Shown here piece by piece: positions 1 to 64,000 of a stretch of DNA of 64,000 bases (position 1 is the stretch's first letter; every line of letters starts with the position of its first letter). Under the pieces are notes generated by a model. That model was not told the DNA's origin. It ran no database searches and saw nothing but the letters and a program-made list of their open reading frames with translations. The DNA comes from Erythrobacter sp. AP23 (lineage in GTDB: Bacteria > Pseudomonadota > Alphaproteobacteria > Sphingomonadales > Sphingomonadaceae), in assembly GCF_001542855.1 (NCBI RefSeq), contig NZ_LNBY01000015.1, forward strand, positions 310,001 to 374,000, written 5' to 3'. The position numbers and the translations under genes were made by a program.

Positions 1-2
1 TC

Positions 3-383
3 GACGATGGAATCTTACTGTTCAAATACTGGCTCACGACCGACCAGGCGCGGCAGGAAGAGCGTTTGCGCGAACGGCTCGATGATCCGCTCAAGCGCTG
101 GAAGCTTTCGCCGATCGATTTCGCTGCACGCGGCCAATACGATGCCTACACCGAAGCGCGCGAGACGATGCTGGCGGCGACGCATACCGAATGGGCGCCG
201 TGGACGCTGGTCGATTTCAACGATCAGAAACACGGGCGGCTCACACTGGTGCGCGATCTGCTCGACCGGCTGCCGGACACGCACGTCGCGCCGCCCGAAA
301 TCGAGTTTCCCGAACTGGGACGCGAACCCAAGGCCGAGCATTATTCGGTGCTCGGTCCGATTGCCGACTATCCGCTCGGCTAG
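3..383 (+). CDS. polyphosphate kinase 2 family protein, C-terminal part
   Basis: The open frame enters from the left edge, so only the last 126 residues are present; the first ATG in the window (66) is internal. Visible signatures are FKYWL at the start, RLDDPLKRWKLS, and TEWAPW, which form the C-terminal lobe of PPK2 kinases. The Walker A and lid regions lie outside the window. PPK2 enzymes phosphorylate nucleotides with polyphosphate in the cytoplasm; the nucleotide preference cannot be judged from this part. The stop codon overlaps the stop of the converging gene in the tetramer CTAG (380-383). Confidence 0.88.
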   Translation, partial: DDGILLFKYWLTTDQARQEERLRERLDDPLKRWKLSPIDFAARGQYDAYTEARETMLAATHTEWAPWTLVDFNDQKHGRLTLVRDLLDRLPDTHVAPPEIEFPELGREPKAEHYSVLGPIADYPLG

Positions 384-1234
384 CCGAGCGCCGCGCCGGC
401 TTTCACGACCTGGCGCCCGTCAGAGGCGAAGGCGCTTATCTCGATCTCCCCGTCCGTCCCGCGCAAAGCGAGGTTGAGCGTCTCGCCGGCAATGGCGGGG
501 CTCACCCCGCGGAAGGTGAAGGTACCGAGGCGGTTCTCGCCGAAATGCGCACCGGCAAGCTGCAACAGGAGGCTGGCCGTTAGCGGGCCATGAACGACCA
601 GCCCCCGATAGCGTTCGACCTCGCGCGCGAAGGGCGCATCATAATGGATCCGGTGGGTGTTGAAGGTCAGCGCCGAGTAACGGAACAGCAGCCGCTCGTC
701 GGGAATCAGCGAACGGTGGGCATCCCAGCTCGATGGGTCGAAGGTTTCGCCCGTCGGTTTGGGTGGCGAAATCGGTGCGTCGGGCGCGAGGCCTTCGAGA
801 TAGACGATGCTCTGCCGCTCGCTCACAGCGAGGGTTCCGTCGGCGTGGGTTTCATGATCGACGTCGACGAAGACCATCTCGCCGCGGCTGCCCGACTTGG
901 GCGTGATCGAAGCGACGCGGCTGGTCCGCTCGATCCGGGCGCCGATCGCGATCGGTGCGTGGAACTGCATCGCACTCGATGCCCACATGCGGCGTGGCAG
1001 CGGAACGGGTGGAAGGAAGCTGGACAGGTCGTCGTCGCGAACCGGGTGCCCATCGGGGGCGAGCTGGCCGGTGCGGGCCTCGGGTGTGCACAGGCACAGA
1101 TGGATGCCCTGCGGCATCGCGCTGTCGGCCGGCGCATCTCGGTCGAAGGTAGCGCACCATTGCGCGGCAAGGCGCGCGCCAAGCTCGTCCGCGCCGCGCT
1201 GTTCGCGCCCGATCCAGTCCGACCAATCCGCCAT
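380..1234 (-). CDS. MaoC-like / mesaconyl-C4-CoA hydratase-type dehydratase
   Basis: 284 residues. The C-terminal half carries the hot-dog hydratase pattern THRIHYD ... LVVHGPL, typical of the HTD2/mesaconyl-C4-CoA hydratase branch; the N-terminal half looks like the degenerate first hot-dog domain. The probable reaction is hydration or dehydration of an enoyl-CoA-type thioester. The start MADWSDW at 1234 was chosen because it overlaps the thiolase stop as ATGA and removes an Arg-rich, non-homologous extension reaching to 1285. It is last in a leftward catabolic operon with thiolase, CoA-transferase and acyl-CoA dehydrogenase, so it probably supplies the hydration step. The substrate is unknown. 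Confidence 0.8.
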   Translation of the reverse strand: MADWSDWIGREQRGADELGARLAAQWCATFDRDAPADSAMPQGIHLCLCTPEARTGQLAPDGHPVRDDDLSSFLPPVPLPRRMWASSAMQFHAPIAIGARIERTSRVASITPKSGSRGEMVFVDVDHETHADGTLAVSERQSIVYLEGLAPDAPISPPKPTGETFDPSSWDAHRSLIPDERLLFRYSALTFNTHRIHYDAPFAREVERYRGLVVHGPLTASLLLQLAGAHFGENRLGTFTFRGVSPAIAGETLNLALRGTDGEIEISAFASDGRQVVKAGAALG

Positions 1235-2466
1235 CAGGCGGCGCGCTCGAACACGGCGGCCATGCCCTGCCCGCCCCCGATGCACATGGTCTCGAGGCCA
1301 TAGCGGACCTCGCGGCGCTGCATCTCATGCGCCATGTCGGCAAGGATGCGGATGCCTGTTGCGCCGATCGGATGTCCGAGCGAAATGCCCGAGCCGTTGA
1401 CGTTGACCAGTTCGCGGCGGCTATCGTCCTCGGCAAAACCCCAGCCCTTGAGCACAGCGAGCGCCTGGGGGGCGAAGGCTTCGTTGAGTTCGATCAGGCC
1501 GATGTCGTCCCAGCCCATGCCGTTGCGCGCGAACAGGCGCTCGACTGCCGGGACCGGGCCGATGCCCATCCGGCTGGGATCGCAACCCGCCGCGCTCCAC
1601 GAATGGAACCAGAGGATCGGTTCGAGACCTAGTTCCTCGACCTTGTCTTCCGCCAAGACGAGACAGGCCGCCGCGGCGTCGTTCTGCTGGCTGGCATTGC
1701 CTGCCGTAACGATAGCGTCGGCGTCGCGCTTCAGGTCGATCGCGCGCAGCTTGCCGAGCGTTTCCATGCTGGCATCGGCGCGAAAGCCCTCATCCTTGTC
1801 GAACACCACCGGATCGCCACGCCGCTGGGGGATTTCGACCGGGACGAGCTGTTCGTCGAATTTGCCCTCATCCCAGGCGCGCGCAGCATTCTGGTGGCTG
1901 CGCACCGCGAAGGCGTCGGCTTCCTCGCGCGAAATGTCGTAATCCTTGGCGAGGTTTTCGGCCGTCTCGATCATGCCGGTGATGACGCCATAGCGCTCGA
2001 TCGGCTGGCTCATCAGGCGGCCGCGTGTCAGCCGGTCCCATAGGACCATATCGCCCATGCGCGCACCGTTGCGGGCCTTGGTCGTATAATGCTCGACATT
2101 CGACATGCTCTCGACACCGCCTGCAAGCACGCAGTCGGCCACGCCGGTCTGGACCATCATCGCTGCCGTCGCGACGGCCTGCAGGCCCGAACCGCAGCGC
2201 CGGTCGAGCTGGAAGCCGGGCACTTCCTCGGGATAGCCCGCGGCAAGCCAGCTCCAGTGTCCGATCGCGGGCGCCTCGCCGCTGCCATAGCCCTGGCTGA
2301 AAACGACGTCGTCGACGCGCGTGGGGTCGATGCCGCTGCGTTCGACCAGCGCCTTGATGATGATGGCGCCAAGCTGTCCCGCTTCCAGCGGCGCGAGGCT
2401 GCCGAGGAAGCGTCCGACGGGGGTTCTGAGGGGCTTGCAGATGGCTACGCGGCGGGGTGACGTCAT
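1234..2466 (-). CDS. thiolase (acetyl-CoA C-acyltransferase family)
   Basis: 410 residues, the normal length for thiolases. The nucleophilic cysteine is Cys91 in DRRCGSG; the other active-site blocks are NEAFAPQ, the GHPIGATG histidine loop near residue 365, and the C-terminal CIGGGQG cysteine near 395. The enzyme cleaves 3-ketoacyl-CoA with CoA or condenses acyl-CoAs in the cytoplasm. It begins 3 bases after the stop of the CoA-transferase gene and overlaps the hydratase gene by 4 bases, so the three are co-transcribed. The neighbours favour a degradative role. Chain-length preference cannot be read from the sequence. Confidence 0.93.
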   Translation of the reverse strand: MTSPRRVAICKPLRTPVGRFLGSLAPLEAGQLGAIIIKALVERSGIDPTRVDDVVFSQGYGSGEAPAIGHWSWLAAGYPEEVPGFQLDRRCGSGLQAVATAAMMVQTGVADCVLAGGVESMSNVEHYTTKARNGARMGDMVLWDRLTRGRLMSQPIERYGVITGMIETAENLAKDYDISREEADAFAVRSHQNAARAWDEGKFDEQLVPVEIPQRRGDPVVFDKDEGFRADASMETLGKLRAIDLKRDADAIVTAGNASQQNDAAAACLVLAEDKVEELGLEPILWFHSWSAAGCDPSRMGIGPVPAVERLFARNGMGWDDIGLIELNEAFAPQALAVLKGWGFAEDDSRRELVNVNGSGISLGHPIGATGIRILADMAHEMQRREVRYGLETMCIGGGQGMAAVFERAA

Positions 2467-2469
2467 GGA

Positions 2470-3708
2470 TCAGTCCTTATCGGAGAGGCGGGCGATGCCG
2501 CGATCGACGAGCGCGTGAATAGCTCCCGATGCCAGCCCGAGACGCTCGGCGAGCACCTCTTCGGTGTGCTGGCCGAGATAGGGTGCTGGCGCGGGATCGC
2601 CCGCATCGCGGGTCGGGATGTTGGCGAAGCTGCGCGTCGCCGGGTATGCGAATTCGCTCGGATTTGCAGGCGAGGGGCCGAACAGCGGGTTGTCTGCAAC
2701 CAGCTGCGCGTCATTGGCCGCTTCATACATGGTGCGATAGCGCTCGAAGGTCGTGCCTTCTTCGGCAAGACGCGCGGAGAGATCGGCCCAATCCAGCTTG
2801 TCCGCGCGCGCCTGGAAAAGGTCGAACAGGCGGCGGCGATTTTCGAAGCGCGGTCGGTCGCCTTCTGCGAAGCGCACGCCGAGTTCGCTTTCCAGTGCAC
2901 TGATTTCGTCCGCCAGATCGAAGGCAGCGACCAGCCCGTTCCACTGCTTCGCGGTCAGCGCGGCAACCATGAACCGCACGCCGTTGCGGCTGCGGAAATC
3001 ACGCCCGAAGGCACCCCAGATGGCATTGCCCAGCCGCTCGCGGTCCGCCCCGCGATAAAGCATTTCGGCCATCGCGCCGCTGTTGGCCATGGTGCCTATG
3101 GCAACGTCGCCCAGCGGCACGCGGATCTCGCTGCCTTCGCCGCTGACATCGCGGTGGCGCAGCCCCGCCAGCATCGCAAAGGCGCAATAGGCGCCGGTGA
3201 TGAAATCCCACGCGGGCAATACCTGGTTGACCGGCGGCGCGGTTTCCAGGTCCCATTCCTCAGGCCCGCACATCAGCGGGTATCCGCTGGCGGCATTGAC
3301 GGTGAAGTCCATCGCCTGCCTGCCGTCGTGCCAGCCCATGATCCGCACGCTGACCAGATCGGGTGCGCCGTCGGGCTGCTGCGCCGCAATGACGTCATGC
3401 GACAGGAAGCTCTTTTCCGGCAAATTGGTGATGAGGTTGCCGGTCCGGGCGGACAGCTCGACAAGAAGTTCGCGGCCCTCGCCGCTACGCAGGTCGAGCG
3501 CGACCGATTTCTTCGCCCGGTTGAGATTCTCCCAACTCAGCGAGCGGCCCTCCTTGGTGAGCATGTAGCGATCATAATCGAGCCCGCCCGCCTTGTGATC
3601 CACCCGGATCACCTCCGCGCCCATCTGCGCGCAATAGAGGCCTGCCGTGGGCGAGGCGACGAAGCTCGAGGCTTCGATGATCGAGAGGTCCGAAAGGAGG
3701 TTATACAT
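2470..3708 (-). CDS. family III CoA-transferase (CaiB/BaiF type)
   Basis: 412 residues. The order of blocks matches family III formyl-CoA/carnitine-type transferases: an N-terminal EASSFVASP stretch, GAEVIRVD near residue 30, NLNRAKKSVALDL near 62, and Asp168 in PAWDFITGAYC, at the position of the catalytic aspartate. These enzymes move CoA between carboxylic acids. The product would feed the thiolase and hydratase downstream. Oddly, the sequence directly before the ATG belongs to a dispersed palindromic repeat and shows no Shine-Dalgarno motif. The start is still favoured because the protein's conserved N-terminus begins there. Confidence 0.88.
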   Translation of the reverse strand: MYNLLSDLSIIEASSFVASPTAGLYCAQMGAEVIRVDHKAGGLDYDRYMLTKEGRSLSWENLNRAKKSVALDLRSGEGRELLVELSARTGNLITNLPEKSFLSHDVIAAQQPDGAPDLVSVRIMGWHDGRQAMDFTVNAASGYPLMCGPEEWDLETAPPVNQVLPAWDFITGAYCAFAMLAGLRHRDVSGEGSEIRVPLGDVAIGTMANSGAMAEMLYRGADRERLGNAIWGAFGRDFRSRNGVRFMVAALTAKQWNGLVAAFDLADEISALESELGVRFAEGDRPRFENRRRLFDLFQARADKLDWADLSARLAEEGTTFERYRTMYEAANDAQLVADNPLFGPSPANPSEFAYPATRSFANIPTRDAGDPAPAPYLGQHTEEVLAERLGLASGAIHALVDRGIARLSDKD

Positions 3709-3869
3709 TTTTGTTGGGTGCGCTGCCCACGTCCGTCGTCAGCTTGCGGCTGTTCCATCCCGCTCCCCCTCCCGGCCCCCCACGGCACGGTATTTTATGG
3801 GTGGCCGGGAGGGGGAGCGGGATGGAACAGCAAGGGCCGGACGGAGGTCCGGCACGCACGCAAAAAAGA
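3709..3869. repeat. palindromic intergenic element, copy A
   Basis: The core is a pair of 32-base inverted arms (from about 3751 and ending about 3831) that differ at one position, around a 17-base loop. The arms contain CCCTCCCGGCC and its complement. Flanks share blocks with copies B and C: the left end TTGTTGGGTGCGC, then CTTGCGGCTG, and the right end ACGCACGCAA. It lies between the CoA-transferase start and the acyl-CoA dehydrogenase stop, both leftward, and abuts the CoA-transferase ATG. It has the same orientation as copy B. Confidence 0.85.
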
Positions 3870-3897
3870 CTCGTCACGGGGCTCATCCTACGTCTCG

Positions 3898-5082
3898 TCA
3901 CACACCCGCCGCATATTCGCGCAGCATGTGCTTGGCGATCTGGAGCTGGAGGATCTGCGTCGTACCCTCGTAGATGCGGTATATGCGCGCGTCGCGGAAG
4001 AAGCGTTCGGCGTCGTATTCGGCGAGGTAGCCCGCGCCGCCGTAGATCTGCACCACGCGGTCGACCACGCGGCCGCACATTTCGGAGGCGAAGACCTTGA
4101 AGGCGGCGGCATGCTTGACCGTGTTCTCACCCCGGTCGACACGCGCGGTGACATCGGCCATCATCGCCTCGGCGGCGTAGATTTCGGTCCAGCTGTCGGC
4201 CAGCATCTGCTGGATCAGCTGGAAATTGGCGATCGGTTCGCCGAAGGCCTGCCGCTCATTGGCGTACTTGACTGCGGAATCGAGCGCGCGGCGAGCATAG
4301 CCCGTGCTCGCTGCGCCGACCGATATGCGGCCATTGTCGAGGCTCATCATGGCGAAACGGAAACCCTTGCCGGTCTCGCCGCCCAGCAGCGCTTCGCCCG
4401 GCACATGCACGTCGTCGAGCATGATGTCCGAGATATGGCTGCCTGCCTGGCCCATCTTCTCGTCGGGGCTGCCGGTCGACACGCCGGGCATGTCCATCGG
4501 CACGATGAAGGCCGAAACATGCGCGTTCTTGGGCAGCGCGTCCTTTTCGGTGCGCGCCATGATCAGGCCGACATCGGCATGTGGGGCGTTGGTAATGTAA
4601 CGCTTGGTCCCGTTGAGGATCCAGCCATTGCCGTCGGGATCGGGCTTGGCGGTGGTCGCCATGGCGGCGCTGTCGCTGCCCGAACCGGGCTCGGTCAGGC
4701 CGAAACAGGCGATCGCGCCCTCGGCGATCCGGGGCCACCATTCGGCCTTCTGCGCCTCGGTCCCGCCGTTCTTGATCGCCGAGTTGAACATGCCGACATT
4801 GATCGAGAAGATCGAGCGATAGGCGGGCGCGGCATAGGCCATCGTCTTCACGACCTTGGCATATTGCGTCGTGTTCAGCCCCGCGCCGCCGAAATCCTCC
4901 GGAACGGTCAGGCCGAACAGCCCCATCTCCTTCATCTCCGCGACAATCTCGTCGGGAATCTTGTCGTTGGCGATGACGTCCTTTTCCGCCGGAATCAGCC
5001 GTTCGCGAACATAGCGTTCGAGCTGCTGGAGGAACTGATCGAAGGTTTCGGCATCCATTCCGGGATTTGCGGCGTCACTCAT
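3898..5082 (-). CDS. acyl-CoA dehydrogenase
   Basis: 394 residues, with the standard acyl-CoA dehydrogenase layout: helical N-terminal domain, a beta domain with ACFGLTEPGSGSD near residue 120, and a C-terminal helical domain with IYGGAGY and YEGTTQIL. The glutamate in YEGT (about 372) is at the usual catalytic-base position. This FAD enzyme oxidises acyl-CoA to 2-enoyl-CoA and passes electrons to electron-transfer flavoprotein. It precedes the CoA-transferase, thiolase and hydratase genes. Its start overlaps the end of the upstream lipoprotein gene by 8 bases. The acyl chain it uses is not evident. Confidence 0.92.
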   Translation of the reverse strand: MSDAANPGMDAETFDQFLQQLERYVRERLIPAEKDVIANDKIPDEIVAEMKEMGLFGLTVPEDFGGAGLNTTQYAKVVKTMAYAAPAYRSIFSINVGMFNSAIKNGGTEAQKAEWWPRIAEGAIACFGLTEPGSGSDSAAMATTAKPDPDGNGWILNGTKRYITNAPHADVGLIMARTEKDALPKNAHVSAFIVPMDMPGVSTGSPDEKMGQAGSHISDIMLDDVHVPGEALLGGETGKGFRFAMMSLDNGRISVGAASTGYARRALDSAVKYANERQAFGEPIANFQLIQQMLADSWTEIYAAEAMMADVTARVDRGENTVKHAAAFKVFASEMCGRVVDRVVQIYGGAGYLAEYDAERFFRDARIYRIYEGTTQILQLQIAKHMLREYAAGV

Positions 5083-5350
5083 CGGGAAACTCCATTCGAG
5101 CCGGCCCGCCCGATTCGCGCGGCGCCGGGAGGGTTTGCCCGGTGTCTGCGCCGGGCTCGCCCGCGCCGTCGTCGCCTTCGGGTGGCAAGACGTCTTCGGG
5201 CAGGCGACGCTGCTCGATTATTTCGGCGGCATCGTCGAGCGCGTCGGCCTCGCTTTGCGAAACCGCCTCGACCGGCTCCTCCCCCTCCTCGTATCCGGAG
5301 CAGGCGGAAAGCGCGGCAAGCGCGGCGAGCGGGGGCGCGAGTCGTAACAT
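5075..5350 (-). CDS. small acidic lipoprotein, unknown function
   Basis: 91 residues. The N-terminus MLRLAPPLAALAALSACSG is a signal peptide with lipobox LSAC, so the mature protein should be lipid-anchored at the cysteine. The rest is rich in Glu, Asp, Ala and Pro with no recognised domain, probably disordered. The start at 5350 fits the signal peptide; a longer frame upstream has no such feature. The stop overlaps the start of the acyl-CoA dehydrogenase by 8 bases, which suggests co-translation although no shared function is apparent. Confidence 0.7.
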   Translation of the reverse strand: MLRLAPPLAALAALSACSGYEEGEEPVEAVSQSEADALDDAAEIIEQRRLPEDVLPPEGDDGAGEPGADTGQTLPAPRESGGPARMEFPDE

Positions 5351-5421
5351 GGGGCGGAGGCTAGGCGCTCGCGCGCGAAGCGCAAAGGACGCTACGGCGC
5401 GGCTGCCCGCACGTCGGCCGA

Positions 5422-5718
5422 TCAGTTGCCGATATCTTCGGCCATCGCATCCATCGCGGCAGCGGCCGTGTCGGCGGCATTGTCGCCAGCTTCCTGGATC
5501 TGCGCCTCTTCGCTCGGGGACATGCCTTCGGGTTCGGGGGCCGTTTCTTCGATCGTGGCCGCCGGATCCTCGACCGGCTCGGCATCGATGTCGGCCAGCG
5601 CTTCGTCCGCCGCGATTTCGACAGTGTCGGCTTCGGCTTCGGTCGAAGCATCCTCGGTGCTGCCGCAGGCGGCAAGCGCGATGGTGGCGGCGGCGGTCAG
5701 GGCGATACGGAATTTCAT
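5422..5718 (-). CDS. small acidic lipoprotein, unknown function
   Basis: 98 residues. MKFRIALTAAATIALAACGS is a clear lipoprotein signal with lipobox LAAC. The mature part is almost entirely Ala, Glu, Asp, Thr and Pro, low in complexity and strongly acidic. No family is recognised. It resembles the neighbouring lipoprotein at 5075-5350 in size and composition, so the two may be related, but the similarity is compositional only. It diverges from recQ, with about 120 bases between them holding both promoters. The GAGAGAGAC-like purine run upstream can act as ribosome binding site. Confidence 0.72.
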   Translation of the reverse strand: MKFRIALTAAATIALAACGSTEDASTEAEADTVEIAADEALADIDAEPVEDPAATIEETAPEPEGMSPSEEAQIQEAGDNAADTAAAAMDAMAEDIGN

Positions 5719-5838
5719 GGCGTCTCTCTCCGGATTGGACGTGTTGCCGGCGGATAAAGCGCAAGCGGAGTGCGCTGGGCAAGGGGAAAATCGCATACCG
5801 CCGGTTGCGCCTGCGCGCGTGTCTGGCATCAGGCCGGG

Positions 5839-7608
5839 ATGAGCGGAAACGCAGGCGCACTCCAGGCCCTAAAGGACACATTCGGTTTCGACGCCTTTCG
5901 CGGGCGGCAGGGAGAGGTCGTTGCGCGCGTGCTCAATCGGCAATCGACGCTGGCCGTCATGCCGACCGGCGCGGGCAAGTCGCTCACCTATCAGCTCCCC
6001 GCGGTGATGATGGAAGGCACCTGCGTGGTCATCAGTCCGCTGATCGCGCTGATGCACGACCAGCTGCGCAGCGCGCGCGCCAACGGTATCCGCGCGGCCA
6101 CGCTGACCAGCGCCGATGCCGACTGGCGCGAGACGCAGGAGGCTTTCCGCGCGGGCGAGCTCGATCTGCTCTATGTCGCGCCCGAGCGTGCAAGCCAGCC
6201 AGCTTTCCGCGAGTTCCTGAGCGCCGCACCCCTGTGCCTGTTCGCGATCGACGAGGCGCATTGCGTGTCCGAATGGGGGCACGATTTCCGCCCCGACTAC
6301 CGGCTGCTGCGCGGGGTGATGGATGGTTTTCCGCAGGTCCCGCGCCTCGCTCTGACCGCGACCGCCGACCAGCAGACGCGCGCCGATGTGATGGCGCAGC
6401 TCGGTATTGCCGAAGATGGACTCGTTCTCGCCGGGTTCGATCGGCCCAATATCCGCTACGCCATCCGCCACCGCGACAATCCGGTGCGCCAGCTGACCAA
6501 TTTGATGGCGAGCGAGGCGGGGCCGGGAATCGTCTATGCTCAGACGAGGCGCAAGGTGGAGGATCTGGCCGAGAAGCTCGCCCCCGCGACCGGAAGGCCG
6601 GTGCTGCCTTATCACGCGGGGCTGGATTCCAAGGTTCGCGCAGCCAATCAGGCCGCCTTCGTTGCCAGCGAGGACATGGTGATCGTCGCCACGGTCGCCT
6701 TCGGCATGGGGATCGACAAGCCCGACGTGCGGTTCGTCGCGCATGTCGGCGTGCCGAAGTCGATCGAGGCCTATTATCAGGAAACCGGCCGCGCGGGGCG
6801 CGACGGCGATCCGAGCCAGGCGGTCATGTTCTGGGGCGCGGGCGATTTCGCGACCGCGCGCCAGCGGCTCGCCGAAGTCGAGGAGGCGCGGCGCAATGCC
6901 GAGCGCGCGCGGCTCGATGCGCTCGCCGGGCTGGTAGAGACTGCCGAATGCCGCCGCGCGGTGCTGCTGCGGCATTTCGGCGAGGATCCGCCCAGAACCT
7001 GCGGCAATTGCGACAATTGTCTCGAACAACCCGGGGTCACCGACGTCACCGAACTGGCGCGCAAGCTCTTGTCGGCGGTCTACCGCACCGGGCAGAGCTT
7101 CGGCATGGGGCACTTGCAGAAGGTCCTGACCGGCAACGAGGACGAGCGCGTGCGTCAACGCGGGCACGACCGGCTGAGCGTGTTCGGCATCGTCGGGGGC
7201 GAGGAGGCGCGCCTGCTCCAGCCGCTGTCGCGGGCCTTGCAGGCGCGCGGCGACCTTGTCGCGACCGAGCATGGCGGGCTGGCGCTGGGCGGATCGGCGC
7301 GCGCAATCCTCAAGGGGGAGAGCGCGGTCGAGATCGTCGTCCCACCCAGGCGACAACGCAAGCGCCGCGGCGATGCAACGCCCAATCCGGTGGGCGACCC
7401 GCTTTTCGAGGCGCTGCGCGCCTTGCGCAAGGAACTGGCCGAGGAGGCGCAGGTGCCGCCCTATGTGATCTTCCACGATTCCACTCTGCGCGAAATGGCA
7501 GCAGCGCGGCCTGCAACGACCGCACAATTGGCTCAACTGCCGGGCATCGGCGCGAAGAAGCTGGAAGCCTATGGAGAGCGTTTCCTGCGCACGATCGCCC
7601 AACATTGA
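5839..7608 (+). CDS. recQ: ATP-dependent DNA helicase RecQ
   Basis: 589 residues. Superfamily 2 helicase with Walker A MPTGAGKSL near residue 38, the DEAH box in AIDEAHC near 137, the QETGRAGRDG motif VI, then the RecQ-C-terminal zinc site with four cysteines in AECRR and CGNCDNC, and a C-terminal HRDC-like domain ending in LPGIGAKK. RecQ unwinds 3'-tailed and forked DNA in recombination and fork repair. The start MSGNAGAL was chosen because helicase homology begins just after it; an upstream ATG at 5770 adds a non-homologous stretch. Confidence 0.96.
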   Translation: MSGNAGALQALKDTFGFDAFRGRQGEVVARVLNRQSTLAVMPTGAGKSLTYQLPAVMMEGTCVVISPLIALMHDQLRSARANGIRAATLTSADADWRETQEAFRAGELDLLYVAPERASQPAFREFLSAAPLCLFAIDEAHCVSEWGHDFRPDYRLLRGVMDGFPQVPRLALTATADQQTRADVMAQLGIAEDGLVLAGFDRPNIRYAIRHRDNPVRQLTNLMASEAGPGIVYAQTRRKVEDLAEKLAPATGRPVLPYHAGLDSKVRAANQAAFVASEDMVIVATVAFGMGIDKPDVRFVAHVGVPKSIEAYYQETGRAGRDGDPSQAVMFWGAGDFATARQRLAEVEEARRNAERARLDALAGLVETAECRRAVLLRHFGEDPPRTCGNCDNCLEQPGVTDVTELARKLLSAVYRTGQSFGMGHLQKVLTGNEDERVRQRGHDRLSVFGIVGGEEARLLQPLSRALQARGDLVATEHGGLALGGSARAILKGESAVEIVVPPRRQRKRRGDATPNPVGDPLFEALRALRKELAEEAQVPPYVIFHDSTLREMAAARPATTAQLAQLPGIGAKKLEAYGERFLRTIAQH

Positions 7609-7700
7609 CCGCCGACCGACCGTGGGACTATTTCGAAGGCGAAGAGGCGGTGTCGCGCCCCGGCGTCCTCGCCGTGGTCGCCTCATGAAGGAGAGCTGAG

Positions 7701-7958
7701 GTGAAAGACGAGAGACCTTGGTTCGCCCCGAAGCGCTATGGCTATGGAGCGGGCCTGCCGATCGCCTGGCAGGGATGGGCCGTTCTCGCAGTATACATCA
7801 TTGTGATGATCGCACCGGCACCGCTGATCGAACGGGATCCGATCATCGGCCTCGCCATCGTCGCTCCCATCTGGCTGGTCGCAACCATATTGGTGATATT
7901 CATCGCGAAACGTAAGACACGCGGCGGATGGCGCTTCCGCGATGGCGAAGAGGAGTAA
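7701..7958 (+). CDS. small two-helix membrane protein
   Basis: 85 residues from a GTG start with a good ribosome binding site (GGAGAG) upstream. Two hydrophobic segments, about 24-40 and 46-68, are separated by a short charged loop, and the C-terminus is basic then acidic. No family is recognised. It lies 92 bases downstream of recQ on the same strand and may be read from the same transcript. Confidence 0.65.
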   Translation: MKDERPWFAPKRYGYGAGLPIAWQGWAVLAVYIIVMIAPAPLIERDPIIGLAIVAPIWLVATILVIFIAKRKTRGGWRFRDGEEE

Positions 7959-8013
7959 GCTGTATTTGCGAGGGATTAGGGCGTTGTTAACCATAAGCGC
8001 CTAGGCAAGCAGC

Positions 8014-9000
8014 ATGGCTTCGCCCTTCGTACCCCATGCCACCCGCCTGCCGCGCTGGCTGCTTGCAGCAGTCGCGGCCATGGCGGTGAGCGCGATCCCG
8101 CTGGCCGCGGTGCTCGCGCAGGGTGGCGGGCCGTCGACGTTCACCGTGGCCGAAACGGGGCGCGGCTATGCCTCGCTGCAGGACGCCGTCGACGCGATCG
8201 GCGACCGCGAGGGCACGATCGTCATCGCGCCAGGAAACTGGAACGAATGTGCCGTCCAGCGCGACGGCGTGGTCCACTTTCGCGCCGCGCAGCCGGGGTC
8301 ATCGTTGCTCGGCGGGCGTGCGTGCGAGGGCAAGGCCGCGCTGGTCCTGCGCGGCCGTGGCGCCAGCGTCGACGGGCTCGTTTTCGCCGACCTTTCGGTC
8401 GAGGATGGCAATGGCGCGGGGATCCGGCTCGAACGCGGACCTCTGCGCGTGTCGCAAAGCTGGTTTCGCGACAGCCAGCAGGGGATCATGACCACCAATG
8501 GCGTGAACAGCGAACTGGTGGTCGACAAATCGACTTTCACGCGGCTCGGCACCTGCGAGAATTCGGCAGGCTGCGCGCATTCGATCTATGCCGGCGACTA
8601 TGGCAGCGTCACGGTCACCCGCAGCCGCTTCGAACAGGGCACGGGCGGGCACTACCTCAAGTCGCGCGCCGCGCATATCGTGGTCGAGGAGTGCAGCTTC
8701 GACGATGCCAACGGCCGCGGCACCAATTATCTGATCGACCTGCCCAATGGCGGCACCGGCGTGATCCGAGGCAACTGGATGGTGCAGGGGCGCGACAAGG
8801 AAAACTGGTCGGCGATGATCGCGATCGGCGCCGAAGGCGCGCGCTATACCTCGGACGGTTTGGTGATCGCCGACAACAATGCGCGTCTGGTGCCCGGCCT
8901 TTCGCGCAGCCCGGCTTTCGTGGCCGACTGGACCGGCGATGCGCTGGTGCTGGGCGAAAACGCTCTCGGCCCCGGCGTGCGCCAGGTCGAACGACGCTGA
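8014..9000 (+). CDS. right-handed parallel beta-helix repeat protein, exported
   Basis: 328 residues. A hydrophobic N-terminal stretch (about 14-35) ending in VLAQG looks like a signal peptide or anchor. The body has the periodic pattern of a right-handed beta helix (NosD/pectate-lyase-like carbohydrate-binding fold): short beta strands with regularly spaced Gly, Asn and Asp, including ASVDGLVF, GAGIRL, QQGIMT and GTNYLID. No catalytic set of a pectate lyase is evident. The likely location is the periplasm or cell surface and the ligand is unknown. A TTAACCAT half-site lies about 20 bases before the start. Confidence 0.75.
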   Translation: MASPFVPHATRLPRWLLAAVAAMAVSAIPLAAVLAQGGGPSTFTVAETGRGYASLQDAVDAIGDREGTIVIAPGNWNECAVQRDGVVHFRAAQPGSSLLGGRACEGKAALVLRGRGASVDGLVFADLSVEDGNGAGIRLERGPLRVSQSWFRDSQQGIMTTNGVNSELVVDKSTFTRLGTCENSAGCAHSIYAGDYGSVTVTRSRFEQGTGGHYLKSRAAHIVVEECSFDDANGRGTNYLIDLPNGGTGVIRGNWMVQGRDKENWSAMIAIGAEGARYTSDGLVIADNNARLVPGLSRSPAFVADWTGDALVLGENALGPGVRQVERR

Positions 9001-9046
9001 GGAAACCTGCCTCCTTTTCGCTCGTTGATCGGGAAAGGAGCAGACG

Positions 9047-9310
9047 ATGGCCGGTGGCTGGGCCCGCGACGGGGCCGTTCAGGAACAGATCGAGGATTCG
9101 GTAAGCGATGCCGTCAGCGCGGCACGTTCGCGCCTGCCGTCGGGCGCAAGCGCCCGCCATTGCGACGAATGCGGCGAAGCGATCCCGGCGAAGCGGCGCG
9201 AGGCGCTGCCGGGTGTGCGAACCTGCGTCGAATGCCAGACGGGCCGCGACGGCGCCGTTCGGCACTCCGACATCAATCGCCGCGGAAGCAAGGATAGCCA
9301 GTTGCGCTGA
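9047..9310 (+). CDS. DksA/TraR-type C4 zinc-finger protein
   Basis: 87 residues. The C-terminal half carries a four-cysteine finger, CDECGEAIPAKR ... CVECQ, as in the small phage-type DksA/TraR proteins (YbiI-like). The N-terminal part is short and lacks the long coiled coil of true DksA, so action at the RNA polymerase secondary channel is possible but not shown. The ribosome binding site AAGGAG precedes the ATG. It lies 46 bases after the beta-helix gene and just before psd. Confidence 0.85.
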   Translation: MAGGWARDGAVQEQIEDSVSDAVSAARSRLPSGASARHCDECGEAIPAKRREALPGVRTCVECQTGRDGAVRHSDINRRGSKDSQLR

Positions 9311-9338
9311 TGCGGTCAGTCCGACATCGCTCCCCGCC

Positions 9339-10199
9339 ATGACCTCGCCCTTCATCTGGTTGCAGCATGCCCTGCCCCACCATTCGGTCTCGCGCGCCGC
9401 AGGCAAACTCGCATCCAGCCGGGTGCCATGGCTCCGCGACCTGCTGATCCGCCGGTTCGTCGATGCCTATGATGTCGACATGGGCGAGGCCGCCCGCGGA
9501 CTGGGCGAATTCGACAGCTTCAACGACTTCTTCACCCGCGAATTGAAGCCGGGTGCCCGGCCGCTGGCGGATGCATCGCAATTCGTGCTCAGCCCGGCGG
9601 ACGGTGCGGTCAGCCAGATCGGCCGGATCGAGGGTGGGCGTATCTTCCAGGCCAAGGGGCGCCACTTTACGGCCGAACAATTGCTCGGCGGCGATGCCGC
9701 CTCCGCAGCGCGCTTCGAGGGTGGCCATTTCGCGACGATCTACCTAAGCCCGCGCGATTATCACCGGGTCCACATGCCTGCCTCGGGCGATCTCGAGAGC
9801 GCGACCTATGTACCAGGCGATCTGTTCAGCGTGAATCAGGTCACGGCGGAGAACGTCGATGGCCTGTTCGCGCGTAACGAGCGGCTGGCCTGTCTGTTCG
9901 CCGGCGAGGACGGCCGTTTCGCCAGCGTCATGGTCGGCGCGATGATCGTCGCGGGGATCGAGACCGTATGGTCCGGCCCGATTGAAACCCATTCGCCGAC
10001 CCTGGCACGCGAGGACTTCGCCAGCGGCACGCATCGCCTTGCCGTAGGCGCCGAAATGGGACGCTTCATCCTCGGCTCGACTGTCGTGTTGCTGTTCGAG
10101 CCCCGCATGGTCGAGTGGCTCGACGGGATCGTGGCCGGCGATACCGTCCGCATGGGACAGGCGCTCGGCCGGCGGCTTCAGCCGAAAGCGGGCGCGTAG
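9339..10199 (+). CDS. psd: phosphatidylserine decarboxylase proenzyme
   Basis: 286 residues, the usual length of the proteobacterial class. The self-cleavage motif LGST near the C-terminus (ILGSTVVLLFEP) makes the pyruvoyl prosthetic group; DYHRVHMP and SPADGAV are further family blocks. It converts phosphatidylserine to phosphatidylethanolamine at the inner membrane. The start MTSPFIWLQHALPHH was chosen because homology begins there; the frame is open further upstream across the zinc-finger gene. The 3' end overlaps the converging GNAT gene by 22 bases. Confidence 0.95.
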   Translation: MTSPFIWLQHALPHHSVSRAAGKLASSRVPWLRDLLIRRFVDAYDVDMGEAARGLGEFDSFNDFFTRELKPGARPLADASQFVLSPADGAVSQIGRIEGGRIFQAKGRHFTAEQLLGGDAASAARFEGGHFATIYLSPRDYHRVHMPASGDLESATYVPGDLFSVNQVTAENVDGLFARNERLACLFAGEDGRFASVMVGAMIVAGIETVWSGPIETHSPTLAREDFASGTHRLAVGAEMGRFILGSTVVLLFEPRMVEWLDGIVAGDTVRMGQALGRRLQPKAGA

Positions 10200-10678
10200 C
10201 TTACCGTTCCGCTCGGCGCATCGCCATCGATCACCAGCCGCTGGAAGTATTCGGCGGGCGGGCCGGGGAAGACGAGCTGCGGATCGTGTTCGAAGCCGAA
10301 GCGCTGATAATAGGCCGGATCGCCCAGCAGCACGATGCCCCGCGCGCCGCGCATCCGCATATCGGCGATAGCGCGTTGCATCAGCCGCAAGCCGACCCCC
10401 TGGCGTTGCAGCGACGGCAATACCGCGATCGGGCCGAGGCCGTACCAATCGGGCGAGCCATCGGATATCTGCACCGGTGAGACGGCAACATGGCCGACGA
10501 TCCGCTCGCCATCCTCTGCCACCAGCGAGAGCGTCAGATCACCGTCCGATCTAAGGCGGTCGATGATGCGCACTTCGCTGCCGTCGCTATGCGGCGAATC
10601 TGCGAAGGCCGCCTGCGTGACCACGCCGATCGCTGCATGGTCGCGCGGCTCCTCGGGGCGGATGGCGATGGCGGTCAC
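10178..10678 (-). CDS. GNAT family N-acetyltransferase
   Basis: 166 residues from a GTG start that overlaps the stop of ribA as GTGA. The acetyl-CoA binding motif A is visible as LPSLQRQGVGLRLM, followed by ARGIVLLGDPAYYQRFGF, a pattern of the YhbS-like group. Substrate unknown. The tight coupling to ribA is positional only; no riboflavin role is implied by the sequence. Its 3' end overlaps the end of psd on the other strand. Confidence 0.85.
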   Translation of the reverse strand: MTAIAIRPEEPRDHAAIGVVTQAAFADSPHSDGSEVRIIDRLRSDGDLTLSLVAEDGERIVGHVAVSPVQISDGSPDWYGLGPIAVLPSLQRQGVGLRLMQRAIADMRMRGARGIVLLGDPAYYQRFGFEHDPQLVFPGPPAEYFQRLVIDGDAPSGTVSYAPAFG

Positions 10679-11646
10679 AGCAAATGCCCCGACCGGTCGC
10701 GCTTGGTCGCGAGGTAACGGGTGTTGTGCGGGTTGTCGGGCAGCGCGTGCGGAACCCGCTCCGCGATGTGCACGCCCTGCGCGGAGAGTGCGTCGACCTT
10801 GGCCGGGTTGTTGGTCATCAAGCGGATCGCCTTGACCTCGAGCAGGTCGAGCATTCGGGCCGCGGTGGGGAAATCGCGCGCCTCGTCGGGCAGGCCAAGC
10901 CGCGTGTTGGCATCGACCGTATCGAAGCCCTGATCCTGCAGGCGATAGGCGCGCAGCTTGTTGACGAGGCCGATCCCGCGCCCTTCCTGCCGCATATAGA
11001 GCAGCACGCCCCATCCGCCCTTCTCCGCCTCGCTCGCCATCGCATGCAGCGCAGCGTCGAGCTGAGGCCCGCAATCGCATTTGAGGCTGCCGAGGATGTC
11101 GCCGGTCAGGCATTCGGAATGCAGCCGCACCAGCGGCGCGCGGTCGGCGGTCTGCTCGCCGATGATCAGTGCGACATGCTCGCGCGTATCGTCGGGGCTG
11201 CGGAAGGCGACGATCCGCGCATCCTCCGCCGCCGCCACGGGCAGCCGCGCGCGTGAGGCGATCTGCAGGCGCGTGGCGTCGGCAAAGGCGGCGACGTCGG
11301 TCGCGCTGAGCGGGACGACCTCAGCCGCTCCTTGCGGGTCGACGAGAAATGCGGGCAGCACGCCGGCCATGCGCGCCAGTTCGAGCGCGGCACGCGCCTG
11401 GTCCTCCCAGTCGAGATGCAATGCCTTGAACGGCCCCTTGAGCGGGTTCGCCATGTCGAGCGCAGGGTCTGCCACGGCGAGAGCGGCAGACAGGTCGAAG
11501 GGGTCGGCGGCACGCATCAGCACCGGCTGGCGCGGCGCTGCGGCCTCGATCTGGTTGATGAGCTTGAGTGTTGCCGCTCGCGTGGCGGAAATGAGCATCG
11601 CCTCGCCCGAAACATCGCCGAACGCCGTTTCGACCGGTTGCAGCAC
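10675..11646 (-). CDS. ribA: GTP cyclohydrolase II (riboflavin synthesis)
   Basis: 323 residues from the GTG at 11646. The zinc site (HSECLTGDILGSLKCDCG) and GTP-binding RQEGRGIGLVNK identify cyclohydrolase II; the preceding 130 residues are a family-typical N-terminal extension rather than an intact RibB. The enzyme opens GTP to the first riboflavin intermediate. The start is uncertain: the frame continues upstream with plausible protein (RAAQAVDALRHGWPLAI) as far as a CTG at 11733 that overlaps the xth stop codon, but no ATG, GTG or TTG is available there. The true start may be that CTG. Confidence 0.93.
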   Translation of the reverse strand: MLQPVETAFGDVSGEAMLISATRAATLKLINQIEAAAPRQPVLMRAADPFDLSAALAVADPALDMANPLKGPFKALHLDWEDQARAALELARMAGVLPAFLVDPQGAAEVVPLSATDVAAFADATRLQIASRARLPVAAAEDARIVAFRSPDDTREHVALIIGEQTADRAPLVRLHSECLTGDILGSLKCDCGPQLDAALHAMASEAEKGGWGVLLYMRQEGRGIGLVNKLRAYRLQDQGFDTVDANTRLGLPDEARDFPTAARMLDLLEVKAIRLMTNNPAKVDALSAQGVHIAERVPHALPDNPHNTRYLATKRDRSGHLL

Positions 11647-11729
11647 GGGCGCGCCTTCGATGGCGAGCGGCCAGCCGTGGCGCAGCGCATCGACCGCTTG
11701 CGCGGCGCGGCGGGAAGGTGACGCTGCGC

Positions 11730-12521
11730 TCAGAGGGTGAACTCCGTTACCAGGGGCACATGGTCCGACGGCTTTTCCCAGTCGCGTGCATATTCATGGA
11801 CCGAATGGCGCTGCGCCTGCTTCGCCAGTTCGGGGCTCGCCCACATATGGTCGAGCCGGCGCCCGCGATCGTTGGCTTTCCAATCCTTCGCGCGATAGCT
11901 CCACCAGCTATAATAGCGCTCGGGTGCCTTGATGTGCTCGCGCCCGATATCGGCCCAGCCATGCGCATCCATGAAGCGCTGGAGGCTCTCGACCTCGATT
12001 GGCGTGTGGCTGACGACCTTGAGGAGCTGCTTGTGGCTCCACACATCGCTTTCGAGCGGGGCGATGTTGAAATCGCCGACGATCAGCGTGGGGCGATCGA
12101 TCGCATCGGCCCAGCGGGTCATGCGCTCGAGGAAGTCGAGCTTCTGGCCGAACTTGGGATTGACCTCGCGGTCCGGCTCGTCGCCGCCGGCGGGGACATA
12201 GACGTTCTCGACGATCATCCCCTCGTGATCGGTCAGCTCGACGCCGACATGGCGCGCCTCGCCATTGTCCTGCCAGTCATGGCGCGAGAATTCCCTGAGC
12301 GGTGTTTTCGCGACCGTCGCGACGCCGTGATAGCCCTTCTGCCCGTGGACCGCGAAATGCTCGTAGCCGAGTTCGCGGAACGCCTCGTAGGGGAACTGGT
12401 GTTCCTGGCACTTGATTTCCTGCAGGCACAGAACGTCGGGCGACTGCTCCTTGATGAAACGTTCGACGATCGGCATGCGCAGGCGGACGGAATTGATGTT
12501 CCAGGTAGCGATAGAAACCAT
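11730..12521 (-). CDS. xth: exodeoxyribonuclease III (AP endonuclease)
   Basis: 263 residues. Exonuclease-endonuclease-phosphatase fold with NINSVR at the N-terminus, the metal-binding glutamate in LQEIKC, VGDFNIAP (Asp/Asn), and the C-terminal SDHVPLV with the catalytic histidine. It nicks DNA at abasic sites and has 3'-5' exonuclease activity in base-excision repair. It is followed by ribA with no gap. The upstream region is shared divergently with the alkaline phosphatase gene and contains palindromic element B. Confidence 0.95.
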   Translation of the reverse strand: MVSIATWNINSVRLRMPIVERFIKEQSPDVLCLQEIKCQEHQFPYEAFRELGYEHFAVHGQKGYHGVATVAKTPLREFSRHDWQDNGEARHVGVELTDHEGMIVENVYVPAGGDEPDREVNPKFGQKLDFLERMTRWADAIDRPTLIVGDFNIAPLESDVWSHKQLLKVVSHTPIEVESLQRFMDAHGWADIGREHIKAPERYYSWWSYRAKDWKANDRGRRLDHMWASPELAKQAQRHSVHEYARDWEKPSDHVPLVTEFTL

Positions 12522-12581
12522 GAGGGCGGGTTAGGCGAGCCCTTCGACTGTCGCAAGCGTCGGGGATCGGTCATGCAGGAG

Positions 12582-12743
12582 TCTTTGCTTGGTGCGCCTT
12601 CGCATCCGTCGATGGCTTGCGGCTGTTCCGTCCCGCTCCCCCGCCCGGCCACCCACGACACGACACTGGTTGGGTGGCCGGGCGAGGGAGTGGGACAAAG
12701 CAGCCAAGGGAAGCGCGGATGCGCCTCACGCACGCAACAAAGA
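12582..12743. repeat. palindromic intergenic element, copy B
   Basis: About 162 bases. Inverted arms around CCCGGCCACCCA and its complement surround a loop at about 12650-12670. The ends are imperfect inverted repeats of each other: TCTTTGCTTGGTGCGCC on the left, and TTCTTTGTTGCGTGCG when the right end is read on the other strand. Blocks CTTGCGGCTG and CCAAGGGAAGCGCG flank the core. It fills most of the divergent gap between xth and the alkaline phosphatase gene. Confidence 0.85.
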
Positions 12744-12809
12744 ACCGTCGCGCTTTCGTCATGCCGAGCGGTGATATAGGGCGCGCGTTCAGATCCAGGG
12801 AGTTTCCAG

Positions 12810-14210
12810 ATGACCATTCGTTCGCTTTGCCTTGCCACCGCCGCTGCGCTCGCGCTCGGAGGGTGCACCGCCACCGTCGCGCAGGAGTCGCCGCAGGCCG
12901 CGGCCGCTGCGGTCCCGGAGGAAAAGCGGGCCAAAAACGTCATCCTCTTCGTCGGCGATGGCATGGGCATCTCCACCGTCACCGCAGCCCGCATCTACGC
13001 CGGCCAGAAGCTTGGCCAGACCGGCGAGGAATACGTCCTGCCGTTCGAGACATTCGGCAATGTCGCCCTGGTGAAGACCTATAATACCGATGCGCAGGTC
13101 CCCGATAGCGCGGGGACGGCCAGCGCGATGCATACCGGGGTGAAGACCAAGATCGGCGTTCTCGGCTACGGCCCCGATATCGCGCGCGGCGATTGCAGGT
13201 CGGGCAGGGGTAAGGAACTCGCGCTGCTCGGCGAGGAAGTCACCGCACGCGGCCTCGCGCTCGGCATCGTCAGCACCGCGCGGCTCACGCATGCGACGCC
13301 CGCCTCGGTCTATGCGCGCAGCGTCAGCCGCGACTGGGAAGCCGATGCCTGGATCCCCGAAGACCAGCGCGGTCTCGGCTGCACCGACATTGCCAGCCAG
13401 CTGATCGCTGCGCCCTTCGACGTCGCGCTCGGCGGCGGCAGCGTCGCCTTCTACGGGGAGGCGCAGGACGGGCGACGGATCGAGGCGGATGCCGATCTGC
13501 CCGCCGCATGGGTGGCCGCAACCAGCGGAAGTTTCGTGACCACGACTGCCGACATGCGGGCTGCGCCCGCCGATAAGCCATTGTTCGGCCTCTTCTCGCG
13601 CAGCCACATGACCTATATGGTCGACCGCGAAGCCGACAGCAGCGAGCCGACGCTGACCGACATGACCGCTGCGGCGATTTCGCGCCTCAGTGCCGATCCG
13701 CAGGGCTATTACCTCATGGTCGAAAGCGGGCGCATCGATCACGGCCATCACGAAGGCCGCGCGGGCTATGCACTAGAGGAAACGGTGGAATTCGCCCGAG
13801 CGATCCAGTGGGCGATCGACAATACCGATCCCGAAGAGACGCTCATCATGGTGACTGCAGACCATAGCCACGTCTTCACGATCGCCGGCTATCCCAAGCG
13901 CGGCAATCCCATCCTCGGGCTCGTCACCAACCCGCGCGACGATGGGCCGTCGCTGGCCGAGGACGGCAAGCCCTACACCACGCTCGGCTATGCCAACGGC
14001 ATGGGCGCGTTTTCGGGCGAACGTCCGATGCCCGAAACCGGGGTGCGGGCGCGCCAGCAGGCGACAGTTCCCCTCTATTCGGAAACGCACGCGGGCGAGG
14101 ATGTGGCGCTCTATGCGACCGGCCCGGGCGCGGAAAACGTGCGCGGCGTGATGGAGCAGAACCTGATCTACGACGTGATCCGCAAGGCTTTCGGCTGGGA
14201 AGGAAAGTAA
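12810..14210 (+). CDS. alkaline phosphatase, lipoprotein form
   Basis: 466 residues. The N-terminus ends in the lipobox LGGC (residues about 16-19), so the enzyme should be lipid-anchored in the periplasm. Metal and nucleophile motifs of the PhoA family are present: FVGDGMG, PDSAGTASAM with the nucleophilic serine, ESGRIDHGHHEG, and TADHSHVF. It hydrolyses phosphomonoesters. The gene stands alone between two inverted copies of a palindromic element (B before it, C beginning 7 bases after its stop). No pho-box could be recognised, since most of its upstream region is the repeat. Confidence 0.92.
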   Translation: MTIRSLCLATAAALALGGCTATVAQESPQAAAAAVPEEKRAKNVILFVGDGMGISTVTAARIYAGQKLGQTGEEYVLPFETFGNVALVKTYNTDAQVPDSAGTASAMHTGVKTKIGVLGYGPDIARGDCRSGRGKELALLGEEVTARGLALGIVSTARLTHATPASVYARSVSRDWEADAWIPEDQRGLGCTDIASQLIAAPFDVALGGGSVAFYGEAQDGRRIEADADLPAAWVAATSGSFVTTTADMRAAPADKPLFGLFSRSHMTYMVDREADSSEPTLTDMTAAAISRLSADPQGYYLMVESGRIDHGHHEGRAGYALEETVEFARAIQWAIDNTDPEETLIMVTADHSHVFTIAGYPKRGNPILGLVTNPRDDGPSLAEDGKPYTTLGYANGMGAFSGERPMPETGVRARQQATVPLYSETHAGEDVALYATGPGAENVRGVMEQNLIYDVIRKAFGWEGK

Positions 14211-14216
14211 GCGGAA

Positions 14217-14379
14217 TCTTTGTTGCGTGCGGGAAGCGCGTCCGCGCTTCCCTTGGCTGTTCCATCCCGCTCCCCCACCCGGCCACCCACGGCACGGTAT
14301 CCTATGGGTGGCCGGGTGGGTGAGTAAGCCGGAACAGCCGCAAGCCTTCGACGGATGTCGAAGGCGCACCCAAGCAAGA
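14217..14379. repeat. palindromic intergenic element, copy C (inverted)
   Basis: About 163 bases. It carries the same core arms (CACCCGGCCACCCA and complement) with a loop nearly identical to copy A, but the whole element is reversed relative to A and B: it starts with TCTTTGTTGCGTGCG and ends with GCGCACCCAAGCAAGA. It begins 7 bases after the alkaline phosphatase stop, so it can also form the 3' hairpin of that transcript. Confidence 0.85.
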
Positions 14380-14383
14380 ACAC

Positions 14384-14421
14384 AAAAAACCCCCGCGCCG
14401 GGGGCATTGGCGCGGGGGTTT
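14384..14421 (-). terminator. rho-independent terminator
   Basis: A 13-base-pair GC-rich stem (14387-14399 with 14409-14421) around a 9-base loop is followed, on the minus strand, by a run of six T (A tract at 14384-14389). It ends leftward transcripts from lolA or from the candidate small RNA promoter at 14513-14541. On the plus strand the T run is only three long, so it is weaker in that direction. Confidence 0.85.
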
Positions 14422-14506
14422 CCTGTGAGCGTTCGTCACGCTTGGAACGAGAAGAACCAGATCGAGGGGATCAACAGGGGGGAAATCCGCCTCGCGTCGT
14501 CTCGTG
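14384..14506 (-). ncRNA. candidate intergenic small RNA
   Basis: A promoter-like pair (14513-14541, minus strand) and the strong terminator at 14384-14421 delimit a transcript of about 120 bases with no convincing reading frame. It contains a C-rich stretch (TTTCCCCCCTG) that could pair with purine-rich ribosome binding sites, and a small hairpin AGCGT/ACGCT before the terminator. It lies 3' of lolA. No Rfam family is recognised by eye, so this is a prediction from signals only. Confidence 0.45.
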
Positions 14507-14512
14507 ATATGT

Positions 14513-14541
14513 AGATTATGTCTCGCCCGATTGCTGTTCAA
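14513..14541 (-). promoter_or_regulatory. predicted sigma-70-type promoter
   Basis: On the minus strand TTGAAC (14541-14536) and TAATCT (14518-14513) are separated by 17 bases, a good vegetative promoter geometry. It points into the intergenic stretch between lolA and the terminator at 14384-14421, not at any gene. A perfect 14-base palindrome, GCGGGATATCCCGC, lies just upstream (14555-14568). Confidence 0.5.
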
Positions 14542-14595
14542 TGAACGGTGGCAAGCGGGATATCCCGCAGATCGCACCGCTCACCGCCAAAACGT

Positions 14596-15258
14596 TTACC
14601 CCGGGCGGCGGGACGAACGGCGCGGATCGCGAAATGTGAACGCGCTATCGGCCACGGCGACACCGTAACGCTGGTTCGAGAGCCTAACGGTAGTGCGATG
14701 GTTCTGCGAATCGAGCGCGACCCAGTGGGTCAGGCGCAGACCGCCGGGGGCCGATGCGTCGCGTGCGAAGATCAGCGTGATCACCCCGAATTCGGGACGC
14801 TTGGTATCGCGCACCTCGACGCTGACTACGTCGGGGTGGTTGGTGGGGACCAGTTTGCCGTATCGCTTCACGTCGCGGCTGGGATCGAGCAGCGCGCCCA
14901 ATGGCGAATTCTTGATCGGCCAGCGCTGGACCTGGTTCACTTCGTAGTCGACCATATACATCGAACTGCCGTTCGAGACGACGAGCATGGGCACGCCCTT
15001 CTCGTACTGGAAACGGATCTTGCCGGGGCGTTTCAGCGTCATCACCCCGCGCACGCTTTGCCCGCTGCGATCGGTCTGGACGAAATCCGCCTTCATGGTC
15101 GAAATGCCGCGCAAAGCGGCGACCGCGCGATCGAGGTCGCCCTCGGCAGCGACAACCGGGGCCGGGGCCAGCACGGCGGAAACGGGAAGCGCCGCGGCCA
15201 GCGAAAGAGCCAGCGCGGCGCGAATCGGTTTGTTCGATTTCGAAGACAAGATGCTCAT
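14596..15258 (-). CDS. LolA-like outer-membrane lipoprotein carrier protein
   Basis: 220 residues from MSILSSKSN, which has AGGAGC directly upstream. An Arg/Lys N-terminus followed by a long Ala/Leu/Val segment ending in VVAAEG is a signal peptide. The mature part shows the LolA pattern: MKADFVQTDRSG, GVMTLKRPGKIRFQY, and NGSSMYMVDYE. LolA-fold proteins carry lipoproteins across the periplasm to the outer membrane. The neighbours do not help. It may end at the terminator at 14384-14421. Confidence 0.85.
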   Translation of the reverse strand: MSILSSKSNKPIRAALALSLAAALPVSAVLAPAPVVAAEGDLDRAVAALRGISTMKADFVQTDRSGQSVRGVMTLKRPGKIRFQYEKGVPMLVVSNGSSMYMVDYEVNQVQRWPIKNSPLGALLDPSRDVKRYGKLVPTNHPDVVSVEVRDTKRPEFGVITLIFARDASAPGGLRLTHWVALDSQNHRTTVRLSNQRYGVAVADSAFTFRDPRRSSRRPG

Positions 15259-15333
15259 GCTCCTGCGATTAGGACTGGAGCATTGAACCATCACTGAACC
15301 CGGCTCGTTCCCGCGGTTCAGCTTGGCAGAGCA

Positions 15334-15501
15334 TTACTTGATCTTGGCTTCCTTGAACTCGACGTGCTTGCGCACGACGGGATCGTATTTGCGGAAGGTG
15401 AACTTTTCCGTGTGGTTACGCGGATTCTTCTTGGTCACGTAATAGAAGCCCGTGTCGGCGGTCGAGACGAGCTTGATCTTGACGGTTGCGGGCTTCGCCA
15501 T
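15334..15501 (-). CDS. rpmG: 50S ribosomal protein L33
   Basis: 55 residues: it begins [19 protein letters not shown] and ends VEFKEAKIK. Blocks YYVTKKNPR and [10 protein letters not shown] are typical of the cysteine-free (zinc-independent) L33 form, since no CxxC pairs are present. AGGAA precedes the ATG. It is part of the large ribosomal subunit and stands alone between lolA and the arfB group. Confidence 0.95.
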
Positions 15502-15582
15502 GGCGTGTTCCTAAAGATCTTTCTGAATGGCCCTCGGGCCGAAATAATAAGGGCGGCGTGTTCCTTGCGCTTGGTCAGACCG

Positions 15583-15659
15583 GTTCCGCCCCACTCCCCC
15601 TCCCGGCCACCCATCAGCATACCCTAGTGGGTGGCCGGGAGGGGGAGTGGGCTGGTGCC
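15583..15659. repeat. palindromic intergenic element, copy D (core only)
   Basis: The same GC-rich core as copies A-C (CTCCCGGCCACCCA and complement) forms arms of about 30 bases around a short loop. The outer flanks found in A, B and C are missing or unrecognisable here. It lies between rpmG and arfB. A short palindrome (TCGTTTC CCA GAAACGA) follows at about 15664-15681. Confidence 0.8.
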
Positions 15660-15766
15660 GAAATCGTTTCCCAGAAACGAAAAGAACGGCTGCACCGCCG
15701 TCCGGCGCGCCCTTTGTGTGATTCACGGGGAAAAGTCAAGCATTGCGGAGTGGGCAGGTATCTCGA

Positions 15767-16171
15767 CTACCAGTCGACCTTGCCGCGCTTCGCCTTCACC
15801 TCGCCCCGTGCTTTCTTCGCCTTCAGCCGCTTGACCTTGCCGACGCGATTGACGCGGCTCTTCTTGCGCTTCTTCGGCGGGGTGAGCGCTTCGCCCAGCA
15901 GCGCGACGAGCCGTTCGCGTGCGGCCTCGCGATTCTGGTCCTGTGTGCGGTATTCGTTCGCGGTCAGCACGATTTCGCCGCCCTTGGTCAGCTTGCTGCC
16001 CGCGATCTCCTTGAGCCGCTCGAACGCTTCCGGCGGCATGCCCAGCTGGAATAGGTCGACGCGCAACTGGACCGCGGTGGCGACCTTGTTGACGTTCTGC
16101 CCGCCGGGGCCCGAGGAAGCGATGAACTTCTCCTCGGCGATTTCGAGCGCCTTTTCGGCAATGCGTCCCAT
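15767..16171 (-). CDS. arfB: ribosome-rescue peptidyl-tRNA hydrolase ArfB
   Basis: 134 residues. The GGQ motif (SSGPGGQNVNK, residues about 19-29) is that of class I release factors, and the C-terminal tail is very rich in Lys and Arg (KKRKK, KVKRLKAKKARGEVKAKR), as in YaeJ/ArfB, where the tail enters the empty mRNA channel. It releases peptides from stalled ribosomes independently of a stop codon. The ATG follows directly on the stop of the pseudouridine synthase gene, so the two are translated together. Confidence 0.93.
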   Translation of the reverse strand: MGRIAEKALEIAEEKFIASSGPGGQNVNKVATAVQLRVDLFQLGMPPEAFERLKEIAGSKLTKGGEIVLTANEYRTQDQNREAARERLVALLGEALTPPKKRKKSRVNRVGKVKRLKAKKARGEVKAKRGKVDW

Positions 16172-16834
16172 TCAATCCTGGCCATCCGACAAGCCGAGGG
16201 CGGCGAAATCCTGCGGTAGCGGGGCCCGGGCGGCAATCGGCGGTTTGCCCTCGCGCGGAACGGTTATCGCTGCGGCATGCAGCATGGTGCGTGGTGCACC
16301 CTTGCCGTTGCCGTAGACCGGGTCGCCCAGCAGCGGGTGGCCCAGCCCCGCCTGGCAATGCACGCGGATCTGGTGCGTGCGGCCGGTCTCGGGCCGGAAC
16401 TCGAGCAACGCGCGACCGTCCTTCTCCGCCAGCATCCGCCAATGGGTGACCGACGGCTTGCCCTTCTTCGCCGCGATCATCCGCCAGCCCTTCTCGGCGC
16501 TGCTGATCTTGGACAGCGACAGTTCGATCCTCCCCTCGGTAGCGCCGGGTACGCCGGCAAGCACACCGAGATAGCGCTTCTCGACCACCCGATCCTCGAA
16601 GCTCTTGGCAAACCGTTTGAGCGCCTTGGGATTGCGCGCCAGCAGCAGGCAGCCGCTGGTATCGGTGTCGATCCGGTGGACGGGCACGGGGGCGCGCTGG
16701 AAACCCAGTTTCAGCTCTTCGAAATGATCCTCGAGACATGGGCCGCCTCGGCGCGGACGTTCGATCGGCAGGCCCGCGGGCTTGTCGATCACCAGCGCCT
16801 CGCCGTCTTCGAACAGGAGCGGGATGTGCGTCAT
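16172..16834 (-). CDS. RluA-family RNA pseudouridine synthase
   Basis: 220 residues. The catalytic aspartate lies in HRIDTDTSGCLLLARN, with the further RluA blocks KRYLGVLAG, GRTHQIRVH and GHPLLGDPVYG. No S4 domain is present, so it belongs to the short RluA-like group; the RNA target is not predictable. Its start overlaps the end of the pabB-pabC fusion by 4 bases and its stop abuts arfB, giving a three-gene leftward operon. Confidence 0.9.
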   Translation of the reverse strand: MTHIPLLFEDGEALVIDKPAGLPIERPRRGGPCLEDHFEELKLGFQRAPVPVHRIDTDTSGCLLLARNPKALKRFAKSFEDRVVEKRYLGVLAGVPGATEGRIELSLSKISSAEKGWRMIAAKKGKPSVTHWRMLAEKDGRALLEFRPETGRTHQIRVHCQAGLGHPLLGDPVYGNGKGAPRTMLHAAAITVPREGKPPIAARAPLPQDFAALGLSDGQD

Positions 16835-18642
16835 GTCTTGAGCGTCGCTTTCATTTCCAGCCGGAGCGCGTTGCCGAGCAGGAAACCCTCCGCGAGATCT
16901 TCGATCCTCAGCTCGGCTTCCCTCGCCCTGCCCTCGTCCAGCAGGGTCTGGCGATAGACACCGGGCAGCAGGCCGAGGCTGGCGGGAGGGGTCAGGAGCA
17001 CGCCGTCCTCGCCCTTCACGAAGATATTGGTCACACAGCCTTCGGTCAGCAGCCCGTCCTCGCGCACGAACAACGCCTCCTGCGCGCCGTGCTGTCGGAC
17101 GATGCGCTGCGCATCTTCATAGAAGCCGCGATCAGAACTCTTGTGCCTTAGGCGCCAGTCCCCCGGATCCACCGGCAGCGGCAGCACGATGCAACTGGCC
17201 GGCTGGGGCCAGGCCTCGGGCATGTCCTGCGCCTCGAGCGCTATCGACCCCGCACGCGATGCGAGCAAGCGCACCCGGCTCGGTTTCTCGAGCACGAAAC
17301 ACAGCGCGTGAAGCTGGTTGCGCGCCTCGTGACGGTCGAAGGCGAAGCCCAGTTCGGCCGCGCTCCTCTTGATACGCAGCAAGTGGCTTTCGATATACGG
17401 GATCCCCGTTTCGGGCGTAAACCGCATCGTTTCGATCAGGTCGAACTGCGCTGCGCGCTGATCCGGCGCGGACGTGCGCGCAAAGGCGCCCTTGAGAATC
17501 GCTTCGCGCCATTCGGTGCGCGGCTCGCTATCGGCGACGATGGCACCTCCTACGCCGAGCACCGCTTTGCCGCGGGCATTCTCGATTTCGGTCAGCCGCA
17601 GCGTCCGGATCGCCACGTTGAAGGCGGCATCCCCGTCCGCCCCGATGCGCCCGATCGCGCCGCAATAGGGGCCTCGCGGATCGCGCTCGACATCGCCGAT
17701 CAGTTCCATCGCGCGGATCTTGGGCGCGCCGGTGATCGAACCGCAGGGAAACAGCGCCCGAACGAGATCGATGGCGCCCTCGTCCTTCTCCAGCCGGGCG
17801 CGAACGACGCTCACCATCTGGTGGATGGTCGGATAGCTCTCGATCGCGAAGGGATCGTCCACCCGAACGCTGCCCGCCTCCGCCACGCGCGACAGATCGT
17901 TGCGCATGAGGTCGACGATCATCAGGTTCTCCGCCCTGTCCTTGACCGATCGGGCCAGCTCCTCGGCGAAGGCGCGATCCGCCGCGTCGTCATGACCGCG
18001 CGGACGCGTGCCCTTCATCGGCTTGGCCTTGGCCTCGCGCGCCTTGAGCGACACGAACAGTTCGGGGCTGAGGCTGAGCAGCCAGTGCGAGCCGTCGAAC
18101 ACCAGCCCGCCATAGCCCGCCTGCGCCGCCGGGCGCAGCGCGGCATAGAGTCCCAGCGGATCCCCGGTGAAGCCGCCTGCCAGCGGGAAGGTGAGGTTTG
18201 CCTGGTAGATATCGCCTGCGCGGATCGCCTCCTGCAGCGTGGCGAAGGCCTGCTCGTAACCGCCGGGCGAGAGCTGAGGATCGAGCGGGCCGACGCTGCC
18301 GCTGCCCTGGGCATGCGCTTCCAGCCAGCCGGGCACTTCTTCGGCCGCGATGCGCGTCGGGGCATCGAACAGGCCGAGCCACACCAGCGGCCCCGCCGCG
18401 CCGCTGCGCGCATCGGCCAGCGGGCGCAGCTTTTCTTCCAGAGCGAGTCCCGCCTCGTAACCGATGTAACCCGCCAGCTCGCCGCCCGCCCGGCGTGCGT
18501 CCTCCGCGGCGGAGAGCACCGCGTCGACCTCGTCGGCACGGCGGGCGATGAAAACCTCGCGCGGATTTTCGAACAGCAGCGCATCGGCCGCACCGCTTTC
18601 GCGCGCATCGTCGAGCAGGACAAAGGGATGCCGTTCCGCCAT
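16831..18642 (-). CDS. pabBC: aminodeoxychorismate synthase component I / aminodeoxychorismate lyase fusion
   Basis: 603 residues in two parts. Residues 1 to about 385 are Pab[19 protein letters not shown] with the lysine diagnostic of ADC synthase, [23 protein letters not shown]. From about residue 395 to the end is a class IV PLP fold like Pab[33 protein letters not shown]. The fusion makes p-aminobenzoate from chorismate for folate synthesis; the glutamine amidotransferase subunit PabA is not in the window. It overlaps the rluA-family gene by 4 bases. Confidence 0.92.
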
Positions 18643-18752
18643 CGGTGCCAGCCTTTACCGCTTGGCGAGCGCCTGTCGAGGGATTGCTTGACCGCGCCCA
18701 CAAGGCTGCGCCAAACGGCCGGGACCTGGGATTGGCGGGAGCAGTCACCTTT

Positions 18753-20279
18753 ATGAGCGAAATATTCCTCGGGCTGGGCGCCAATGACCAGCGCCAGCAC
18801 CTGCGGCTCGACCAGGCCAATCGGCATGGCCTGATCGCAGGTGCGACGGGCACCGGCAAGACGGTGACCCTGCAAGGGCTGGCCGAGAGCTTTTCCGCGC
18901 GCGGTGTCCCGGTCTTCGTCGCCGATGTGAAGGGCGACCTCGCCGGAATTTCGATGGCCGGATCTCCGCAGTTCAAGCATGCCGACAAGCTGGAAGGCCG
19001 AGCGCAGGAACTGGGCATGGAGGACTATGCCTATGCCGACAATGCTGCGGTGTTCTGGGATCTCTATGGCGAAAAGGGCTTCCCCATCCGCACGACGATC
19101 TCGGAAATGGGGCCCTTGCTGCTGGCGCGGCTGCTCGATCTCAACGATACGCAGGAAGGCGTGCTCAATATCGTCTTCCGCCATGCGGACGAGAACGGCC
19201 TGCTGCTGCTCGACCTCGGCGATCTGCAGGCGATGCTCGCCCATGCCTACGACAATGCCAAGGCGTTGTCGGGCACTTATGGCAATGTCTCGAAGCAGAG
19301 CGTCGGCGCGATCCAGCGCCAGCTTCTGAGCTTCGAAAGCCAGGGCGCGAATATGTTCTTCGGCGAGCCCGCGCTGGAAATCGACGATTTCCTCAAGCTG
19401 GACGAGCAGGGGCGCGGGGTTATCAACGTGCTCGCCGCCGACAGGCTGATGCGCAGCCCCAAGCTCTACGCCACCTTCCTCCTGTGGCTGCTTGCCGAAC
19501 TGTTCGAGAGCCTGCCTGAGGTCGGCGATCCGGGAAAGCCCAAGCTGGTGTTCTTCTTCGACGAGGCGCATCTGCTGTTCGACGACGCGCCCGAGGCGCT
19601 GGAGGACAAGGTCGAGCAGGTGGTGCGGCTGATCCGCTCGAAAGGCGTCGGGGTCTATTTCGTGACCCAGAACCCAGTCGACATCCCGGAAAAGATCGCC
19701 GGGCAACTGGGCAATCGCGTACAGCACGCGCTGCGCGCCTTCACCCCGCGCGACAAGCGCGCGATCAAGGCGGCAGCGGAGACGTTCCGCATCAATCCAG
19801 ATCTCGACGTCGAACAGGCGATTACCGAACTGAAGGTGGGCGAGGCGCTGGTCTCGACGCTCGACGATGACGGTGCTCCGACCGTGGTGCAGCGCACGCT
19901 GATTAAGCCGCCGCACTCGCGTCTCGGACCGGTGACCGAAAAGGAGCGCAAGATCGTCAATTCGGTTAGCGAGCTTGATGGCAAGTATGACGAGGCGGTC
20001 GACCGCGAGAGCGCGGAGGAAGTGCTCGCCGCCAAGGCCGCCGATGCGGCGGAAACCGCGAAAGAGGTCGAGGAGAAGGGCGAAGCCGAGGTGCGCAAGC
20101 GCTCTCGCAAGCACACCTCGATGTGGACAAAGGCGGGCAAGGCTGCTGCCAAGGCGGCGGCCGGTTCGCTGACCTCGATCGCGGTGGCAACGGTCATGGG
20201 CAAGAAATCGCGCGCCGACCCGCTGCGCACCGGCGCGACTGCTTTCGTGCGCAACATCATTGGCGGGCTGATGCGCTAG
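18753..20279 (+). CDS. HerA-like ATPase, DUF853 (YjgR) family
   Basis: 508 residues from MSEIFLGLG; the frame is open upstream but without homology. Walker [12 protein letters not shown] near residue 32, KGDLAGI, and Walker [12 protein letters not shown] near 265 mark a FtsK/HerA superfamily ATPase. The C-terminus is a Lys/Arg- and Ala-rich tail (about 430-508). These proteins are thought to be DNA-associated ATPases; their role is not established. The stop codon shares CTAG with the stop of the converging histidine kinase gene. Confidence 0.88.
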
Positions 20280-21688
20280 GCGGGCAGCCGCAGTTCTGCC
20301 CGCAGTCCCCCCTCGGGTCGGTTGGCGAGGACCAGCGTGCCGCCATGCTGTTCGGCCACCGCACGCGCCAGCGTGAGGCCGAGGCCTGCGCCGCCCGTCT
20401 CGCGGTTGCGGCTCGCTTCTCCGCGGGTGAAAGGCTCGAGCATTTCGGCGATCCGCGCTTCGGGAATGCCGGGCCCCTCGTCCTCTACGCGGAGCACCGC
20501 CATACCATCCTCGCGCAGCACCGAAACCTGCGCATTGCCGCCATAGCGCAGTGCATTGGTAACCAGATTGCGCAAGCCCCGCTTGAGCCAGGTCAGGTGC
20601 ACCGGCGCGGCGATCCGGCCGGCGACTTCGAGGGTCACCGGCCTGCCCATATCCTCGAATTCCTCGACCACCGATGCAGCGAGCGCGCCGAGTTCGGTCA
20701 TCTCGGGCGGTGTGTCGCTGCGCCCGATTCGCGCGAGCGAGAGGATCTCGTCGAGCGTCCGGGTGATGTCCTCGATGGTCGCGGCCATCTTGTCGCGCGC
20801 GGCAGCATCCTCGACACTCTCGATGCGCACCCGCAGCGCGGCGAGTGGGGTCTTGAGATCGTGCCCGATCGCGCCGAGCATGACGTCCTTCTCATCGAGC
20901 ATCGAGCCGATCCGCGCCTGCATCGCATTATGCGCCTCGATCAACCGCCGGACATCGTCCGGTCCGCTCGCCGCCAGCGGCTCTTCGGGCGCGCCTGCGC
21001 TACCGAAGCGGCGGGTCCGGTCGGCCAGCGCATGGAGCGGGCGGGTGATCCGGCGCAGGACGAAATAGAGCAGGCCGACCAGCACGAGAAACAACAGCAG
21101 CGTCTGCAGCACCAGCGTACGCACGATCGCGCGGTCGGGGGGCGGCACGGCGAGACGCGCGACCTGCCAGCTTTCGCTGCCCTCGCGCCGCAGCCCGACG
21201 ACGAGCAGTTCATGCGGCGCCTCGCGCAGCCGCTGCGCCCATCGTGGGGCGACCTCGCCGAGCTGGCGGAGCAGTGGATCGGCCGCGAGCGCACGATCGA
21301 CGGCGACGATTTCCGCCACCTCGACGCCCTGGCGCTCCAGCTGCGCGGCAATGGCATCCTCGCGCTTCGGGTCGCGCGCTTCGCCGGACAGCAGCGGGCT
21401 GGCGCTGGCTTGCGAATAGCGAATGCGGCGCGGCAGTCGCAGGAAGGGCTGTTCGCCGATTTGCGGGCGGGCGAGGCGCGGGCGACCTCCGCGCCGGGGC
21501 CGGTCTTCACGCAAATCGCGCCGCTGCCCCATCAGCAGCTGGAAGCTGGCCATGCTGGTCAGCGCAAATTCGCGCCGCTCGGTCGCCGCGCGGTAGAGCA
21601 TGGTCGCCGAAATCGCCTGCGCGATCAGCAGCGCGGCGGCCAGCGCCAGCATGACCTGGCCCAAAAGGCTGTGTGGCAACAGGCGCAT
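20276..21688 (-). CDS. two-component sensor histidine kinase
   Basis: 470 residues. A transmembrane helix at about 8-30, a periplasmic domain to about 155, a second helix at about 158-180, HAMP, the H-box [13 protein letters not shown], the N-box [13 protein letters not shown], and ATP lid blocks GPGIPEA and [10 protein letters not shown] are visible. The periplasmic start is strikingly Arg-rich ([18 protein letters not shown]). It follows the response regulator with ATGA overlap, and an EF-hand protein gene leads the operon, so a calcium or polyanion signal is a reasonable guess. Confidence 0.92.
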
Positions 21689-22428
21689 CAAGCTTCGTCG
21701 CCGGGGCGCTGGAGCCGCGCGACGTCGGCACCGAAACGGTAGCCCCCGCCGCGCACGGTCTGGATGAAATGCGGATTGCGGCTGTCCGCCTCGATCTTGC
21801 GGCGCAAGCGGCTGACCTGGTTGTCGACCGCGCGGTCGAACAGTTGCGCCTCGCGCCCCTGGACCATGTCGAGCAGGCGGTCGCGGTCGAGCACCTGGCG
21901 CGGATGGTCGCAAAAGGCGCGCAGCATGCGAAATTCGGCGGTCGAGAGCGGGACGAGCGTGCCCTCGGGATCGGTCAGGCGACGCTTGAGCGGATCGAGG
22001 TGCCAGCCTTCGAAGCCGTAGACCAGTTCCTCGGACGGTGCGGGTGCGGGGCGTTCGGCGCGGCGCAAGACCGAGCGGATGCGGGCGACCAGCTCGCGCG
22101 GTTCGAACGGCTTTGTGACATAATCGTCGGCGCCGATTTCGAGCCCGACGATCCGGTCCATCGCCTCGCCCCTGGCGGTGAGGAGGATGGTGGGAAGTCT
22201 GCGGGATTCGACGAGGTGACGGCAGAGTGAAAGCCCGTCCTCGCCCGGCATCATGATGTCGAGCAGGACGATATCCGGCGATTGCTCCCCAAGCAGACTG
22301 CGTGCGGCAGCCGCGCTTTCCGCCTCGCGCACGGCAAACCCCTGACGGATGAGATATTCCGCCAGGGGTTCGCGCAGGCTGCGTTCGTCATCGACGAGCA
22401 GGATGGTGGTGGGCGCGGGATCGGTCAT
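21688..22428 (-). CDS. OmpR-family response regulator
   Basis: 246 residues. The receiver domain (1-120) has LLVDDE, the phospho-acceptor aspartate in IVLLDIMMPGEDG, and KPFEPRELVARI. The winged-helix DNA-binding domain (about 140-235) ends with DNQVSRLRRKIE and TVRGGGYRF. It is activated by the kinase encoded next and probably binds tandem direct repeats; a set of 10-bp phased repeats at 23276-23303, before the EF-hand gene of the same operon, is a candidate target. Confidence 0.94.
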   Translation of the reverse strand: MTDPAPTTILLVDDERSLREPLAEYLIRQGFAVREAESAAAARSLLGEQSPDIVLLDIMMPGEDGLSLCRHLVESRRLPTILLTARGEAMDRIVGLEIGADDYVTKPFEPRELVARIRSVLRRAERPAPAPSEELVYGFEGWHLDPLKRRLTDPEGTLVPLSTAEFRMLRAFCDHPRQVLDRDRLLDMVQGREAQLFDRAVDNQVSRLRRKIEADSRNPHFIQTVRGGGYRFGADVARLQRPGDEA

Positions 22429-22478
22429 GCTCTGTCCTTGCCCGCGCCTACCGCCGGGATGCGCGCGCGATCAAGCGC

Positions 22479-23144
22479 TTACTGGCCGCGCCGCTCGCTG
22501 CGCTTGGCCCGCCATTCGGCGCGCATCGCCTGGCGCGCGGCGGTCCGCTCGGCCTGGGTGATCGCGCCGTCGCCATCGGCGTCGACACGGGCGAAGCGGG
22601 CTTCGACCGCAGTGTCGAATTCGCTGCGGGTCACGGTGCGATCGCCATCGCTATCGGCCATGCGCAGCATGCGTCGCGGACCCTGGCCACCGCGCATGCC
22701 GCGGCGTTCACCGCGCGCCTCGCGCATCGCGGCCAGTTCGTCCTGCGAAAGACCGCCCGAATTGTCGGTATCGAACCGGGCAAAGCGCTCGTCCATGCGT
22801 GCGGCCCGGCGCTCGGCGCGTTGTGCCCGGCGCTGTTCGCGGCGTTCCATTCGCGATTCGCGCATGGCTCGCATTTCGTCCTGCGACAATTCGCCGTCAC
22901 CATTGCTGTCGGCCCTCGCGAACATCTCCTGCTGCATGGCTGCGCGATCCTCGGCATCAAGCACGCCGTCGCCATTGGCGTCCATCCGTTCGAAAGCCTG
23001 CGCGCCATGCGCGCGCGCTTCGCTCAGCGTCACCACGCCGTCGCCATCGGCGTCCGGCTTGGTCCAGCGATCCTGATTGGCGAGCGCGGCCGTGCCGGTC
23101 AGCGCCAGCGTGGCGGCGGAAAGCGTGAGAAAAGTCTTGGTCAT
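22479..23144 (-). CDS. exported EF-hand calcium-binding protein
   Basis: 221 residues with a signal peptide (MTKTFLTLSAATLALTGTAALAN). Six EF-hand-type loops are visible: DADGDGVVTLSE, DANGDGVLDAED, DSNGDGELSQDE, DTDNSGGLSQDE, DSDGDRTVTRSE and DADGDGAITQAE. The fourth lacks the usual Asp/Asn/Gly spacing and is probably weaker. Between loops three and four runs a very Arg-rich helix. It is periplasmic. It stands first in an operon with a response regulator and histidine kinase (50-base gap), so it may be both the regulated output and part of the sensing. Confidence 0.9.
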   Translation of the reverse strand: MTKTFLTLSAATLALTGTAALANQDRWTKPDADGDGVVTLSEARAHGAQAFERMDANGDGVLDAEDRAAMQQEMFARADSNGDGELSQDEMRAMRESRMERREQRRAQRAERRAARMDERFARFDTDNSGGLSQDELAAMREARGERRGMRGGQGPRRMLRMADSDGDRTVTRSEFDTAVEARFARVDADGDGAITQAERTAARQAMRAEWRAKRSERRGQ

Positions 23145-23275
23145 CGCATATCTCCAAAGGTCTGGAGAGCTGCGACGGACCAGGGGGGTCTGAGAGGGAT
23201 CGTGTAAAGCCCGCCGCAGCTCGTGTCCCTGTTCTAGGGTTGCAATGTCGCAGCAATATCCCGAACCCGGCCTGA

Positions 23276-23303
23276 ATTGTAACGCATTGTACCGCATTAG
23301 CGG
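23276..23303. promoter_or_regulatory. candidate response-regulator operator: 10-bp phased direct repeats
   Basis: On the plus strand ATTGTAACGC is followed directly by ATTGTACCGC and then a partial third unit ATTAGCG, an exact 10-base period. OmpR-type regulators bind such tandem head-to-tail repeats. The site lies about 130 bases upstream of the EF-hand gene. Read on the minus strand, TTACAA is 18 bases from a TATTGC (23255-23250), so the repeat would overlap the -35 position of a promoter. This suggests autoregulation of the EF-hand/two-component operon. Confidence 0.45.
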
Positions 23304-23324
23304 GTCCGTTCACCGGGGCGAAAG

Positions 23325-23723
23325 TCAGCGGGGGCGGTGCTGCGTTCCCTCGCCCGCAGTGATGAAAATCGCGCTCGCCTCGTCCTCGACGTCGGCGATA
23401 TGCCATACGCCCGGCGGGTTGATCGCATATTCGCCCGCTGTCAGCGTCACCGACTCACGGCGACCTCCGGGAAACTCCTGCGTCAGGACCATTTCGCCAG
23501 CTATGCAGATCACCACCTCGTCGCCCAGCGGGTGCATTTCCCAGCTCGGCCAGCCTTCGGTGAAGGTGTGCTGGCTGACCAGCCGGCCCTCGCGCCCGTC
23601 GGCACCGTGCCGCTGGCCATAAGCCTCGTACCATTCCATCCCGTCGAAGGGCGGCTGGGGGACCGCCGTCGCGCCGAGCCCCAGATGGATGAAGCTGTCG
23701 GCGAGACGGCGTGGCCCGGTCAT
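23325..23723 (-). CDS. cupin-fold protein
   Basis: 132 residues. A single cupin barrel is suggested by HPLGDEVVICIAGEM and the downstream PPGVWHIADVE, which supply the His/Glu metal-ligand positions of cupin motifs 1 and 2. It may bind a metal and a small ligand; no reaction can be assigned. The gene begins 1 base after the stop of the glyoxalase-fold gene, so both are one transcript. Confidence 0.8.
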   Translation of the reverse strand: MTGPRRLADSFIHLGLGATAVPQPPFDGMEWYEAYGQRHGADGREGRLVSQHTFTEGWPSWEMHPLGDEVVICIAGEMVLTQEFPGGRRESVTLTAGEYAINPPGVWHIADVEDEASAIFITAGEGTQHRPR

Positions 23724-23724
23724 G

Positions 23725-24120
23725 TCAGCCCACCTTGTCCATGAGGAAGGCGTTCAGCTTGTTGCCGTCCGGATCGCGGAAATAGGCAGCGTAGAACACC
23801 ATGCCGTTCTCGTCGGGCTCGCCGCGCGGGCCGGGCTCGCCCTCGCAGCTGCCGCCATTGGCGAGCGCGATGTCGTAAAGCCGCTTGACCTGGTCGCGGT
23901 CCTTAGCCTGCAGTGCGACCATGGTGCCATTGCCGGTGCTCGCCTCCTTGCCGTCGAACGGCTTGGTCGCGGCGATCCCGGCACCGCCGCCCGGATCGCC
24001 CCAGGCGATGAAGCTGTCGAACTCCATCATCCGCCCGACGCCCATTTCGGCGGCGATGGGGTCGTAGAACTTGGCGGCGCGCTCGAGGTCGTTGGTCCCG
24101 AGGGTGACGTATCCGATCAT
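23725..24120 (-). CDS. VOC (glyoxalase/bleomycin resistance) superfamily protein
   Basis: 131 residues. MIGYVTLGTNDLERAAKFYD at the start and YFRDPDGNKLNAFL at the end are the paired beta-alpha-beta-beta-beta signatures of the VOC fold; the usual His of the first strand is replaced (YVTLG), while the terminal-region Asn/Lys pattern is normal. Function unknown, possibly detoxification. AAGGAG precedes the start, and a promoter-like pair lies at 24170-24198. Confidence 0.88.
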   Translation of the reverse strand: MIGYVTLGTNDLERAAKFYDPIAAEMGVGRMMEFDSFIAWGDPGGGAGIAATKPFDGKEASTGNGTMVALQAKDRDQVKRLYDIALANGGSCEGEPGPRGEPDENGMVFYAAYFRDPDGNKLNAFLMDKVG

Positions 24121-24169
24121 GGTGATGCTCCTTGTTTCAGCGACTCGCGACCGCTAGCGATTCGTGAGA

Positions 24170-24198
24170 ACAATACGGGAACAAAGGCATTCCTACAA
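24170..24198 (-). promoter_or_regulatory. predicted promoter of the VOC-cupin pair
   Basis: On the minus strand TTGTAG (24198-24193) and TATTGT (24175-24170) are 17 bases apart, about 50 bases before the VOC gene start. The -35 overlaps the stop codon of the aminopeptidase gene upstream. Confidence 0.4.
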
Positions 24199-25995
24199 GG
24201 GTGCGCATTCCGCTTTCAGCCATTCGAAGTCCTCACCCGCGAGCTGCGGCGAGAGGGTGTTCCAGACCTTGGCGTGATACTCGTTCCACCAGTCGATTTC
24301 GGCCGGGGTGAGCAGGTCCTTGTCGACCAGACGCCGGTCGAGAGGCACGAAGGTCAGCGTTTCGAAGCCGAGATAGTCGCCCTCGCTCTCGATACCGGCC
24401 GGCACCACCAGCACGAGATTCTCGATCCGGATGCCATAGGCGCCCGCCTTGTAATAGCCGGGCTCGTTCGACAGGATCATGCCTTCGCGCAGCGGCGTTT
24501 CGGTGCCGGGGAATGCGCCGCCGGGCTTGGAGATGCGCTGCGGACCCTCGTGGACCGAGAGATAGCTGCCCACGCCGTGGCCGGTGCCATGGCCGTAATC
24601 GACCCCGCCATTCCACAGATGCATCCGTGCGAGCGCATCGAGCGCGCCGCCGCTGGTGCGGTCGGGGAATTTCTGCATGTCGAGCTGGATGTGGCCCTTG
24701 AGCACGCGCGTGTTGCGCTCGATCATTTCCGCCGTGGGTTCGCCCGGGCCGACCCAGACGGTGCGCGTGATGTCGGTGGTGCCGTCGAGATACTGGCCGC
24801 CCGAATCGCACAGGTAGATCGAGGAGGGCGGGATCGGGATATTGCTGTCCTCGTCCACCTTGTAATGCGGCAGCGCGGCATGCGGACCGGCGGCGCTGAT
24901 CGTGTCGAAGCTCGCGTCCTTCAGCACGCCGCCCACCTCGCGGAATTCGCGCAGCTTGGCCGCCGCGGTCAGCTCGTCGATTTCGCCCGAAGGCGCATGG
25001 ATCGAGATCCAGCGCAGGAATCGCGACACCGCCGCCCCGTCGCGGGCCTGCGCGTCGCGGTGGCCCTGCTGTTCGGCAGGGTTCTTGATCGCCTTGGGCA
25101 GGACGGTGGGGTCGTCTGCGCGAACCACAGTCGCACCGCCCGCCTTAAGGGCGTGAAAGATACCCGCGACCGCATGGTTAGGATCGACCGCGACGGTCTT
25201 GCCTTGCAGCGCTTCGAGCGCGGGCACGAATTCATCCCGGGGTCGTACGGTCACCGCATTGCCGAGATGCTTGGTCAGTTCGGGAGTGACCTTGTCGGGC
25301 GCGATGAACAGCTCCGCCGTGCCGTCGGCATGCGCAAGGACATAGGACAGCGCGACGGGCGTATTGTCGACGTCCTTCCCGCGAATGTTGAGCAGCCAGG
25401 CGACCGAATCGAGCGCGCTGATGACGGTCGCGTCATAGCCTTCGGCCTTGAGCCAGTCGGCGACTTCGGCGCGCTTGTCGGCGCTCGAGCGGCCGGCGTG
25501 CTCCGCGCCATGCGGGACTGCGGCGGCGAGCGAGGCTTGCGGGCGGTCGTCCCAGATCGCATCGATCGGATTGCCCGCGACCGGGACCAGCTCGATGCCC
25601 TTCTTGGCGAACAGCTCGTGCGCCTCCTCGGCCCAACCGATGCCGTGGAGCCACGCATCGTAGCCGATCTTCGCACCCTCGGGCGCGTGCTCTGCAATCC
25701 ACTTCGCAGGTGAAGTGGCGGGCACGTCCTCGTAATCGTAAAGCGTGCCGTCGACCTGCTCGCGCACCTGCACGGTATAGCGGCCGTCGGTGAACATCGC
25801 CGCCTTGTCCCTGAGCACTGCGGCGCTGCCCGCGCTGCCGCCGAAGCCGGTCAGCCATTGGAGGCGCTGCGCATAGGCGCCGACATACTCGCTCATATGC
25901 TCGTCGGAGATCGGGATCACGAAGCCGTCGAGCCCTCGCTTGGCGAGTTCGCGGCGCAATCCGTCGAGGCGGGCTTCGTAGGTCTGCATCAGCAT
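24193..25995 (-). CDS. aminopeptidase P family (Xaa-Pro aminopeptidase)
   Basis: 600 residues, the long three-domain form. Two creatinase-like N-terminal domains (GFVIPISDEHMSEY near residue 20; LDSVAWLLNIRG near 200) are followed by the pita-bread domain with the dinuclear metal ligands: LCDSGGQYLDGTTDITR (two Asp), GHGTGHGVG (His), ILSNEPGYY and the C-terminal ENL. It removes N-terminal residues before proline in the cytoplasm. The ATG at 25995 follows AGGATTCC; an in-frame upstream extension has no homology. It diverges from oligopeptidase B. Confidence 0.94.
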   Translation of the reverse strand: MLMQTYEARLDGLRRELAKRGLDGFVIPISDEHMSEYVGAYAQRLQWLTGFGGSAGSAAVLRDKAAMFTDGRYTVQVREQVDGTLYDYEDVPATSPAKWIAEHAPEGAKIGYDAWLHGIGWAEEAHELFAKKGIELVPVAGNPIDAIWDDRPQASLAAAVPHGAEHAGRSSADKRAEVADWLKAEGYDATVISALDSVAWLLNIRGKDVDNTPVALSYVLAHADGTAELFIAPDKVTPELTKHLGNAVTVRPRDEFVPALEALQGKTVAVDPNHAVAGIFHALKAGGATVVRADDPTVLPKAIKNPAEQQGHRDAQARDGAAVSRFLRWISIHAPSGEIDELTAAAKLREFREVGGVLKDASFDTISAAGPHAALPHYKVDEDSNIPIPPSSIYLCDSGGQYLDGTTDITRTVWVGPGEPTAEMIERNTRVLKGHIQLDMQKFPDRTSGGALDALARMHLWNGGVDYGHGTGHGVGSYLSVHEGPQRISKPGGAFPGTETPLREGMILSNEPGYYKAGAYGIRIENLVLVVPAGIESEGDYLGFETLTFVPLDRRLVDKDLLTPAEIDWWNEYHAKVWNTLSPQLAGEDFEWLKAECAPL

Positions 25996-26137
25996 GGGAG
26001 GAATCCTTTCATCGAGGCCGGTTGCGCTTTGCGCGACTCGGCGCTTGCGGGCCATGGCATGGCCGCATAATCACTCCCCATTCATAGTCATCCGCGGCGC
26101 CGCTTTCCAGTTTTGCGCCGCTTGGGGAGGACCGATC

Positions 26138-28294
26138 ATGCCTTTCATGCGATACGCCGCGTGCCTATCTGCCGCAGCCCTGGCGCTGGCCGCGCCAACC
26201 CATGCCCAGACTTCCGAAGGGACCCAAGTGACACAGCCGACTTCGCCGCCGACTGCCGAGAAGCGCGACCACAGCTATTCGCATCACGGGATCACAATCG
26301 CCGATCCCTATCACTGGCTGAAGGACCAGTCCTATCCGACAATCGACGACGAGGATGTGCTCGATCACCTGAAAGCGGAGAACGCCTGGTTCGAAGCGCG
26401 GATGGAACCGCACCAGCCGCTGGTCGACGAATTGTTCGAAGAGATGAAGGCGCGGATCAAGGAGGACGATTCCACCGTACCGCAGCGCCGCGGCGACTGG
26501 CTCTACTGGTCCGAATTCGAAGAGGGTGCGGAGTATCGCAAATATTACCGCAAGCCGGTGGCCGGCGGCGATCCGGTACTGATCCTCGACGAGAACGAGC
26601 TAGCCAAGGACGTCGAATACTTCCGCCTGGGCGCCTTTTCGGTCTCGCAGAACGGGCGCTATCTCGCCTATTCGGCCGATACCAACGGGTCCGAACGCTT
26701 TACCGCGCGGATCAAGGATTTGCAGACCGGCGAGATGCTGCCCGACGAAATCCCGGGCACGCTGTCGGGGCTGGTGTGGGTGAAGGACGACACCGCGTTG
26801 GTCTATGGCACCGCCGACGACAATTGGCGCGTCCACGATGCGACGATGCATGTGCTGGGCACGCCGGTCAGCGAGGATGTCGAGCTCTATCGCGAAACGC
26901 TGGACGAGGGCTTCCGGGTCGGTAGCGGCCTCTCCGCGCAGGAAGACTGGCTGATCATCTCCACCGGCGACAACGAGACCAGCGAGGTCCGCCTTGTTCC
27001 CGCAGACGATCCGACTGCCGAGCCGATTCTGGTCAAGCCGCGCACCAAGGGCGTCGAATACGATGTCGACGTGCGCGACGGGACGCTGTGGGTCCATACA
27101 AACGACGATCATGTCAATTTCCGGCTGGCAACCGCCTCGCTCGAAGCGCCGGGCGAATGGACCACGCTGATCGCGGGATCGGACGAGTTTTACCTGACCG
27201 ATTTCGACCTGTTCAAGGACTTCTATGTCACCGAAGGGCGGCTGCGCGGGCTCGACCAGATCCAGCTGCGCTCCTACGCCGATCCCAACCTCGTCAAGCC
27301 TGTCGCCTTTGCCGAGGCGAGCTTCAATGCAGGGCTCGATAACAATCCCGAATACGATCAGGACAAGCTGCGCATTTCCTACGAGAGCATGGTCACTCCG
27401 GATTCGGTCTATGACTACGACGTCGCCAGCGGCGAGCTCGAACTGCTCAAGCAACAGGAGATACCGAGCGGCTACGATGCCGACCTCTATACCACCGAGC
27501 GGGTCGAGATCGCGGCGCGCGACGGGACCATGATCCCGGTCAGCCTGGTCATGCGCAAGGACCGGCCGAAGACCGGCCCGCTGCATCTCTATGCCTATGG
27601 CGCCTATGGCTATGCGGTTCCACCGGGCTTTTCCAGCACGCGCCTCAGCCTGGTCGATCGCGGCTTCGCCTATGCCATCGCGCATATTCGCGGCGGCGAC
27701 GATCTGGGGCGCAAATGGTACCTGCAGGGCAAGCTCAACGAGCGGACCAACACGTTCAACGATTTCGTCGACGCGGCGAAGGGTCTCGTTGCAAAGGGCT
27801 ATACCGAAAAGGGCAAGATCAGCATCTCGGGCGGTTCGGCGGGCGGCAGCCTGATGGGCGCGGTCGCCAACACCGATCCCGATCTGTGGGGCGCGGTGGT
27901 GGCGCATGTGCCCTTCGTCGACATCCTCAACACCATGCTCGACGAGGAACTGCCGCTGACGCCCGGCGAATGGCCCGAATGGGGCAATCCGGTGCTGTCG
28001 AAGCAGGCCTTCGCCTATATCCTGAGCTACAGCCCCTACGACCAGGTGGTGGCGCAGGACTATCCGCCGATGCTGGTGACCGCCGGGCTCAACGATCCGC
28101 GCGTGACCTATTGGGAACCCGCCAAATGGGTCGCCAAGCTGCGCGAATATAAGACCGACGACAACGAGCTGCTCCTGAAGACCAATATGGGCGCCGGGCA
28201 CGGCGGCAAGTCGGGCCGTTTCCAGTCGATCCGCGAAACGGCCGAGGAAGTCGCTTTCATCCTGTGGCAGCTGGGTTTTGGGGACGCGGATTGA
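26138..28294 (+). CDS. ptrB: oligopeptidase B (S9 prolyl oligopeptidase family)
   Basis: 718 residues. Signal peptide MPFMRYAACLSAAALALAAP ending in THAQ, so this copy is exported. A beta-propeller (about 40-430) is followed by the alpha/beta-hydrolase domain with the nucleophile in SGGSAGGSL, the aspartate in AGLNDPRV and the histidine in GAGHGGKSGRF, all typical of oligopeptidase B, which cleaves after Arg or Lys in short peptides. GGGGAGG precedes the start. Its stop overlaps the TTG start of the HAD hydrolase gene. Confidence 0.94.
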   Translation: MPFMRYAACLSAAALALAAPTHAQTSEGTQVTQPTSPPTAEKRDHSYSHHGITIADPYHWLKDQSYPTIDDEDVLDHLKAENAWFEARMEPHQPLVDELFEEMKARIKEDDSTVPQRRGDWLYWSEFEEGAEYRKYYRKPVAGGDPVLILDENELAKDVEYFRLGAFSVSQNGRYLAYSADTNGSERFTARIKDLQTGEMLPDEIPGTLSGLVWVKDDTALVYGTADDNWRVHDATMHVLGTPVSEDVELYRETLDEGFRVGSGLSAQEDWLIISTGDNETSEVRLVPADDPTAEPILVKPRTKGVEYDVDVRDGTLWVHTNDDHVNFRLATASLEAPGEWTTLIAGSDEFYLTDFDLFKDFYVTEGRLRGLDQIQLRSYADPNLVKPVAFAEASFNAGLDNNPEYDQDKLRISYESMVTPDSVYDYDVASGELELLKQQEIPSGYDADLYTTERVEIAARDGTMIPVSLVMRKDRPKTGPLHLYAYGAYGYAVPPGFSSTRLSLVDRGFAYAIAHIRGGDDLGRKWYLQGKLNERTNTFNDFVDAAKGLVAKGYTEKGKISISGGSAGGSLMGAVANTDPDLWGAVVAHVPFVDILNTMLDEELPLTPGEWPEWGNPVLSKQAFAYILSYSPYDQVVAQDYPPMLVTAGLNDPRVTYWEPAKWVAKLREYKTDDNELLLKTNMGAGHGGKSGRFQSIRETAEEVAFILWQLGFGDAD

Positions 28295-28902
28295 CCATCA
28301 GGAATGTCGTCTTCGATATTGGGAATGTCGTCGTCCCGTGGGACCCTCGGGGGATCGAGCGAAAGGCCTTCGGCAGCGAACGGGTCGACGACCCGGCCTT
28401 TAGGCCCGCATTGTCCGGCAATCCCATCTGGCTCGCGGTCAATCGCGGCGAGCACACGCTGGCGGATGCGAAAGCGCTTTACATCGCCGAGCTGGGCCTG
28501 ACCTCGGTCGAGGTCGACCGGCTGTACGATGTGCTGATGGACAGCATGGTGCTGCTCGAAGACACCCATGACCTGATGAAGGACCTGCAGGCGGCGGGCT
28601 ACCGCCTTTTCGCGATAACCGACAACGTGCACGAAATCGTAGCCCATCTGAAGGAGCGGCACGATTTCTGGCCGATGTTCGAAGCCGCGGCGGTTTCGGC
28701 GGAACTGGGCGTGCTGAAGCCCGATCCGAAAATGTACGATCACGTGATCGAGGCGGGTTCGCTGGATCCGGGCGAATGCCTGTTCTTCGATGACGTGCCG
28801 GCCAATGTCTCGGGCGCGGAGGCAGTGGGGATGGTCGCACGCCGTTTCACCGATGCGGAGCAGGCGCGGGCCGATCTCGCTTCACTGGGCGTGGCGTTCT
28901 AG
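28291..28902 (+). CDS. HAD-superfamily hydrolase, IA type
   Basis: 203 residues from a TTG start that overlaps the ptrB stop as TTGA. Motif I is FDIGNVVVPWDP, which has FDIGN in place of the usual DxD order seen in YihX/HAD-IA members; motif II lies in AITDN, motif III at the Lys of LGVLKPD, motif IV in FFDDVPANV. It is probably a phosphatase for small phosphorylated metabolites. The substrate is unknown. Confidence 0.9.
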   Translation: MTIRNVVFDIGNVVVPWDPRGIERKAFGSERVDDPAFRPALSGNPIWLAVNRGEHTLADAKALYIAELGLTSVEVDRLYDVLMDSMVLLEDTHDLMKDLQAAGYRLFAITDNVHEIVAHLKERHDFWPMFEAAAVSAELGVLKPDPKMYDHVIEAGSLDPGECLFFDDVPANVSGAEAVGMVARRFTDAEQARADLASLGVAF

Positions 28903-28911
28903 GCGGTCGGG

Positions 28912-29304
28912 ATGAAAACGCGATTCACCAAGCGCTTTACCGCCAGGGCCGAGCACATTGACGAGCTCGGCCACGTCAATAATGCGGTGTGGGTGCAGTG
29001 GATCCAGGACATGGCCACCGCGCATTGGGATGCGGTGGCCCGACCGGAGGATCGCGCGGCGTTCTTCTGGGTCGTGACCCGCCACGAGATCGACTATCGC
29101 GGCAACATCGATGCAGGCGAAAGCGTTACCGGCGAAACCTGGATCGAGGGGCCTGCGCGGGGCGCGACCTCGCTGCGCCGCGTCGATTTCCGCAACGATG
29201 CGGGCAAGGTCATCGTCGGCGCGGCGACCACCTGGGCGATGCTCGATCGCGCGTCGGGCCGGCTGGTCCGCGTCCGGCCCGAAGTGCTCGAACCCTTCGT
29301 CTAG
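28912..29304 (+). CDS. acyl-CoA thioesterase (4HBT, hot-dog fold)
   Basis: 130 residues. The hot-dog pattern TARAEHIDELGHVNNAVWVQW is characteristic of YbgC/FadM-type thioesterases, with the Asp replaced by Glu/Asp at the H-x-D position (EHIDELGHVNN). It hydrolyses acyl-CoA or acyl-ACP thioesters. It lies 9 bases after the HAD gene. The stop shares CTAG with the stop of the converging alanine dehydrogenase gene. Confidence 0.88.
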   Translation: MKTRFTKRFTARAEHIDELGHVNNAVWVQWIQDMATAHWDAVARPEDRAAFFWVVTRHEIDYRGNIDAGESVTGETWIEGPARGATSLRRVDFRNDAGKVIVGAATTWAMLDRASGRLVRVRPEVLEPFV

Positions 29305-30416
29305 GCGAGGATGTCCGCGACCGGGCGGTAATCGTAGCCCAGTTCGCTGGCGACCGCTTCATAGGTCACTTCGCCCTTGTGGACGTTGAGGCCTTCGGCG
29401 AGGTGCGGGTCGGTGGCGAGCGCGGCCTTCCAACCCATGCGGGCAATTCGGAGCGCATGCGGCAGGGTGACGTTGTTGAGCGCATAGGTGCTTGTGCGCG
29501 CCACCGCGCCGGGCATGTTGGCGACGCAGTAATGGACGATGTCGTCGACCACATAGGTCGGATCGGCATGCGTGGTCGGCTTGCTGGTTTCGAAGCAGCC
29601 GCCCTGGTCGATCGCGACATCGACCAGTACCGCTCCCTTCTGCATGTCGCCGAGCATGTCGCGGGTCACCAGCTTGGGTGCCGCCGCGCCGGGGATCAGC
29701 ACCGCACCGATGACGAGATCGGCGTTACACACGGCATCGTAGAGATTGGCGGCGTTGGAAAAGCGCGTGCTGGCGCGCGCTTCGAAATGCGTGCCGACCT
29801 TCTCCAGCACTTCGGGATCGCGGTCGAGGATGGTGACGTCCGCGCCGAGGCCGACCGCCATCTGCGCGGCGTTGAAGCCGACCACGCCGCCGCCGATGAC
29901 CACAACCTTGCCCGGCATCACGCCCGGCACCCCGCCGAGCAGCACACCGCGTCCGCCATGCGCCTTCTCGAGCGCGGTCGCGCCGGCCTGCACGCTCATG
30001 CGACCGGCGACCTGGCTCATCGGCTTCAAGAGCGGCAACTGGCCGCGCGGACCGGTGACGGTCTCGTAAGCGATGGCGGTGACGCCGCTGTCGACGAGGT
30101 CCTTGGTCTGCTCGGGATCGGGGGCGAGGTGCAGGTAAGTGTAGAGGATCTGTCCCTCGCGCAGCTTCTTGCGCTCGACCGCCTGCGGCTCCTTGACCTT
30201 CACCACCATCTCGCATTCGGCGAAGATCGCATCGGGTCCGTCGACGATCTTCGCCCCGGCAGCGACATATTGCTCGTCGGCGGCATCGATCCCGCAGCCC
30301 GCTTGCGTTTCGATCCATACCTCGTGACCCTGCATGACGAGCTCTTTCGCGCTCTCGGGCGTCAGGCCGACGCGGTATTCGTGATTCTTGATTTCCTTGG
30401 GGCTGCCGATGAGCAT
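29301..30416 (-). CDS. ald: alanine dehydrogenase
   Basis: 371 residues, the normal length. Start [18 protein letters not shown], catalytic lysine in VVKVKEP, catalytic histidine in LHLAPDP, the Rossmann loop [13 protein letters not shown], and [14 protein letters not shown] are the hallmarks of Ald. It interconverts alanine with pyruvate and ammonium using NAD. It stands alone; the next gene (DUF389) on the same strand ends 70 bases upstream. Confidence 0.97.
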
Positions 30417-30486
30417 GGGGAGGACTCCTTATATGGGCGCGCCCGTTACAGCTGTAACCAAGCTGCGGCAAGCCTGCGAGGATGGT

Positions 30487-32064
30487 CTAGGGCGCGCTTG
30501 CCGTCGACCAGGCGGCGCTCACCGTGTCGCCTTGTCCCTCGGCACGCAGGTCGACGAATTTCGCATCTTCGCCGAGCCCTAGGCGTACGGCTTCCAGCGC
30601 GTCTTCGCTGCCGGTCAGCGTGATCCGCAGCCCGGTGCGCCGCGCGGCCCAGCCGACCAGCGCGAGGCGGATCGCATTTTCGGCATCCAGCCCTTCCTCG
30701 CCCAACGTCACATCGGGCAATTCGGCCAGCGGCGGACGCAATTCGACCGTCCAGCCGGGTACGGTGCGTTCGAGCCGGCGCTCTAGCTCGCGATAGCCTG
30801 ACAGCGTGAGCCCTTCGAGCGGCTGCGCCGCAGCCTGCGCACGCTTGTTTTCGCGGTCGAGCAGGACGTCGCCTCGTTCGACTCCGGCAATCAGCGCCAG
30901 GCTTCGTGCGAGCGCGGCGATCTGCCGTTCGCTGGCCTCGGCCGCTTCGCGCGCGCGGGCCTGCGCCAGCGCGGCCTGTTCGGCGGCGCCCGGATCGGTG
31001 CCGACCTGGAACTGGTCGATGTTGACTACCACCGCGCGGCCCAGCCGCTGCACCAGTCGCCGTGCGACCTCGGAGTCCGCATTGGGGTTGAACTCGGGCG
31101 TGAAGACGCTGGCTGTTATGGTCACCGGCTCGGTGTCCCAATTGACGACCGGCTGCTCGACGCGCGCGCGATCGGTGAAGGCCTCGGCGACCTCCTGGTT
31201 GATGATCCGCTGGCCGTTGGCTTCCCATGCGATGGTCCGCAGCGAAAAGCCCAGCGGCACCGCCATGGCGATGAACACCGCAAGGATGACGACCGATTCG
31301 ACCTTGCCCTGACGGTTGGTCACGCCCGACTCGAACCCGTAGAGCCGCGCCATGATCGCCGCGGTCAGACCGATGGTAACGAGGTTGGTGATGAACAGGC
31401 CCAGCGCCCCGGCGAAGACCGTCCAGTTGAATGTGGCGAGACCGAAGCCGACCACGGCAATCGGCGGCATCAAGGCGGTGGCGATGGCCACGCCGACGAT
31501 CGTGCCCTCGCGTCCGCGGATTACCGCATAGGAGCCTGCCAGTGCCGAGAACAACGCCACCAGCAGGTCGAACAGATTGGGCCGCGTGCGTGCGGCGATT
31601 TCCTCGGTCACCGTCTGGAGCGGAGAGAAGAAGACGATCAGCGCGCAGAAAAGGATGGCGAAGAGCGAGCCGGCAGCCAGCGCCTTGCCGCAACGCCGCA
31701 GCCAGTCGGCATCGCCGGTCGCCAGCGAAAAGCCCGTTCCGATGATCGGACTCATCAGTGGCGACAGCAGCATGGCGCCGATCACCACGGCGGGTGAGGA
31801 GAGCAGCAGGCCGAGGATGGCGATCCCGGCGCTCATCGCGGTCATGAAGATATAGCGACTGGTCAGCAGCGATTCGCCACGCACCCGCTCAATCGTGGCG
31901 ACGTGATCGAGGTCGGCGATGACCCCGTCGCGCCACCACATGCGGATTTCCGCGAGCGCACGCAGGAGAGTCCAGCGGCTGATCGGGCGCCGCTTGGATT
32001 GCTCGCTCCCCCCCGAAGCACCCGATGGGGCGGGAGTGGCGGAAGTCTCGGTCGCGGTAGGCAT
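30487..32064 (-). CDS. DUF389 / TIGR00341 family membrane protein
   Basis: 525 residues. The N-terminal part has about six to seven transmembrane segments (roughly 75-300), with family blocks SSPAVVIGAMLLSPLMSPI and IVGVAIATALMPPIAVVGFG. The C-terminal half is soluble, with coiled-coil-like Ala/Arg/Glu repeats at about 360-400. Function unknown; the membrane domain may be a channel or transporter. The start MPTATETS (32064) was preferred to a TTG at 32106 that lacks support. Confidence 0.85.
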   Translation of the reverse strand: MPTATETSATPAPSGASGGSEQSKRRPISRWTLLRALAEIRMWWRDGVIADLDHVATIERVRGESLLTSRYIFMTAMSAGIAILGLLLSSPAVVIGAMLLSPLMSPIIGTGFSLATGDADWLRRCGKALAAGSLFAILFCALIVFFSPLQTVTEEIAARTRPNLFDLLVALFSALAGSYAVIRGREGTIVGVAIATALMPPIAVVGFGLATFNWTVFAGALGLFITNLVTIGLTAAIMARLYGFESGVTNRQGKVESVVILAVFIAMAVPLGFSLRTIAWEANGQRIINQEVAEAFTDRARVEQPVVNWDTEPVTITASVFTPEFNPNADSEVARRLVQRLGRAVVVNIDQFQVGTDPGAAEQAALAQARAREAAEASERQIAALARSLALIAGVERGDVLLDRENKRAQAAAQPLEGLTLSGYRELERRLERTVPGWTVELRPPLAELPDVTLGEEGLDAENAIRLALVGWAARRTGLRITLTGSEDALEAVRLGLGEDAKFVDLRAEGQGDTVSAAWSTASAP

Positions 32065-32142
32065 TGCTGCGCGATTTAGCCGCAAGTCGAAAGGAAGTCG
32101 CGTCAAATCTGCGCGATACCTCGGCCGGTCGGCGCTGGCGGC

Positions 32143-34479
32143 CTAGATCGGATTGCCGTCCTGGTCGCGGAAGATTTCGCGGCGACCGACATGGTTGGCG
32201 GGGCCGACCAGACCTTCGGCCTCCATCCGCTCGATCCATTTGGCCGCTGTGTTGTACCCGACGCCCATCTGGCGTTGCAGCCAGCTGCCGCTCGCCTTCT
32301 GGTTCTCAATCACGATCTGGCACGCCTGGCGATACTTGCGCTCGTCGGGATTGTCGCTGGCGGTGAATTCGTCCTCGAAATTGAACCCACCGTCCTCGGG
32401 CTCCTCGGTGACCGCGTCGACATAGTCGGGCTTGCCCTGCGCGCGCCAGTGATCGGCGACGCGCTCGACTTCCTCGTCCGACACGAACGGGCCGTGCACG
32501 CGGATCATCGCGCCGGTGTTGGGCTTGTAGAGCATGTCGCCCTTGCCAAGCAGCTGTTCGGCGCCCTGTTCGCCCAGGATCGTGCGGCTGTCGATGCGGC
32601 TGGTCACCTTGAAGCTGATCCGCGTGGGCAGATTGGCCTTGATCACGCCGGTGATGACGTCGACCGAGGGGCGCTGCGTCGCCATGATCAGGTGGATACC
32701 TGCCGCGCGCGATTTCTGCGAAAGGCGCTGGATAAGGACCTCGATCTCCTTGCCCACGGTGACCATCAAATCGGCCAGCTCGTCGACGATCAGCACGATC
32801 AGCGGCAGCGGTTCGTAATCGAGCTGCTCTTCTTCGTAGAGCTCCTCGCCGGTTTCGGGATCGAAGCCGGTCTGCACGCGGCGGCCGAGCGGCTTGCCCT
32901 TTTCGATCGCCTTTTTCACCTTCTCGTTGAATCCCGCGATGTTGCGTGAGTTCACGCTACTCATCATGCGATAGCGCTTCTCCATCTCCTCGACCGCCCA
33001 TTTGAGCGCGCGCACCGACTTGTGCGGTTCGGTCACCACGGGGCTGAGCAGGTGCGGAATATCGTCGTAGCTCTTGAGTTCGAGCACTTTGGGATCGATC
33101 AGGATCAGGCGGCACTCGTCGGGAGTAAAGCGGTAGAGCAGCGACAGCAGGATGGCATTGAGCCCGACCGATTTACCGCTCCCGGTAGTGCCCGCGACGA
33201 GCAGGTGCGGCATGGCGGCGAGGTCGGCGACGATCGGTTCGCCCGCGATATCCTTGCCAAGGATCATCGGCAGGCTGCCCTTGTGGTCGACGAAGGCGGC
33301 CGAATTGGCGAGCTGCTTGTAGCTCACCATCTGGCGGTCGGCATTGGGCAGTTCGATCCCGATTACGGTCCGGCCGGGAATGGGTGAGACGCGTGCGGAG
33401 ATCGCGGACATATTGCGCGCGATATCCTCGGCCAGGCCGACCACGCGGCTGGCCTTGATGCCGGGCGCGGGTTCGAGCTCGTACATGGTCACCACCGGGC
33501 CGGCGCGAACGGCGGTGATCTCGCCCTTGACGTTGAAATCGTCGAGCACGTTTTCGAGCAGGCGCGCATTGCGTTCGAGCGCCATCTTGTCGAGCTTGGG
33601 CGCCGCGCTTTCCGGTGCATCGTCGAGCAGGTCGTGGCTCGGCAGCTGGAAGCTGGCGAACATGTCGCGCTGCTTGGCCTTGGCGGGTTTGGGCTGCGCG
33701 GGAGTCGGCGCGGGATCGGCGATCTCGGGCGCGCGGCGCGGCTCGCGTACTGGAACCGCGTCGGTATCGTCCTCATCCTCCACCAGTTGTTTGGCGCGCT
33801 TCTGCTTTTTCGGGGCGAGCGGCAGGTCGAGGTCCGGCAATTGCGCCCTGCGCCTGACGAAATCCGGAAGAGTGAGGAACTGTGCCCAGTCGATCGCGAA
33901 GACGCGCGTGATCAGTCCAATCCCTCCGCCCAGCGCCATCAGAGCGAGCGCCAGCACGATCCAGCCTGCGAATTCGCCGCCGAACCGGTCCGCGACGGCC
34001 TCGATCGAAAGACCGCCCAGCTGGCCGAACAACCCACCCAGGCCTGCGGGCAGGCTTCCGGTCGCCGGGTCGAACATGAGTGCGAGCACTGTGCCGAGCA
34101 GCACGATCGCGGCGAGCAGCATGGCGAAGGGCCCCCACCAGCGGCCGGGCGTTTCCTCCTCGTCCTCGCGCTCGACCCCGGTCCACAATCGGCGCGCGGA
34201 GATGTAGAGAAGCGGCAGCAGCAGAACCGCGGGCAGCCCGAGGAAATTGAGCGCTCGCTCGCTCGCCCAGGCGCCGCTGGCGCCCATCCAATTGCGAATG
34301 TCGTTGCCGCTGGCGGCGGTAGAAGGGCTGGCATCGGTCTGCGTGTAGCTCGCCAGCGAGAGCGTCAGGAAGATGAGCAGCGCGAACAGCAGCCCCGCGC
34401 CTGCCATATGCGTGGCGCGGCGGAAGGAGCGGCGGAATGCCGCGCGCCAATCGGGTGCTGCGCCTGCGCGCGAAGCCAT
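32143..34479 (-). CDS. ftsK: DNA translocase FtsK
   Basis: 778 residues. Four transmembrane helices occupy about 20-220; a Pro/Ala linker (about 235-290) is shorter than in E. coli FtsK. The motor domain has Walker A VAGTTGSGKSVGLNA and Walker B LIVLIVDELADL. The C-terminal gamma winged helix (about 710-778, KASGSWLQRQMGVGYN) reads oriented DNA motifs. It pumps chromosome termini at the septum. The start MASRAGAAP (34479) fits the short cytoplasmic N-terminus; the frame extends to 34581 without homology. Confidence 0.97.
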   Translation of the reverse strand: MASRAGAAPDWRAAFRRSFRRATHMAGAGLLFALLIFLTLSLASYTQTDASPSTAASGNDIRNWMGASGAWASERALNFLGLPAVLLLPLLYISARRLWTGVEREDEEETPGRWWGPFAMLLAAIVLLGTVLALMFDPATGSLPAGLGGLFGQLGGLSIEAVADRFGGEFAGWIVLALALMALGGGIGLITRVFAIDWAQFLTLPDFVRRRAQLPDLDLPLAPKKQKRAKQLVEDEDDTDAVPVREPRRAPEIADPAPTPAQPKPAKAKQRDMFASFQLPSHDLLDDAPESAAPKLDKMALERNARLLENVLDDFNVKGEITAVRAGPVVTMYELEPAPGIKASRVVGLAEDIARNMSAISARVSPIPGRTVIGIELPNADRQMVSYKQLANSAAFVDHKGSLPMILGKDIAGEPIVADLAAMPHLLVAGTTGSGKSVGLNAILLSLLYRFTPDECRLILIDPKVLELKSYDDIPHLLSPVVTEPHKSVRALKWAVEEMEKRYRMMSSVNSRNIAGFNEKVKKAIEKGKPLGRRVQTGFDPETGEELYEEEQLDYEPLPLIVLIVDELADLMVTVGKEIEVLIQRLSQKSRAAGIHLIMATQRPSVDVITGVIKANLPTRISFKVTSRIDSRTILGEQGAEQLLGKGDMLYKPNTGAMIRVHGPFVSDEEVERVADHWRAQGKPDYVDAVTEEPEDGGFNFEDEFTASDNPDERKYRQACQIVIENQKASGSWLQRQMGVGYNTAAKWIERMEAEGLVGPANHVGRREIFRDQDGNPI

Positions 34480-34593
34480 CTGTGTTCCCCTGAACCGTCG
34501 AGAGTGCGCAGTATGAATCCTCGGGGACTCCGAGGTCAAGCGGCGTCTGTTTCGGTTCGCCTCAAGCGCCGGCGTTCGCATCCGCTCGCTTGG

Positions 34594-35169
34594 CTATCCT
34601 CGCTCCTTGCAGTCGCTGCGGGCGGGCGGTCGCCCTTGCCTCCCTTCGGTCGGAGATGAACCGAGTCCGTCGATCGCGCCCCAGCGGGGCCAGTCGAGTT
34701 CGCGTGCCCGTTCATGCGTCATGCCGCCCAGTGCGATTACGGGCACTCGCGACTGCCGTGCGAGCGCGTGAAAGCGTTCAACGCCGAGCGTCGCGGCACC
34801 GGGATGCGATGCTGTCGGGAACACCGGCGAGAGAAAAATCGCATCGGGGTTGGCCTCGAGCGCTGCGTGCATTTCGTCGCCGTCATGTGCGGTGGCGAGA
34901 CGCAGGCCCGGGCCAAGGCGCTCCGGCGGGCCGTAGTGTCCGTCCGCGCCCCAGTCCTCGACACCCGACAGGATGACGGTGTGGCCGAGGCTGTGCGCCG
35001 TGGTTGCCAGTTCCTCGAACCGCGCGCGCCGTGCCTCGGGATCGAGGTGATAGTGGCGAAATACGAAGCCCGATCCTTCCGGCAATGCGCGCAGGGCCGT
35101 CTCCAGCAGCGCGTCGTTGCGCGCATCGCTGAGCAGCCACAGCAGGGGGAGGGACTGGTTTCGAGCCAC
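34594..35169 (-). CDS. thiamine phosphate synthase-like (ThiE/TenI) protein
   Basis: 191 residues from a GTG start. TIM-barrel blocks resemble ThiE/TenI: LLSDARN near the N-terminus, ILSGVEDWGADG, FLSPVFPTASHPG and VIALGGMTHERA. The classical ThiE phosphate and pyrophosphate residues are not all present, so it may be a TenI-like or degenerate member rather than a true synthase. An ATG at 35208 would overlap the divergent yggS gene; the GTG at 35169 avoids this. Confidence 0.75.
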   Translation of the reverse strand: MARNQSLPLLWLLSDARNDALLETALRALPEGSGFVFRHYHLDPEARRARFEELATTAHSLGHTVILSGVEDWGADGHYGPPERLGPGLRLATAHDGDEMHAALEANPDAIFLSPVFPTASHPGAATLGVERFHALARQSRVPVIALGGMTHERARELDWPRWGAIDGLGSSPTEGRQGRPPARSDCKERG

Positions 35170-35191
35170 ACACGCGCTATAGCGCGGCGCG

Positions 35192-35863
35192 ATGGAAAAG
35201 GCAGACACTCCGCTTCAGCAGGTGCGGGCGAACATCGCCAAGGCCTGCACGATCGCCCGCCGCGAGCCCGATGATGTCACGCTGATCGCGGTCAGCAAGA
35301 CGCATCCGGCGGAGACGATCGAACCGCTGCTGCGCCAAGGCCAGCGCCATTTCGGCGAGAATCGCGTGCAGGAAGCGCAGGGGAAATGGCCCGCGCTGCG
35401 CGAAGCCTATCCCGATGTGCACTTGCACCTGATCGGCCAGCTCCAGTCGAACAAGGCCGAGGATGCGGTAGCACTGTTCGACACGATCCACTCGCTCGAC
35501 CGCCCGAGCCTGGTCAAGGCGCTGGGCAAGGCGATGGACAAGCTGGACAAGCGCATACCGTGTTTCGTTCAGGTCGACGTGGGGGAGGAGGAACAGAAGG
35601 GTGGCTGTGCGGTGGCAGATCTGCCCAAGCTGCTCGACCGGGCGCGCGATGCGGATATCCCGGTTGCGGGCCTGATGTGCCTGCCGCCCTTCGAGATCGA
35701 GCCTGCCCCCTTCTTTGCCCTTCTCGACAAGCTGGCCCGCGACCACGGACTGGAGGGCCGCAGCATGGGCATGAGCGGCGATTACGAAACCGCGATCAAG
35801 CTCGGCGCGACACATGTGCGCGTGGGCACGGCGTTGTTCGGAGAACGCGGCAAACCCGCCTAG
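35192..35863 (+). CDS. YggS-family PLP homeostasis protein
   Basis: 223 residues. PLP lysine in LIAVSKTHPAE near residue 36, then HFGENRVQEAQ, HLIGQLQSNK and SMGMSGDYETAIKLGATHVRVG, all standard for the YggS/PROSC family. It binds pyridoxal phosphate in an alanine-racemase-like barrel and keeps the free pool in balance without a known catalytic reaction. It diverges from the ThiE-like gene with a very short spacer. Confidence 0.95.
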   Translation: MEKADTPLQQVRANIAKACTIARREPDDVTLIAVSKTHPAETIEPLLRQGQRHFGENRVQEAQGKWPALREAYPDVHLHLIGQLQSNKAEDAVALFDTIHSLDRPSLVKALGKAMDKLDKRIPCFVQVDVGEEEQKGGCAVADLPKLLDRARDADIPVAGLMCLPPFEIEPAPFFALLDKLARDHGLEGRSMGMSGDYETAIKLGATHVRVGTALFGERGKPA

Positions 35864-35870
35864 CGCTACC

Positions 35871-35929
35871 CTCAAGCAGCGAGGCGGTAGGGGGAGGAAA
35901 ACCCCCGCACTCAAGTAGCGAAGCGGTAG
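35871..35929. repeat. pair of 20-bp direct repeats with hairpin between
   Basis: CTCAAGCAGCGAGGCGGTAG (35871-35890) recurs with two changes at 35910-35929, a 39-base period. Between them GGGGG and CCCCC can form a 5-base-pair stem over a 7-base loop. The pair fills the short gap between the converging yggS and glnD genes. Only two units are present. Confidence 0.7.
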
Positions 35930-35938
35930 GACGACTAA

Positions 35939-38698
35939 TTACGCGTTCTCGAGCCGGTCCTGCATCGCGTCGCTGGCGGCTTCCATCAACCGCGCCTCGA
36001 TACGGTTCATGCGCTCGCCCGGCTCGAGCTTTCCGCCGGTGAGGTCGGTCACGTAGAAAGTGTCGGCCGCGCGCTCGCCGTAATTGGTGACATGCGCGGA
36101 ATGCACTACCAGTCGGCTTTCGAACAGCGCGCGCGCAAGCCGATTGAGCAATGCGGGGCGATCGCGCGCATTCACCTCGATCACGGTGAACTTGTTGGAG
36201 GCCTTGTTGTCGAACAGCACGCGCGGAGCGACATCGAAGGCGCGCGCCCGGCTGTGCGCCAGCGGGCGTTGGGCTAGACGGGGCGCGAGGTCGACGGTAT
36301 TCGAAAGCGCGTCGGCGATGCTCTTCTCGAGCCGTGCGAGCTGGCCCGCTTCGGCAAAGGGCTCGCCATGCGGGTCCTGGACGAGGAAATTGTCGAGCGC
36401 CCAGCCAGTGCGCGTCGTGTGGATCCGCGCGTCGATGATGTTGCCGCCGGCAAGATGGATTCCCCCAGCGATGCGGTAGAACAGGCCGGGGTGGTCCGCG
36501 GCGATCACCGTCACCAGTGTCGCGCCGCGTGCCTCGTAATATTCGCAGTGGATCGACAGCTCGTGTTCCTGCTCGCGCGCGGCCGCGTAATGCACGAGAT
36601 TGAGCGCGATGATGTCGCTCGGCTCGGCGATCCAATAGGCGTCGCCCATGGTCTTTGCGAGGTCTTCGACCAGCGCAGCCTCGTCGCCGAGGATCTCGAC
36701 CACCTCTGCCTGCTTATGCGCGATCTTCTGGCCGCGCCCGTGGCGCATATGGCCGAGCCGCAGCCGTTCGCTGGAAACGTCGTAAAGTTCGCCCAGTAGC
36801 TGGCCCTTCCAGCTGTTCCACGTGCCCGGTCCGACCGCGCGGATATCGACTGCGGTCAGGATCGCGAGATGACGCAGGCGTTCCTGGCTCTGCACCTGCG
36901 CGACGAAATCCTCGATCGTCTTGGGATCGGTCAGGTCGCGCTTTTGCGCCGTATGGCTCATCAGCAAATGGTTGAGCACCAGCCAGGCGACCATCTCGGT
37001 CTCGCTTTCGGTCAGGCCGAAGCGCGGGCACAGTTCTTCCGCGACCTCGGCGCCCAGCACCGAATGATCGCCCCCGCGCCCCTTGGCGATGTCGTGGAGC
37101 AGCACAGCGACATAGGCGACGCGGCGCGAATTGACCTTGTGGATCAGCCGCGTGGCGCGCGGGTGATCGTCCGCCAGTTCGCCCTTCTCGATCTTGTTGA
37201 GCAATCCGATCGCGCGGATGGTGTGCTCGTCCACCGTATAGTGGTGGTACATGTCGAACTGCATCTGCGCGTTGACCTTGCCGAAATCGGGAACGAATTT
37301 CCCGAACACACCCGCCTCGTTCATCCAGCGCAACACCATTTCGGGATCGTTGCGGCCGCACAGCAGGTCGAGGAACAGCGCATTGGCGCGTTCGTCCTCG
37401 CGGATCGAATGGTCGATCAGCCCGCAGTCGCGGTTCGCCTGGCGCATGGTTTCGGGATGAATTTCAAGCCCTTCGGCCTCGGCCAGCTGGAAGATTTCGA
37501 TGAGCCGAACCGGGTTTCGCTTGAACCAGTCGTCGGAAGGGGCGCCGATCTTGCCGGCATGCACGCGATATCCCTTGAGTTGCCGTGCCTTGGCTTTCCA
37601 CCCGGCAAAGAAACCGCGGCGCGCCGTCCTGGCCTCGAACTGCTCGTCGATATGCGCGAGGAACACCCCGGTAAGCGAGCCGACGCGCTTGGCCTGCAGG
37701 AAATAGAACTGCATGAAGCGCTCGACCGCACTCTTGCCGGGGCGCTCGGCGAAATTCATCCGTTCGGCGATACGCCGCTGGAGGTCGAACGTCAGCCGAT
37801 CCTCGGCCCGGCCGGTGAGGACATGCATGTGGCTGCGCACCGCGAGGAGGAAGTTCTCCGCGCGTCGGAAGCTGCGATATTCGGCCCGCGTGAACAGGCC
37901 GACATCGACCAGTTCGGATGCCGTGCGCACCCGGTGGATGAACTTGCCGATCCAGTAGAGCGTATGGAGGTCGCGCAGGCCGCCTTTGCCGTCCTTGACA
38001 TTGGGTTCGACTACATAGCGGCTATCGCCCATGCGAACGTGCCTTGCATTGCGTTCGGCCAGCTTTTCGGTGACGAACGCACGCTCGTTCCCGCGTACCA
38101 CTTCCATGGTGAAACGCCGCGATCCCTCGTCGAAAAGCTCCTGGTCCCCCCAGACGTAGCGCCCTTCGAGCAGCGACGTGCGGATCGTGAGGTCGCTCTT
38201 GGACAGGCGCATCGCCTCGTCGAGCGTGCGTGTGGAATGGCCGACCTTTAGCCCGAGGTCCCACAGCATATAGAGCATCGCCTCGACCACCTGCTCGCAC
38301 CAGGCGGTTTTCTTTCCCCCGACAAGGAAAGCGATGTCGACATCCGAATGCGGCGACATTTCCGCGCGGCCGTATCCCCCCACCGCCATGACCGCGAGCC
38401 GCTCTGCCTGCGAGCGGTTGGCGGCGGGATAGAGATGGGTGGTCGCATGATCGTGGATCACGCGGATCAACTGGTCGATGAGGAAGGCGAAGCCGCCCGC
38501 ATTCTCGTGTCCGGCCGAAGGCCTTTCCTCCAGCCTGCGTTCAAGCTCGGCACGCCCTGAGTCGAGCGCGGCCTTGAGCAATTTCACCACATGCGGACGT
38601 GCCTTGTCGCCATGCTCCCCGACCAGCGCTTCGATCGCGGAGGCAAGCTTGCGCCTGTCGATGATCGCGCGCTGTCGGGGGACTCGGATTGCGCTCAA
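35939..38698 (-). CDS. glnD: [protein-PII] uridylyltransferase / uridylyl-removing enzyme
   Basis: 919 residues. The nucleotidyltransferase domain carries GGYGRAEMSPHSDVDIAFL near residue 110; the HD domain has YVAVLLHDIAKGRGGDHS near 490; two ACT domains occupy the C-terminal 200 residues. GlnD adds and removes UMP on PII proteins according to glutamine and so controls nitrogen metabolism. The TTG at 38698 was chosen because it overlaps the stop of the acyl-CoA synthetase gene as TTGA and homology starts just after it; the frame runs on upstream without homology. Confidence 0.96.
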   Translation of the reverse strand: MSAIRVPRQRAIIDRRKLASAIEALVGEHGDKARPHVVKLLKAALDSGRAELERRLEERPSAGHENAGGFAFLIDQLIRVIHDHATTHLYPAANRSQAERLAVMAVGGYGRAEMSPHSDVDIAFLVGGKKTAWCEQVVEAMLYMLWDLGLKVGHSTRTLDEAMRLSKSDLTIRTSLLEGRYVWGDQELFDEGSRRFTMEVVRGNERAFVTEKLAERNARHVRMGDSRYVVEPNVKDGKGGLRDLHTLYWIGKFIHRVRTASELVDVGLFTRAEYRSFRRAENFLLAVRSHMHVLTGRAEDRLTFDLQRRIAERMNFAERPGKSAVERFMQFYFLQAKRVGSLTGVFLAHIDEQFEARTARRGFFAGWKAKARQLKGYRVHAGKIGAPSDDWFKRNPVRLIEIFQLAEAEGLEIHPETMRQANRDCGLIDHSIREDERANALFLDLLCGRNDPEMVLRWMNEAGVFGKFVPDFGKVNAQMQFDMYHHYTVDEHTIRAIGLLNKIEKGELADDHPRATRLIHKVNSRRVAYVAVLLHDIAKGRGGDHSVLGAEVAEELCPRFGLTESETEMVAWLVLNHLLMSHTAQKRDLTDPKTIEDFVAQVQSQERLRHLAILTAVDIRAVGPGTWNSWKGQLLGELYDVSSERLRLGHMRHGRGQKIAHKQAEVVEILGDEAALVEDLAKTMGDAYWIAEPSDIIALNLVHYAAAREQEHELSIHCEYYEARGATLVTVIAADHPGLFYRIAGGIHLAGGNIIDARIHTTRTGWALDNFLVQDPHGEPFAEAGQLARLEKSIADALSNTVDLAPRLAQRPLAHSRARAFDVAPRVLFDNKASNKFTVIEVNARDRPALLNRLARALFESRLVVHSAHVTNYGERAADTFYVTDLTGGKLEPGERMNRIEARLMEAASDAMQDRLENA

Positions 38699-40389
38699 GC
38701 GGCCTGGTGCTCCTTGGCGTAATTGGCCTTGACCGTGCGCTTGTCGACCTTTTGCGTTCCGAGGCGCGGCAGCTGCTCTTCGCTCTGCCACATCAGCGAA
38801 GGAATTTTGAACGCAGCGATATGTTCGCGCAGGAAGTCCTGCAGTTCCTCGGCCGACAGGCTTTCGCCCGGGTGCAGATAGTAGACCGCAGCGGGAATCT
38901 CGCCGAAGCGTTCGTCGGGCAGGCCGAAGACCGAGCATTCGGCCACCTTCGGATGCGCATAGATCGCCTCTTCCACTTCTATGCAGGAGATGTTCTCACC
39001 GCCGCGGATGATGATGTCCTTCTTGCGATCGACGATGAAGAGGTAATTGTCCTCGTCGAGATAGCCGAGATCGCCGGTGCGGAAATAGGCATCGTCGGAA
39101 TAGGCGGCCTTGGTGGCCTCTTCGTTCTTCCAGTAACCGAGGAAGTTGCAGACCGAGCGGATCGAGACCTCGCCGACCTTGCCCTGTTCCATCTTCTTCC
39201 CGTCATCGTCGAGGATCGCCATGTCGACCAGCGGCAACGAGGGCATGCCGGTGCTGCTTGGCTTGGCGAGGTAGTTCTCGTTGAGATTGCCCGCGCCCAC
39301 GCCGTTGGTTTCGGTGAGGCCATATCCGAGGACGGGATAACCGTCCTGGAAGGCATCCTTGATCTTCTTCACATGCTCGATCGGGCGCGCGGCCCCGCCG
39401 CCGGCAAAGGTCTTGCACTGCGAGAGATCGTATTTTTCGCGCTCGGGATGGACCGCAATCTCGTAGCTCATCAGTGGGACGCCGACGAAATAGGTGATCT
39501 GTTCCTTCTCGAGCAGGCGCAGGGCTTCGGTGGCATCCCATTTGGGCATCAGCACCAGCTTGCGCCCCATGGCGAAGCTTTGCAGGAACAGCGGGACCTC
39601 ACCGGTAACGTGGAACAGCGGCACCGCCACCAGCGCGCTGGGCTGCACGGTCGGCGCTTCGCCGCGCTCGGTCAGCAACTGCAGGATCATCGCGGTCTGG
39701 CAGACATAGTTCATCGTGCCCGAAACCACGCCGAGATGGTCCGAATAGGCGCCCTTGGGATGGCCGGTCGAACCCGATGTATAGAGAATGGTCGCCAGGT
39801 CGTCCGGCCCGATCTGCCCGAGCATCTGCATCGCCGTATCGCCGGCAGCCCAGACGGGGGCGAGGCCTTCGGACGGCGTGCCATGGTCGAACACGACCAG
39901 CTTGGCCGGATGCTCGATACCTTCGAGTCGGGCGGCGCGCTGCGGATCGGCCAGCACCAGCTTGCATTCGCACAGCTCGATTCCGTAAGCGAGCTCCTCG
40001 CCCGTCCACCAGCCGTTGAGCAGCGTCGCGCAGCCGCCGGCCATGAGGATGCCCATGTAGGCGACGATCCAGTTGGTCGAATTGCGTGCGGCAAGCCCGA
40101 CTCGGTCGCCCTTCTCGATGCCGTGTTCGGTGGCGAGGCCATGTGCCACATGGGTGGCCGCGTGCCAGATCTCGCCGAAAGTCAGGCGCATATCGCCGTC
40201 GACGATGAAGACCTCGTCCTTCTTCTCGTTACAGAAATACGCAAAATAGTGCACCACGCTGGGCGGGGCGTTCTTGAATGCGGGCATGGTTACGCCGCGG
40301 CGGGTGACTTCGGTCAGCTCGAACATCTGGCCGGGTGCGGTCACGGCCTTGGTGATCCGGTCGATGTCCTTGTCGAGTTGTGTCGGCAT
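38695..40389 (-). CDS. AMP-binding acyl-CoA synthetase / ligase
   Basis: 564 residues. Adenylate-forming motifs are present: ILYTSGSTGHPKGAYSDH (A3), YGLTETNG (A5), YFRTGDLGYLDE (A7), VDRKKDIIIRGGENI (A8) and the C-terminal catalytic lysine in LPRLGTQKVDKR. It activates a carboxylic acid to its CoA ester, probably a fatty or aromatic acid; the substrate is not predictable. It is co-translated with glnD through a 4-base overlap and diverges from lgt. Confidence 0.93.
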   Translation of the reverse strand: MPTQLDKDIDRITKAVTAPGQMFELTEVTRRGVTMPAFKNAPPSVVHYFAYFCNEKKDEVFIVDGDMRLTFGEIWHAATHVAHGLATEHGIEKGDRVGLAARNSTNWIVAYMGILMAGGCATLLNGWWTGEELAYGIELCECKLVLADPQRAARLEGIEHPAKLVVFDHGTPSEGLAPVWAAGDTAMQMLGQIGPDDLATILYTSGSTGHPKGAYSDHLGVVSGTMNYVCQTAMILQLLTERGEAPTVQPSALVAVPLFHVTGEVPLFLQSFAMGRKLVLMPKWDATEALRLLEKEQITYFVGVPLMSYEIAVHPEREKYDLSQCKTFAGGGAARPIEHVKKIKDAFQDGYPVLGYGLTETNGVGAGNLNENYLAKPSSTGMPSLPLVDMAILDDDGKKMEQGKVGEVSIRSVCNFLGYWKNEEATKAAYSDDAYFRTGDLGYLDEDNYLFIVDRKKDIIIRGGENISCIEVEEAIYAHPKVAECSVFGLPDERFGEIPAAVYYLHPGESLSAEELQDFLREHIAAFKIPSLMWQSEEQLPRLGTQKVDKRTVKANYAKEHQAA

Positions 40390-40554
40390 GGGTTGTTTCG
40401 TGTCCTCTCCAATACGGCGCACGGCCCCGTGTTCGAGGCTCGCGCATGAATTGCGGCTCGACGCAGGCTTTCCCCAAAACCCCTGCTATGCCAAAAGCCG
40501 CCCCCGATGGGTCGCCGGTCGCGGCCTTGGACACACCTCTAAGGGGATTACGAC

Positions 40555-41430
40555 TTGCTGTCACTACTGGCTGCATCGGGCGCCGCGGAGCCGATCTACT
40601 GGGAGAATCTGGGGCTGCGCCCCTATCTGTTCGAGATCGGCGGATTCCAGTTGCGGTTCTATTCGCTCGCCTACCTGCTCGGCATATTGTTCGGCTATTG
40701 GCATCTGTCGAAGATGATCAAATCGCCTGGCGCGCCGATGGCGCAGCGCCATGCCGACAATCTGTTCTTCTACTGCACGCTTGGCGTGATCCTCGGCGGG
40801 CGTCTGGGCTATGCGGCCTTCTACAAGCCCGAACTTCTCGCCAGCGCCGATCTGTTCAAGCTGTGGGAAGGCGGGATGAGCTTCCATGGCGGCGTGATCG
40901 GCGTGCTCGTCGCAATCAGCTGGGTCGCCTGGCGCGGTGGGCTCAACTGGCTGCGAATCTGCGATTACATCGCGGTCAACGTCCCGCTGGCCTATATGCT
41001 CGGCCGACTGGCAAATTTCGTCAATGGCGAGCTCTACGGCCGTCCGGTGGAAAGCGATTTTCCGCTTGCCATGGTCTTTCCGACCGATCCCGACCAGCTG
41101 GCCCGCCATCCCAGCCAGCTCTATCAGGCCGGCTTCGAGGGGCTGCTGCTCGGTGTGGTGCTGATGGCGCTGTTCTGGTCGACCCGCGCGCGCTACCGCG
41201 TCGGGCTGCTGGTCGGCGTGTTCACCATCGGCATGGGGCTGGGCCGCTTCCTGATGGAATTCTTCCGCGAGCCCGATGCGCACCTTGCCTATGTCGTGGT
41301 CGAAACCGGCCTCTCGCGCGGCCAGTGGCTCAGCCTGCCGATGATCGCCATCGGCCTGGTGGTGATCGCCTATGCGCTGATGAAACCACCGGTGGGCGGC
41401 GCGGCGAAAGTCAATCCGCAAACCACATGA
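40555..41430 (+). CDS. lgt: prolipoprotein diacylglyceryl transferase
   Basis: 291 residues with seven hydrophobic segments. Family blocks are FYSLAYLLGILFGYW, GRLGYAAFYKPE, MSFHGGVIGVLVA and the Lgt signature GRLANFVNGELYGR. It transfers diacylglycerol to the lipobox cysteine of prolipoproteins at the inner membrane, so it acts on the many lipoproteins of this window. It starts with TTG after AAGGGGA. The stop overlaps the next start as ATGA. Confidence 0.96.
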   Translation: MLSLLAASGAAEPIYWENLGLRPYLFEIGGFQLRFYSLAYLLGILFGYWHLSKMIKSPGAPMAQRHADNLFFYCTLGVILGGRLGYAAFYKPELLASADLFKLWEGGMSFHGGVIGVLVAISWVAWRGGLNWLRICDYIAVNVPLAYMLGRLANFVNGELYGRPVESDFPLAMVFPTDPDQLARHPSQLYQAGFEGLLLGVVLMALFWSTRARYRVGLLVGVFTIGMGLGRFLMEFFREPDAHLAYVVVETGLSRGQWLSLPMIAIGLVVIAYALMKPPVGGAAKVNPQTT

Positions 41431-42509
41431 GCGATGGCGGGGATACCGATCTTGCGGCGACGTTTCGCCGTCTGATCGCGCAGCACGGACCGATGCCGGT
41501 GTCGCGCTACATGGGCGAGAGCAACGCGCGTTACTACAGCTCGCGCGATCCGCTGGGCGCAGCCGGCGATTTCACCACCGCGCCCGAGGTCAGCCAGATG
41601 TTCGGCGAGATGGCCGGGCTGTGGCTGGCGGATATCTGGACACGGGCGGGCCGACCTGCAGAGGCGATCTATGTCGAGCTCGGCCCGGGACGTGGGACGC
41701 TGGCGAGGGACGCCTTGCGCGCGATGGCGAGCCAGGGGTTGCGGCCGGATGTGCACCTTGTCGAAGGCTCGGCGGCCTTGCGCAAAGTGCAGAGTGGGGC
41801 GCTCGGCGGTGCGCAATTTCACGATACGCTCGATACGCTGCCCGAAGACCGGCCGATCCTGCTGCTGGCCAATGAATTCCTCGATGCGCTGCCGATCCGC
41901 CAGCTGGCGATGACCGAAAAGGGCTGGCGCGAACGGATGGTGGGCCTCGAACAAGGCGAACTTGCCTTTGTCGCGGGTCCGAACCCGATGGAAGACGCCG
42001 TGCCCGAGGAGCAGCGCGCTGCGCAGCCGGGCACGGTAATCGAGACCTGCCCGGCGGCCGCCGCGCTGGTCGAGGCGCTGGCGCGGCGGCTCGACGTGCA
42101 GGGCGGGGCGGCGCTCTTTATCGATTACGGACATTTGGCGCCGCGCACCGGCTCGACGCTGCAGGCGGTGCGTGCGCATGAGAAAGTCGATGTCTTCGCC
42201 GCGCCGGGCGAGATGGACCTCACCGCGCATGTAGATTTCGCCACGCTCGATACGATTGCGCGCCGCGAAGGCGTGGCGAGCATGTTGACCACGCAGGGCG
42301 CCTGGCTCACCTCGATGGGAATCGGATTGCGTGCGCAGGCGCTGGCCAAGGCTTCGCCCTCCCGCGGCGAGGAGATCAAGGCGGCGCACGACCGTCTCGT
42401 TCAGCCCGAGGCAATGGGCGAGCCGTTCAAATGCATGGCATTGACCGCGCGCGACTGGCCGCGCGGGGCCGGCTTTCCCGAAGGCCAGCGGAGGAAATTC
42501 GAGACATGA
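41427..42509 (+). CDS. MidA/NDUFAF7-type SAM-dependent methyltransferase
   Basis: 360 residues. PMPVSRYMGESNARYYSSRDPLG at the N-terminus (split here as PMPVSRYM and YYSSRDPLG), GDFTTAPEVSQMFGE, the SAM loop VELGPGRGTLARD, LLANEFLDALPI and LFIDYGH are diagnostic of the DUF185 family. The eukaryotic member NDUFAF7 methylates an arginine of a complex I subunit; a similar protein-arginine role is possible. It overlaps lgt and the following DUF2147 gene by 4 bases each. Confidence 0.93.
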   Translation: MSDGGDTDLAATFRRLIAQHGPMPVSRYMGESNARYYSSRDPLGAAGDFTTAPEVSQMFGEMAGLWLADIWTRAGRPAEAIYVELGPGRGTLARDALRAMASQGLRPDVHLVEGSAALRKVQSGALGGAQFHDTLDTLPEDRPILLLANEFLDALPIRQLAMTEKGWRERMVGLEQGELAFVAGPNPMEDAVPEEQRAAQPGTVIETCPAAAALVEALARRLDVQGGAALFIDYGHLAPRTGSTLQAVRAHEKVDVFAAPGEMDLTAHVDFATLDTIARREGVASMLTTQGAWLTSMGIGLRAQALAKASPSRGEEIKAAHDRLVQPEAMGEPFKCMALTARDWPRGAGFPEGQRRKFET

Positions 42510-42919
42510 AACGCCTGCTAGCCCTTGCCGCCCTGTCGCTCGCCGCCACCCCGCTTGCTGCCGCCGATCCGATCGAGGGGCGCTGGATTACGGCCGAGAA
42601 AGACGCGATTATCCAGATCGGCGATTGCGGGCGCAGCACCTGCGGGCGGATTGCGAAGTTCCTCGTGCCCCCGCCGCAGGGGGTGGACCAGCGCGACGTC
42701 AACAACAAAGACAGGGCGAAGCGCGGCCGCAAGCTCCTGGGCATGCCGATCCTGACCGGCTTTACCGAGGAAGCGGATCTGTGGCGCGGGACGATCTACG
42801 ACCCCAAGAGCGGCAAGACCTACCGCTCGGTCATCCGCCGAAAGGGAGCGGATCGGCTCGAGGTAAAGGGTTGTATCGGTCCGTTCTGCCAGACGCAGGT
42901 GTGGAACCGGGCGCGCTAG
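42506..42919 (+). CDS. DUF2147 family exported protein
   Basis: 137 residues with signal peptide MKRLLALAALSLAATPLAAA. DUF2147 blocks follow: IEGRWITAEKDAIIQIGDCG, then LVPPPQGVDQRDVNN, GMPILTGFTEEADLWRGTIYDPKSGKTY (seen in parts) and CIGPFCQTQVW. Four cysteines in two pairs suggest disulfides. Periplasmic, function unknown. It is translated with the methyltransferase through an ATGA overlap and ends 1 base before the converging transporter gene. Confidence 0.9.
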   Translation: MKRLLALAALSLAATPLAAADPIEGRWITAEKDAIIQIGDCGRSTCGRIAKFLVPPPQGVDQRDVNNKDRAKRGRKLLGMPILTGFTEEADLWRGTIYDPKSGKTYRSVIRRKGADRLEVKGCIGPFCQTQVWNRAR

Positions 42920-42920
42920 G

Positions 42921-44456
42921 TCATAGGCCGACGCGCTGGGCCAGCCTGCGCGCGGCCTCGTCGAACGACAGCTGATCTTCCTCGCGGTCGACCGAAAGAT
43001 TGGCCGCGCGCATCGCCTCGACATCGATCGCACCGACCAGCGGCGACAGCGCGGTGACGATTCTCTCGTGCGCTCCCGTCTCCGGGCTGAGCAGGACGAT
43101 GGCGTCGTAATTGGGAAAGGCCCCCTCGGGGTCGTCGAGGAATACCAAATCGTCGGCCGCGATCCGCCCGTCCGAAGTATAGGCGCCGATCACGTCGGCC
43201 TCCCCCGATTGCAGCGCATTGTACATGAATGTGGGCGAGAAATTGCGCCGCTCGGCAAACCGCAGCCCATAGGTGTCGCGTACTCCGAACCAATCGGGCC
43301 GCTCGAAAAATTCCGGATCGCCGCCGATGATCATGCGCGGAGCGCGCGCGGCGAGATCGCCGATGCTCTCGAAGCTGCCTGCCTCGGCTTTCGCACGCGG
43401 CATGGCGAGGCCATAGGCATTCTCGAATCCCAGCCGGCCCAGGACATGCGTACCGCTGGTGCGCGTTTCCCACTCGATAATCTCGGCAAGCATGGCATCG
43501 CGGTCGAGATTGTCGCGCCGCTCCATCTGATTGGTCCAGATCGTGCCGGTGTAATCGACCAGCACGTCGATCGCTCCGGTCGAGACCGCGCGATGCGCTA
43601 CTGCCGAACCGAGTCCGTCGCGATAGTCCACCGAATAGCCTGCCGCCTCGAGCCGCTGTCCGATCAGGCGGGCGAGGATATACTGTTCCGAGAAACTCTT
43701 GGCGCCGATCACGATGCGATCATCGTCGCTGCTTCCGAACTGCACGGTGAGCGCGGCCAGGATGCCGAGCACGACCGCGCCCAGCCCCCCGGCAGCCAAC
43801 AGGCGTCGGCGCGTGGCGAGCCCTTTTTCGATCATGCCGAGCAGTGCATCGGCCACCAGCGCCAGCCCGGCGCTGGCGATGCATCCGGCAAGCACCAGCA
43901 CCCAATTCTGAGTCTGCAGCCCGGCAAATATCGGATCGCCGAGGCTCGGCTGGCCGATGGTGGTCGACAGCGTTGCAGCGCCAATGGTCCAGACTGCGGC
44001 GGTGCGGATGCCGGCCATGATATAGGGCGCGGACAGGGGGGCTTCGACCAACCGCAGGCGCTGCCAGAAACTCATCCCTACGCCGTCGGCGGCCTCGATC
44101 ACGCCCGGGTCGAGATTGGCCTGCGCGGTCACCGCGTTGCGCAGGATCGGCAGCAGGGCATAGAGCGAGAGCGCCAGCAGCGAAGGCAGGAAGCCGAGCG
44201 TGGGCAATCCCTCGCCAAAGACCGCGCGCAGGCTCAGCAGGATCGGGAAAAACAGCGCCAGCAGCGCGAGCGCGGGAATCGTCTGGACGAGACTGGCGAA
44301 ACCGAGCGTCGCCCGCGCGACGGCGGGCGAGCGGCTCGCCCAAATCGCCAGGGGCAGCGCCACCGCGATGCCCAGCGCAATGGCGGAAGCGGACAGCAGG
44401 ACATGTGCGGCCAGCTTGTCGCCGAGGCCTAGAAGCGCAATCCCGATATCGTTCAC
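42921..44456 (-). CDS. ABC transporter permease fused to substrate-binding domain (betaine/choline type)
   Basis: 511 residues. Residues 1 to about 215 are a binding-protein-dependent permease with five to six membrane helices and the EAADGVGMSFWQRLRLVEAPL coupling loop (seen as VGMSFWQRLRLVE). After another helix (about 222-240) a periplasmic OpuAC/ProX-like binding domain begins with IVIGAKSFSEQYILARL and contains DYTGTIW and SPTFMYNALQSGEADVIGAY (in parts). Import of a quaternary amine such as glycine betaine is likely. It overlaps the ATPase gene by 4 bases. Confidence 0.9.
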   Translation of the reverse strand: MNDIGIALLGLGDKLAAHVLLSASAIALGIAVALPLAIWASRSPAVARATLGFASLVQTIPALALLALFFPILLSLRAVFGEGLPTLGFLPSLLALSLYALLPILRNAVTAQANLDPGVIEAADGVGMSFWQRLRLVEAPLSAPYIMAGIRTAAVWTIGAATLSTTIGQPSLGDPIFAGLQTQNWVLVLAGCIASAGLALVADALLGMIEKGLATRRRLLAAGGLGAVVLGILAALTVQFGSSDDDRIVIGAKSFSEQYILARLIGQRLEAAGYSVDYRDGLGSAVAHRAVSTGAIDVLVDYTGTIWTNQMERRDNLDRDAMLAEIIEWETRTSGTHVLGRLGFENAYGLAMPRAKAEAGSFESIGDLAARAPRMIIGGDPEFFERPDWFGVRDTYGLRFAERRNFSPTFMYNALQSGEADVIGAYTSDGRIAADDLVFLDDPEGAFPNYDAIVLLSPETGAHERIVTALSPLVGAIDVEAMRAANLSVDREEDQLSFDEAARRLAQRVGL

Positions 44457-45220
44457 CGTGCCAGCTCCGCCAGCCGGTCGGCCTGCGCGCGAGGGACGGC
44501 GACGAGACCCTGCGCGATCTCGCCGCCCGCACCGTCCAGCAGGGCATGCGGCGTCTCGTCGGCGACGACGCTGCCTGCATGCATCACCAGCACCCGGTCG
44601 GCCAGCAGCAGGGCTTCGGCCATGTCATGTGTCACCATCACGGTGGTCAGGCCCAGCTCCTCATGAAGCGCGCGCACCCGTTCGCCGAGCGCATCGCGCG
44701 TAATCGGATCGAGCGCACCGAAGGGCTCGTCCATCAGCAGCAGGTGCGGCTCGTTGGCCAGAGCGCGCGCAACCCCGACGCGCTGGCGCTGCCCGCCGGA
44801 CAATTCGTCGGGCATGCGCGCGGCGAGGGCGGGGTCGAGATCGACCAGTTCGAGCAGCTCGGCAATCCGCCCATCCGCCAGCTTCTCGCCGACCAGCCGC
44901 GGGCCGATGGCAATGTTCTCGTCCACTCGCATGTGCGGAAACAGGCCGATCGACTGGAACACATAGCCGATCCGGCGGCGCAGTGCGGCGAGCGGCAGGC
45001 TCTCGACGTTTTCGCCTTCGAACCGCACGGTACCGGTCGTCGGGTCGACGAGCCGGTTGACCGTCTTCAGCAGTGTCGACTTGCCCGAGCCGGAAGCGCC
45101 GACCAGCGCAACGAATTCACGCTGCGCGATCGCCAGCGAAACTCCGTCGACCGCCGCAGTCGTCTCGTAGGTTTTCCGCAAGTCGCAAAATTCGAGCAGC
45201 GGTGCGGGTGCATCCGTCAC
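44453..45220 (-). CDS. ABC transporter ATP-binding protein (betaine/choline type)
   Basis: 255 residues. Walker A VGASGSGKSTLLK, the signature LSGGQRQRVGVARAL, Walker B LLLMDEPFGALDP and the switch histidine in VTHDMAEAL are complete. No C-terminal CBS domains, unlike longer OpuCA/OpuAA proteins. It energises the fused permease/binding protein encoded downstream. Its 5' end overlaps the lipoprotein gene by 4 bases. Confidence 0.94.
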   Translation of the reverse strand: MTDAPAPLLEFCDLRKTYETTAAVDGVSLAIAQREFVALVGASGSGKSTLLKTVNRLVDPTTGTVRFEGENVESLPLAALRRRIGYVFQSIGLFPHMRVDENIAIGPRLVGEKLADGRIAELLELVDLDPALAARMPDELSGGQRQRVGVARALANEPHLLLMDEPFGALDPITRDALGERVRALHEELGLTTVMVTHDMAEALLLADRVLVMHAGSVVADETPHALLDGAGGEIAQGLVAVPRAQADRLAELAR

Positions 45221-45675
45221 GCTTCCGAATCGTCCTCGGCGGGTTCCCCTTCCGCGGGCAGCTCGTAATCCACCCGCTCGAGTTCGATGGTCAGCCCGCC
45301 GTCGCTTTCGGCCCGCATGGTGTCACCGGACATCCGGCCGGGCTCCCAGCAGCGCTCGATGGCATTTTCGTCATCGGGCGTGAAACAAAGCACTTTGGGA
45401 CGTGCGCCTTCGTCATAGGTCCAGTTGCCGGTCTGCCAGGGATCGCCATTGCGCAAATCGCGATAGGTGCCGTCGGGATCGAGATAGGTGGTGTAGCGCG
45501 CACCATCTTCCGCCACGGCGCGCCAGGCTGTGGCGGAGAAGATTTCCGGCGCGGGTTCGCCCGTCGGAGTGAGCGCGGTCTCCGGCGTGGCAGCGGACTC
45601 GTCACCGCTCTGGCCGGCGGGAGCGCAGGCGGCGAGGACAAGGCTGGCCAGTGCAGCATGTATGATACGTCTCAT
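45217..45675 (-). CDS. lipoprotein of unknown function, co-translated with ABC transporter
   Basis: 152 residues. MRRIIHAALASLVLAACAP is a lipoprotein signal with lipobox LAAC. After an acidic Thr/Pro linker comes a compact region: TTYLDPDGTYRDL, DPWQTGNWTYDE and KVLCFTPDD, with two further cysteines, reminiscent of small periplasmic beta proteins found in sphingomonads. The C-terminus is acidic. It leads the transporter operon with a 4-base overlap; it could assist uptake, but this rests on position alone. Confidence 0.75.
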   Translation of the reverse strand: MRRIIHAALASLVLAACAPAGQSGDESAATPETALTPTGEPAPEIFSATAWRAVAEDGARYTTYLDPDGTYRDLRNGDPWQTGNWTYDEGARPKVLCFTPDDENAIERCWEPGRMSGDTMRAESDGGLTIELERVDYELPAEGEPAEDDSEA

Positions 45676-45744
45676 CGTGACGTTCCCTGTTTCACGCCCC
45701 GGGGGAAAGCACAGCCGGGCGGGGGTGGCAAGTCGAGCGCGCGA

Positions 45745-47283
45745 TCAGCTTTCGACCGCGGAGCGCGGGAAGACGATCCTGACCTCGAGCCCTTCCTCGG
45801 AGAAGGTCCGCTCGAATGTTCCGCCCAGTTGACCCTCGACCGCCATGCGCAGCAGGCGCGAGCCGAAGCCTTCGCGCTCGCTTTCGTCGGGAATGCCGCA
45901 GCTGCGTGCACTCTCTTCCCAGTTGACGCACACATCGTCGCCGCCCGCGCAATCGTCTTCCACAGTGACCGTGACATGGCCCTCGGCGCAGGAGAGCGCG
46001 CCATACTTTGCCGAATTGGTCGCCAGCTCGTGAAAAATGAGCGCCAGCGGCGTCGCAGCGCGGGCGCCGATCTTGATCCCCGGGCCGCTTACGCTGAAAC
46101 GTTCCTGCTCTGCCGTGCCATAGGGAGCCAGCAGGTCGGCGAGCAGCCCCGACAGGGTGCCGCCCCCTTTCCCGTGACCGGGCCGGACATAGTCATGCGC
46201 CGCGCCCAAAGCGCGGATGGTCTGGTTCAGTTCGGCGGCAAAATCGGCGACTTCCGGCTTGCCGCGAGAGCGGATCGCCACGAGGCCGGAGACGACGGCG
46301 AAGATGTTCTTGATGCGGTGCGACAACTCGTTTGCCAGCAGGTCGCGCGATTCGGACAGCCGGTGCTGGCGATCGACGTCGATCACCGTGCCGAACCAGC
46401 GGTTGGCATCCTTGCCCATCGGGATGCGGACCGCGCGCGAGAGCATCCAGCGATAGTCGCCATCGGAGAGCTTCAAGCGCCATTCGTACTCGTAGGGCTG
46501 GCCGCTTTCCAGCGAGGCCTCGAACGCCGCCAGCGCCTTGTCCCAGTCGTCCGGGTGGATCGCAGCGCGCCAGTCCTCGACCGTTGTGGGTTTGGGGAGA
46601 CCGGTCAGGTCTTCCCATTGCGCATTGATCTGGTCGAACTTACCCGAGGCGTCGGCCGACCAGGCGATCCCCGGCACGCTGTCGATCATGCGCTGGAGAT
46701 AGTCGTCGCGCACTGCCACCGCTTCCTGCGCGGTTTCGCCCAGCCGCCGCTGCGAAATGCGCCGCATGACCGCCCTGGCCAGGACGCCTAGGCTCTCCTG
46801 CTGGAAGCCGGTTAGCCCGGCGCTGCGCGGCACCGTGTCGATCACGCATAGCGCGCCGAGCGGTGCGCCCTCGGCCGAAATCAGCGGGTGGCCGGCATAG
46901 AAGCGAATGTAGGGCGGCCCGGTGACCAGGGCGTTGTCGGCGAAACGCTCGTCTTCGTGGGCATCGCATACTTCCATCGCTTCGCTGCCGAGCATCGCAT
47001 GCGCGCAGAAGCTGGTCGAACGCGGCGTTTCGCGCGCATCGATCCCGGTGCGGGTCAGGAACAGCTGCCGGCCTTCCTCGACCATGGTGACCAGCGCCAT
47101 CGGCGCGGCGCAAATCTTGGCGACGAGTTCGACGAGTTCCTGCAGCTCGGGATCGTCGACCAGCGCATCCACGCCATGCGCGGCAAGGATCGCGAGACGC
47201 TTGTCCTCGTCGCAATGCGCATCCGAGGGCGCCTTGCCCCCGGGCCACAGGATGGAACCCTTCCGATACATGCCGATGTCCAT
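45745..47283 (-). CDS. GAF-PAS HWE-family sensor histidine kinase
   Basis: 512 residues, no membrane segment. An N-terminal GAF domain (about 30-180: APMALVTMVEEGRQLFL, PLGALCVID), a PAS/PAC domain (about 195-310: DDYLQRMIDSVPGIAWSADA in parts, DGDYRWMLSRAVRI), then an HWE kinase core: ELSHRIKNIFAVV with the phospho-histidine, FHELATNSAKYGAL, and the WE pair in VNWEES. HWE kinases often take part in the alphaproteobacterial general stress response. The GAF domain lacks an obvious phytochrome cysteine motif, so the signal is open. Confidence 0.92.
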   Translation of the reverse strand: MDIGMYRKGSILWPGGKAPSDAHCDEDKRLAILAAHGVDALVDDPELQELVELVAKICAAPMALVTMVEEGRQLFLTRTGIDARETPRSTSFCAHAMLGSEAMEVCDAHEDERFADNALVTGPPYIRFYAGHPLISAEGAPLGALCVIDTVPRSAGLTGFQQESLGVLARAVMRRISQRRLGETAQEAVAVRDDYLQRMIDSVPGIAWSADASGKFDQINAQWEDLTGLPKPTTVEDWRAAIHPDDWDKALAAFEASLESGQPYEYEWRLKLSDGDYRWMLSRAVRIPMGKDANRWFGTVIDVDRQHRLSESRDLLANELSHRIKNIFAVVSGLVAIRSRGKPEVADFAAELNQTIRALGAAHDYVRPGHGKGGGTLSGLLADLLAPYGTAEQERFSVSGPGIKIGARAATPLALIFHELATNSAKYGALSCAEGHVTVTVEDDCAGGDDVCVNWEESARSCGIPDESEREGFGSRLLRMAVEGQLGGTFERTFSEEGLEVRIVFPRSAVES

Positions 47284-47438
47284 TCGCCTAGGACCATGCG
47301 CCCACGGCGTAAAGCACTTAGCGCCGCCGGCGCATGCCGGCCGCCAATTGAGGCCGCCTATTGGGTTTGCCCCGTGCCGCTTGCTCGGCTATCGGCCCGC
47401 TCCGCATACGAATTTTCGCGGAGCCCCAAGGAGAGAGC

Positions 47439-48608
47439 ATGCGCGCGACCCCCGATTTCGATTTCCAGCTCGGCGAAAGCGCCGAGATGATTCGCGAGAG
47501 CGTCGGCCGTTTCGCCGACGAACAGATCGCTCCGCTGGCCGAAAAAGTCGACCGCGAGGACTGGTTCCCCAAGGAAGAGCTGTGGCCCGCCATGGGCGAG
47601 CTGGGCCTGCACGGCATCACTGTGAGCGAGGAGGATGGCGGCCTCGGTCTCGGCTATCTCGAACATGTCATTGCGGTGGAGGAAGTCAGCCGCGCCAGCG
47701 CATCGGTCGGCCTCAGCTATGGCGCGCATTCCAACCTGTGCGTCAATCAGATCGCGCGCTGGGGCAATGCCGAGCAGAAGGCGAAATACCTGCCCAAGCT
47801 CATCTCCGGCGAACATGTCGGCAGCCTCGCGATGAGCGAGGCGAGCGCCGGGTCGGACGTCGTCTCGATGAAGATGAAAGCCGAAAAGGTCCAGGGCGGC
47901 TACCTGCTCAACGGCACCAAGTTCTGGATCACCAACGCGACCCATGCCGATACGCTGGTTGTCTATGGCAAGACCACGCCCGATGCGGGCAGCCGCGGGA
48001 TCACCACCTTCCTGATCGAGAAGGATTTCGACGGTTTCTCGATCGGCCAGAAGATCGAGAAGGTCGGCATGCGCGGCAGCCCCACCGCCGAGCTGGTGTT
48101 CGACGATTGCTTCGTGCCCGAAGAGAACATCATGGGCCCCGAAAACGGCGGCGTGGGCGTGCTGATGAGCGGGCTCGATTACGAGCGCGTGGTGCTCGCC
48201 GGGCTCCAGCTCGGCGTGATGCAGGCGTGCCTCGACACGGTCATCCCCTACCTTCGCGAGCGCAAGCAGTTCGGCAAGCCGCTGGGCAGCTTCCAGCTGA
48301 TGCAGGCCAAGGTCGCCGACATGTATGTCGCGCTGCAATCGGCGCGCGCCTATACCTACGCGGTGGCCAAGAGCTGCGATGCGGACAAGACGACGCGGTT
48401 CGATGCCGCGGGTGCCATCCTGCTGGCGAGCGAGAATGCCTTCCGCGTTGCGGCGGAGAGCGTTCAGGCACTGGGCGGCGCGGGTTACACCACCGACTGG
48501 CCGGTCGAGCGCTACATGCGCGATGCCAAGCTGCTCGACATCGGCGCGGGTACCAACGAGATTCGCCGGATGCTGATCGGCCGCGAGTTGATCGGGGCGG
48601 CGGGTTAG
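47439..48608 (+). CDS. isovaleryl-CoA dehydrogenase
   Basis: 389 residues. Acyl-CoA dehydrogenase blocks: LAMSEASAGSDVVSM, WITNATHADTLVVYGKT, ERVVLAGLQLGVMQACLD in parts, GGAGYTTDWP and IGAGTNEIRRMLIGREL. Glu in LDYERVVLAG fits the isovaleryl-CoA dehydrogenase position for the catalytic base, and the carboxyl-end motif differs from the YEGT of general enzymes. It performs the third step of leucine breakdown. The next expected gene, methylcrotonyl-CoA carboxylase beta subunit, follows only after an interposed NYN gene. Confidence 0.93.
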   Translation: MRATPDFDFQLGESAEMIRESVGRFADEQIAPLAEKVDREDWFPKEELWPAMGELGLHGITVSEEDGGLGLGYLEHVIAVEEVSRASASVGLSYGAHSNLCVNQIARWGNAEQKAKYLPKLISGEHVGSLAMSEASAGSDVVSMKMKAEKVQGGYLLNGTKFWITNATHADTLVVYGKTTPDAGSRGITTFLIEKDFDGFSIGQKIEKVGMRGSPTAELVFDDCFVPEENIMGPENGGVGVLMSGLDYERVVLAGLQLGVMQACLDTVIPYLRERKQFGKPLGSFQLMQAKVADMYVALQSARAYTYAVAKSCDADKTTRFDAAGAILLASENAFRVAAESVQALGGAGYTTDWPVERYMRDAKLLDIGAGTNEIRRMLIGRELIGAAG

Positions 48609-48619
48609 AAGCCGATTCG

Positions 48620-48647
48620 TTGACTTTGTACAATTTCGTGCTATCTA
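48620..48647 (+). promoter_or_regulatory. predicted promoter of the NYN gene and its leader
   Basis: TTGACT (48620-48625) and TATCTA (48642-48647) are 16 bases apart. The promoter begins 12 bases after the isovaleryl-CoA dehydrogenase stop and would start transcription near 48653, just before two hairpins. The stretch is AT-richer than its surroundings. Confidence 0.6.
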
Positions 48648-48652
48648 CACAG

Positions 48653-48716
48653 CATATCACCCACGGTGCTTCGGTGCCGTGGCGCACGGCGGCCCTTGTG
48701 GCCGCCGTTGCTTTTT
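48653..48716 (+). ncRNA. candidate structured leader or small RNA upstream of NYN gene
   Basis: Two strong hairpins follow the promoter: 48661-48682, a 9-base-pair stem closed by a UUCG tetraloop, and 48686-48708, a 9-base-pair stem with a 5-base loop followed by five T. The product would be about 64 bases. It may be a free small RNA or an attenuating leader for the NYN gene, whose ribosome binding site GAGGAGGG starts right after the T run. No known RNA family is recognised. Confidence 0.5.
48686..48716 (+). terminator. intrinsic terminator before the NYN gene
   Basis: ACGGCGGCC pairs with GGCCGCCGT (48686-48694 with 48700-48708) over the loop CTTGT, followed by TGCTTTTT. It lies between a promoter and a gene on the same strand, so it can act as an attenuator or end read-through from the isovaleryl-CoA dehydrogenase gene. 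Confidence 0.75.
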
Positions 48717-48727
48717 GAGGAGGGCGG

Positions 48728-49357
48728 ATGCGTACTCGGGTCTACATTGACGGGTACAACCTTTACTACTCGTGCCTCAAGCGGTCGGCTCATAAATGGT
48801 TGAATGTCCACGCTTTAGCTGTTGACCAGCTTCCGAAAAACCAGGTTGATCGAGTGCGCTACTTCACAGCCCGGGTAAGCGCGCGACCACATGATCCTAC
48901 TCAACCTCAGCGACAAGAAACTTATTTTCGAGCTCTTCGCTCCATTCCGCAAATCGACCTCCATTTCGGTCATTTTCTGACCCACGAGGTAAGCATGCCC
49001 GACGCTGCTGCTTGGAATGCAGGAAACTATCTGCCGCGAAGGGTAATAAAGACCGAAGAAAAGGGCTCTGATGTCAACCTAGGCACACATTTGCTTATGG
49101 ATGCGTTTGACGACCTTTTCGATGTTGCTGTGGTTGTCAGCAACGACAGTGATCTAGCTGAACCCATAAGAATGGTACGACAGCGCTTTGGTAAAGCCGT
49201 CGGCTTGCTCGGCCATCGGTCGGTGAGAGTGAGTGGCAAGCTGAAGCCCTTGGCTAGTTTTATTCGCTCCTTTCCAACCAGCGCGCTGCTGAAAGCGCAA
49301 TTCCCCCAACAAATAACAGACGGCAACGGGACATTCTCGAAGCCAAATCAATGGTAA
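48728..49357 (+). CDS. NYN-domain (DUF88, PIN-like) putative ribonuclease
   Basis: 209 residues. The NYN/PIN-like fold is shown by YIDGYNLYY (Asp8, Asn11), [15 protein letters not shown] (Asp115) and [13 protein letters not shown] (Asp140, Asp142), the acidic residues that bind metal in this nuclease superfamily. The C-terminal 40 residues are polar and may bind a partner. Codon use is visibly less GC-biased than in both neighbours, and the gene splits two leucine-degradation genes, so it was probably acquired. It has its own promoter, a structured leader and the strong site GAGGAGGG. The RNA target is unknown. Confidence 0.85.
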
Positions 49358-49364
49358 TACAACA

Positions 49365-50975
49365 GTGACCGCACCCACCCTCACCTCCACGCTCGACCGT
49401 GAGGCGCCCGACGCCAAGGCCCGCTTCGATCATAACAAGTCGCTCGCAAAGGAGTTGCGCGAGCATGTCGCCGCTGCCGCGCTCGGCGGGTCCGAAGGCA
49501 GCCGCGAGCGGCATGTCGGTCGCGGCAAGCTGCTCCCGCGCGAGCGGGTGGAACGGTTGCTCGATCCGGGCAGCCCCTTCCTCGAGATCGGCCAGCTCGC
49601 CGCCAACGGCATGTACGGCAAGGACGAGATCAACGGCGCGGGGATGATCGCCGGGATCGGGCGCGTGTCCGGCCGGCAGGTGATGATCGTGTGCAACGAT
49701 GCCACCGTGAAGGGCGGCACCTACTACCCCATGACGGTCAAGAAGCACCTGCGCGCGCAGGAGATCGCGCAGGAGAACCGCCTGCCGTGCATCTACCTCG
49801 TCGACAGCGGCGGGGCGAATCTGCCGCACCAAGCGGAAGTCTTCCCCGATCGCGACCATTTCGGGCGCATCTTTTTCAACCAGGCCAACATGTCGGCACT
49901 GGGCATCCCGCAGATCGCCTGTGTGATGGGCAGCTGCACCGCGGGCGGCGCCTATGTCCCCGCCATGTCCGACGAGACGGTAATCGTGCGCAACCAGGGC
50001 ACGATTTTTCTCGCCGGACCGCCGCTGGTGAAGGCCGCGACGGGTGAGGAAATCAGCGCAGAGGACCTAGGTGGCGGCGACCTTCATGCCAAGAAATCGG
50101 GCGTGGTCGATCACCTCGCCGAGAATGACGAGCACGCGCTCACTATCGTGCGCGATATCGTCAGCCAGCTCGGCGCGAATACAGGGGCTGCGAAGGACGT
50201 TGCGCTCAAGGACCCGCGCCCGCCCAAGTTCGATGCCGACGATCTCTACGCCATCGTCCCCGAGGACGTGCGCGCACCGTACGACGTGAAGGAGATCATC
50301 GCGCGGCTGGTCGACGGCAGCGAGTTCCACGAATTCAAGCAGCATTACGGCTCGACGCTGATCTGCGGCTTTGCGCATATCTGGGGCATGCCGGTGGCGA
50401 TCCTCGCCAATAACGGTGTGCTTTTCAGTGAAAGCGCGCGCAAGGGCGCGCATTTCATCGAGCTCGCCTGCCAGCGGCGCATTCCGCTGCTGTTCCTGCA
50501 GAATATCTCGGGCTTCATGGTCGGCGGAAAATACGAGGCGGAGGGCATCGCCAAGCACGGCGCCAAGCTCGTCACCGCGGTCGCCACCGCAACGGTGCCC
50601 AAGATCACCGTGGTGATCGGCGGCAGCTTCGGCGCGGGCAATTACGGCATGGCGGGCCGCGCCTATTCCCCGCGTTTCCTGTTCACCTGGCCCAATGCGC
50701 GTATCAGCGTGATGGGCGGCGAGCAGGCGGCGAGCGTGCTGGCGACAGTCCACCGCGATGCCGACAGCTGGAGCGAAGAAGAGGCCGAGGCGTTCAAGGC
50801 CCCGATCCGCCAGAAATACGAAGACGAGGGCAATCCCTATTACGCCACCGCCCGCCTGTGGGACGATGGGGTGATCGATCCGGTGCAGACCCGCGATGTG
50901 CTCGGCCTTGCCTTTGCCGCGACGCTCGAGGCGCCGATTCCCGAGAAATCCCAGTTCGGCGTCTTCCGGATGTAA
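49365..50975 (+). CDS. methylcrotonyl-CoA carboxylase beta (carboxyltransferase) subunit
   Basis: 536 residues, the family's usual length. Carboxyltransferase blocks: [19 protein letters not shown] (in parts), [41 protein letters not shown] and [16 protein letters not shown]. It carboxylates 3-methylcrotonyl-CoA, the step after isovaleryl-CoA dehydrogenase in leucine catabolism; the biotin-carrying alpha subunit is not in the window. It starts with GTG 7 bases after the NYN stop and has no visible Shine-Dalgarno motif, so translation may depend on reinitiation. Confidence 0.94.
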
Positions 50976-51049
50976 TCGGCGGCATACCGCTGCATCCCTA
51001 TCGCTTTCCCCAACGTAGCTGCTAGGTCTGGCTTACAGGGGAGAGAGAA

Positions 51050-51676
51050 TTGTCGTCCAACGGGCTGCGCCGCAAGCGTTCGATCCTGTCGCGCATCGTG
51101 CGGCGGATCATCATGGCGATCTATCGTTTGAGGGGCTGGAAGCTCGACGGGCACCTGCCCGACATCCCCAAGTTCGTCATCGCGGGGGCGCCGCATACGT
51201 CGAACTGGGATTTCGTTTTCTTCATCGGCGCGACCGCCGCGGAAGGCGTGGAACCCAATTTCATGGGCAAGCACACGCTGTTCCAGGGTGTGATGCGCAA
51301 CTTCATGTTCGATATGGGCGGTATCCCGATCGACCGGACGCGGCGTGCCAACATGGTGGACCAGATCGCCGACGAGTTCGAACGGCGCGATCATCTCGCC
51401 CTGGTTGTCGCCGCAGAGGGCACGCGCAACTCCAGCGGGGAATGGAAATCGGGATTCTACAATATTGCGCGTGCCGCCCGCGTGCCGATCGTGCCCGCAT
51501 GGGTGTGTAACGAGCGACGACTACTCGGCTTCGGCCCGGCGATCGTGCCGACCGGGAATTATGGCGAAACGCTTCTTGAAATCGCCCGCTTCATGCGCTC
51601 CAAACTGCCCGAATACGGGCGCTTCAGGGTTCTGGAACAACAGGCCCAGCGCCTGATCGAGGAGAATGCGAAATGA
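51050..51676 (+). CDS. lysophospholipid/1-acylglycerol-3-phosphate acyltransferase family protein
   Basis: 208 residues from a TTG start after GGGGAGAGAG. The acyltransferase HX4D motif is seen as APHTSNWDF, with GGIPIDR and AAEGTRNSSGEWKSGF as the following blocks. A short basic N-terminus and one hydrophobic segment suggest inner-membrane attachment. It transfers an acyl chain to a glycerol-phosphate or related lipid. It overlaps the DUF1295 gene by 4 bases. Confidence 0.87.
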   Translation: MSSNGLRRKRSILSRIVRRIIMAIYRLRGWKLDGHLPDIPKFVIAGAPHTSNWDFVFFIGATAAEGVEPNFMGKHTLFQGVMRNFMFDMGGIPIDRTRRANMVDQIADEFERRDHLALVVAAEGTRNSSGEWKSGFYNIARAARVPIVPAWVCNERRLLGFGPAIVPTGNYGETLLEIARFMRSKLPEYGRFRVLEQQAQRLIEENAK

Positions 51677-52476
51677 TCGTCGAAGCGCTGTTCGCCAATG
51701 CGGTGATCCTGCTGGGCATGGCGCTCGTCCTGTGGGTGATCGCTGTGCAGATCGACGATGTCAGCTTCGTCGATGCCTATTGGGGCGGAGGCATGGCGCT
51801 GATGGCTCTGGTCAGCTGGCTGCGGCTTTACGAGCCCGGACCGCTGGCCACGCTGCTGATGGCGATGGCGGTGATCTGGGGCGCGCGGCTCGCCATCTAC
51901 CTCTTCATCCGCTGGCGGCGCGAGGGGGAGGACAAGCGCTACAAACGCATCCTCAAGAAGGACCGGGAAAAGGGACGCTTCGCGATCGCCGCACTGACCA
52001 AGGTTTTCCTCGGCCAGTCGGTGTTGTTGTTCATGGTCTCCAGTCCCGCGCAATATGGCATTCTCGAAGCAGGATCGCTAACGCCGATCAGCGGCCTGGC
52101 GTTGCTCGGCTTCGCGATCTGGGCCATCGGCATTTTCTTCGAATGGGTGGGCGACTGGCAGCTTGCGCGCTTCAAGGCCGATCCGGCCAACGAGGGCGAG
52201 GTGATGGACAAGGGGCTGTGGCGCTATACTCGTCATCCCAACTATTTCGGCGATGCCTGCGTGTGGTGGGGCATCTGGATCGCTGCCGCCTCGGCCGGCT
52301 GGTGGGTCGCCGCAGCGACCGTGATCGGGCCGATCTTCCTGACTTTCACGCTGACCAAATGGTCGGGTGCGCCGCTGCTCGAAGGGGGAATGAAGAAATC
52401 GCGCCCCGGTTATGCGGAGTACAAGGCGCGCACCTCGGCCTTCTTCCCGCTCCCGCCCAAGAAATCCGTCGGCTAA
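51673..52476 (+). CDS. DUF1295 family membrane protein (steroid 5-alpha-reductase-like)
   Basis: 267 residues with six or more membrane helices. The family signature near the C-terminus is GLWRYTRHPNYFGDACVWWG, with FPLPPKK at the end. DUF1295 members resemble sterol reductases and isoprenylcysteine methyltransferases, with the conserved RHPNYF motif in a cofactor-binding site. The substrate is unknown. It is coupled to the acyltransferase gene by ATGA. Confidence 0.9.
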   Translation: MIVEALFANAVILLGMALVLWVIAVQIDDVSFVDAYWGGGMALMALVSWLRLYEPGPLATLLMAMAVIWGARLAIYLFIRWRREGEDKRYKRILKKDREKGRFAIAALTKVFLGQSVLLFMVSSPAQYGILEAGSLTPISGLALLGFAIWAIGIFFEWVGDWQLARFKADPANEGEVMDKGLWRYTRHPNYFGDACVWWGIWIAAASAGWWVAAATVIGPIFLTFTLTKWSGAPLLEGGMKKSRPGYAEYKARTSAFFPLPPKKSVG

Positions 52477-52547
52477 GCCCGTAAGGGGTTTAACCGGCGC
52501 GCATCCGTCCCTAATTTGCCGGAAGGCCAATTGGGGAGCGCGCCAGC

Positions 52548-53174
52548 GTGAGCGAGAAGGACATCGACGAATTGCGCAGTCGCTTCGCGCGCGAGGCGAT
52601 GACGCTGATGGAGCGCACGGGCGAAGAAGTCACCCGCACCCGGCTGGCTGCCGAGCTTAAGATCGCCCGCTCACGGGTCGAGGTGGTTTTCCCCGAAGAC
52701 GGCGATCTGTTCGAGGCAATTACCGCCGAATGGTTCGCGCCCAAGCTCGCCGTCATGGACGAGGTGATGGCCTCCGACCTACCGCCGCGCCGCAAAATGT
52801 ACGAATTCTTCGCCCGCCGCTTTCGGTTGCTGCGCAAGAATTTCCGCGACGATCCGGCGACCTTCAACCTCTATGTCGAAATGGGCGAGCGCTACTTCGA
52901 ATATGCGCGCAGCTATATCGACCTCGGCGATCATTATCTGTGTGAGCTTATCGCCGAGGCACAGGCAGAAGGATTCCTCGAAGGCCTCGAGGTCGACACC
53001 GCCTTGTCGCTGATCAACCAGATGGTGATCTGCTATTTGCAGCCCTACCTGATCGCCATGCTCGACGAACGGCTGAGCGAGGAGAAGCTGGCGCTGATCG
53101 TATCGGCCATATTCGACGGGCTCGACGCCAAAGATGGCGGCGCGCGCGGTACGAAGGATATCCGCGCGGCTTAG
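52548..53174 (+). CDS. TetR/AcrR-type transcriptional regulator
   Basis: 208 residues from a GTG start. The N-terminal 60 residues form a helix-turn-helix of TetR type (EAMTLMERTGEEVTRTRLA in parts, SRVEVVFPEDGDLFEAI), although the recognition part is shorter and less typical than usual. The remainder is helical, suited to ligand binding and dimerisation. It may regulate the lipid genes before it. Its stop directly abuts the stop of the converging AI-2E transporter gene. Confidence 0.8.
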   Translation: MSEKDIDELRSRFAREAMTLMERTGEEVTRTRLAAELKIARSRVEVVFPEDGDLFEAITAEWFAPKLAVMDEVMASDLPPRRKMYEFFARRFRLLRKNFRDDPATFNLYVEMGERYFEYARSYIDLGDHYLCELIAEAQAEGFLEGLEVDTALSLINQMVICYLQPYLIAMLDERLSEEKLALIVSAIFDGLDAKDGGARGTKDIRAA

Positions 53175-54281
53175 TCAGGCTCCGGCCTCGCGCTCGGGCC
53201 TCTCGGCTGCGCTCGCGCCGTCGGGCCCGCGTTGCTCGGCAAAGATCCCCCAGGCCGCGAGGAACAGCCCGCAGACCAGCGGGCCAACGACGATGCCCGA
53301 CAAGCCCATCGTGGCGATCCCGCCAAGCGTGGTGACGAGGACCAGCCAGTCGGGAATGCCCGTATCGCGACCGACGAGGATCGGGCGCAGGACATTGTCC
53401 GCCATGCCGATCAGAGCGACGCCCGAGATGATGACCACCACGCCTTCCCAGATCGCACCCGTCGCCAACAGATAGATCGCCGCCGGGACCCACACGATCG
53501 CCGGTCCGAGTGCGGGTAATAGCGAAGCGATCGCCATGATCACGCCAAGCAGCAGGACCGAAGGAATGCCCACGATCCAGAAGGTCAGCGCCCCCAGCGC
53601 CCCCTGTACCAGCCCGACCACGACCGAGCCCTTGATCGTTGCACGTACGATCATGAGGAAGCGTTCGGCGAGGCGGTCGGCGACAGGGCGCTCCATCGGC
53701 AGCGCCGCGAGGATCGCATCGCCGACCGCGCGCCCGTCGCGCAGGAGGAAAAAGCTGACATAGAGACCAACGGCGAAAGCCAGCACGAAGCCGAAGACGC
53801 TGCCGCCGATGGCGATGGCCTGGGTTGCGATGAGTCCCAGACTGGCTTGGACGAAGGCGGTTGCGCGCTCCTGCACCGCGACGAAATCGCCAAAGCCGGC
53901 GCTGGCGAGCGAGGTCTGGATATTGGCGGGAAGCGCAGCGAACACCCGTTCGAAGTAGATCGAAACGTCGATATCGCCGTCGCGAAAAGCCAGAAAGAGC
54001 CCAGCGGCCTCGTCGACCACGGCGCTGCCGATCCAAAATGCCGGCAGGACGACCGCAAACAGGATCACCACCATGCTGGCGAGCGCGGACTGGCTTTCCT
54101 TTTCCGGGCGCTTCTCGTGAAACCAGCGATAGAGCGGCTGGAACAGGATCGCGCCCAGCGCCGCCCAGAGAAGCGGGCGCGCGAAGGGCAGTACGACAGC
54201 CAGCAAGGCCGCCGAGACGAGGCCGAGGAAGAGCAGAAACCCGCCCTGCTCGACCCCCTTGGTTGCCTGCCCCCCGCTCAC
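53175..54281 (-). CDS. AI-2E family transporter (PerM-like)
   Basis: 368 residues with about eight membrane helices. The pattern AALGAILFQPLYRWF near the N-terminus, FFLLRDGRAVGDAI in the middle and GIPSVLLLGVIMAIASLLPALGPAIVWVPA (in parts) near 240 are typical. Members export signalling or other small molecules or exchange sodium; no substrate can be assigned. It begins 4 bases after the gyrB stop. Confidence 0.92.
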   Translation of the reverse strand: MSGGQATKGVEQGGFLLFLGLVSAALLAVVLPFARPLLWAALGAILFQPLYRWFHEKRPEKESQSALASMVVILFAVVLPAFWIGSAVVDEAAGLFLAFRDGDIDVSIYFERVFAALPANIQTSLASAGFGDFVAVQERATAFVQASLGLIATQAIAIGGSVFGFVLAFAVGLYVSFFLLRDGRAVGDAILAALPMERPVADRLAERFLMIVRATIKGSVVVGLVQGALGALTFWIVGIPSVLLLGVIMAIASLLPALGPAIVWVPAAIYLLATGAIWEGVVVIISGVALIGMADNVLRPILVGRDTGIPDWLVLVTTLGGIATMGLSGIVVGPLVCGLFLAAWGIFAEQRGPDGASAAERPEREAGA

Positions 54282-54285
54282 TCGG

Positions 54286-56859
<2,574 letters not shown>

Positions 56860-56937
56860 TTACCCACAGATTGACGTATCCCCGGTTTCAGCTGCAACCG
56901 GTTGATTTCGGCATGCGAAAAGCGCATCCCGCGAGCT

Positions 56938-58320
56938 ATGCTTTCGGTACTCGACATCTTCAGAATCGGGATCGGCCCCTCGTCCTCGCACACGGTCGGG
57001 CCGATGCGGATTGCGCGGACCTTCGTCCGGGCGCTGGCCAAGTCGGGCAAGCTGGACAAGACCGCACGAGTGGCCGTCGAATTGCAGGGCTCTCTGGCGC
57101 TGACGGGTGTGGGTCACGGGACGGTAGATGCCACGATCCTCGGCCTGATGGGCTTTGCGCCCGACACGACCTGCCCCGACGAAGCGGCGGTCGCGCTTGA
57201 TCGGCTGCGCAGCAACAAACGACTCAAACTCGGAGGCGCGCGCGAGATCGCATTCGACCCGAGCGGCGATATCGAGCTCGCAGGGCATATCATTCCCGAT
57301 CTGCACCCAAATGGCATGACGCTGACTGCCTATGATGACGCGGCCAAGCAGCTGTCCAAGCGCACCTATTATTCGACCGGCGGCGGCTTCGTCGCCTCCG
57401 AAGCGCAATTGAAGCGCAAGCCCAAGGACGACCGGATCAATGCGGGCGCGCGCGTGCCGCATGATTTCGGTTCGGCGGAAGAGTTGCTCGCGGCATGCGA
57501 GGAGGCCGGCCTTCCGATCGCGGAACTCGTTCTTGCAAACGAGGATGCCTTCCGCCCGCGCGACAAGACGCTCGACGGCATCGACCGTATCGCCAGCGCG
57601 ATGGACCAGTGCATCGATCGCGGGCTCACCCAGCGCGGCATTCTGCCGGGTGGGTTGAAAGTCGCGCGGCGTGCGCCCGATCTGTGGGACAAGCTCTCCG
57701 CCAACCCGCAATCGAACGAACGCGAACAATTGTTCGACTGGCTCAATTGCTATGCCATGGCGGTGAACGAGGAGAACGCCGCCGGCGGGCGCGTGGTCAC
57801 CGCTCCGACCAATGGAGCAGCGGGTATCATCCCGGCGGTCATCCGCTTCTATTGCGAGGACGAGGGCGCTCGCTGTACCGAGCGGCGCCGCACTTTCCTG
57901 CTCACCGCGGGCGCGATCGGGCTGCTCTACAAGCAGCGCGCGAGTATTTCTGGCGCCGAGATGGGCTGCCAGGGCGAGGTCGGCGTCGCCTGCTCGATGG
58001 CTGCGGGCGGGCTCGCGGCGCTGTGGGGCGCCTCGCCCCAGCAAGTCGCCTGCGCGGCGGAAATCGGCATGGAACACAATCTCGGCCTGACCTGCGATCC
58101 TGTCGGCGGGCTCGTGCAGGTGCCCTGTATCGAGCGCAACGCCATCGGCGCGGTCAAGGCGGTCAATGCCGCGCGCCTCGCGCTGCACCGGCCCGAGACC
58201 GACACCCGCGTCAGCCTCGACCAGGTGATCGAGACCATGCGCCAGACCGGGCTCGACATGTCGAGCAAGTACAAGGAGACGAGCCAGGGCGGTCTGGCGG
58301 TCAATGTGATCGAATGCTGA
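56938..58320 (+). CDS. sdaA: L-serine ammonia-lyase, iron-sulfur type
   Basis: 460 residues, the single-chain form with N-terminal beta (1-160) and C-terminal alpha domains. [21 protein letters not shown] opens the protein (seen in parts), [19 protein letters not shown] follows, and the cluster cysteines lie in [29 protein letters not shown]. It converts serine to pyruvate and ammonium with a 4Fe-4S cluster. It diverges from gyrB with a 120-base gap. Confidence 0.96.
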
Positions 58321-58363
58321 TCTAGTCTCTCGACAGGCGCGTGCGCAGCGATAGGGTGCGCGC

Positions 58364-59917
58364 ATGGGAGAGACACAGATTGCCGCGCTGGCCGAACCCT
58401 TCGGCAGCTTTCCGCAAATCATCGCCGCCAACGCCGCAGCCCTGGGCAGCCAGGTCGCGATGCGAGACGACGATGGCGAGCTGACCTGGTCCGAACTGGG
58501 CGACAGGGTCGAGCGGATCGCCGCGCGGCTGGCAGAGGAAGGTTTCGAGCGAGGCCAGTCGGTAGCAATCCTCGGCTATTCCTCGATCCCCTATGCGCTG
58601 GTGTTTCTCGCCGCGGTGCGCGCGGGCGGAGTGGCAGCGCCACTGACCACCAGCGCCAGTCCCGACCAGCTAGCCGGAATGGCGAGCGATTCGGGCGCGC
58701 AGCACATCTTCATCGATCGCGCGAAGCTGGTCGAACTGGGCGAGGATTGCTTCGCGGGCATGACGCGCGTCGTGCTCGACGAAGATCTCGATAGCTGGAT
58801 GGCGCCGGAAGGGACCATCGCACCGGCTTTCGACCCGCAACCGGGCGATCCGTTCAACATAATCTATTCCAGCGGGACGACCGGCACGCCCAAGGGTATC
58901 GTCCATTCGCACCTGATGCGCTGGCGGCAATTCGCATCGACGGCGGCGAGCTGGCTCGAGAGCGGCCTGCCGGTGCGCACGCTGGCCTCGACTCCGCTGT
59001 ATTCGAACACCACCATGGTTGCTTTCCTGCCACCACTGCTTGCGGGCGGGACCGTGAGGGTCATGCGCAAGTTCGACGTGCTTCGGTGGCTGGAATTCGC
59101 GCAAGACGACCGGGCGACCGCGACAATGCTGGTGCCGGTTCAATACCGGCGCCTGATGCAGGAACCGCGCTTCGATGACTTCGATCTGTCCAGCCTGCAG
59201 CTTAAGTACTGCACCTCCGCGCCTTTCCCGGCAGACCTGAAGCGCGAAGTTCTCGACCGGATGCCCGGCGCGCTGATCGAAATCTATTCGATGACCGAGG
59301 GCGGGGTGGTGTGCCTGCTCGAAGCGCACAAGTTCCCCGACAAGCTGCACACTGTCGGCCGCCCCGCGCCGGGCAGCGAATTGAAAGTGCTCGACGATGC
59401 CGATAAGCCCGTGCCGCCGGGCGAAGCGGGCAATCTGATCGGGCGCAGCCAGACCATGATGGCAGGTTACAAGAACCAGCCGGATAAAACGCGCGAAGGC
59501 TACTGGACCGATCCCGAAACGGGCGAAGTGTGGCAGCGGATGGGCGATATCGGCCGTGTGGATGCCGAGGGTTTCGTCGAGCTAGTCGGCCGCGCCAAGG
59601 ACATGATCATCTCGGGCGGGTTCAACATCTTCCCCGTCGATCTCGAAGGCGAATTGCTGCGCGAGGCCGAGGTGGTCGAAGCCGCAGTAATCGGCGTGCC
59701 GAGCGAGCGTTGGGGCGAAACGCCCGTGGGATTCGTTACCCTAAAAAACGGTGCGGGCGACTGCGAGGCGATCCGCGAGAGGGTCAATGCGCGGCTGGGC
59801 AAGACCCAGCGCCTTGCCCAGCTTCACGCGATCGAAGACATGCCGCGCAGCCATATCGGCAAGCTGCTCAAGACCGACCTGCGCGCGGAGGCCGAGCGGC
59901 GGGGCTTGCCCGTCTAG
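58364..59917 (+). CDS. AMP-binding acyl-CoA synthetase / ligase
   Basis: 517 residues. Motifs: NIIYSSGTTGTPKGIVHSH, IYSMTEGG, RMGDIGRVDAEG, GRAKDMIISGGFNIFP and the C-terminal lysine region SHIGKLLKTDLR. It forms an acyl-adenylate then the CoA ester. It resembles long-chain or aromatic acid ligases, without further resolution. The stop codon shares CTAG with the stop of a small gene on the other strand. Confidence 0.93.
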   Translation: MGETQIAALAEPFGSFPQIIAANAAALGSQVAMRDDDGELTWSELGDRVERIAARLAEEGFERGQSVAILGYSSIPYALVFLAAVRAGGVAAPLTTSASPDQLAGMASDSGAQHIFIDRAKLVELGEDCFAGMTRVVLDEDLDSWMAPEGTIAPAFDPQPGDPFNIIYSSGTTGTPKGIVHSHLMRWRQFASTAASWLESGLPVRTLASTPLYSNTTMVAFLPPLLAGGTVRVMRKFDVLRWLEFAQDDRATATMLVPVQYRRLMQEPRFDDFDLSSLQLKYCTSAPFPADLKREVLDRMPGALIEIYSMTEGGVVCLLEAHKFPDKLHTVGRPAPGSELKVLDDADKPVPPGEAGNLIGRSQTMMAGYKNQPDKTREGYWTDPETGEVWQRMGDIGRVDAEGFVELVGRAKDMIISGGFNIFPVDLEGELLREAEVVEAAVIGVPSERWGETPVGFVTLKNGAGDCEAIRERVNARLGKTQRLAQLHAIEDMPRSHIGKLLKTDLRAEAERRGLPV

Positions 59918-59997
59918 ATTACCGTCGGCGAGAGCAGCAGGCTGGTTAGACCGGCGGCCAAAATGAGGGCGGCGAAACGGTTTGCGACATCGAACAT
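59914..59997 (-). CDS. 27-residue membrane peptide
   Basis: A short frame encodes 27 residues, beginning MFDVANRFAAL and ending LLLSPTVI, with one hydrophobic helix of about 18 residues. Support for coding: a perfect AAGGAG 8 bases before the ATG, a stop overlapping the converging synthetase stop in CTAG, and amphipathic/hydrophobic composition. No family is recognised. It could be a small inner-membrane regulator or a leaderless toxin-like peptide; neither is shown. Confidence 0.55.
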   Translation of the reverse strand: MFDVANRFAALILAAGLTSLLLSPTVI

Positions 59998-60000
59998 GAC

Positions 60001-60568
60001 AAATCTCCTTGCGTGAGTGTGCAAGGACGTTCGCGTACGCCTTTGCGAAAGTTACACGAGCGAATCGCTGCGAGCGTTTCGAGACGCGGCGCCGACTTCT
60101 AGGGGGGAGGGAGAGGAATGTCGGCGGCCGCGTCTCTACTCGCTGCCATATCGCCTCGCCGGTGCGGGGGGCCGGTGGCCGGCCGCTATTGGCGAGGAAG
60201 GCCAGAAGCACGGTTGCTTGGGGGACCGACGCTCCTGCAAATCGTCCGGGACGGAGTATCAGGGGTCACCGTCCGGCTGTGAAGTCGGTAATAATCTTTC
60301 AGTCGAGTGATAGAAAGTGAGAAAAGGTTGAACGACGTTGCGTTTTGCGCAACGCAGTATTCATATGCATTTGGGCCTGATGAGCGGCATTCCGCTATTC
60401 CCGGCGGGAGAAGGTCCGGGCATTCCTTGCGAATTGCATCGAAATGCACAGCCGCAATGTCGAGCAGGCACCGCCGCAAGCGCCGCTAGGCCCGTTCTCC
60501 AGCGTCTGCCACTCAATCGGTTCGCTGGTGCTGGACAGGCGTGGCGCGCTGGCCTTAACGGGTGCGCC
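60001..60568. other. 568-base intergenic region before guaA
   Basis: No convincing gene is seen. The stretch holds several inverted repeats, for example CGTTGCG/CGCAACG (60336-60354) around TTTTG, and GGCCGG/CCGGCC near 60170-60185. The middle part (about 60290-60400) is AT-richer. The guaA frame stays open without stops back to 60338, but this leader lacks GuaA homology. It may hold the guaA promoter and the promoter of the small leftward gene at 59914-59997. Confidence 0.5.
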
Positions 60569-62143
60569 ATGCAGGCAGAACATCTTCCCGATTCCATTCT
60601 GATCGTCGACTTCGGCAGTCAGGTCACCCAGCTTATTGCACGCCGCGTGCGCGAGGCGGGGGTCTATTCGGAGATCGCACCGTTCACACAGGCGGAAGAT
60701 GCCTTCAATCGGCTCAAGCCCAAGGGTGTGATCCTGTCCGGCGGCCCGGCCAGCGTGCCCGATGAAGACAGCCCGCGCGCGCCCGACATCATCTTCGGAT
60801 CCGGCGTGCCCGTACTCGGCATTTGCTATGGCCAGCAGGTCATGACCCACCAGCTCGGCGGCGAGGTCCGCCCGGGGCATGAAACCGGCGAGGGCGGCGA
60901 GTTCGGCCGCGCATTCTGCGAGGTGTCGGATGAATGCGTCCTTTTCGACGGCCTGTGGAAGCCGGGCGAAACGCACCAGGTTTGGATGAGCCACGGTGAC
61001 AAGGTTACCCGGATTGCCGAGGGTTTCCGTATCGTCGCAACAAGCTCCGGTGCGCCCTTCGCGCTGATCGCCGATGACGAGCGCCGCTATTACGGCACCC
61101 AGTTCCATCCCGAAGTGGTCCATACGCCCGATGGCGGCAAGCTGCTGGCCAATTTCGTGCGTCACGTCTGCGGCCTGGCGGGCGACTGGACCATGGCCGA
61201 ATTCCGCAAGACCAAGATCGCCGAAATCCGTGAACAGGTCGGCGACGGCAAGGTCATCTGTGGCCTGTCGGGCGGCGTCGATTCCGCGGTTGCCGCAGTC
61301 CTCATCCACGAGGCGATCGGCGAACAGCTGACTTGCGTATTCGTCGACCACGGTCTGATGCGCATGAACGAGGCCGAGCAGGTCGTCACGCTGTTCCGCG
61401 ACCATTACAATATCCCGCTGGTCCACGTGGATGCCGAGGACATGTTTCTCGAAGGGCTGGCCGGCCAGACCGACCCCGAAAAGAAGCGCAAGTTCATCGG
61501 CGGCGCCTTCATCGACCTGTTCGAGGCCGAGGCCAAGAAGATCGGTGGCGCGGATTTCCTCGCACAGGGCACGCTTTATCCCGACGTGATCGAAAGCGTC
61601 AGCTTTACCGGCGGGCCCAGCGTCACGATCAAGAGCCACCACAATGTCGGCGGTCTTCCAGAACGTATGAACATGCAACTGGTCGAACCCTTGCGCGAAC
61701 TGTTCAAGGACGAGGTCCGCGAATTGGGGCGCGAGCTGGGCCTGCCCGAGATTTTCGTGGGCCGCCATCCCTTCCCCGGCCCGGGCCTGGCCATCCGCAT
61801 CCCTGGCGAAGTGACCAAGGAACGCTGCGACATCCTGCGCAAGGCCGACGCGATCTACCTTGAGGAAATCCGCAATGCGGGTCTTTACGACGCGATCTGG
61901 CAGGCCTTCGCCGTGCTGCTGCCGGTCAAGACCGTCGGCGTGATGGGCGACGGGCGCACCTACGACAGCGTCTGCGGACTGCGTGCGGTGACCAGCACCG
62001 ATGGCATGACTGCCGATATCTATCCCTTCGACAGCACTTTTCTCAGCCGCGTCGCCACGCGCATCATCAACGAGGTACAGGGCATCAACCGCGTGGTATA
62101 CGACTATACGTCGAAGCCCCCGGGCACGATCGAATGGGAGTGA
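60569..62143 (+). CDS. guaA: GMP synthase (glutamine-hydrolysing)
   Basis: 524 residues. Class I glutamine amidotransferase (1-200) with [14 protein letters not shown], the nucleophile in LGICYGQQ and the histidine in QFHPEV; ATP pyrophosphatase with SGGVDSAV near 228; C-terminal dimerisation domain ending KPPGTIEWE. It makes GMP from XMP. The start MQAEHLPDS fits the homology. A second, diverged copy of the last 32 codons lies at 63602-63700. Confidence 0.97.
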
Positions 62144-62220
62144 GGCCAGCGGAGGCCGGGGAACATCCCCCACAGCCTCCCGTTCCAATTGCGAGACTTA
62201 TTGTCGCAAGGGGAGCCCCA

Positions 62221-62664
62221 ATGATCCGTCGCACGCTTGTCACCGCCACCGCTGCTATCGCTCTTACCGGCTGCGAAACGGTCCAGCAGACCTATACCGA
62301 GGCCATTTCTTCGACCTATACTGCCGAACTAAGCGGCGCGAACGAGGTGCATCCGGGCGATCCCGATGGGTCGGGGTTGGCGGAAATCAGCTTTGCCGAC
62401 GAGCTTACGCGGGTGTGCTGGGACCTGAGCGATCTTGAAAACATTGCGCCGATCACGGGCGCGCATATCCATCGCGGTGCCGCAGGAACGGATGGTCCAG
62501 TGGTCCTCCCTCTCAAGCAGGCGACCGAGGGCGGCTGGCGTGGATGCAGCAGCGATACCTCGTGGGTGCAACAGGCCTTCGACGAAGGCATCGGCAATTA
62601 TTACGTGAACGTCCACACGGCAGAATATCCCAGGGGCGCAATTCGCGGACAATTGCAGCAGTAG
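62221..62664 (+). CDS. CHRD-domain lipoprotein
   Basis: 147 residues. MIRRTLVTATAAIALTGCET is a lipoprotein signal with lipobox LTGC. The mature part is a CHRD domain (named after chordin): YTAELSGANEVHPGDPDGSG, then ITGAHIHRGAAGTDGPVV and NYYVNVHTAEYPRGAIRGQL. CHRD domains occur in many secreted bacterial proteins and have no defined activity. It lies 77 bases after guaA and before the guaA tail copy, inside a possible inserted segment. Confidence 0.9.
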   Translation: MIRRTLVTATAAIALTGCETVQQTYTEAISSTYTAELSGANEVHPGDPDGSGLAEISFADELTRVCWDLSDLENIAPITGAHIHRGAAGTDGPVVLPLKQATEGGWRGCSSDTSWVQQAFDEGIGNYYVNVHTAEYPRGAIRGQLQQ

Positions 62665-62689
62665 AGCGCAAAGCGGGGAGGGGCGGGAC

Positions 62690-63550
62690 TTGACTTCGAT
62701 ATCTAGCGGAACAGTCCTCCTCATACCGCTGACGCTTTGCCTTGCCGCATGCGCAACCACGCCGGACGTCGCGACAGCGCTTGACTGCAAGGCTCCCGAA
62801 AAGCTGGGCCTGTACGATCCCTCGCGCGATCTTCTGGTTGCCAATTACGATTCCAAACCCGACGTCGATGATTTGCAGGCGGTCGCGGGGCTGGGATCGG
62901 TGCTCAGGCACCCCGACTATGCCTGTATCGACTATATCGCCACCGCCGGTGCCTATGGCTCGCAGGGCGGGAAGTTTCTTCCGGCAGCACAGCTCTTCAC
63001 TCTCGCATTCGGCGCCAAGTGGTTGGACGCGCACACCGATCGCGATGCCACGGTCGTCGCGCTCGCCGAGCGGATGCACACGACTATTGCGCGTGGCGGC
63101 AGGGTGTGGGTTGCCGAGGCGGGGCAGTCCGACGTGACCGCTGCTGCGGTCGAGCAGCTGCCAAAGGACATGTGGACCGGCGTTCACGTGGTCCAGCACA
63201 GTTATTGGAATGAAAGCATGACCAGTGACGAGGCGATGCAGACGGTCGTCTACAACACACGCTATCACCGCATCCAGGACGGCAATTTCCCTGACAATGG
63301 CTCGCCCGCCTTCAATACGACGGAAAATCGGCACTGGCAGGCGCTGCTCGCCGACCCGCACATCGGCCCGATCTGGGCCGAAGCAAAACGCCTGTCCGAC
63401 CTTCACAACCCGGTAGCTGCCTATGTGAACCCGGCGGTCGCTGCAGGTGGGCTCGATTTCTCGGATACGGTCGAAATCGCCTACATCTTCGGCTTTGACG
63501 ACATGGAGGGTGTCGGGGATTTCGTGGAGCGGTTTGCGCGCGGCGAATAG
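62690..63550 (+). CDS. lipoprotein with nucleoside-hydrolase-like domain
   Basis: 286 residues from a TTG start after GGGGAGGGG. A lipoprotein signal ends in the lipobox LAAC (CLAACAT, cysteine about 21). The next part VANYDSKPDVDDLQAVAGL resembles the Asp-rich calcium-binding N-terminal motif of inosine/uridine nucleoside hydrolases, but the classical DTDPGxDD is altered. The rest has matching alpha/beta segments, for example GRVWVAEAGQSDVTAAA. Hydrolase activity is therefore only a possibility. It ends 51 bases before the guaA tail copy. Confidence 0.65.
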   Translation: MTSISSGTVLLIPLTLCLAACATTPDVATALDCKAPEKLGLYDPSRDLLVANYDSKPDVDDLQAVAGLGSVLRHPDYACIDYIATAGAYGSQGGKFLPAAQLFTLAFGAKWLDAHTDRDATVVALAERMHTTIARGGRVWVAEAGQSDVTAAAVEQLPKDMWTGVHVVQHSYWNESMTSDEAMQTVVYNTRYHRIQDGNFPDNGSPAFNTTENRHWQALLADPHIGPIWAEAKRLSDLHNPVAAYVNPAVAAGGLDFSDTVEIAYIFGFDDMEGVGDFVERFARGE

Positions 63551-63601
63551 ACGGAGCCAACGGGACGAGCGCGGAATTCGGGCCATGGGAGCGTCGCCCG
63601 C

Positions 63602-63700
63602 GGCCGTGTCGCCTCCCACATCACCAATGATGTTCAGCGTATCAATCGGCTGGTGTATGACGGTGCTTCGAAGCCGCCCACCAATATCGAATGGGAGTAG
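63602..63700 (+). pseudogene. displaced copy of the guaA 3' end
   Basis: Read in frame it encodes [20 protein letters not shown] and then [11 protein letters not shown] and a stop, matching the last 32 residues of the intact GuaA at 21 positions. Upstream of 63602 the frame has no GuaA homology, so only the tail is present. Codons differ at many synonymous sites, so the two copies are old or of different origin. A displaced guaA 3' end is the classical scar left when an integrative element enters at the guaA terminus. Confidence 0.85.
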
Positions 63701-63703
63701 TCA

Positions 63704-64000
63704 ATGCAGCCAGACGAAGTGCTGATTCGCATCGCCTCCGGGCGGACCGACCTGTTCGTCGATCTGTTGAAGCGCGACGACTGGCGCGACGTTTTGACGC
63801 AGGGGCGCATCAAGCCGCTGCAGTGGCTGGTCTATTACGACGACGTCACTGCAATGAAGCTGGTGCTCGATGCCGGCGGGGACTTGTCGAGCATCGACCT
63901 CGATGAAGAATTGGGAAACGCCGCGTTCTTCGGTCACTGGAAGATGTGCGACTTCCTGCTGATGCAAGGCGCCGATGCGCGCTATGCCAATGCGGACACC
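63704..64000 (+). CDS. ankyrin-repeat protein, N-terminal part
   Basis: At least 99 residues; the frame runs off the right edge. It begins MQPDEVLIRIASGRTDLFVD. Ankyrin-type units are seen as VTAMKLVLDAGGDLSSID and LGNAAFFGHWKMCDFLLMQGADARYANAD in parts, the helix-loop-helix periodicity with the GADxxxxN turn. No signal peptide is seen, so it is probably cytoplasmic. It follows the displaced guaA tail by 3 bases. Confidence 0.8.
   Translation, partial: MQPDEVLIRIASGRTDLFVDLLKRDDWRDVLTQGRIKPLQWLVYYDDVTAMKLVLDAGGDLSSIDLDEELGNAAFFGHWKMCDFLLMQGADARYANADT

Follow-up and report, generated by a model that had tools for sequence, protein, structure and literature searches.

A decayed second guaA 3' end beside an ankyrin-repeat gene in an Erythrobacter genome: a probable scar of acquired DNA

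Introduction

Does the second copy of a gene end, located downstream of the intact gene, mark the boundary of a genomic island, or did it arrive with the gene that follows it? This question is raised by the window, the 64,000-nucleotide stretch of Erythrobacter sp. AP23 DNA analysed here, in which a diverged guaA 3' end (termed the relic) lies 1.5 kb downstream of intact guaA. The guaA 3' end is a site of genomic islands according to the available sections of PMC9376610, PMC4844618 and PMC7775301. The original prediction regarded the relic as a tail displaced by an old insertion and marking its far boundary, with the region 62144-63601 as the remnant of the island.

Results

A genuine, decayed second guaA 3' end is present

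The genes of the locus are arranged in the order guaA, CHRD, gene2, relic, ANK, HhH-GPD glycosylase-like (HhH) gene, and the genes for an Nramp transporter, TldD and an ABC protein. Intact guaA, encoding GMP synthase, spans 60569-62143 on the plus strand (Pfam GMP_synt_C 4.4e-42 and GATase 8.6e-40, both obtained on the longer ORF 60338-62143, with the ATG at 60569 as the assumed start). It is followed on the same strand by two genes for lipoprotein-like proteins, both cargo of the hotspot described below: a CHRD-domain gene at 62221-62664 (Pfam CHRD 3.5e-25) and gene2 at 62690-63550, which is found in five congeners and gives no match in Pfam, NCBIfam or the PDB sequences. The G+C rich (74%) junction stretch at 63551-63602, to which no strand is assigned, is unmatched outside the own genome among the loci compared at that stage. 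The relic spans 63603-63700 on the plus strand, including its TAG stop codon (63698-63700), and the ATG of the ankyrin-repeat gene (ANK, 244 amino acids, Pfam Ank_2 5.4e-24) lies three bases behind this stop codon. The start of ANK occupies 63704-64000 on the plus strand, and the gene continues to contig position 374438, 438 bases past the window end; it corresponds to 5704-6438 of locus L003, to which 58000 is added to give the window coordinate. ANK and the HhH gene are separated by 37 bases, in which no guaA end is seen.

A direct-repeat search places the original copy (direct repeat D1) at 62046-62141 and the second copy at 63603-63698, both on the plus strand, with 96 nt, 74% identity and a spacing of 1557. 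At the protein level, 21 of 31 residues of the relic are identical to the tail of the own GuaA, and a stop codon directly follows both copies. The original prediction counted 32 codons, which are actually 31 aligned codons plus the stop codon, while its 21 identical residues and the stop codon are correct. The second copy scores 108, whereas 20 shuffles of 60 kb reach at most 34 and the highest-scoring unrelated site of the window reaches 37. BLASTN of the own genome with the relic region as a query detects two places only, with an E value of 1.9e-10 for intact guaA, and no further guaA pieces. These results confirm that the predicted second guaA 3' end is real. An assembly error is unlikely, because the two copies differ by 26% and are positioned well inside a 489-kb contig.

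The homology breaks off abruptly upstream of the relic, also as predicted, and, of the loci compared at that stage, an 80-base query across this left junction matches those of the window alone. No ORF of at least 25 amino acids ends at the relic stop codon, and a translated relic product is rejected, because no in-frame start codon yields at least 25 amino acids. The relic is considered to be decayed, because it lacks a start codon and has changes at all three codon positions, as described below. GGGAG, as read from the sequence, is located within the relic, 6 nt ahead of the ANK ATG, and derives from guaA codons. Both guaA ends of the window terminate in an identical block of 13-15 nt, which lies on the published integrase core and contains the codon GAA. 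When the guaA 3' ends of 58 loci (L003, L035-L074 and L152-L168) are compared, the published core GAGTGGGA is present in 52 and GAATGGGA in 6, the window included; GAA is likewise found at 6 of the 58 loci, again with the window among them.

An RNA at the junction is rejected as an explanation, because the window contains no tRNA and the nearest Rfam match is a tRNA-Gly approximately 27 kb downstream, which is the only one in the 40 kb around and behind the junction. Two records of a plasmid collection are matched, over the guaA end only, and neither carries an annotation there.

The guaA-HhH interval is a hotspot of gene turnover

The genus sample consists of 60 genomes, and guaA is matched in 57 of them, the own genome included; 57 guaA loci are taken from the 56 other genomes, with G037 represented twice. 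The HhH gene directly follows the guaA stop codon in 10 of these 56 genomes (L055, L058, L059, L061, L063, L064, L065, L070, L072 and L159). Empty sites, which the original prediction suggested searching for in relatives, do exist. The HhH match begins at base 42-47 in L073, L154 and L161. Longer intervals elsewhere contain CHRD, gene2 and, as judged only by eye, transporter-, hydrolase-, P450- and TetR-like genes. CHRD is the sole query gene between guaA and HhH in L040-L045, and the HhH match starts 7-10 bases past the gene2 stop codon in L036, L038 and L039. A good HhH match is lacking in L046, L068, L071, L152, L163, L164, L165 and L168, of which L165 gives a 37% match only. With its conserved flanks, variable content and empty sites, the guaA-HhH interval is a hotspot of gene turnover.

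Among the genus loci, a second guaA end is detected, besides the window, only in G002 at a threshold of score 40 over 31 residues or by short-word BLASTN, of which the remaining matches are 13-21 nt long and are taken as chance. The two-copy arrangement is not universal, in agreement with the original prediction, and its version with ANK is confined to this genome among the genus genomes compared. CHRD and gene2 are located behind guaA in congeners that have no second tail, and therefore neither gene depends on the second tail.

Two loci of this interval have features of their own. In L054 (G018), approximately 75 bases right after the guaA stop codon, ahead of the CHRD gene, represent a remnant of the gene2 3' end, indicating that trimmed ends occur at this interval. 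G037 has two guaA genes (L071 and L168), which are approximately 75% identical over approximately 1 kb, one ending a contig and the other starting another; one of them may be foreign or a contamination.

Displaced gene ends are associated with DUF7662 genes in two congeners

In G002 (contig C7), a DUF7662 insert is located at guaA (L152, approximately 17360-17945, minus strand; also L169, 1375-1902). In this genome, 461 bp separate guaA from a 34-nt copy of its end that is 97% identical. The insert holds one reverse-strand DUF7662 gene, is followed by a CHRD gene, and is a candidate for a single-gene unit. In G010 (contig C4), a DUF7662 insert is located at a uvrA-like gene (L173, 1131-1995, minus strand). 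This ABC-type gene, for which Pfam gives ABC_tran only, is taken as uvrA from its sequence. Between the gene and a 201-nt copy of its end are 463 bp that contain a DUF7662 reading frame. The copy is identical at 183 of 201 positions (91%) and runs to the stop codon, and a gene with a PAPS-reductase domain lies behind the displaced end. The inserts are nearly equal in size, and their target genes differ. These two inserts indicate that gene-end insertions do occur in the genus.

DUF7662 is present in 7 of the 60 genus genomes. The DUF7662 gene adjoins a similar ABC-type gene in G026 and G045, where no copy of the gene end is found. Likewise, L172, L174 and L175 have no comparable repeat pair around the DUF7662 gene; L175 has an 88% repeat of 131 bp elsewhere at the locus. 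In a limited literature collection, no match is found either for displaced guaA ends in Erythrobacter or for DUF7662.

The guaA tail and ANK are contiguous in two genera

ANK is present in 1 of the 60 genus genomes, the own one, and is not found in the other 59, some of which are incomplete, at E <= 1e-20. Among 397 family genomes, the own genome included, it is detected only in this genome and G077, a Parerythrobacter sp. MAG (protein E <= 1e-25; DNA over most of the length). In G077, guaA is intact and the ATG of ANK overlaps its stop codon. The match between the window and G077 begins at the relic and continues into ANK up to the G077 contig end, so that the tail is adjacent to ANK in each of the two genomes. 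An HhH orthologue is absent from the G077 assembly. When genome_contigs (84,980 species) is scanned with two peptide patterns, 40 ANK loci are detected, that of the Parerythrobacter MAG and 39 others. The latter, which are 56-71% identical in the best segment, are mostly from Bacteroidota groups and also from Acidobacteriota, Planctomycetota and Gemmatimonadota, and two of them are taken as gammaproteobacterial. No guaA end is present near these 39 loci within the 4.6-10.7 kb examined, and the neighbouring ORFs of 16 of them are unlike one another as judged by eye. The stand-alone ankyrin-repeat protein (63704-64000 onward; L110-L149) spans several phyla, with differing neighbours.

The relic is identical to the G077 tail at 73 of 93 nt, and the next best value, 68, is common to own guaA and several others. 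The differences from the G077 tail at codon positions 1, 2 and 3 are 7, 5 and 8 for the relic and 1, 0 and 14 for own guaA, and the ANK genes of the two genomes differ at 29, 21 and 66 such positions over 131 codons. The pattern of the relic is consistent with neutral decay of an end that formerly was functional, and that of ANK indicates that this gene stayed under selection. At third positions, the relic differs from the G077 tail at 8 sites and from the other 69 tails at 11 or more. Thus, the G077 tail is nearest to the relic both in total and at third positions among 70 tails (69 distinct ones and the own one), many of which were chosen for their resemblance to the relic. When neutral decay of 19% per site is simulated from the other lineages, the margin of G077 is reproduced in 0 of 13,800 draws.

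Trees, in which the relic was placed beside tips only, give varying results. With all positions of the 93-nt tail and GTR+F+G4, the relic is placed beside a Shinella sequence with a bootstrap value of 22, and the placements beside own guaA and G077 are 0.8 and 1.0 lnL units below the best. With third positions and HKY+F, G077 is first and own guaA is 12 lnL units worse (AU 0.027). With HKY+F+G4, the congener L068 (G016) is first, G077 is third, and own guaA is 4.6 lnL units worse; with GTR+F+G4, L068 (G016) is first, G077 is second, and own guaA is 4.2 lnL units worse. At third positions, the own-guaA placement is rejected by KH in all three models, by SH in HKY+F only, and by AU in two of the three, with one AU value implausibly small and the gamma models in disagreement. 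The placement of so short a tail is fragile, and the full-model trees prefer neither G077 nor own guaA. Because the trees are weak, an origin near G077 is suggested mainly by the shared ANK gene. Tandem duplication of the own guaA end is probably disfavoured, given the closer match of the relic to the G077 tail (73 of 93 nt, as compared to 68 for own guaA) and the colinearity of the relic with ANK.

Discussion

The relic is most likely a scar of acquired DNA that came in with ANK. We consider it about an even bet (probability of roughly 0.48) that a piece of a foreign guaA-ANK locus entered between gene2 and the HhH gene by recombination. The donor would be a relative with a guaA-ANK locus like that of the Parerythrobacter MAG; the direction of transfer and a donor near Parerythrobacter are both presumed. 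When a piece of the donor DNA recombined into this place, the last codons of the donor guaA would have been brought along with ANK, probably because ANK begins directly at the guaA stop codon and has its ribosome-binding region in the guaA end. In the window, GGGAG and the guaA end surrounding it may likewise serve ANK as this region. The guaA piece without a start codon would then have decayed neutrally, with ANK remaining under selection. A donor fragment consisting of the guaA end and ANK and anchored in the HhH gene would yield the observed layout, in which the right side would result from homologous recombination in the HhH gene and the left side from illegitimate joining. Homology-facilitated illegitimate recombination, as described in the available section of PMC3240628, would leave just such a pair of one homologous and one illegitimate junction. 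The HhH 5' end gives 72.8%, as compared to 76.2 +- 4.7, with no clear donor-like 5' end and no clear step in the HhH or guaA profiles.

According to the available part of Oliveira et al. 2017 (PMC5635113), hotspots without mobile elements change by recombination at the flanking core genes. The interval in the window resembles these hotspots in its conserved flanks, its changing cargo and the lack of a recognised mobile-element gene. It differs from those described in that part in that its foreign piece carries the decayed end of a flanking core gene, and recombination at the flank is presumed here.

An insertion that displaced the guaA end is a serious rival. An integrative element carrying CHRD and gene2 would have entered guaA of a guaA-ANK-HhH ancestor, substituted its own copy for the guaA end and displaced the native end to 63603-63700, its integrase having been lost or acting in trans. 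The role of the guaA 3' end as an attachment site, which the original prediction invoked, is borne out by the three reports cited above, as far as their available sections go, and by the clean insertion in G002. The identical 13-15 nt block on the published core and the 461-bp and 463-bp inserts of G002 and G010 also fit this explanation. GIsul2 (8-bp repeat, attB of 19 bp), Tn5801 (11-bp repeat) and ICERspD18B (20-bp repeat), each inserted at the guaA end and each described in the available sections of one or another of these reports, resemble the window in that a second guaA 3'-end piece lies downstream of intact guaA. They differ from it in having an integrase and short repeats at the extreme end, as compared to the homology of 96 nt here. 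Displaced ends of 34 and 201 nt arise by insertion in the congeners, and therefore length alone is no argument against the original prediction. However, CHRD and gene2 are present at the site in congeners without a second tail, with the HhH gene immediately past gene2 in three of these loci, and ANK is not found in the other 59 congeners. None of the 14 PF00589 (tyrosine recombinase) matches of the genome is on the 489-kb contig (C15), in a search that covered tyrosine recombinases only. No identity step is seen at the guaA 3' end in 150-nt windows along the gene, a resolution at which the replacement of a very short end could escape notice, and this end shows no sign of being foreign. For these reasons, there is little to suggest that the region 62144-63601 is an island remnant, and the element is unlikely, although clearly worth weighing. 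What stands of the displaced tail is a displaced guaA end left as a scar of acquired DNA; its role as a far boundary is not supported, because the tail is colinear with ANK, which follows it, and the two are likewise colinear in another genus.

Quite unlikely, in our estimate, is a process in which small integrase-less units settle behind housekeeping genes and leave on their far side a displaced copy of the gene end up to the stop codon. The inserts of G002 and G010 would be fresh examples of such gene-end cassettes, the relic beside ANK would be a decayed trace of one, and the carried end would provide a ready-made ribosome-binding leader. An improbable alternative is the insertion of a longer, second guaA-ANK segment, of which the spare guaA was later deleted down to the last 96 bases; these would have been retained for the ribosome-binding region of ANK that they contain. 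The facts that favour a foreign guaA-ANK piece fit this deletion equally, as do the abrupt, unmatched left junction and the trimmed gene2 end of G018, but no other guaA piece is found in the own genome and nothing separates the deletion from direct joining at 63602. We regard as hardly probable a stepwise accretion, in which ANK arrived at guaA as a small cassette with a guaA end and CHRD-gene2 came later in front of it. This order of events would explain why the relic resembles the G077 tail, and small single-gene inserts with displaced gene ends are known in G002 and G010. It is opposed by the 37 bases between ANK and HhH, in which no guaA end is seen, and by the guaA 3' end of G077, which is not unusual as compared to those of the congeners.

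When a gene end recurs behind a known integration site, the repeat is usually interpreted as the trace of an island. At this locus, the gene neighbourhood in another genus suggests that the relic moved together with the gene on its far side, and an island delimited solely by the repeat would therefore contain the wrong genes. The process can be put to the test, because fresh gene-end duplications are present in two congeners.
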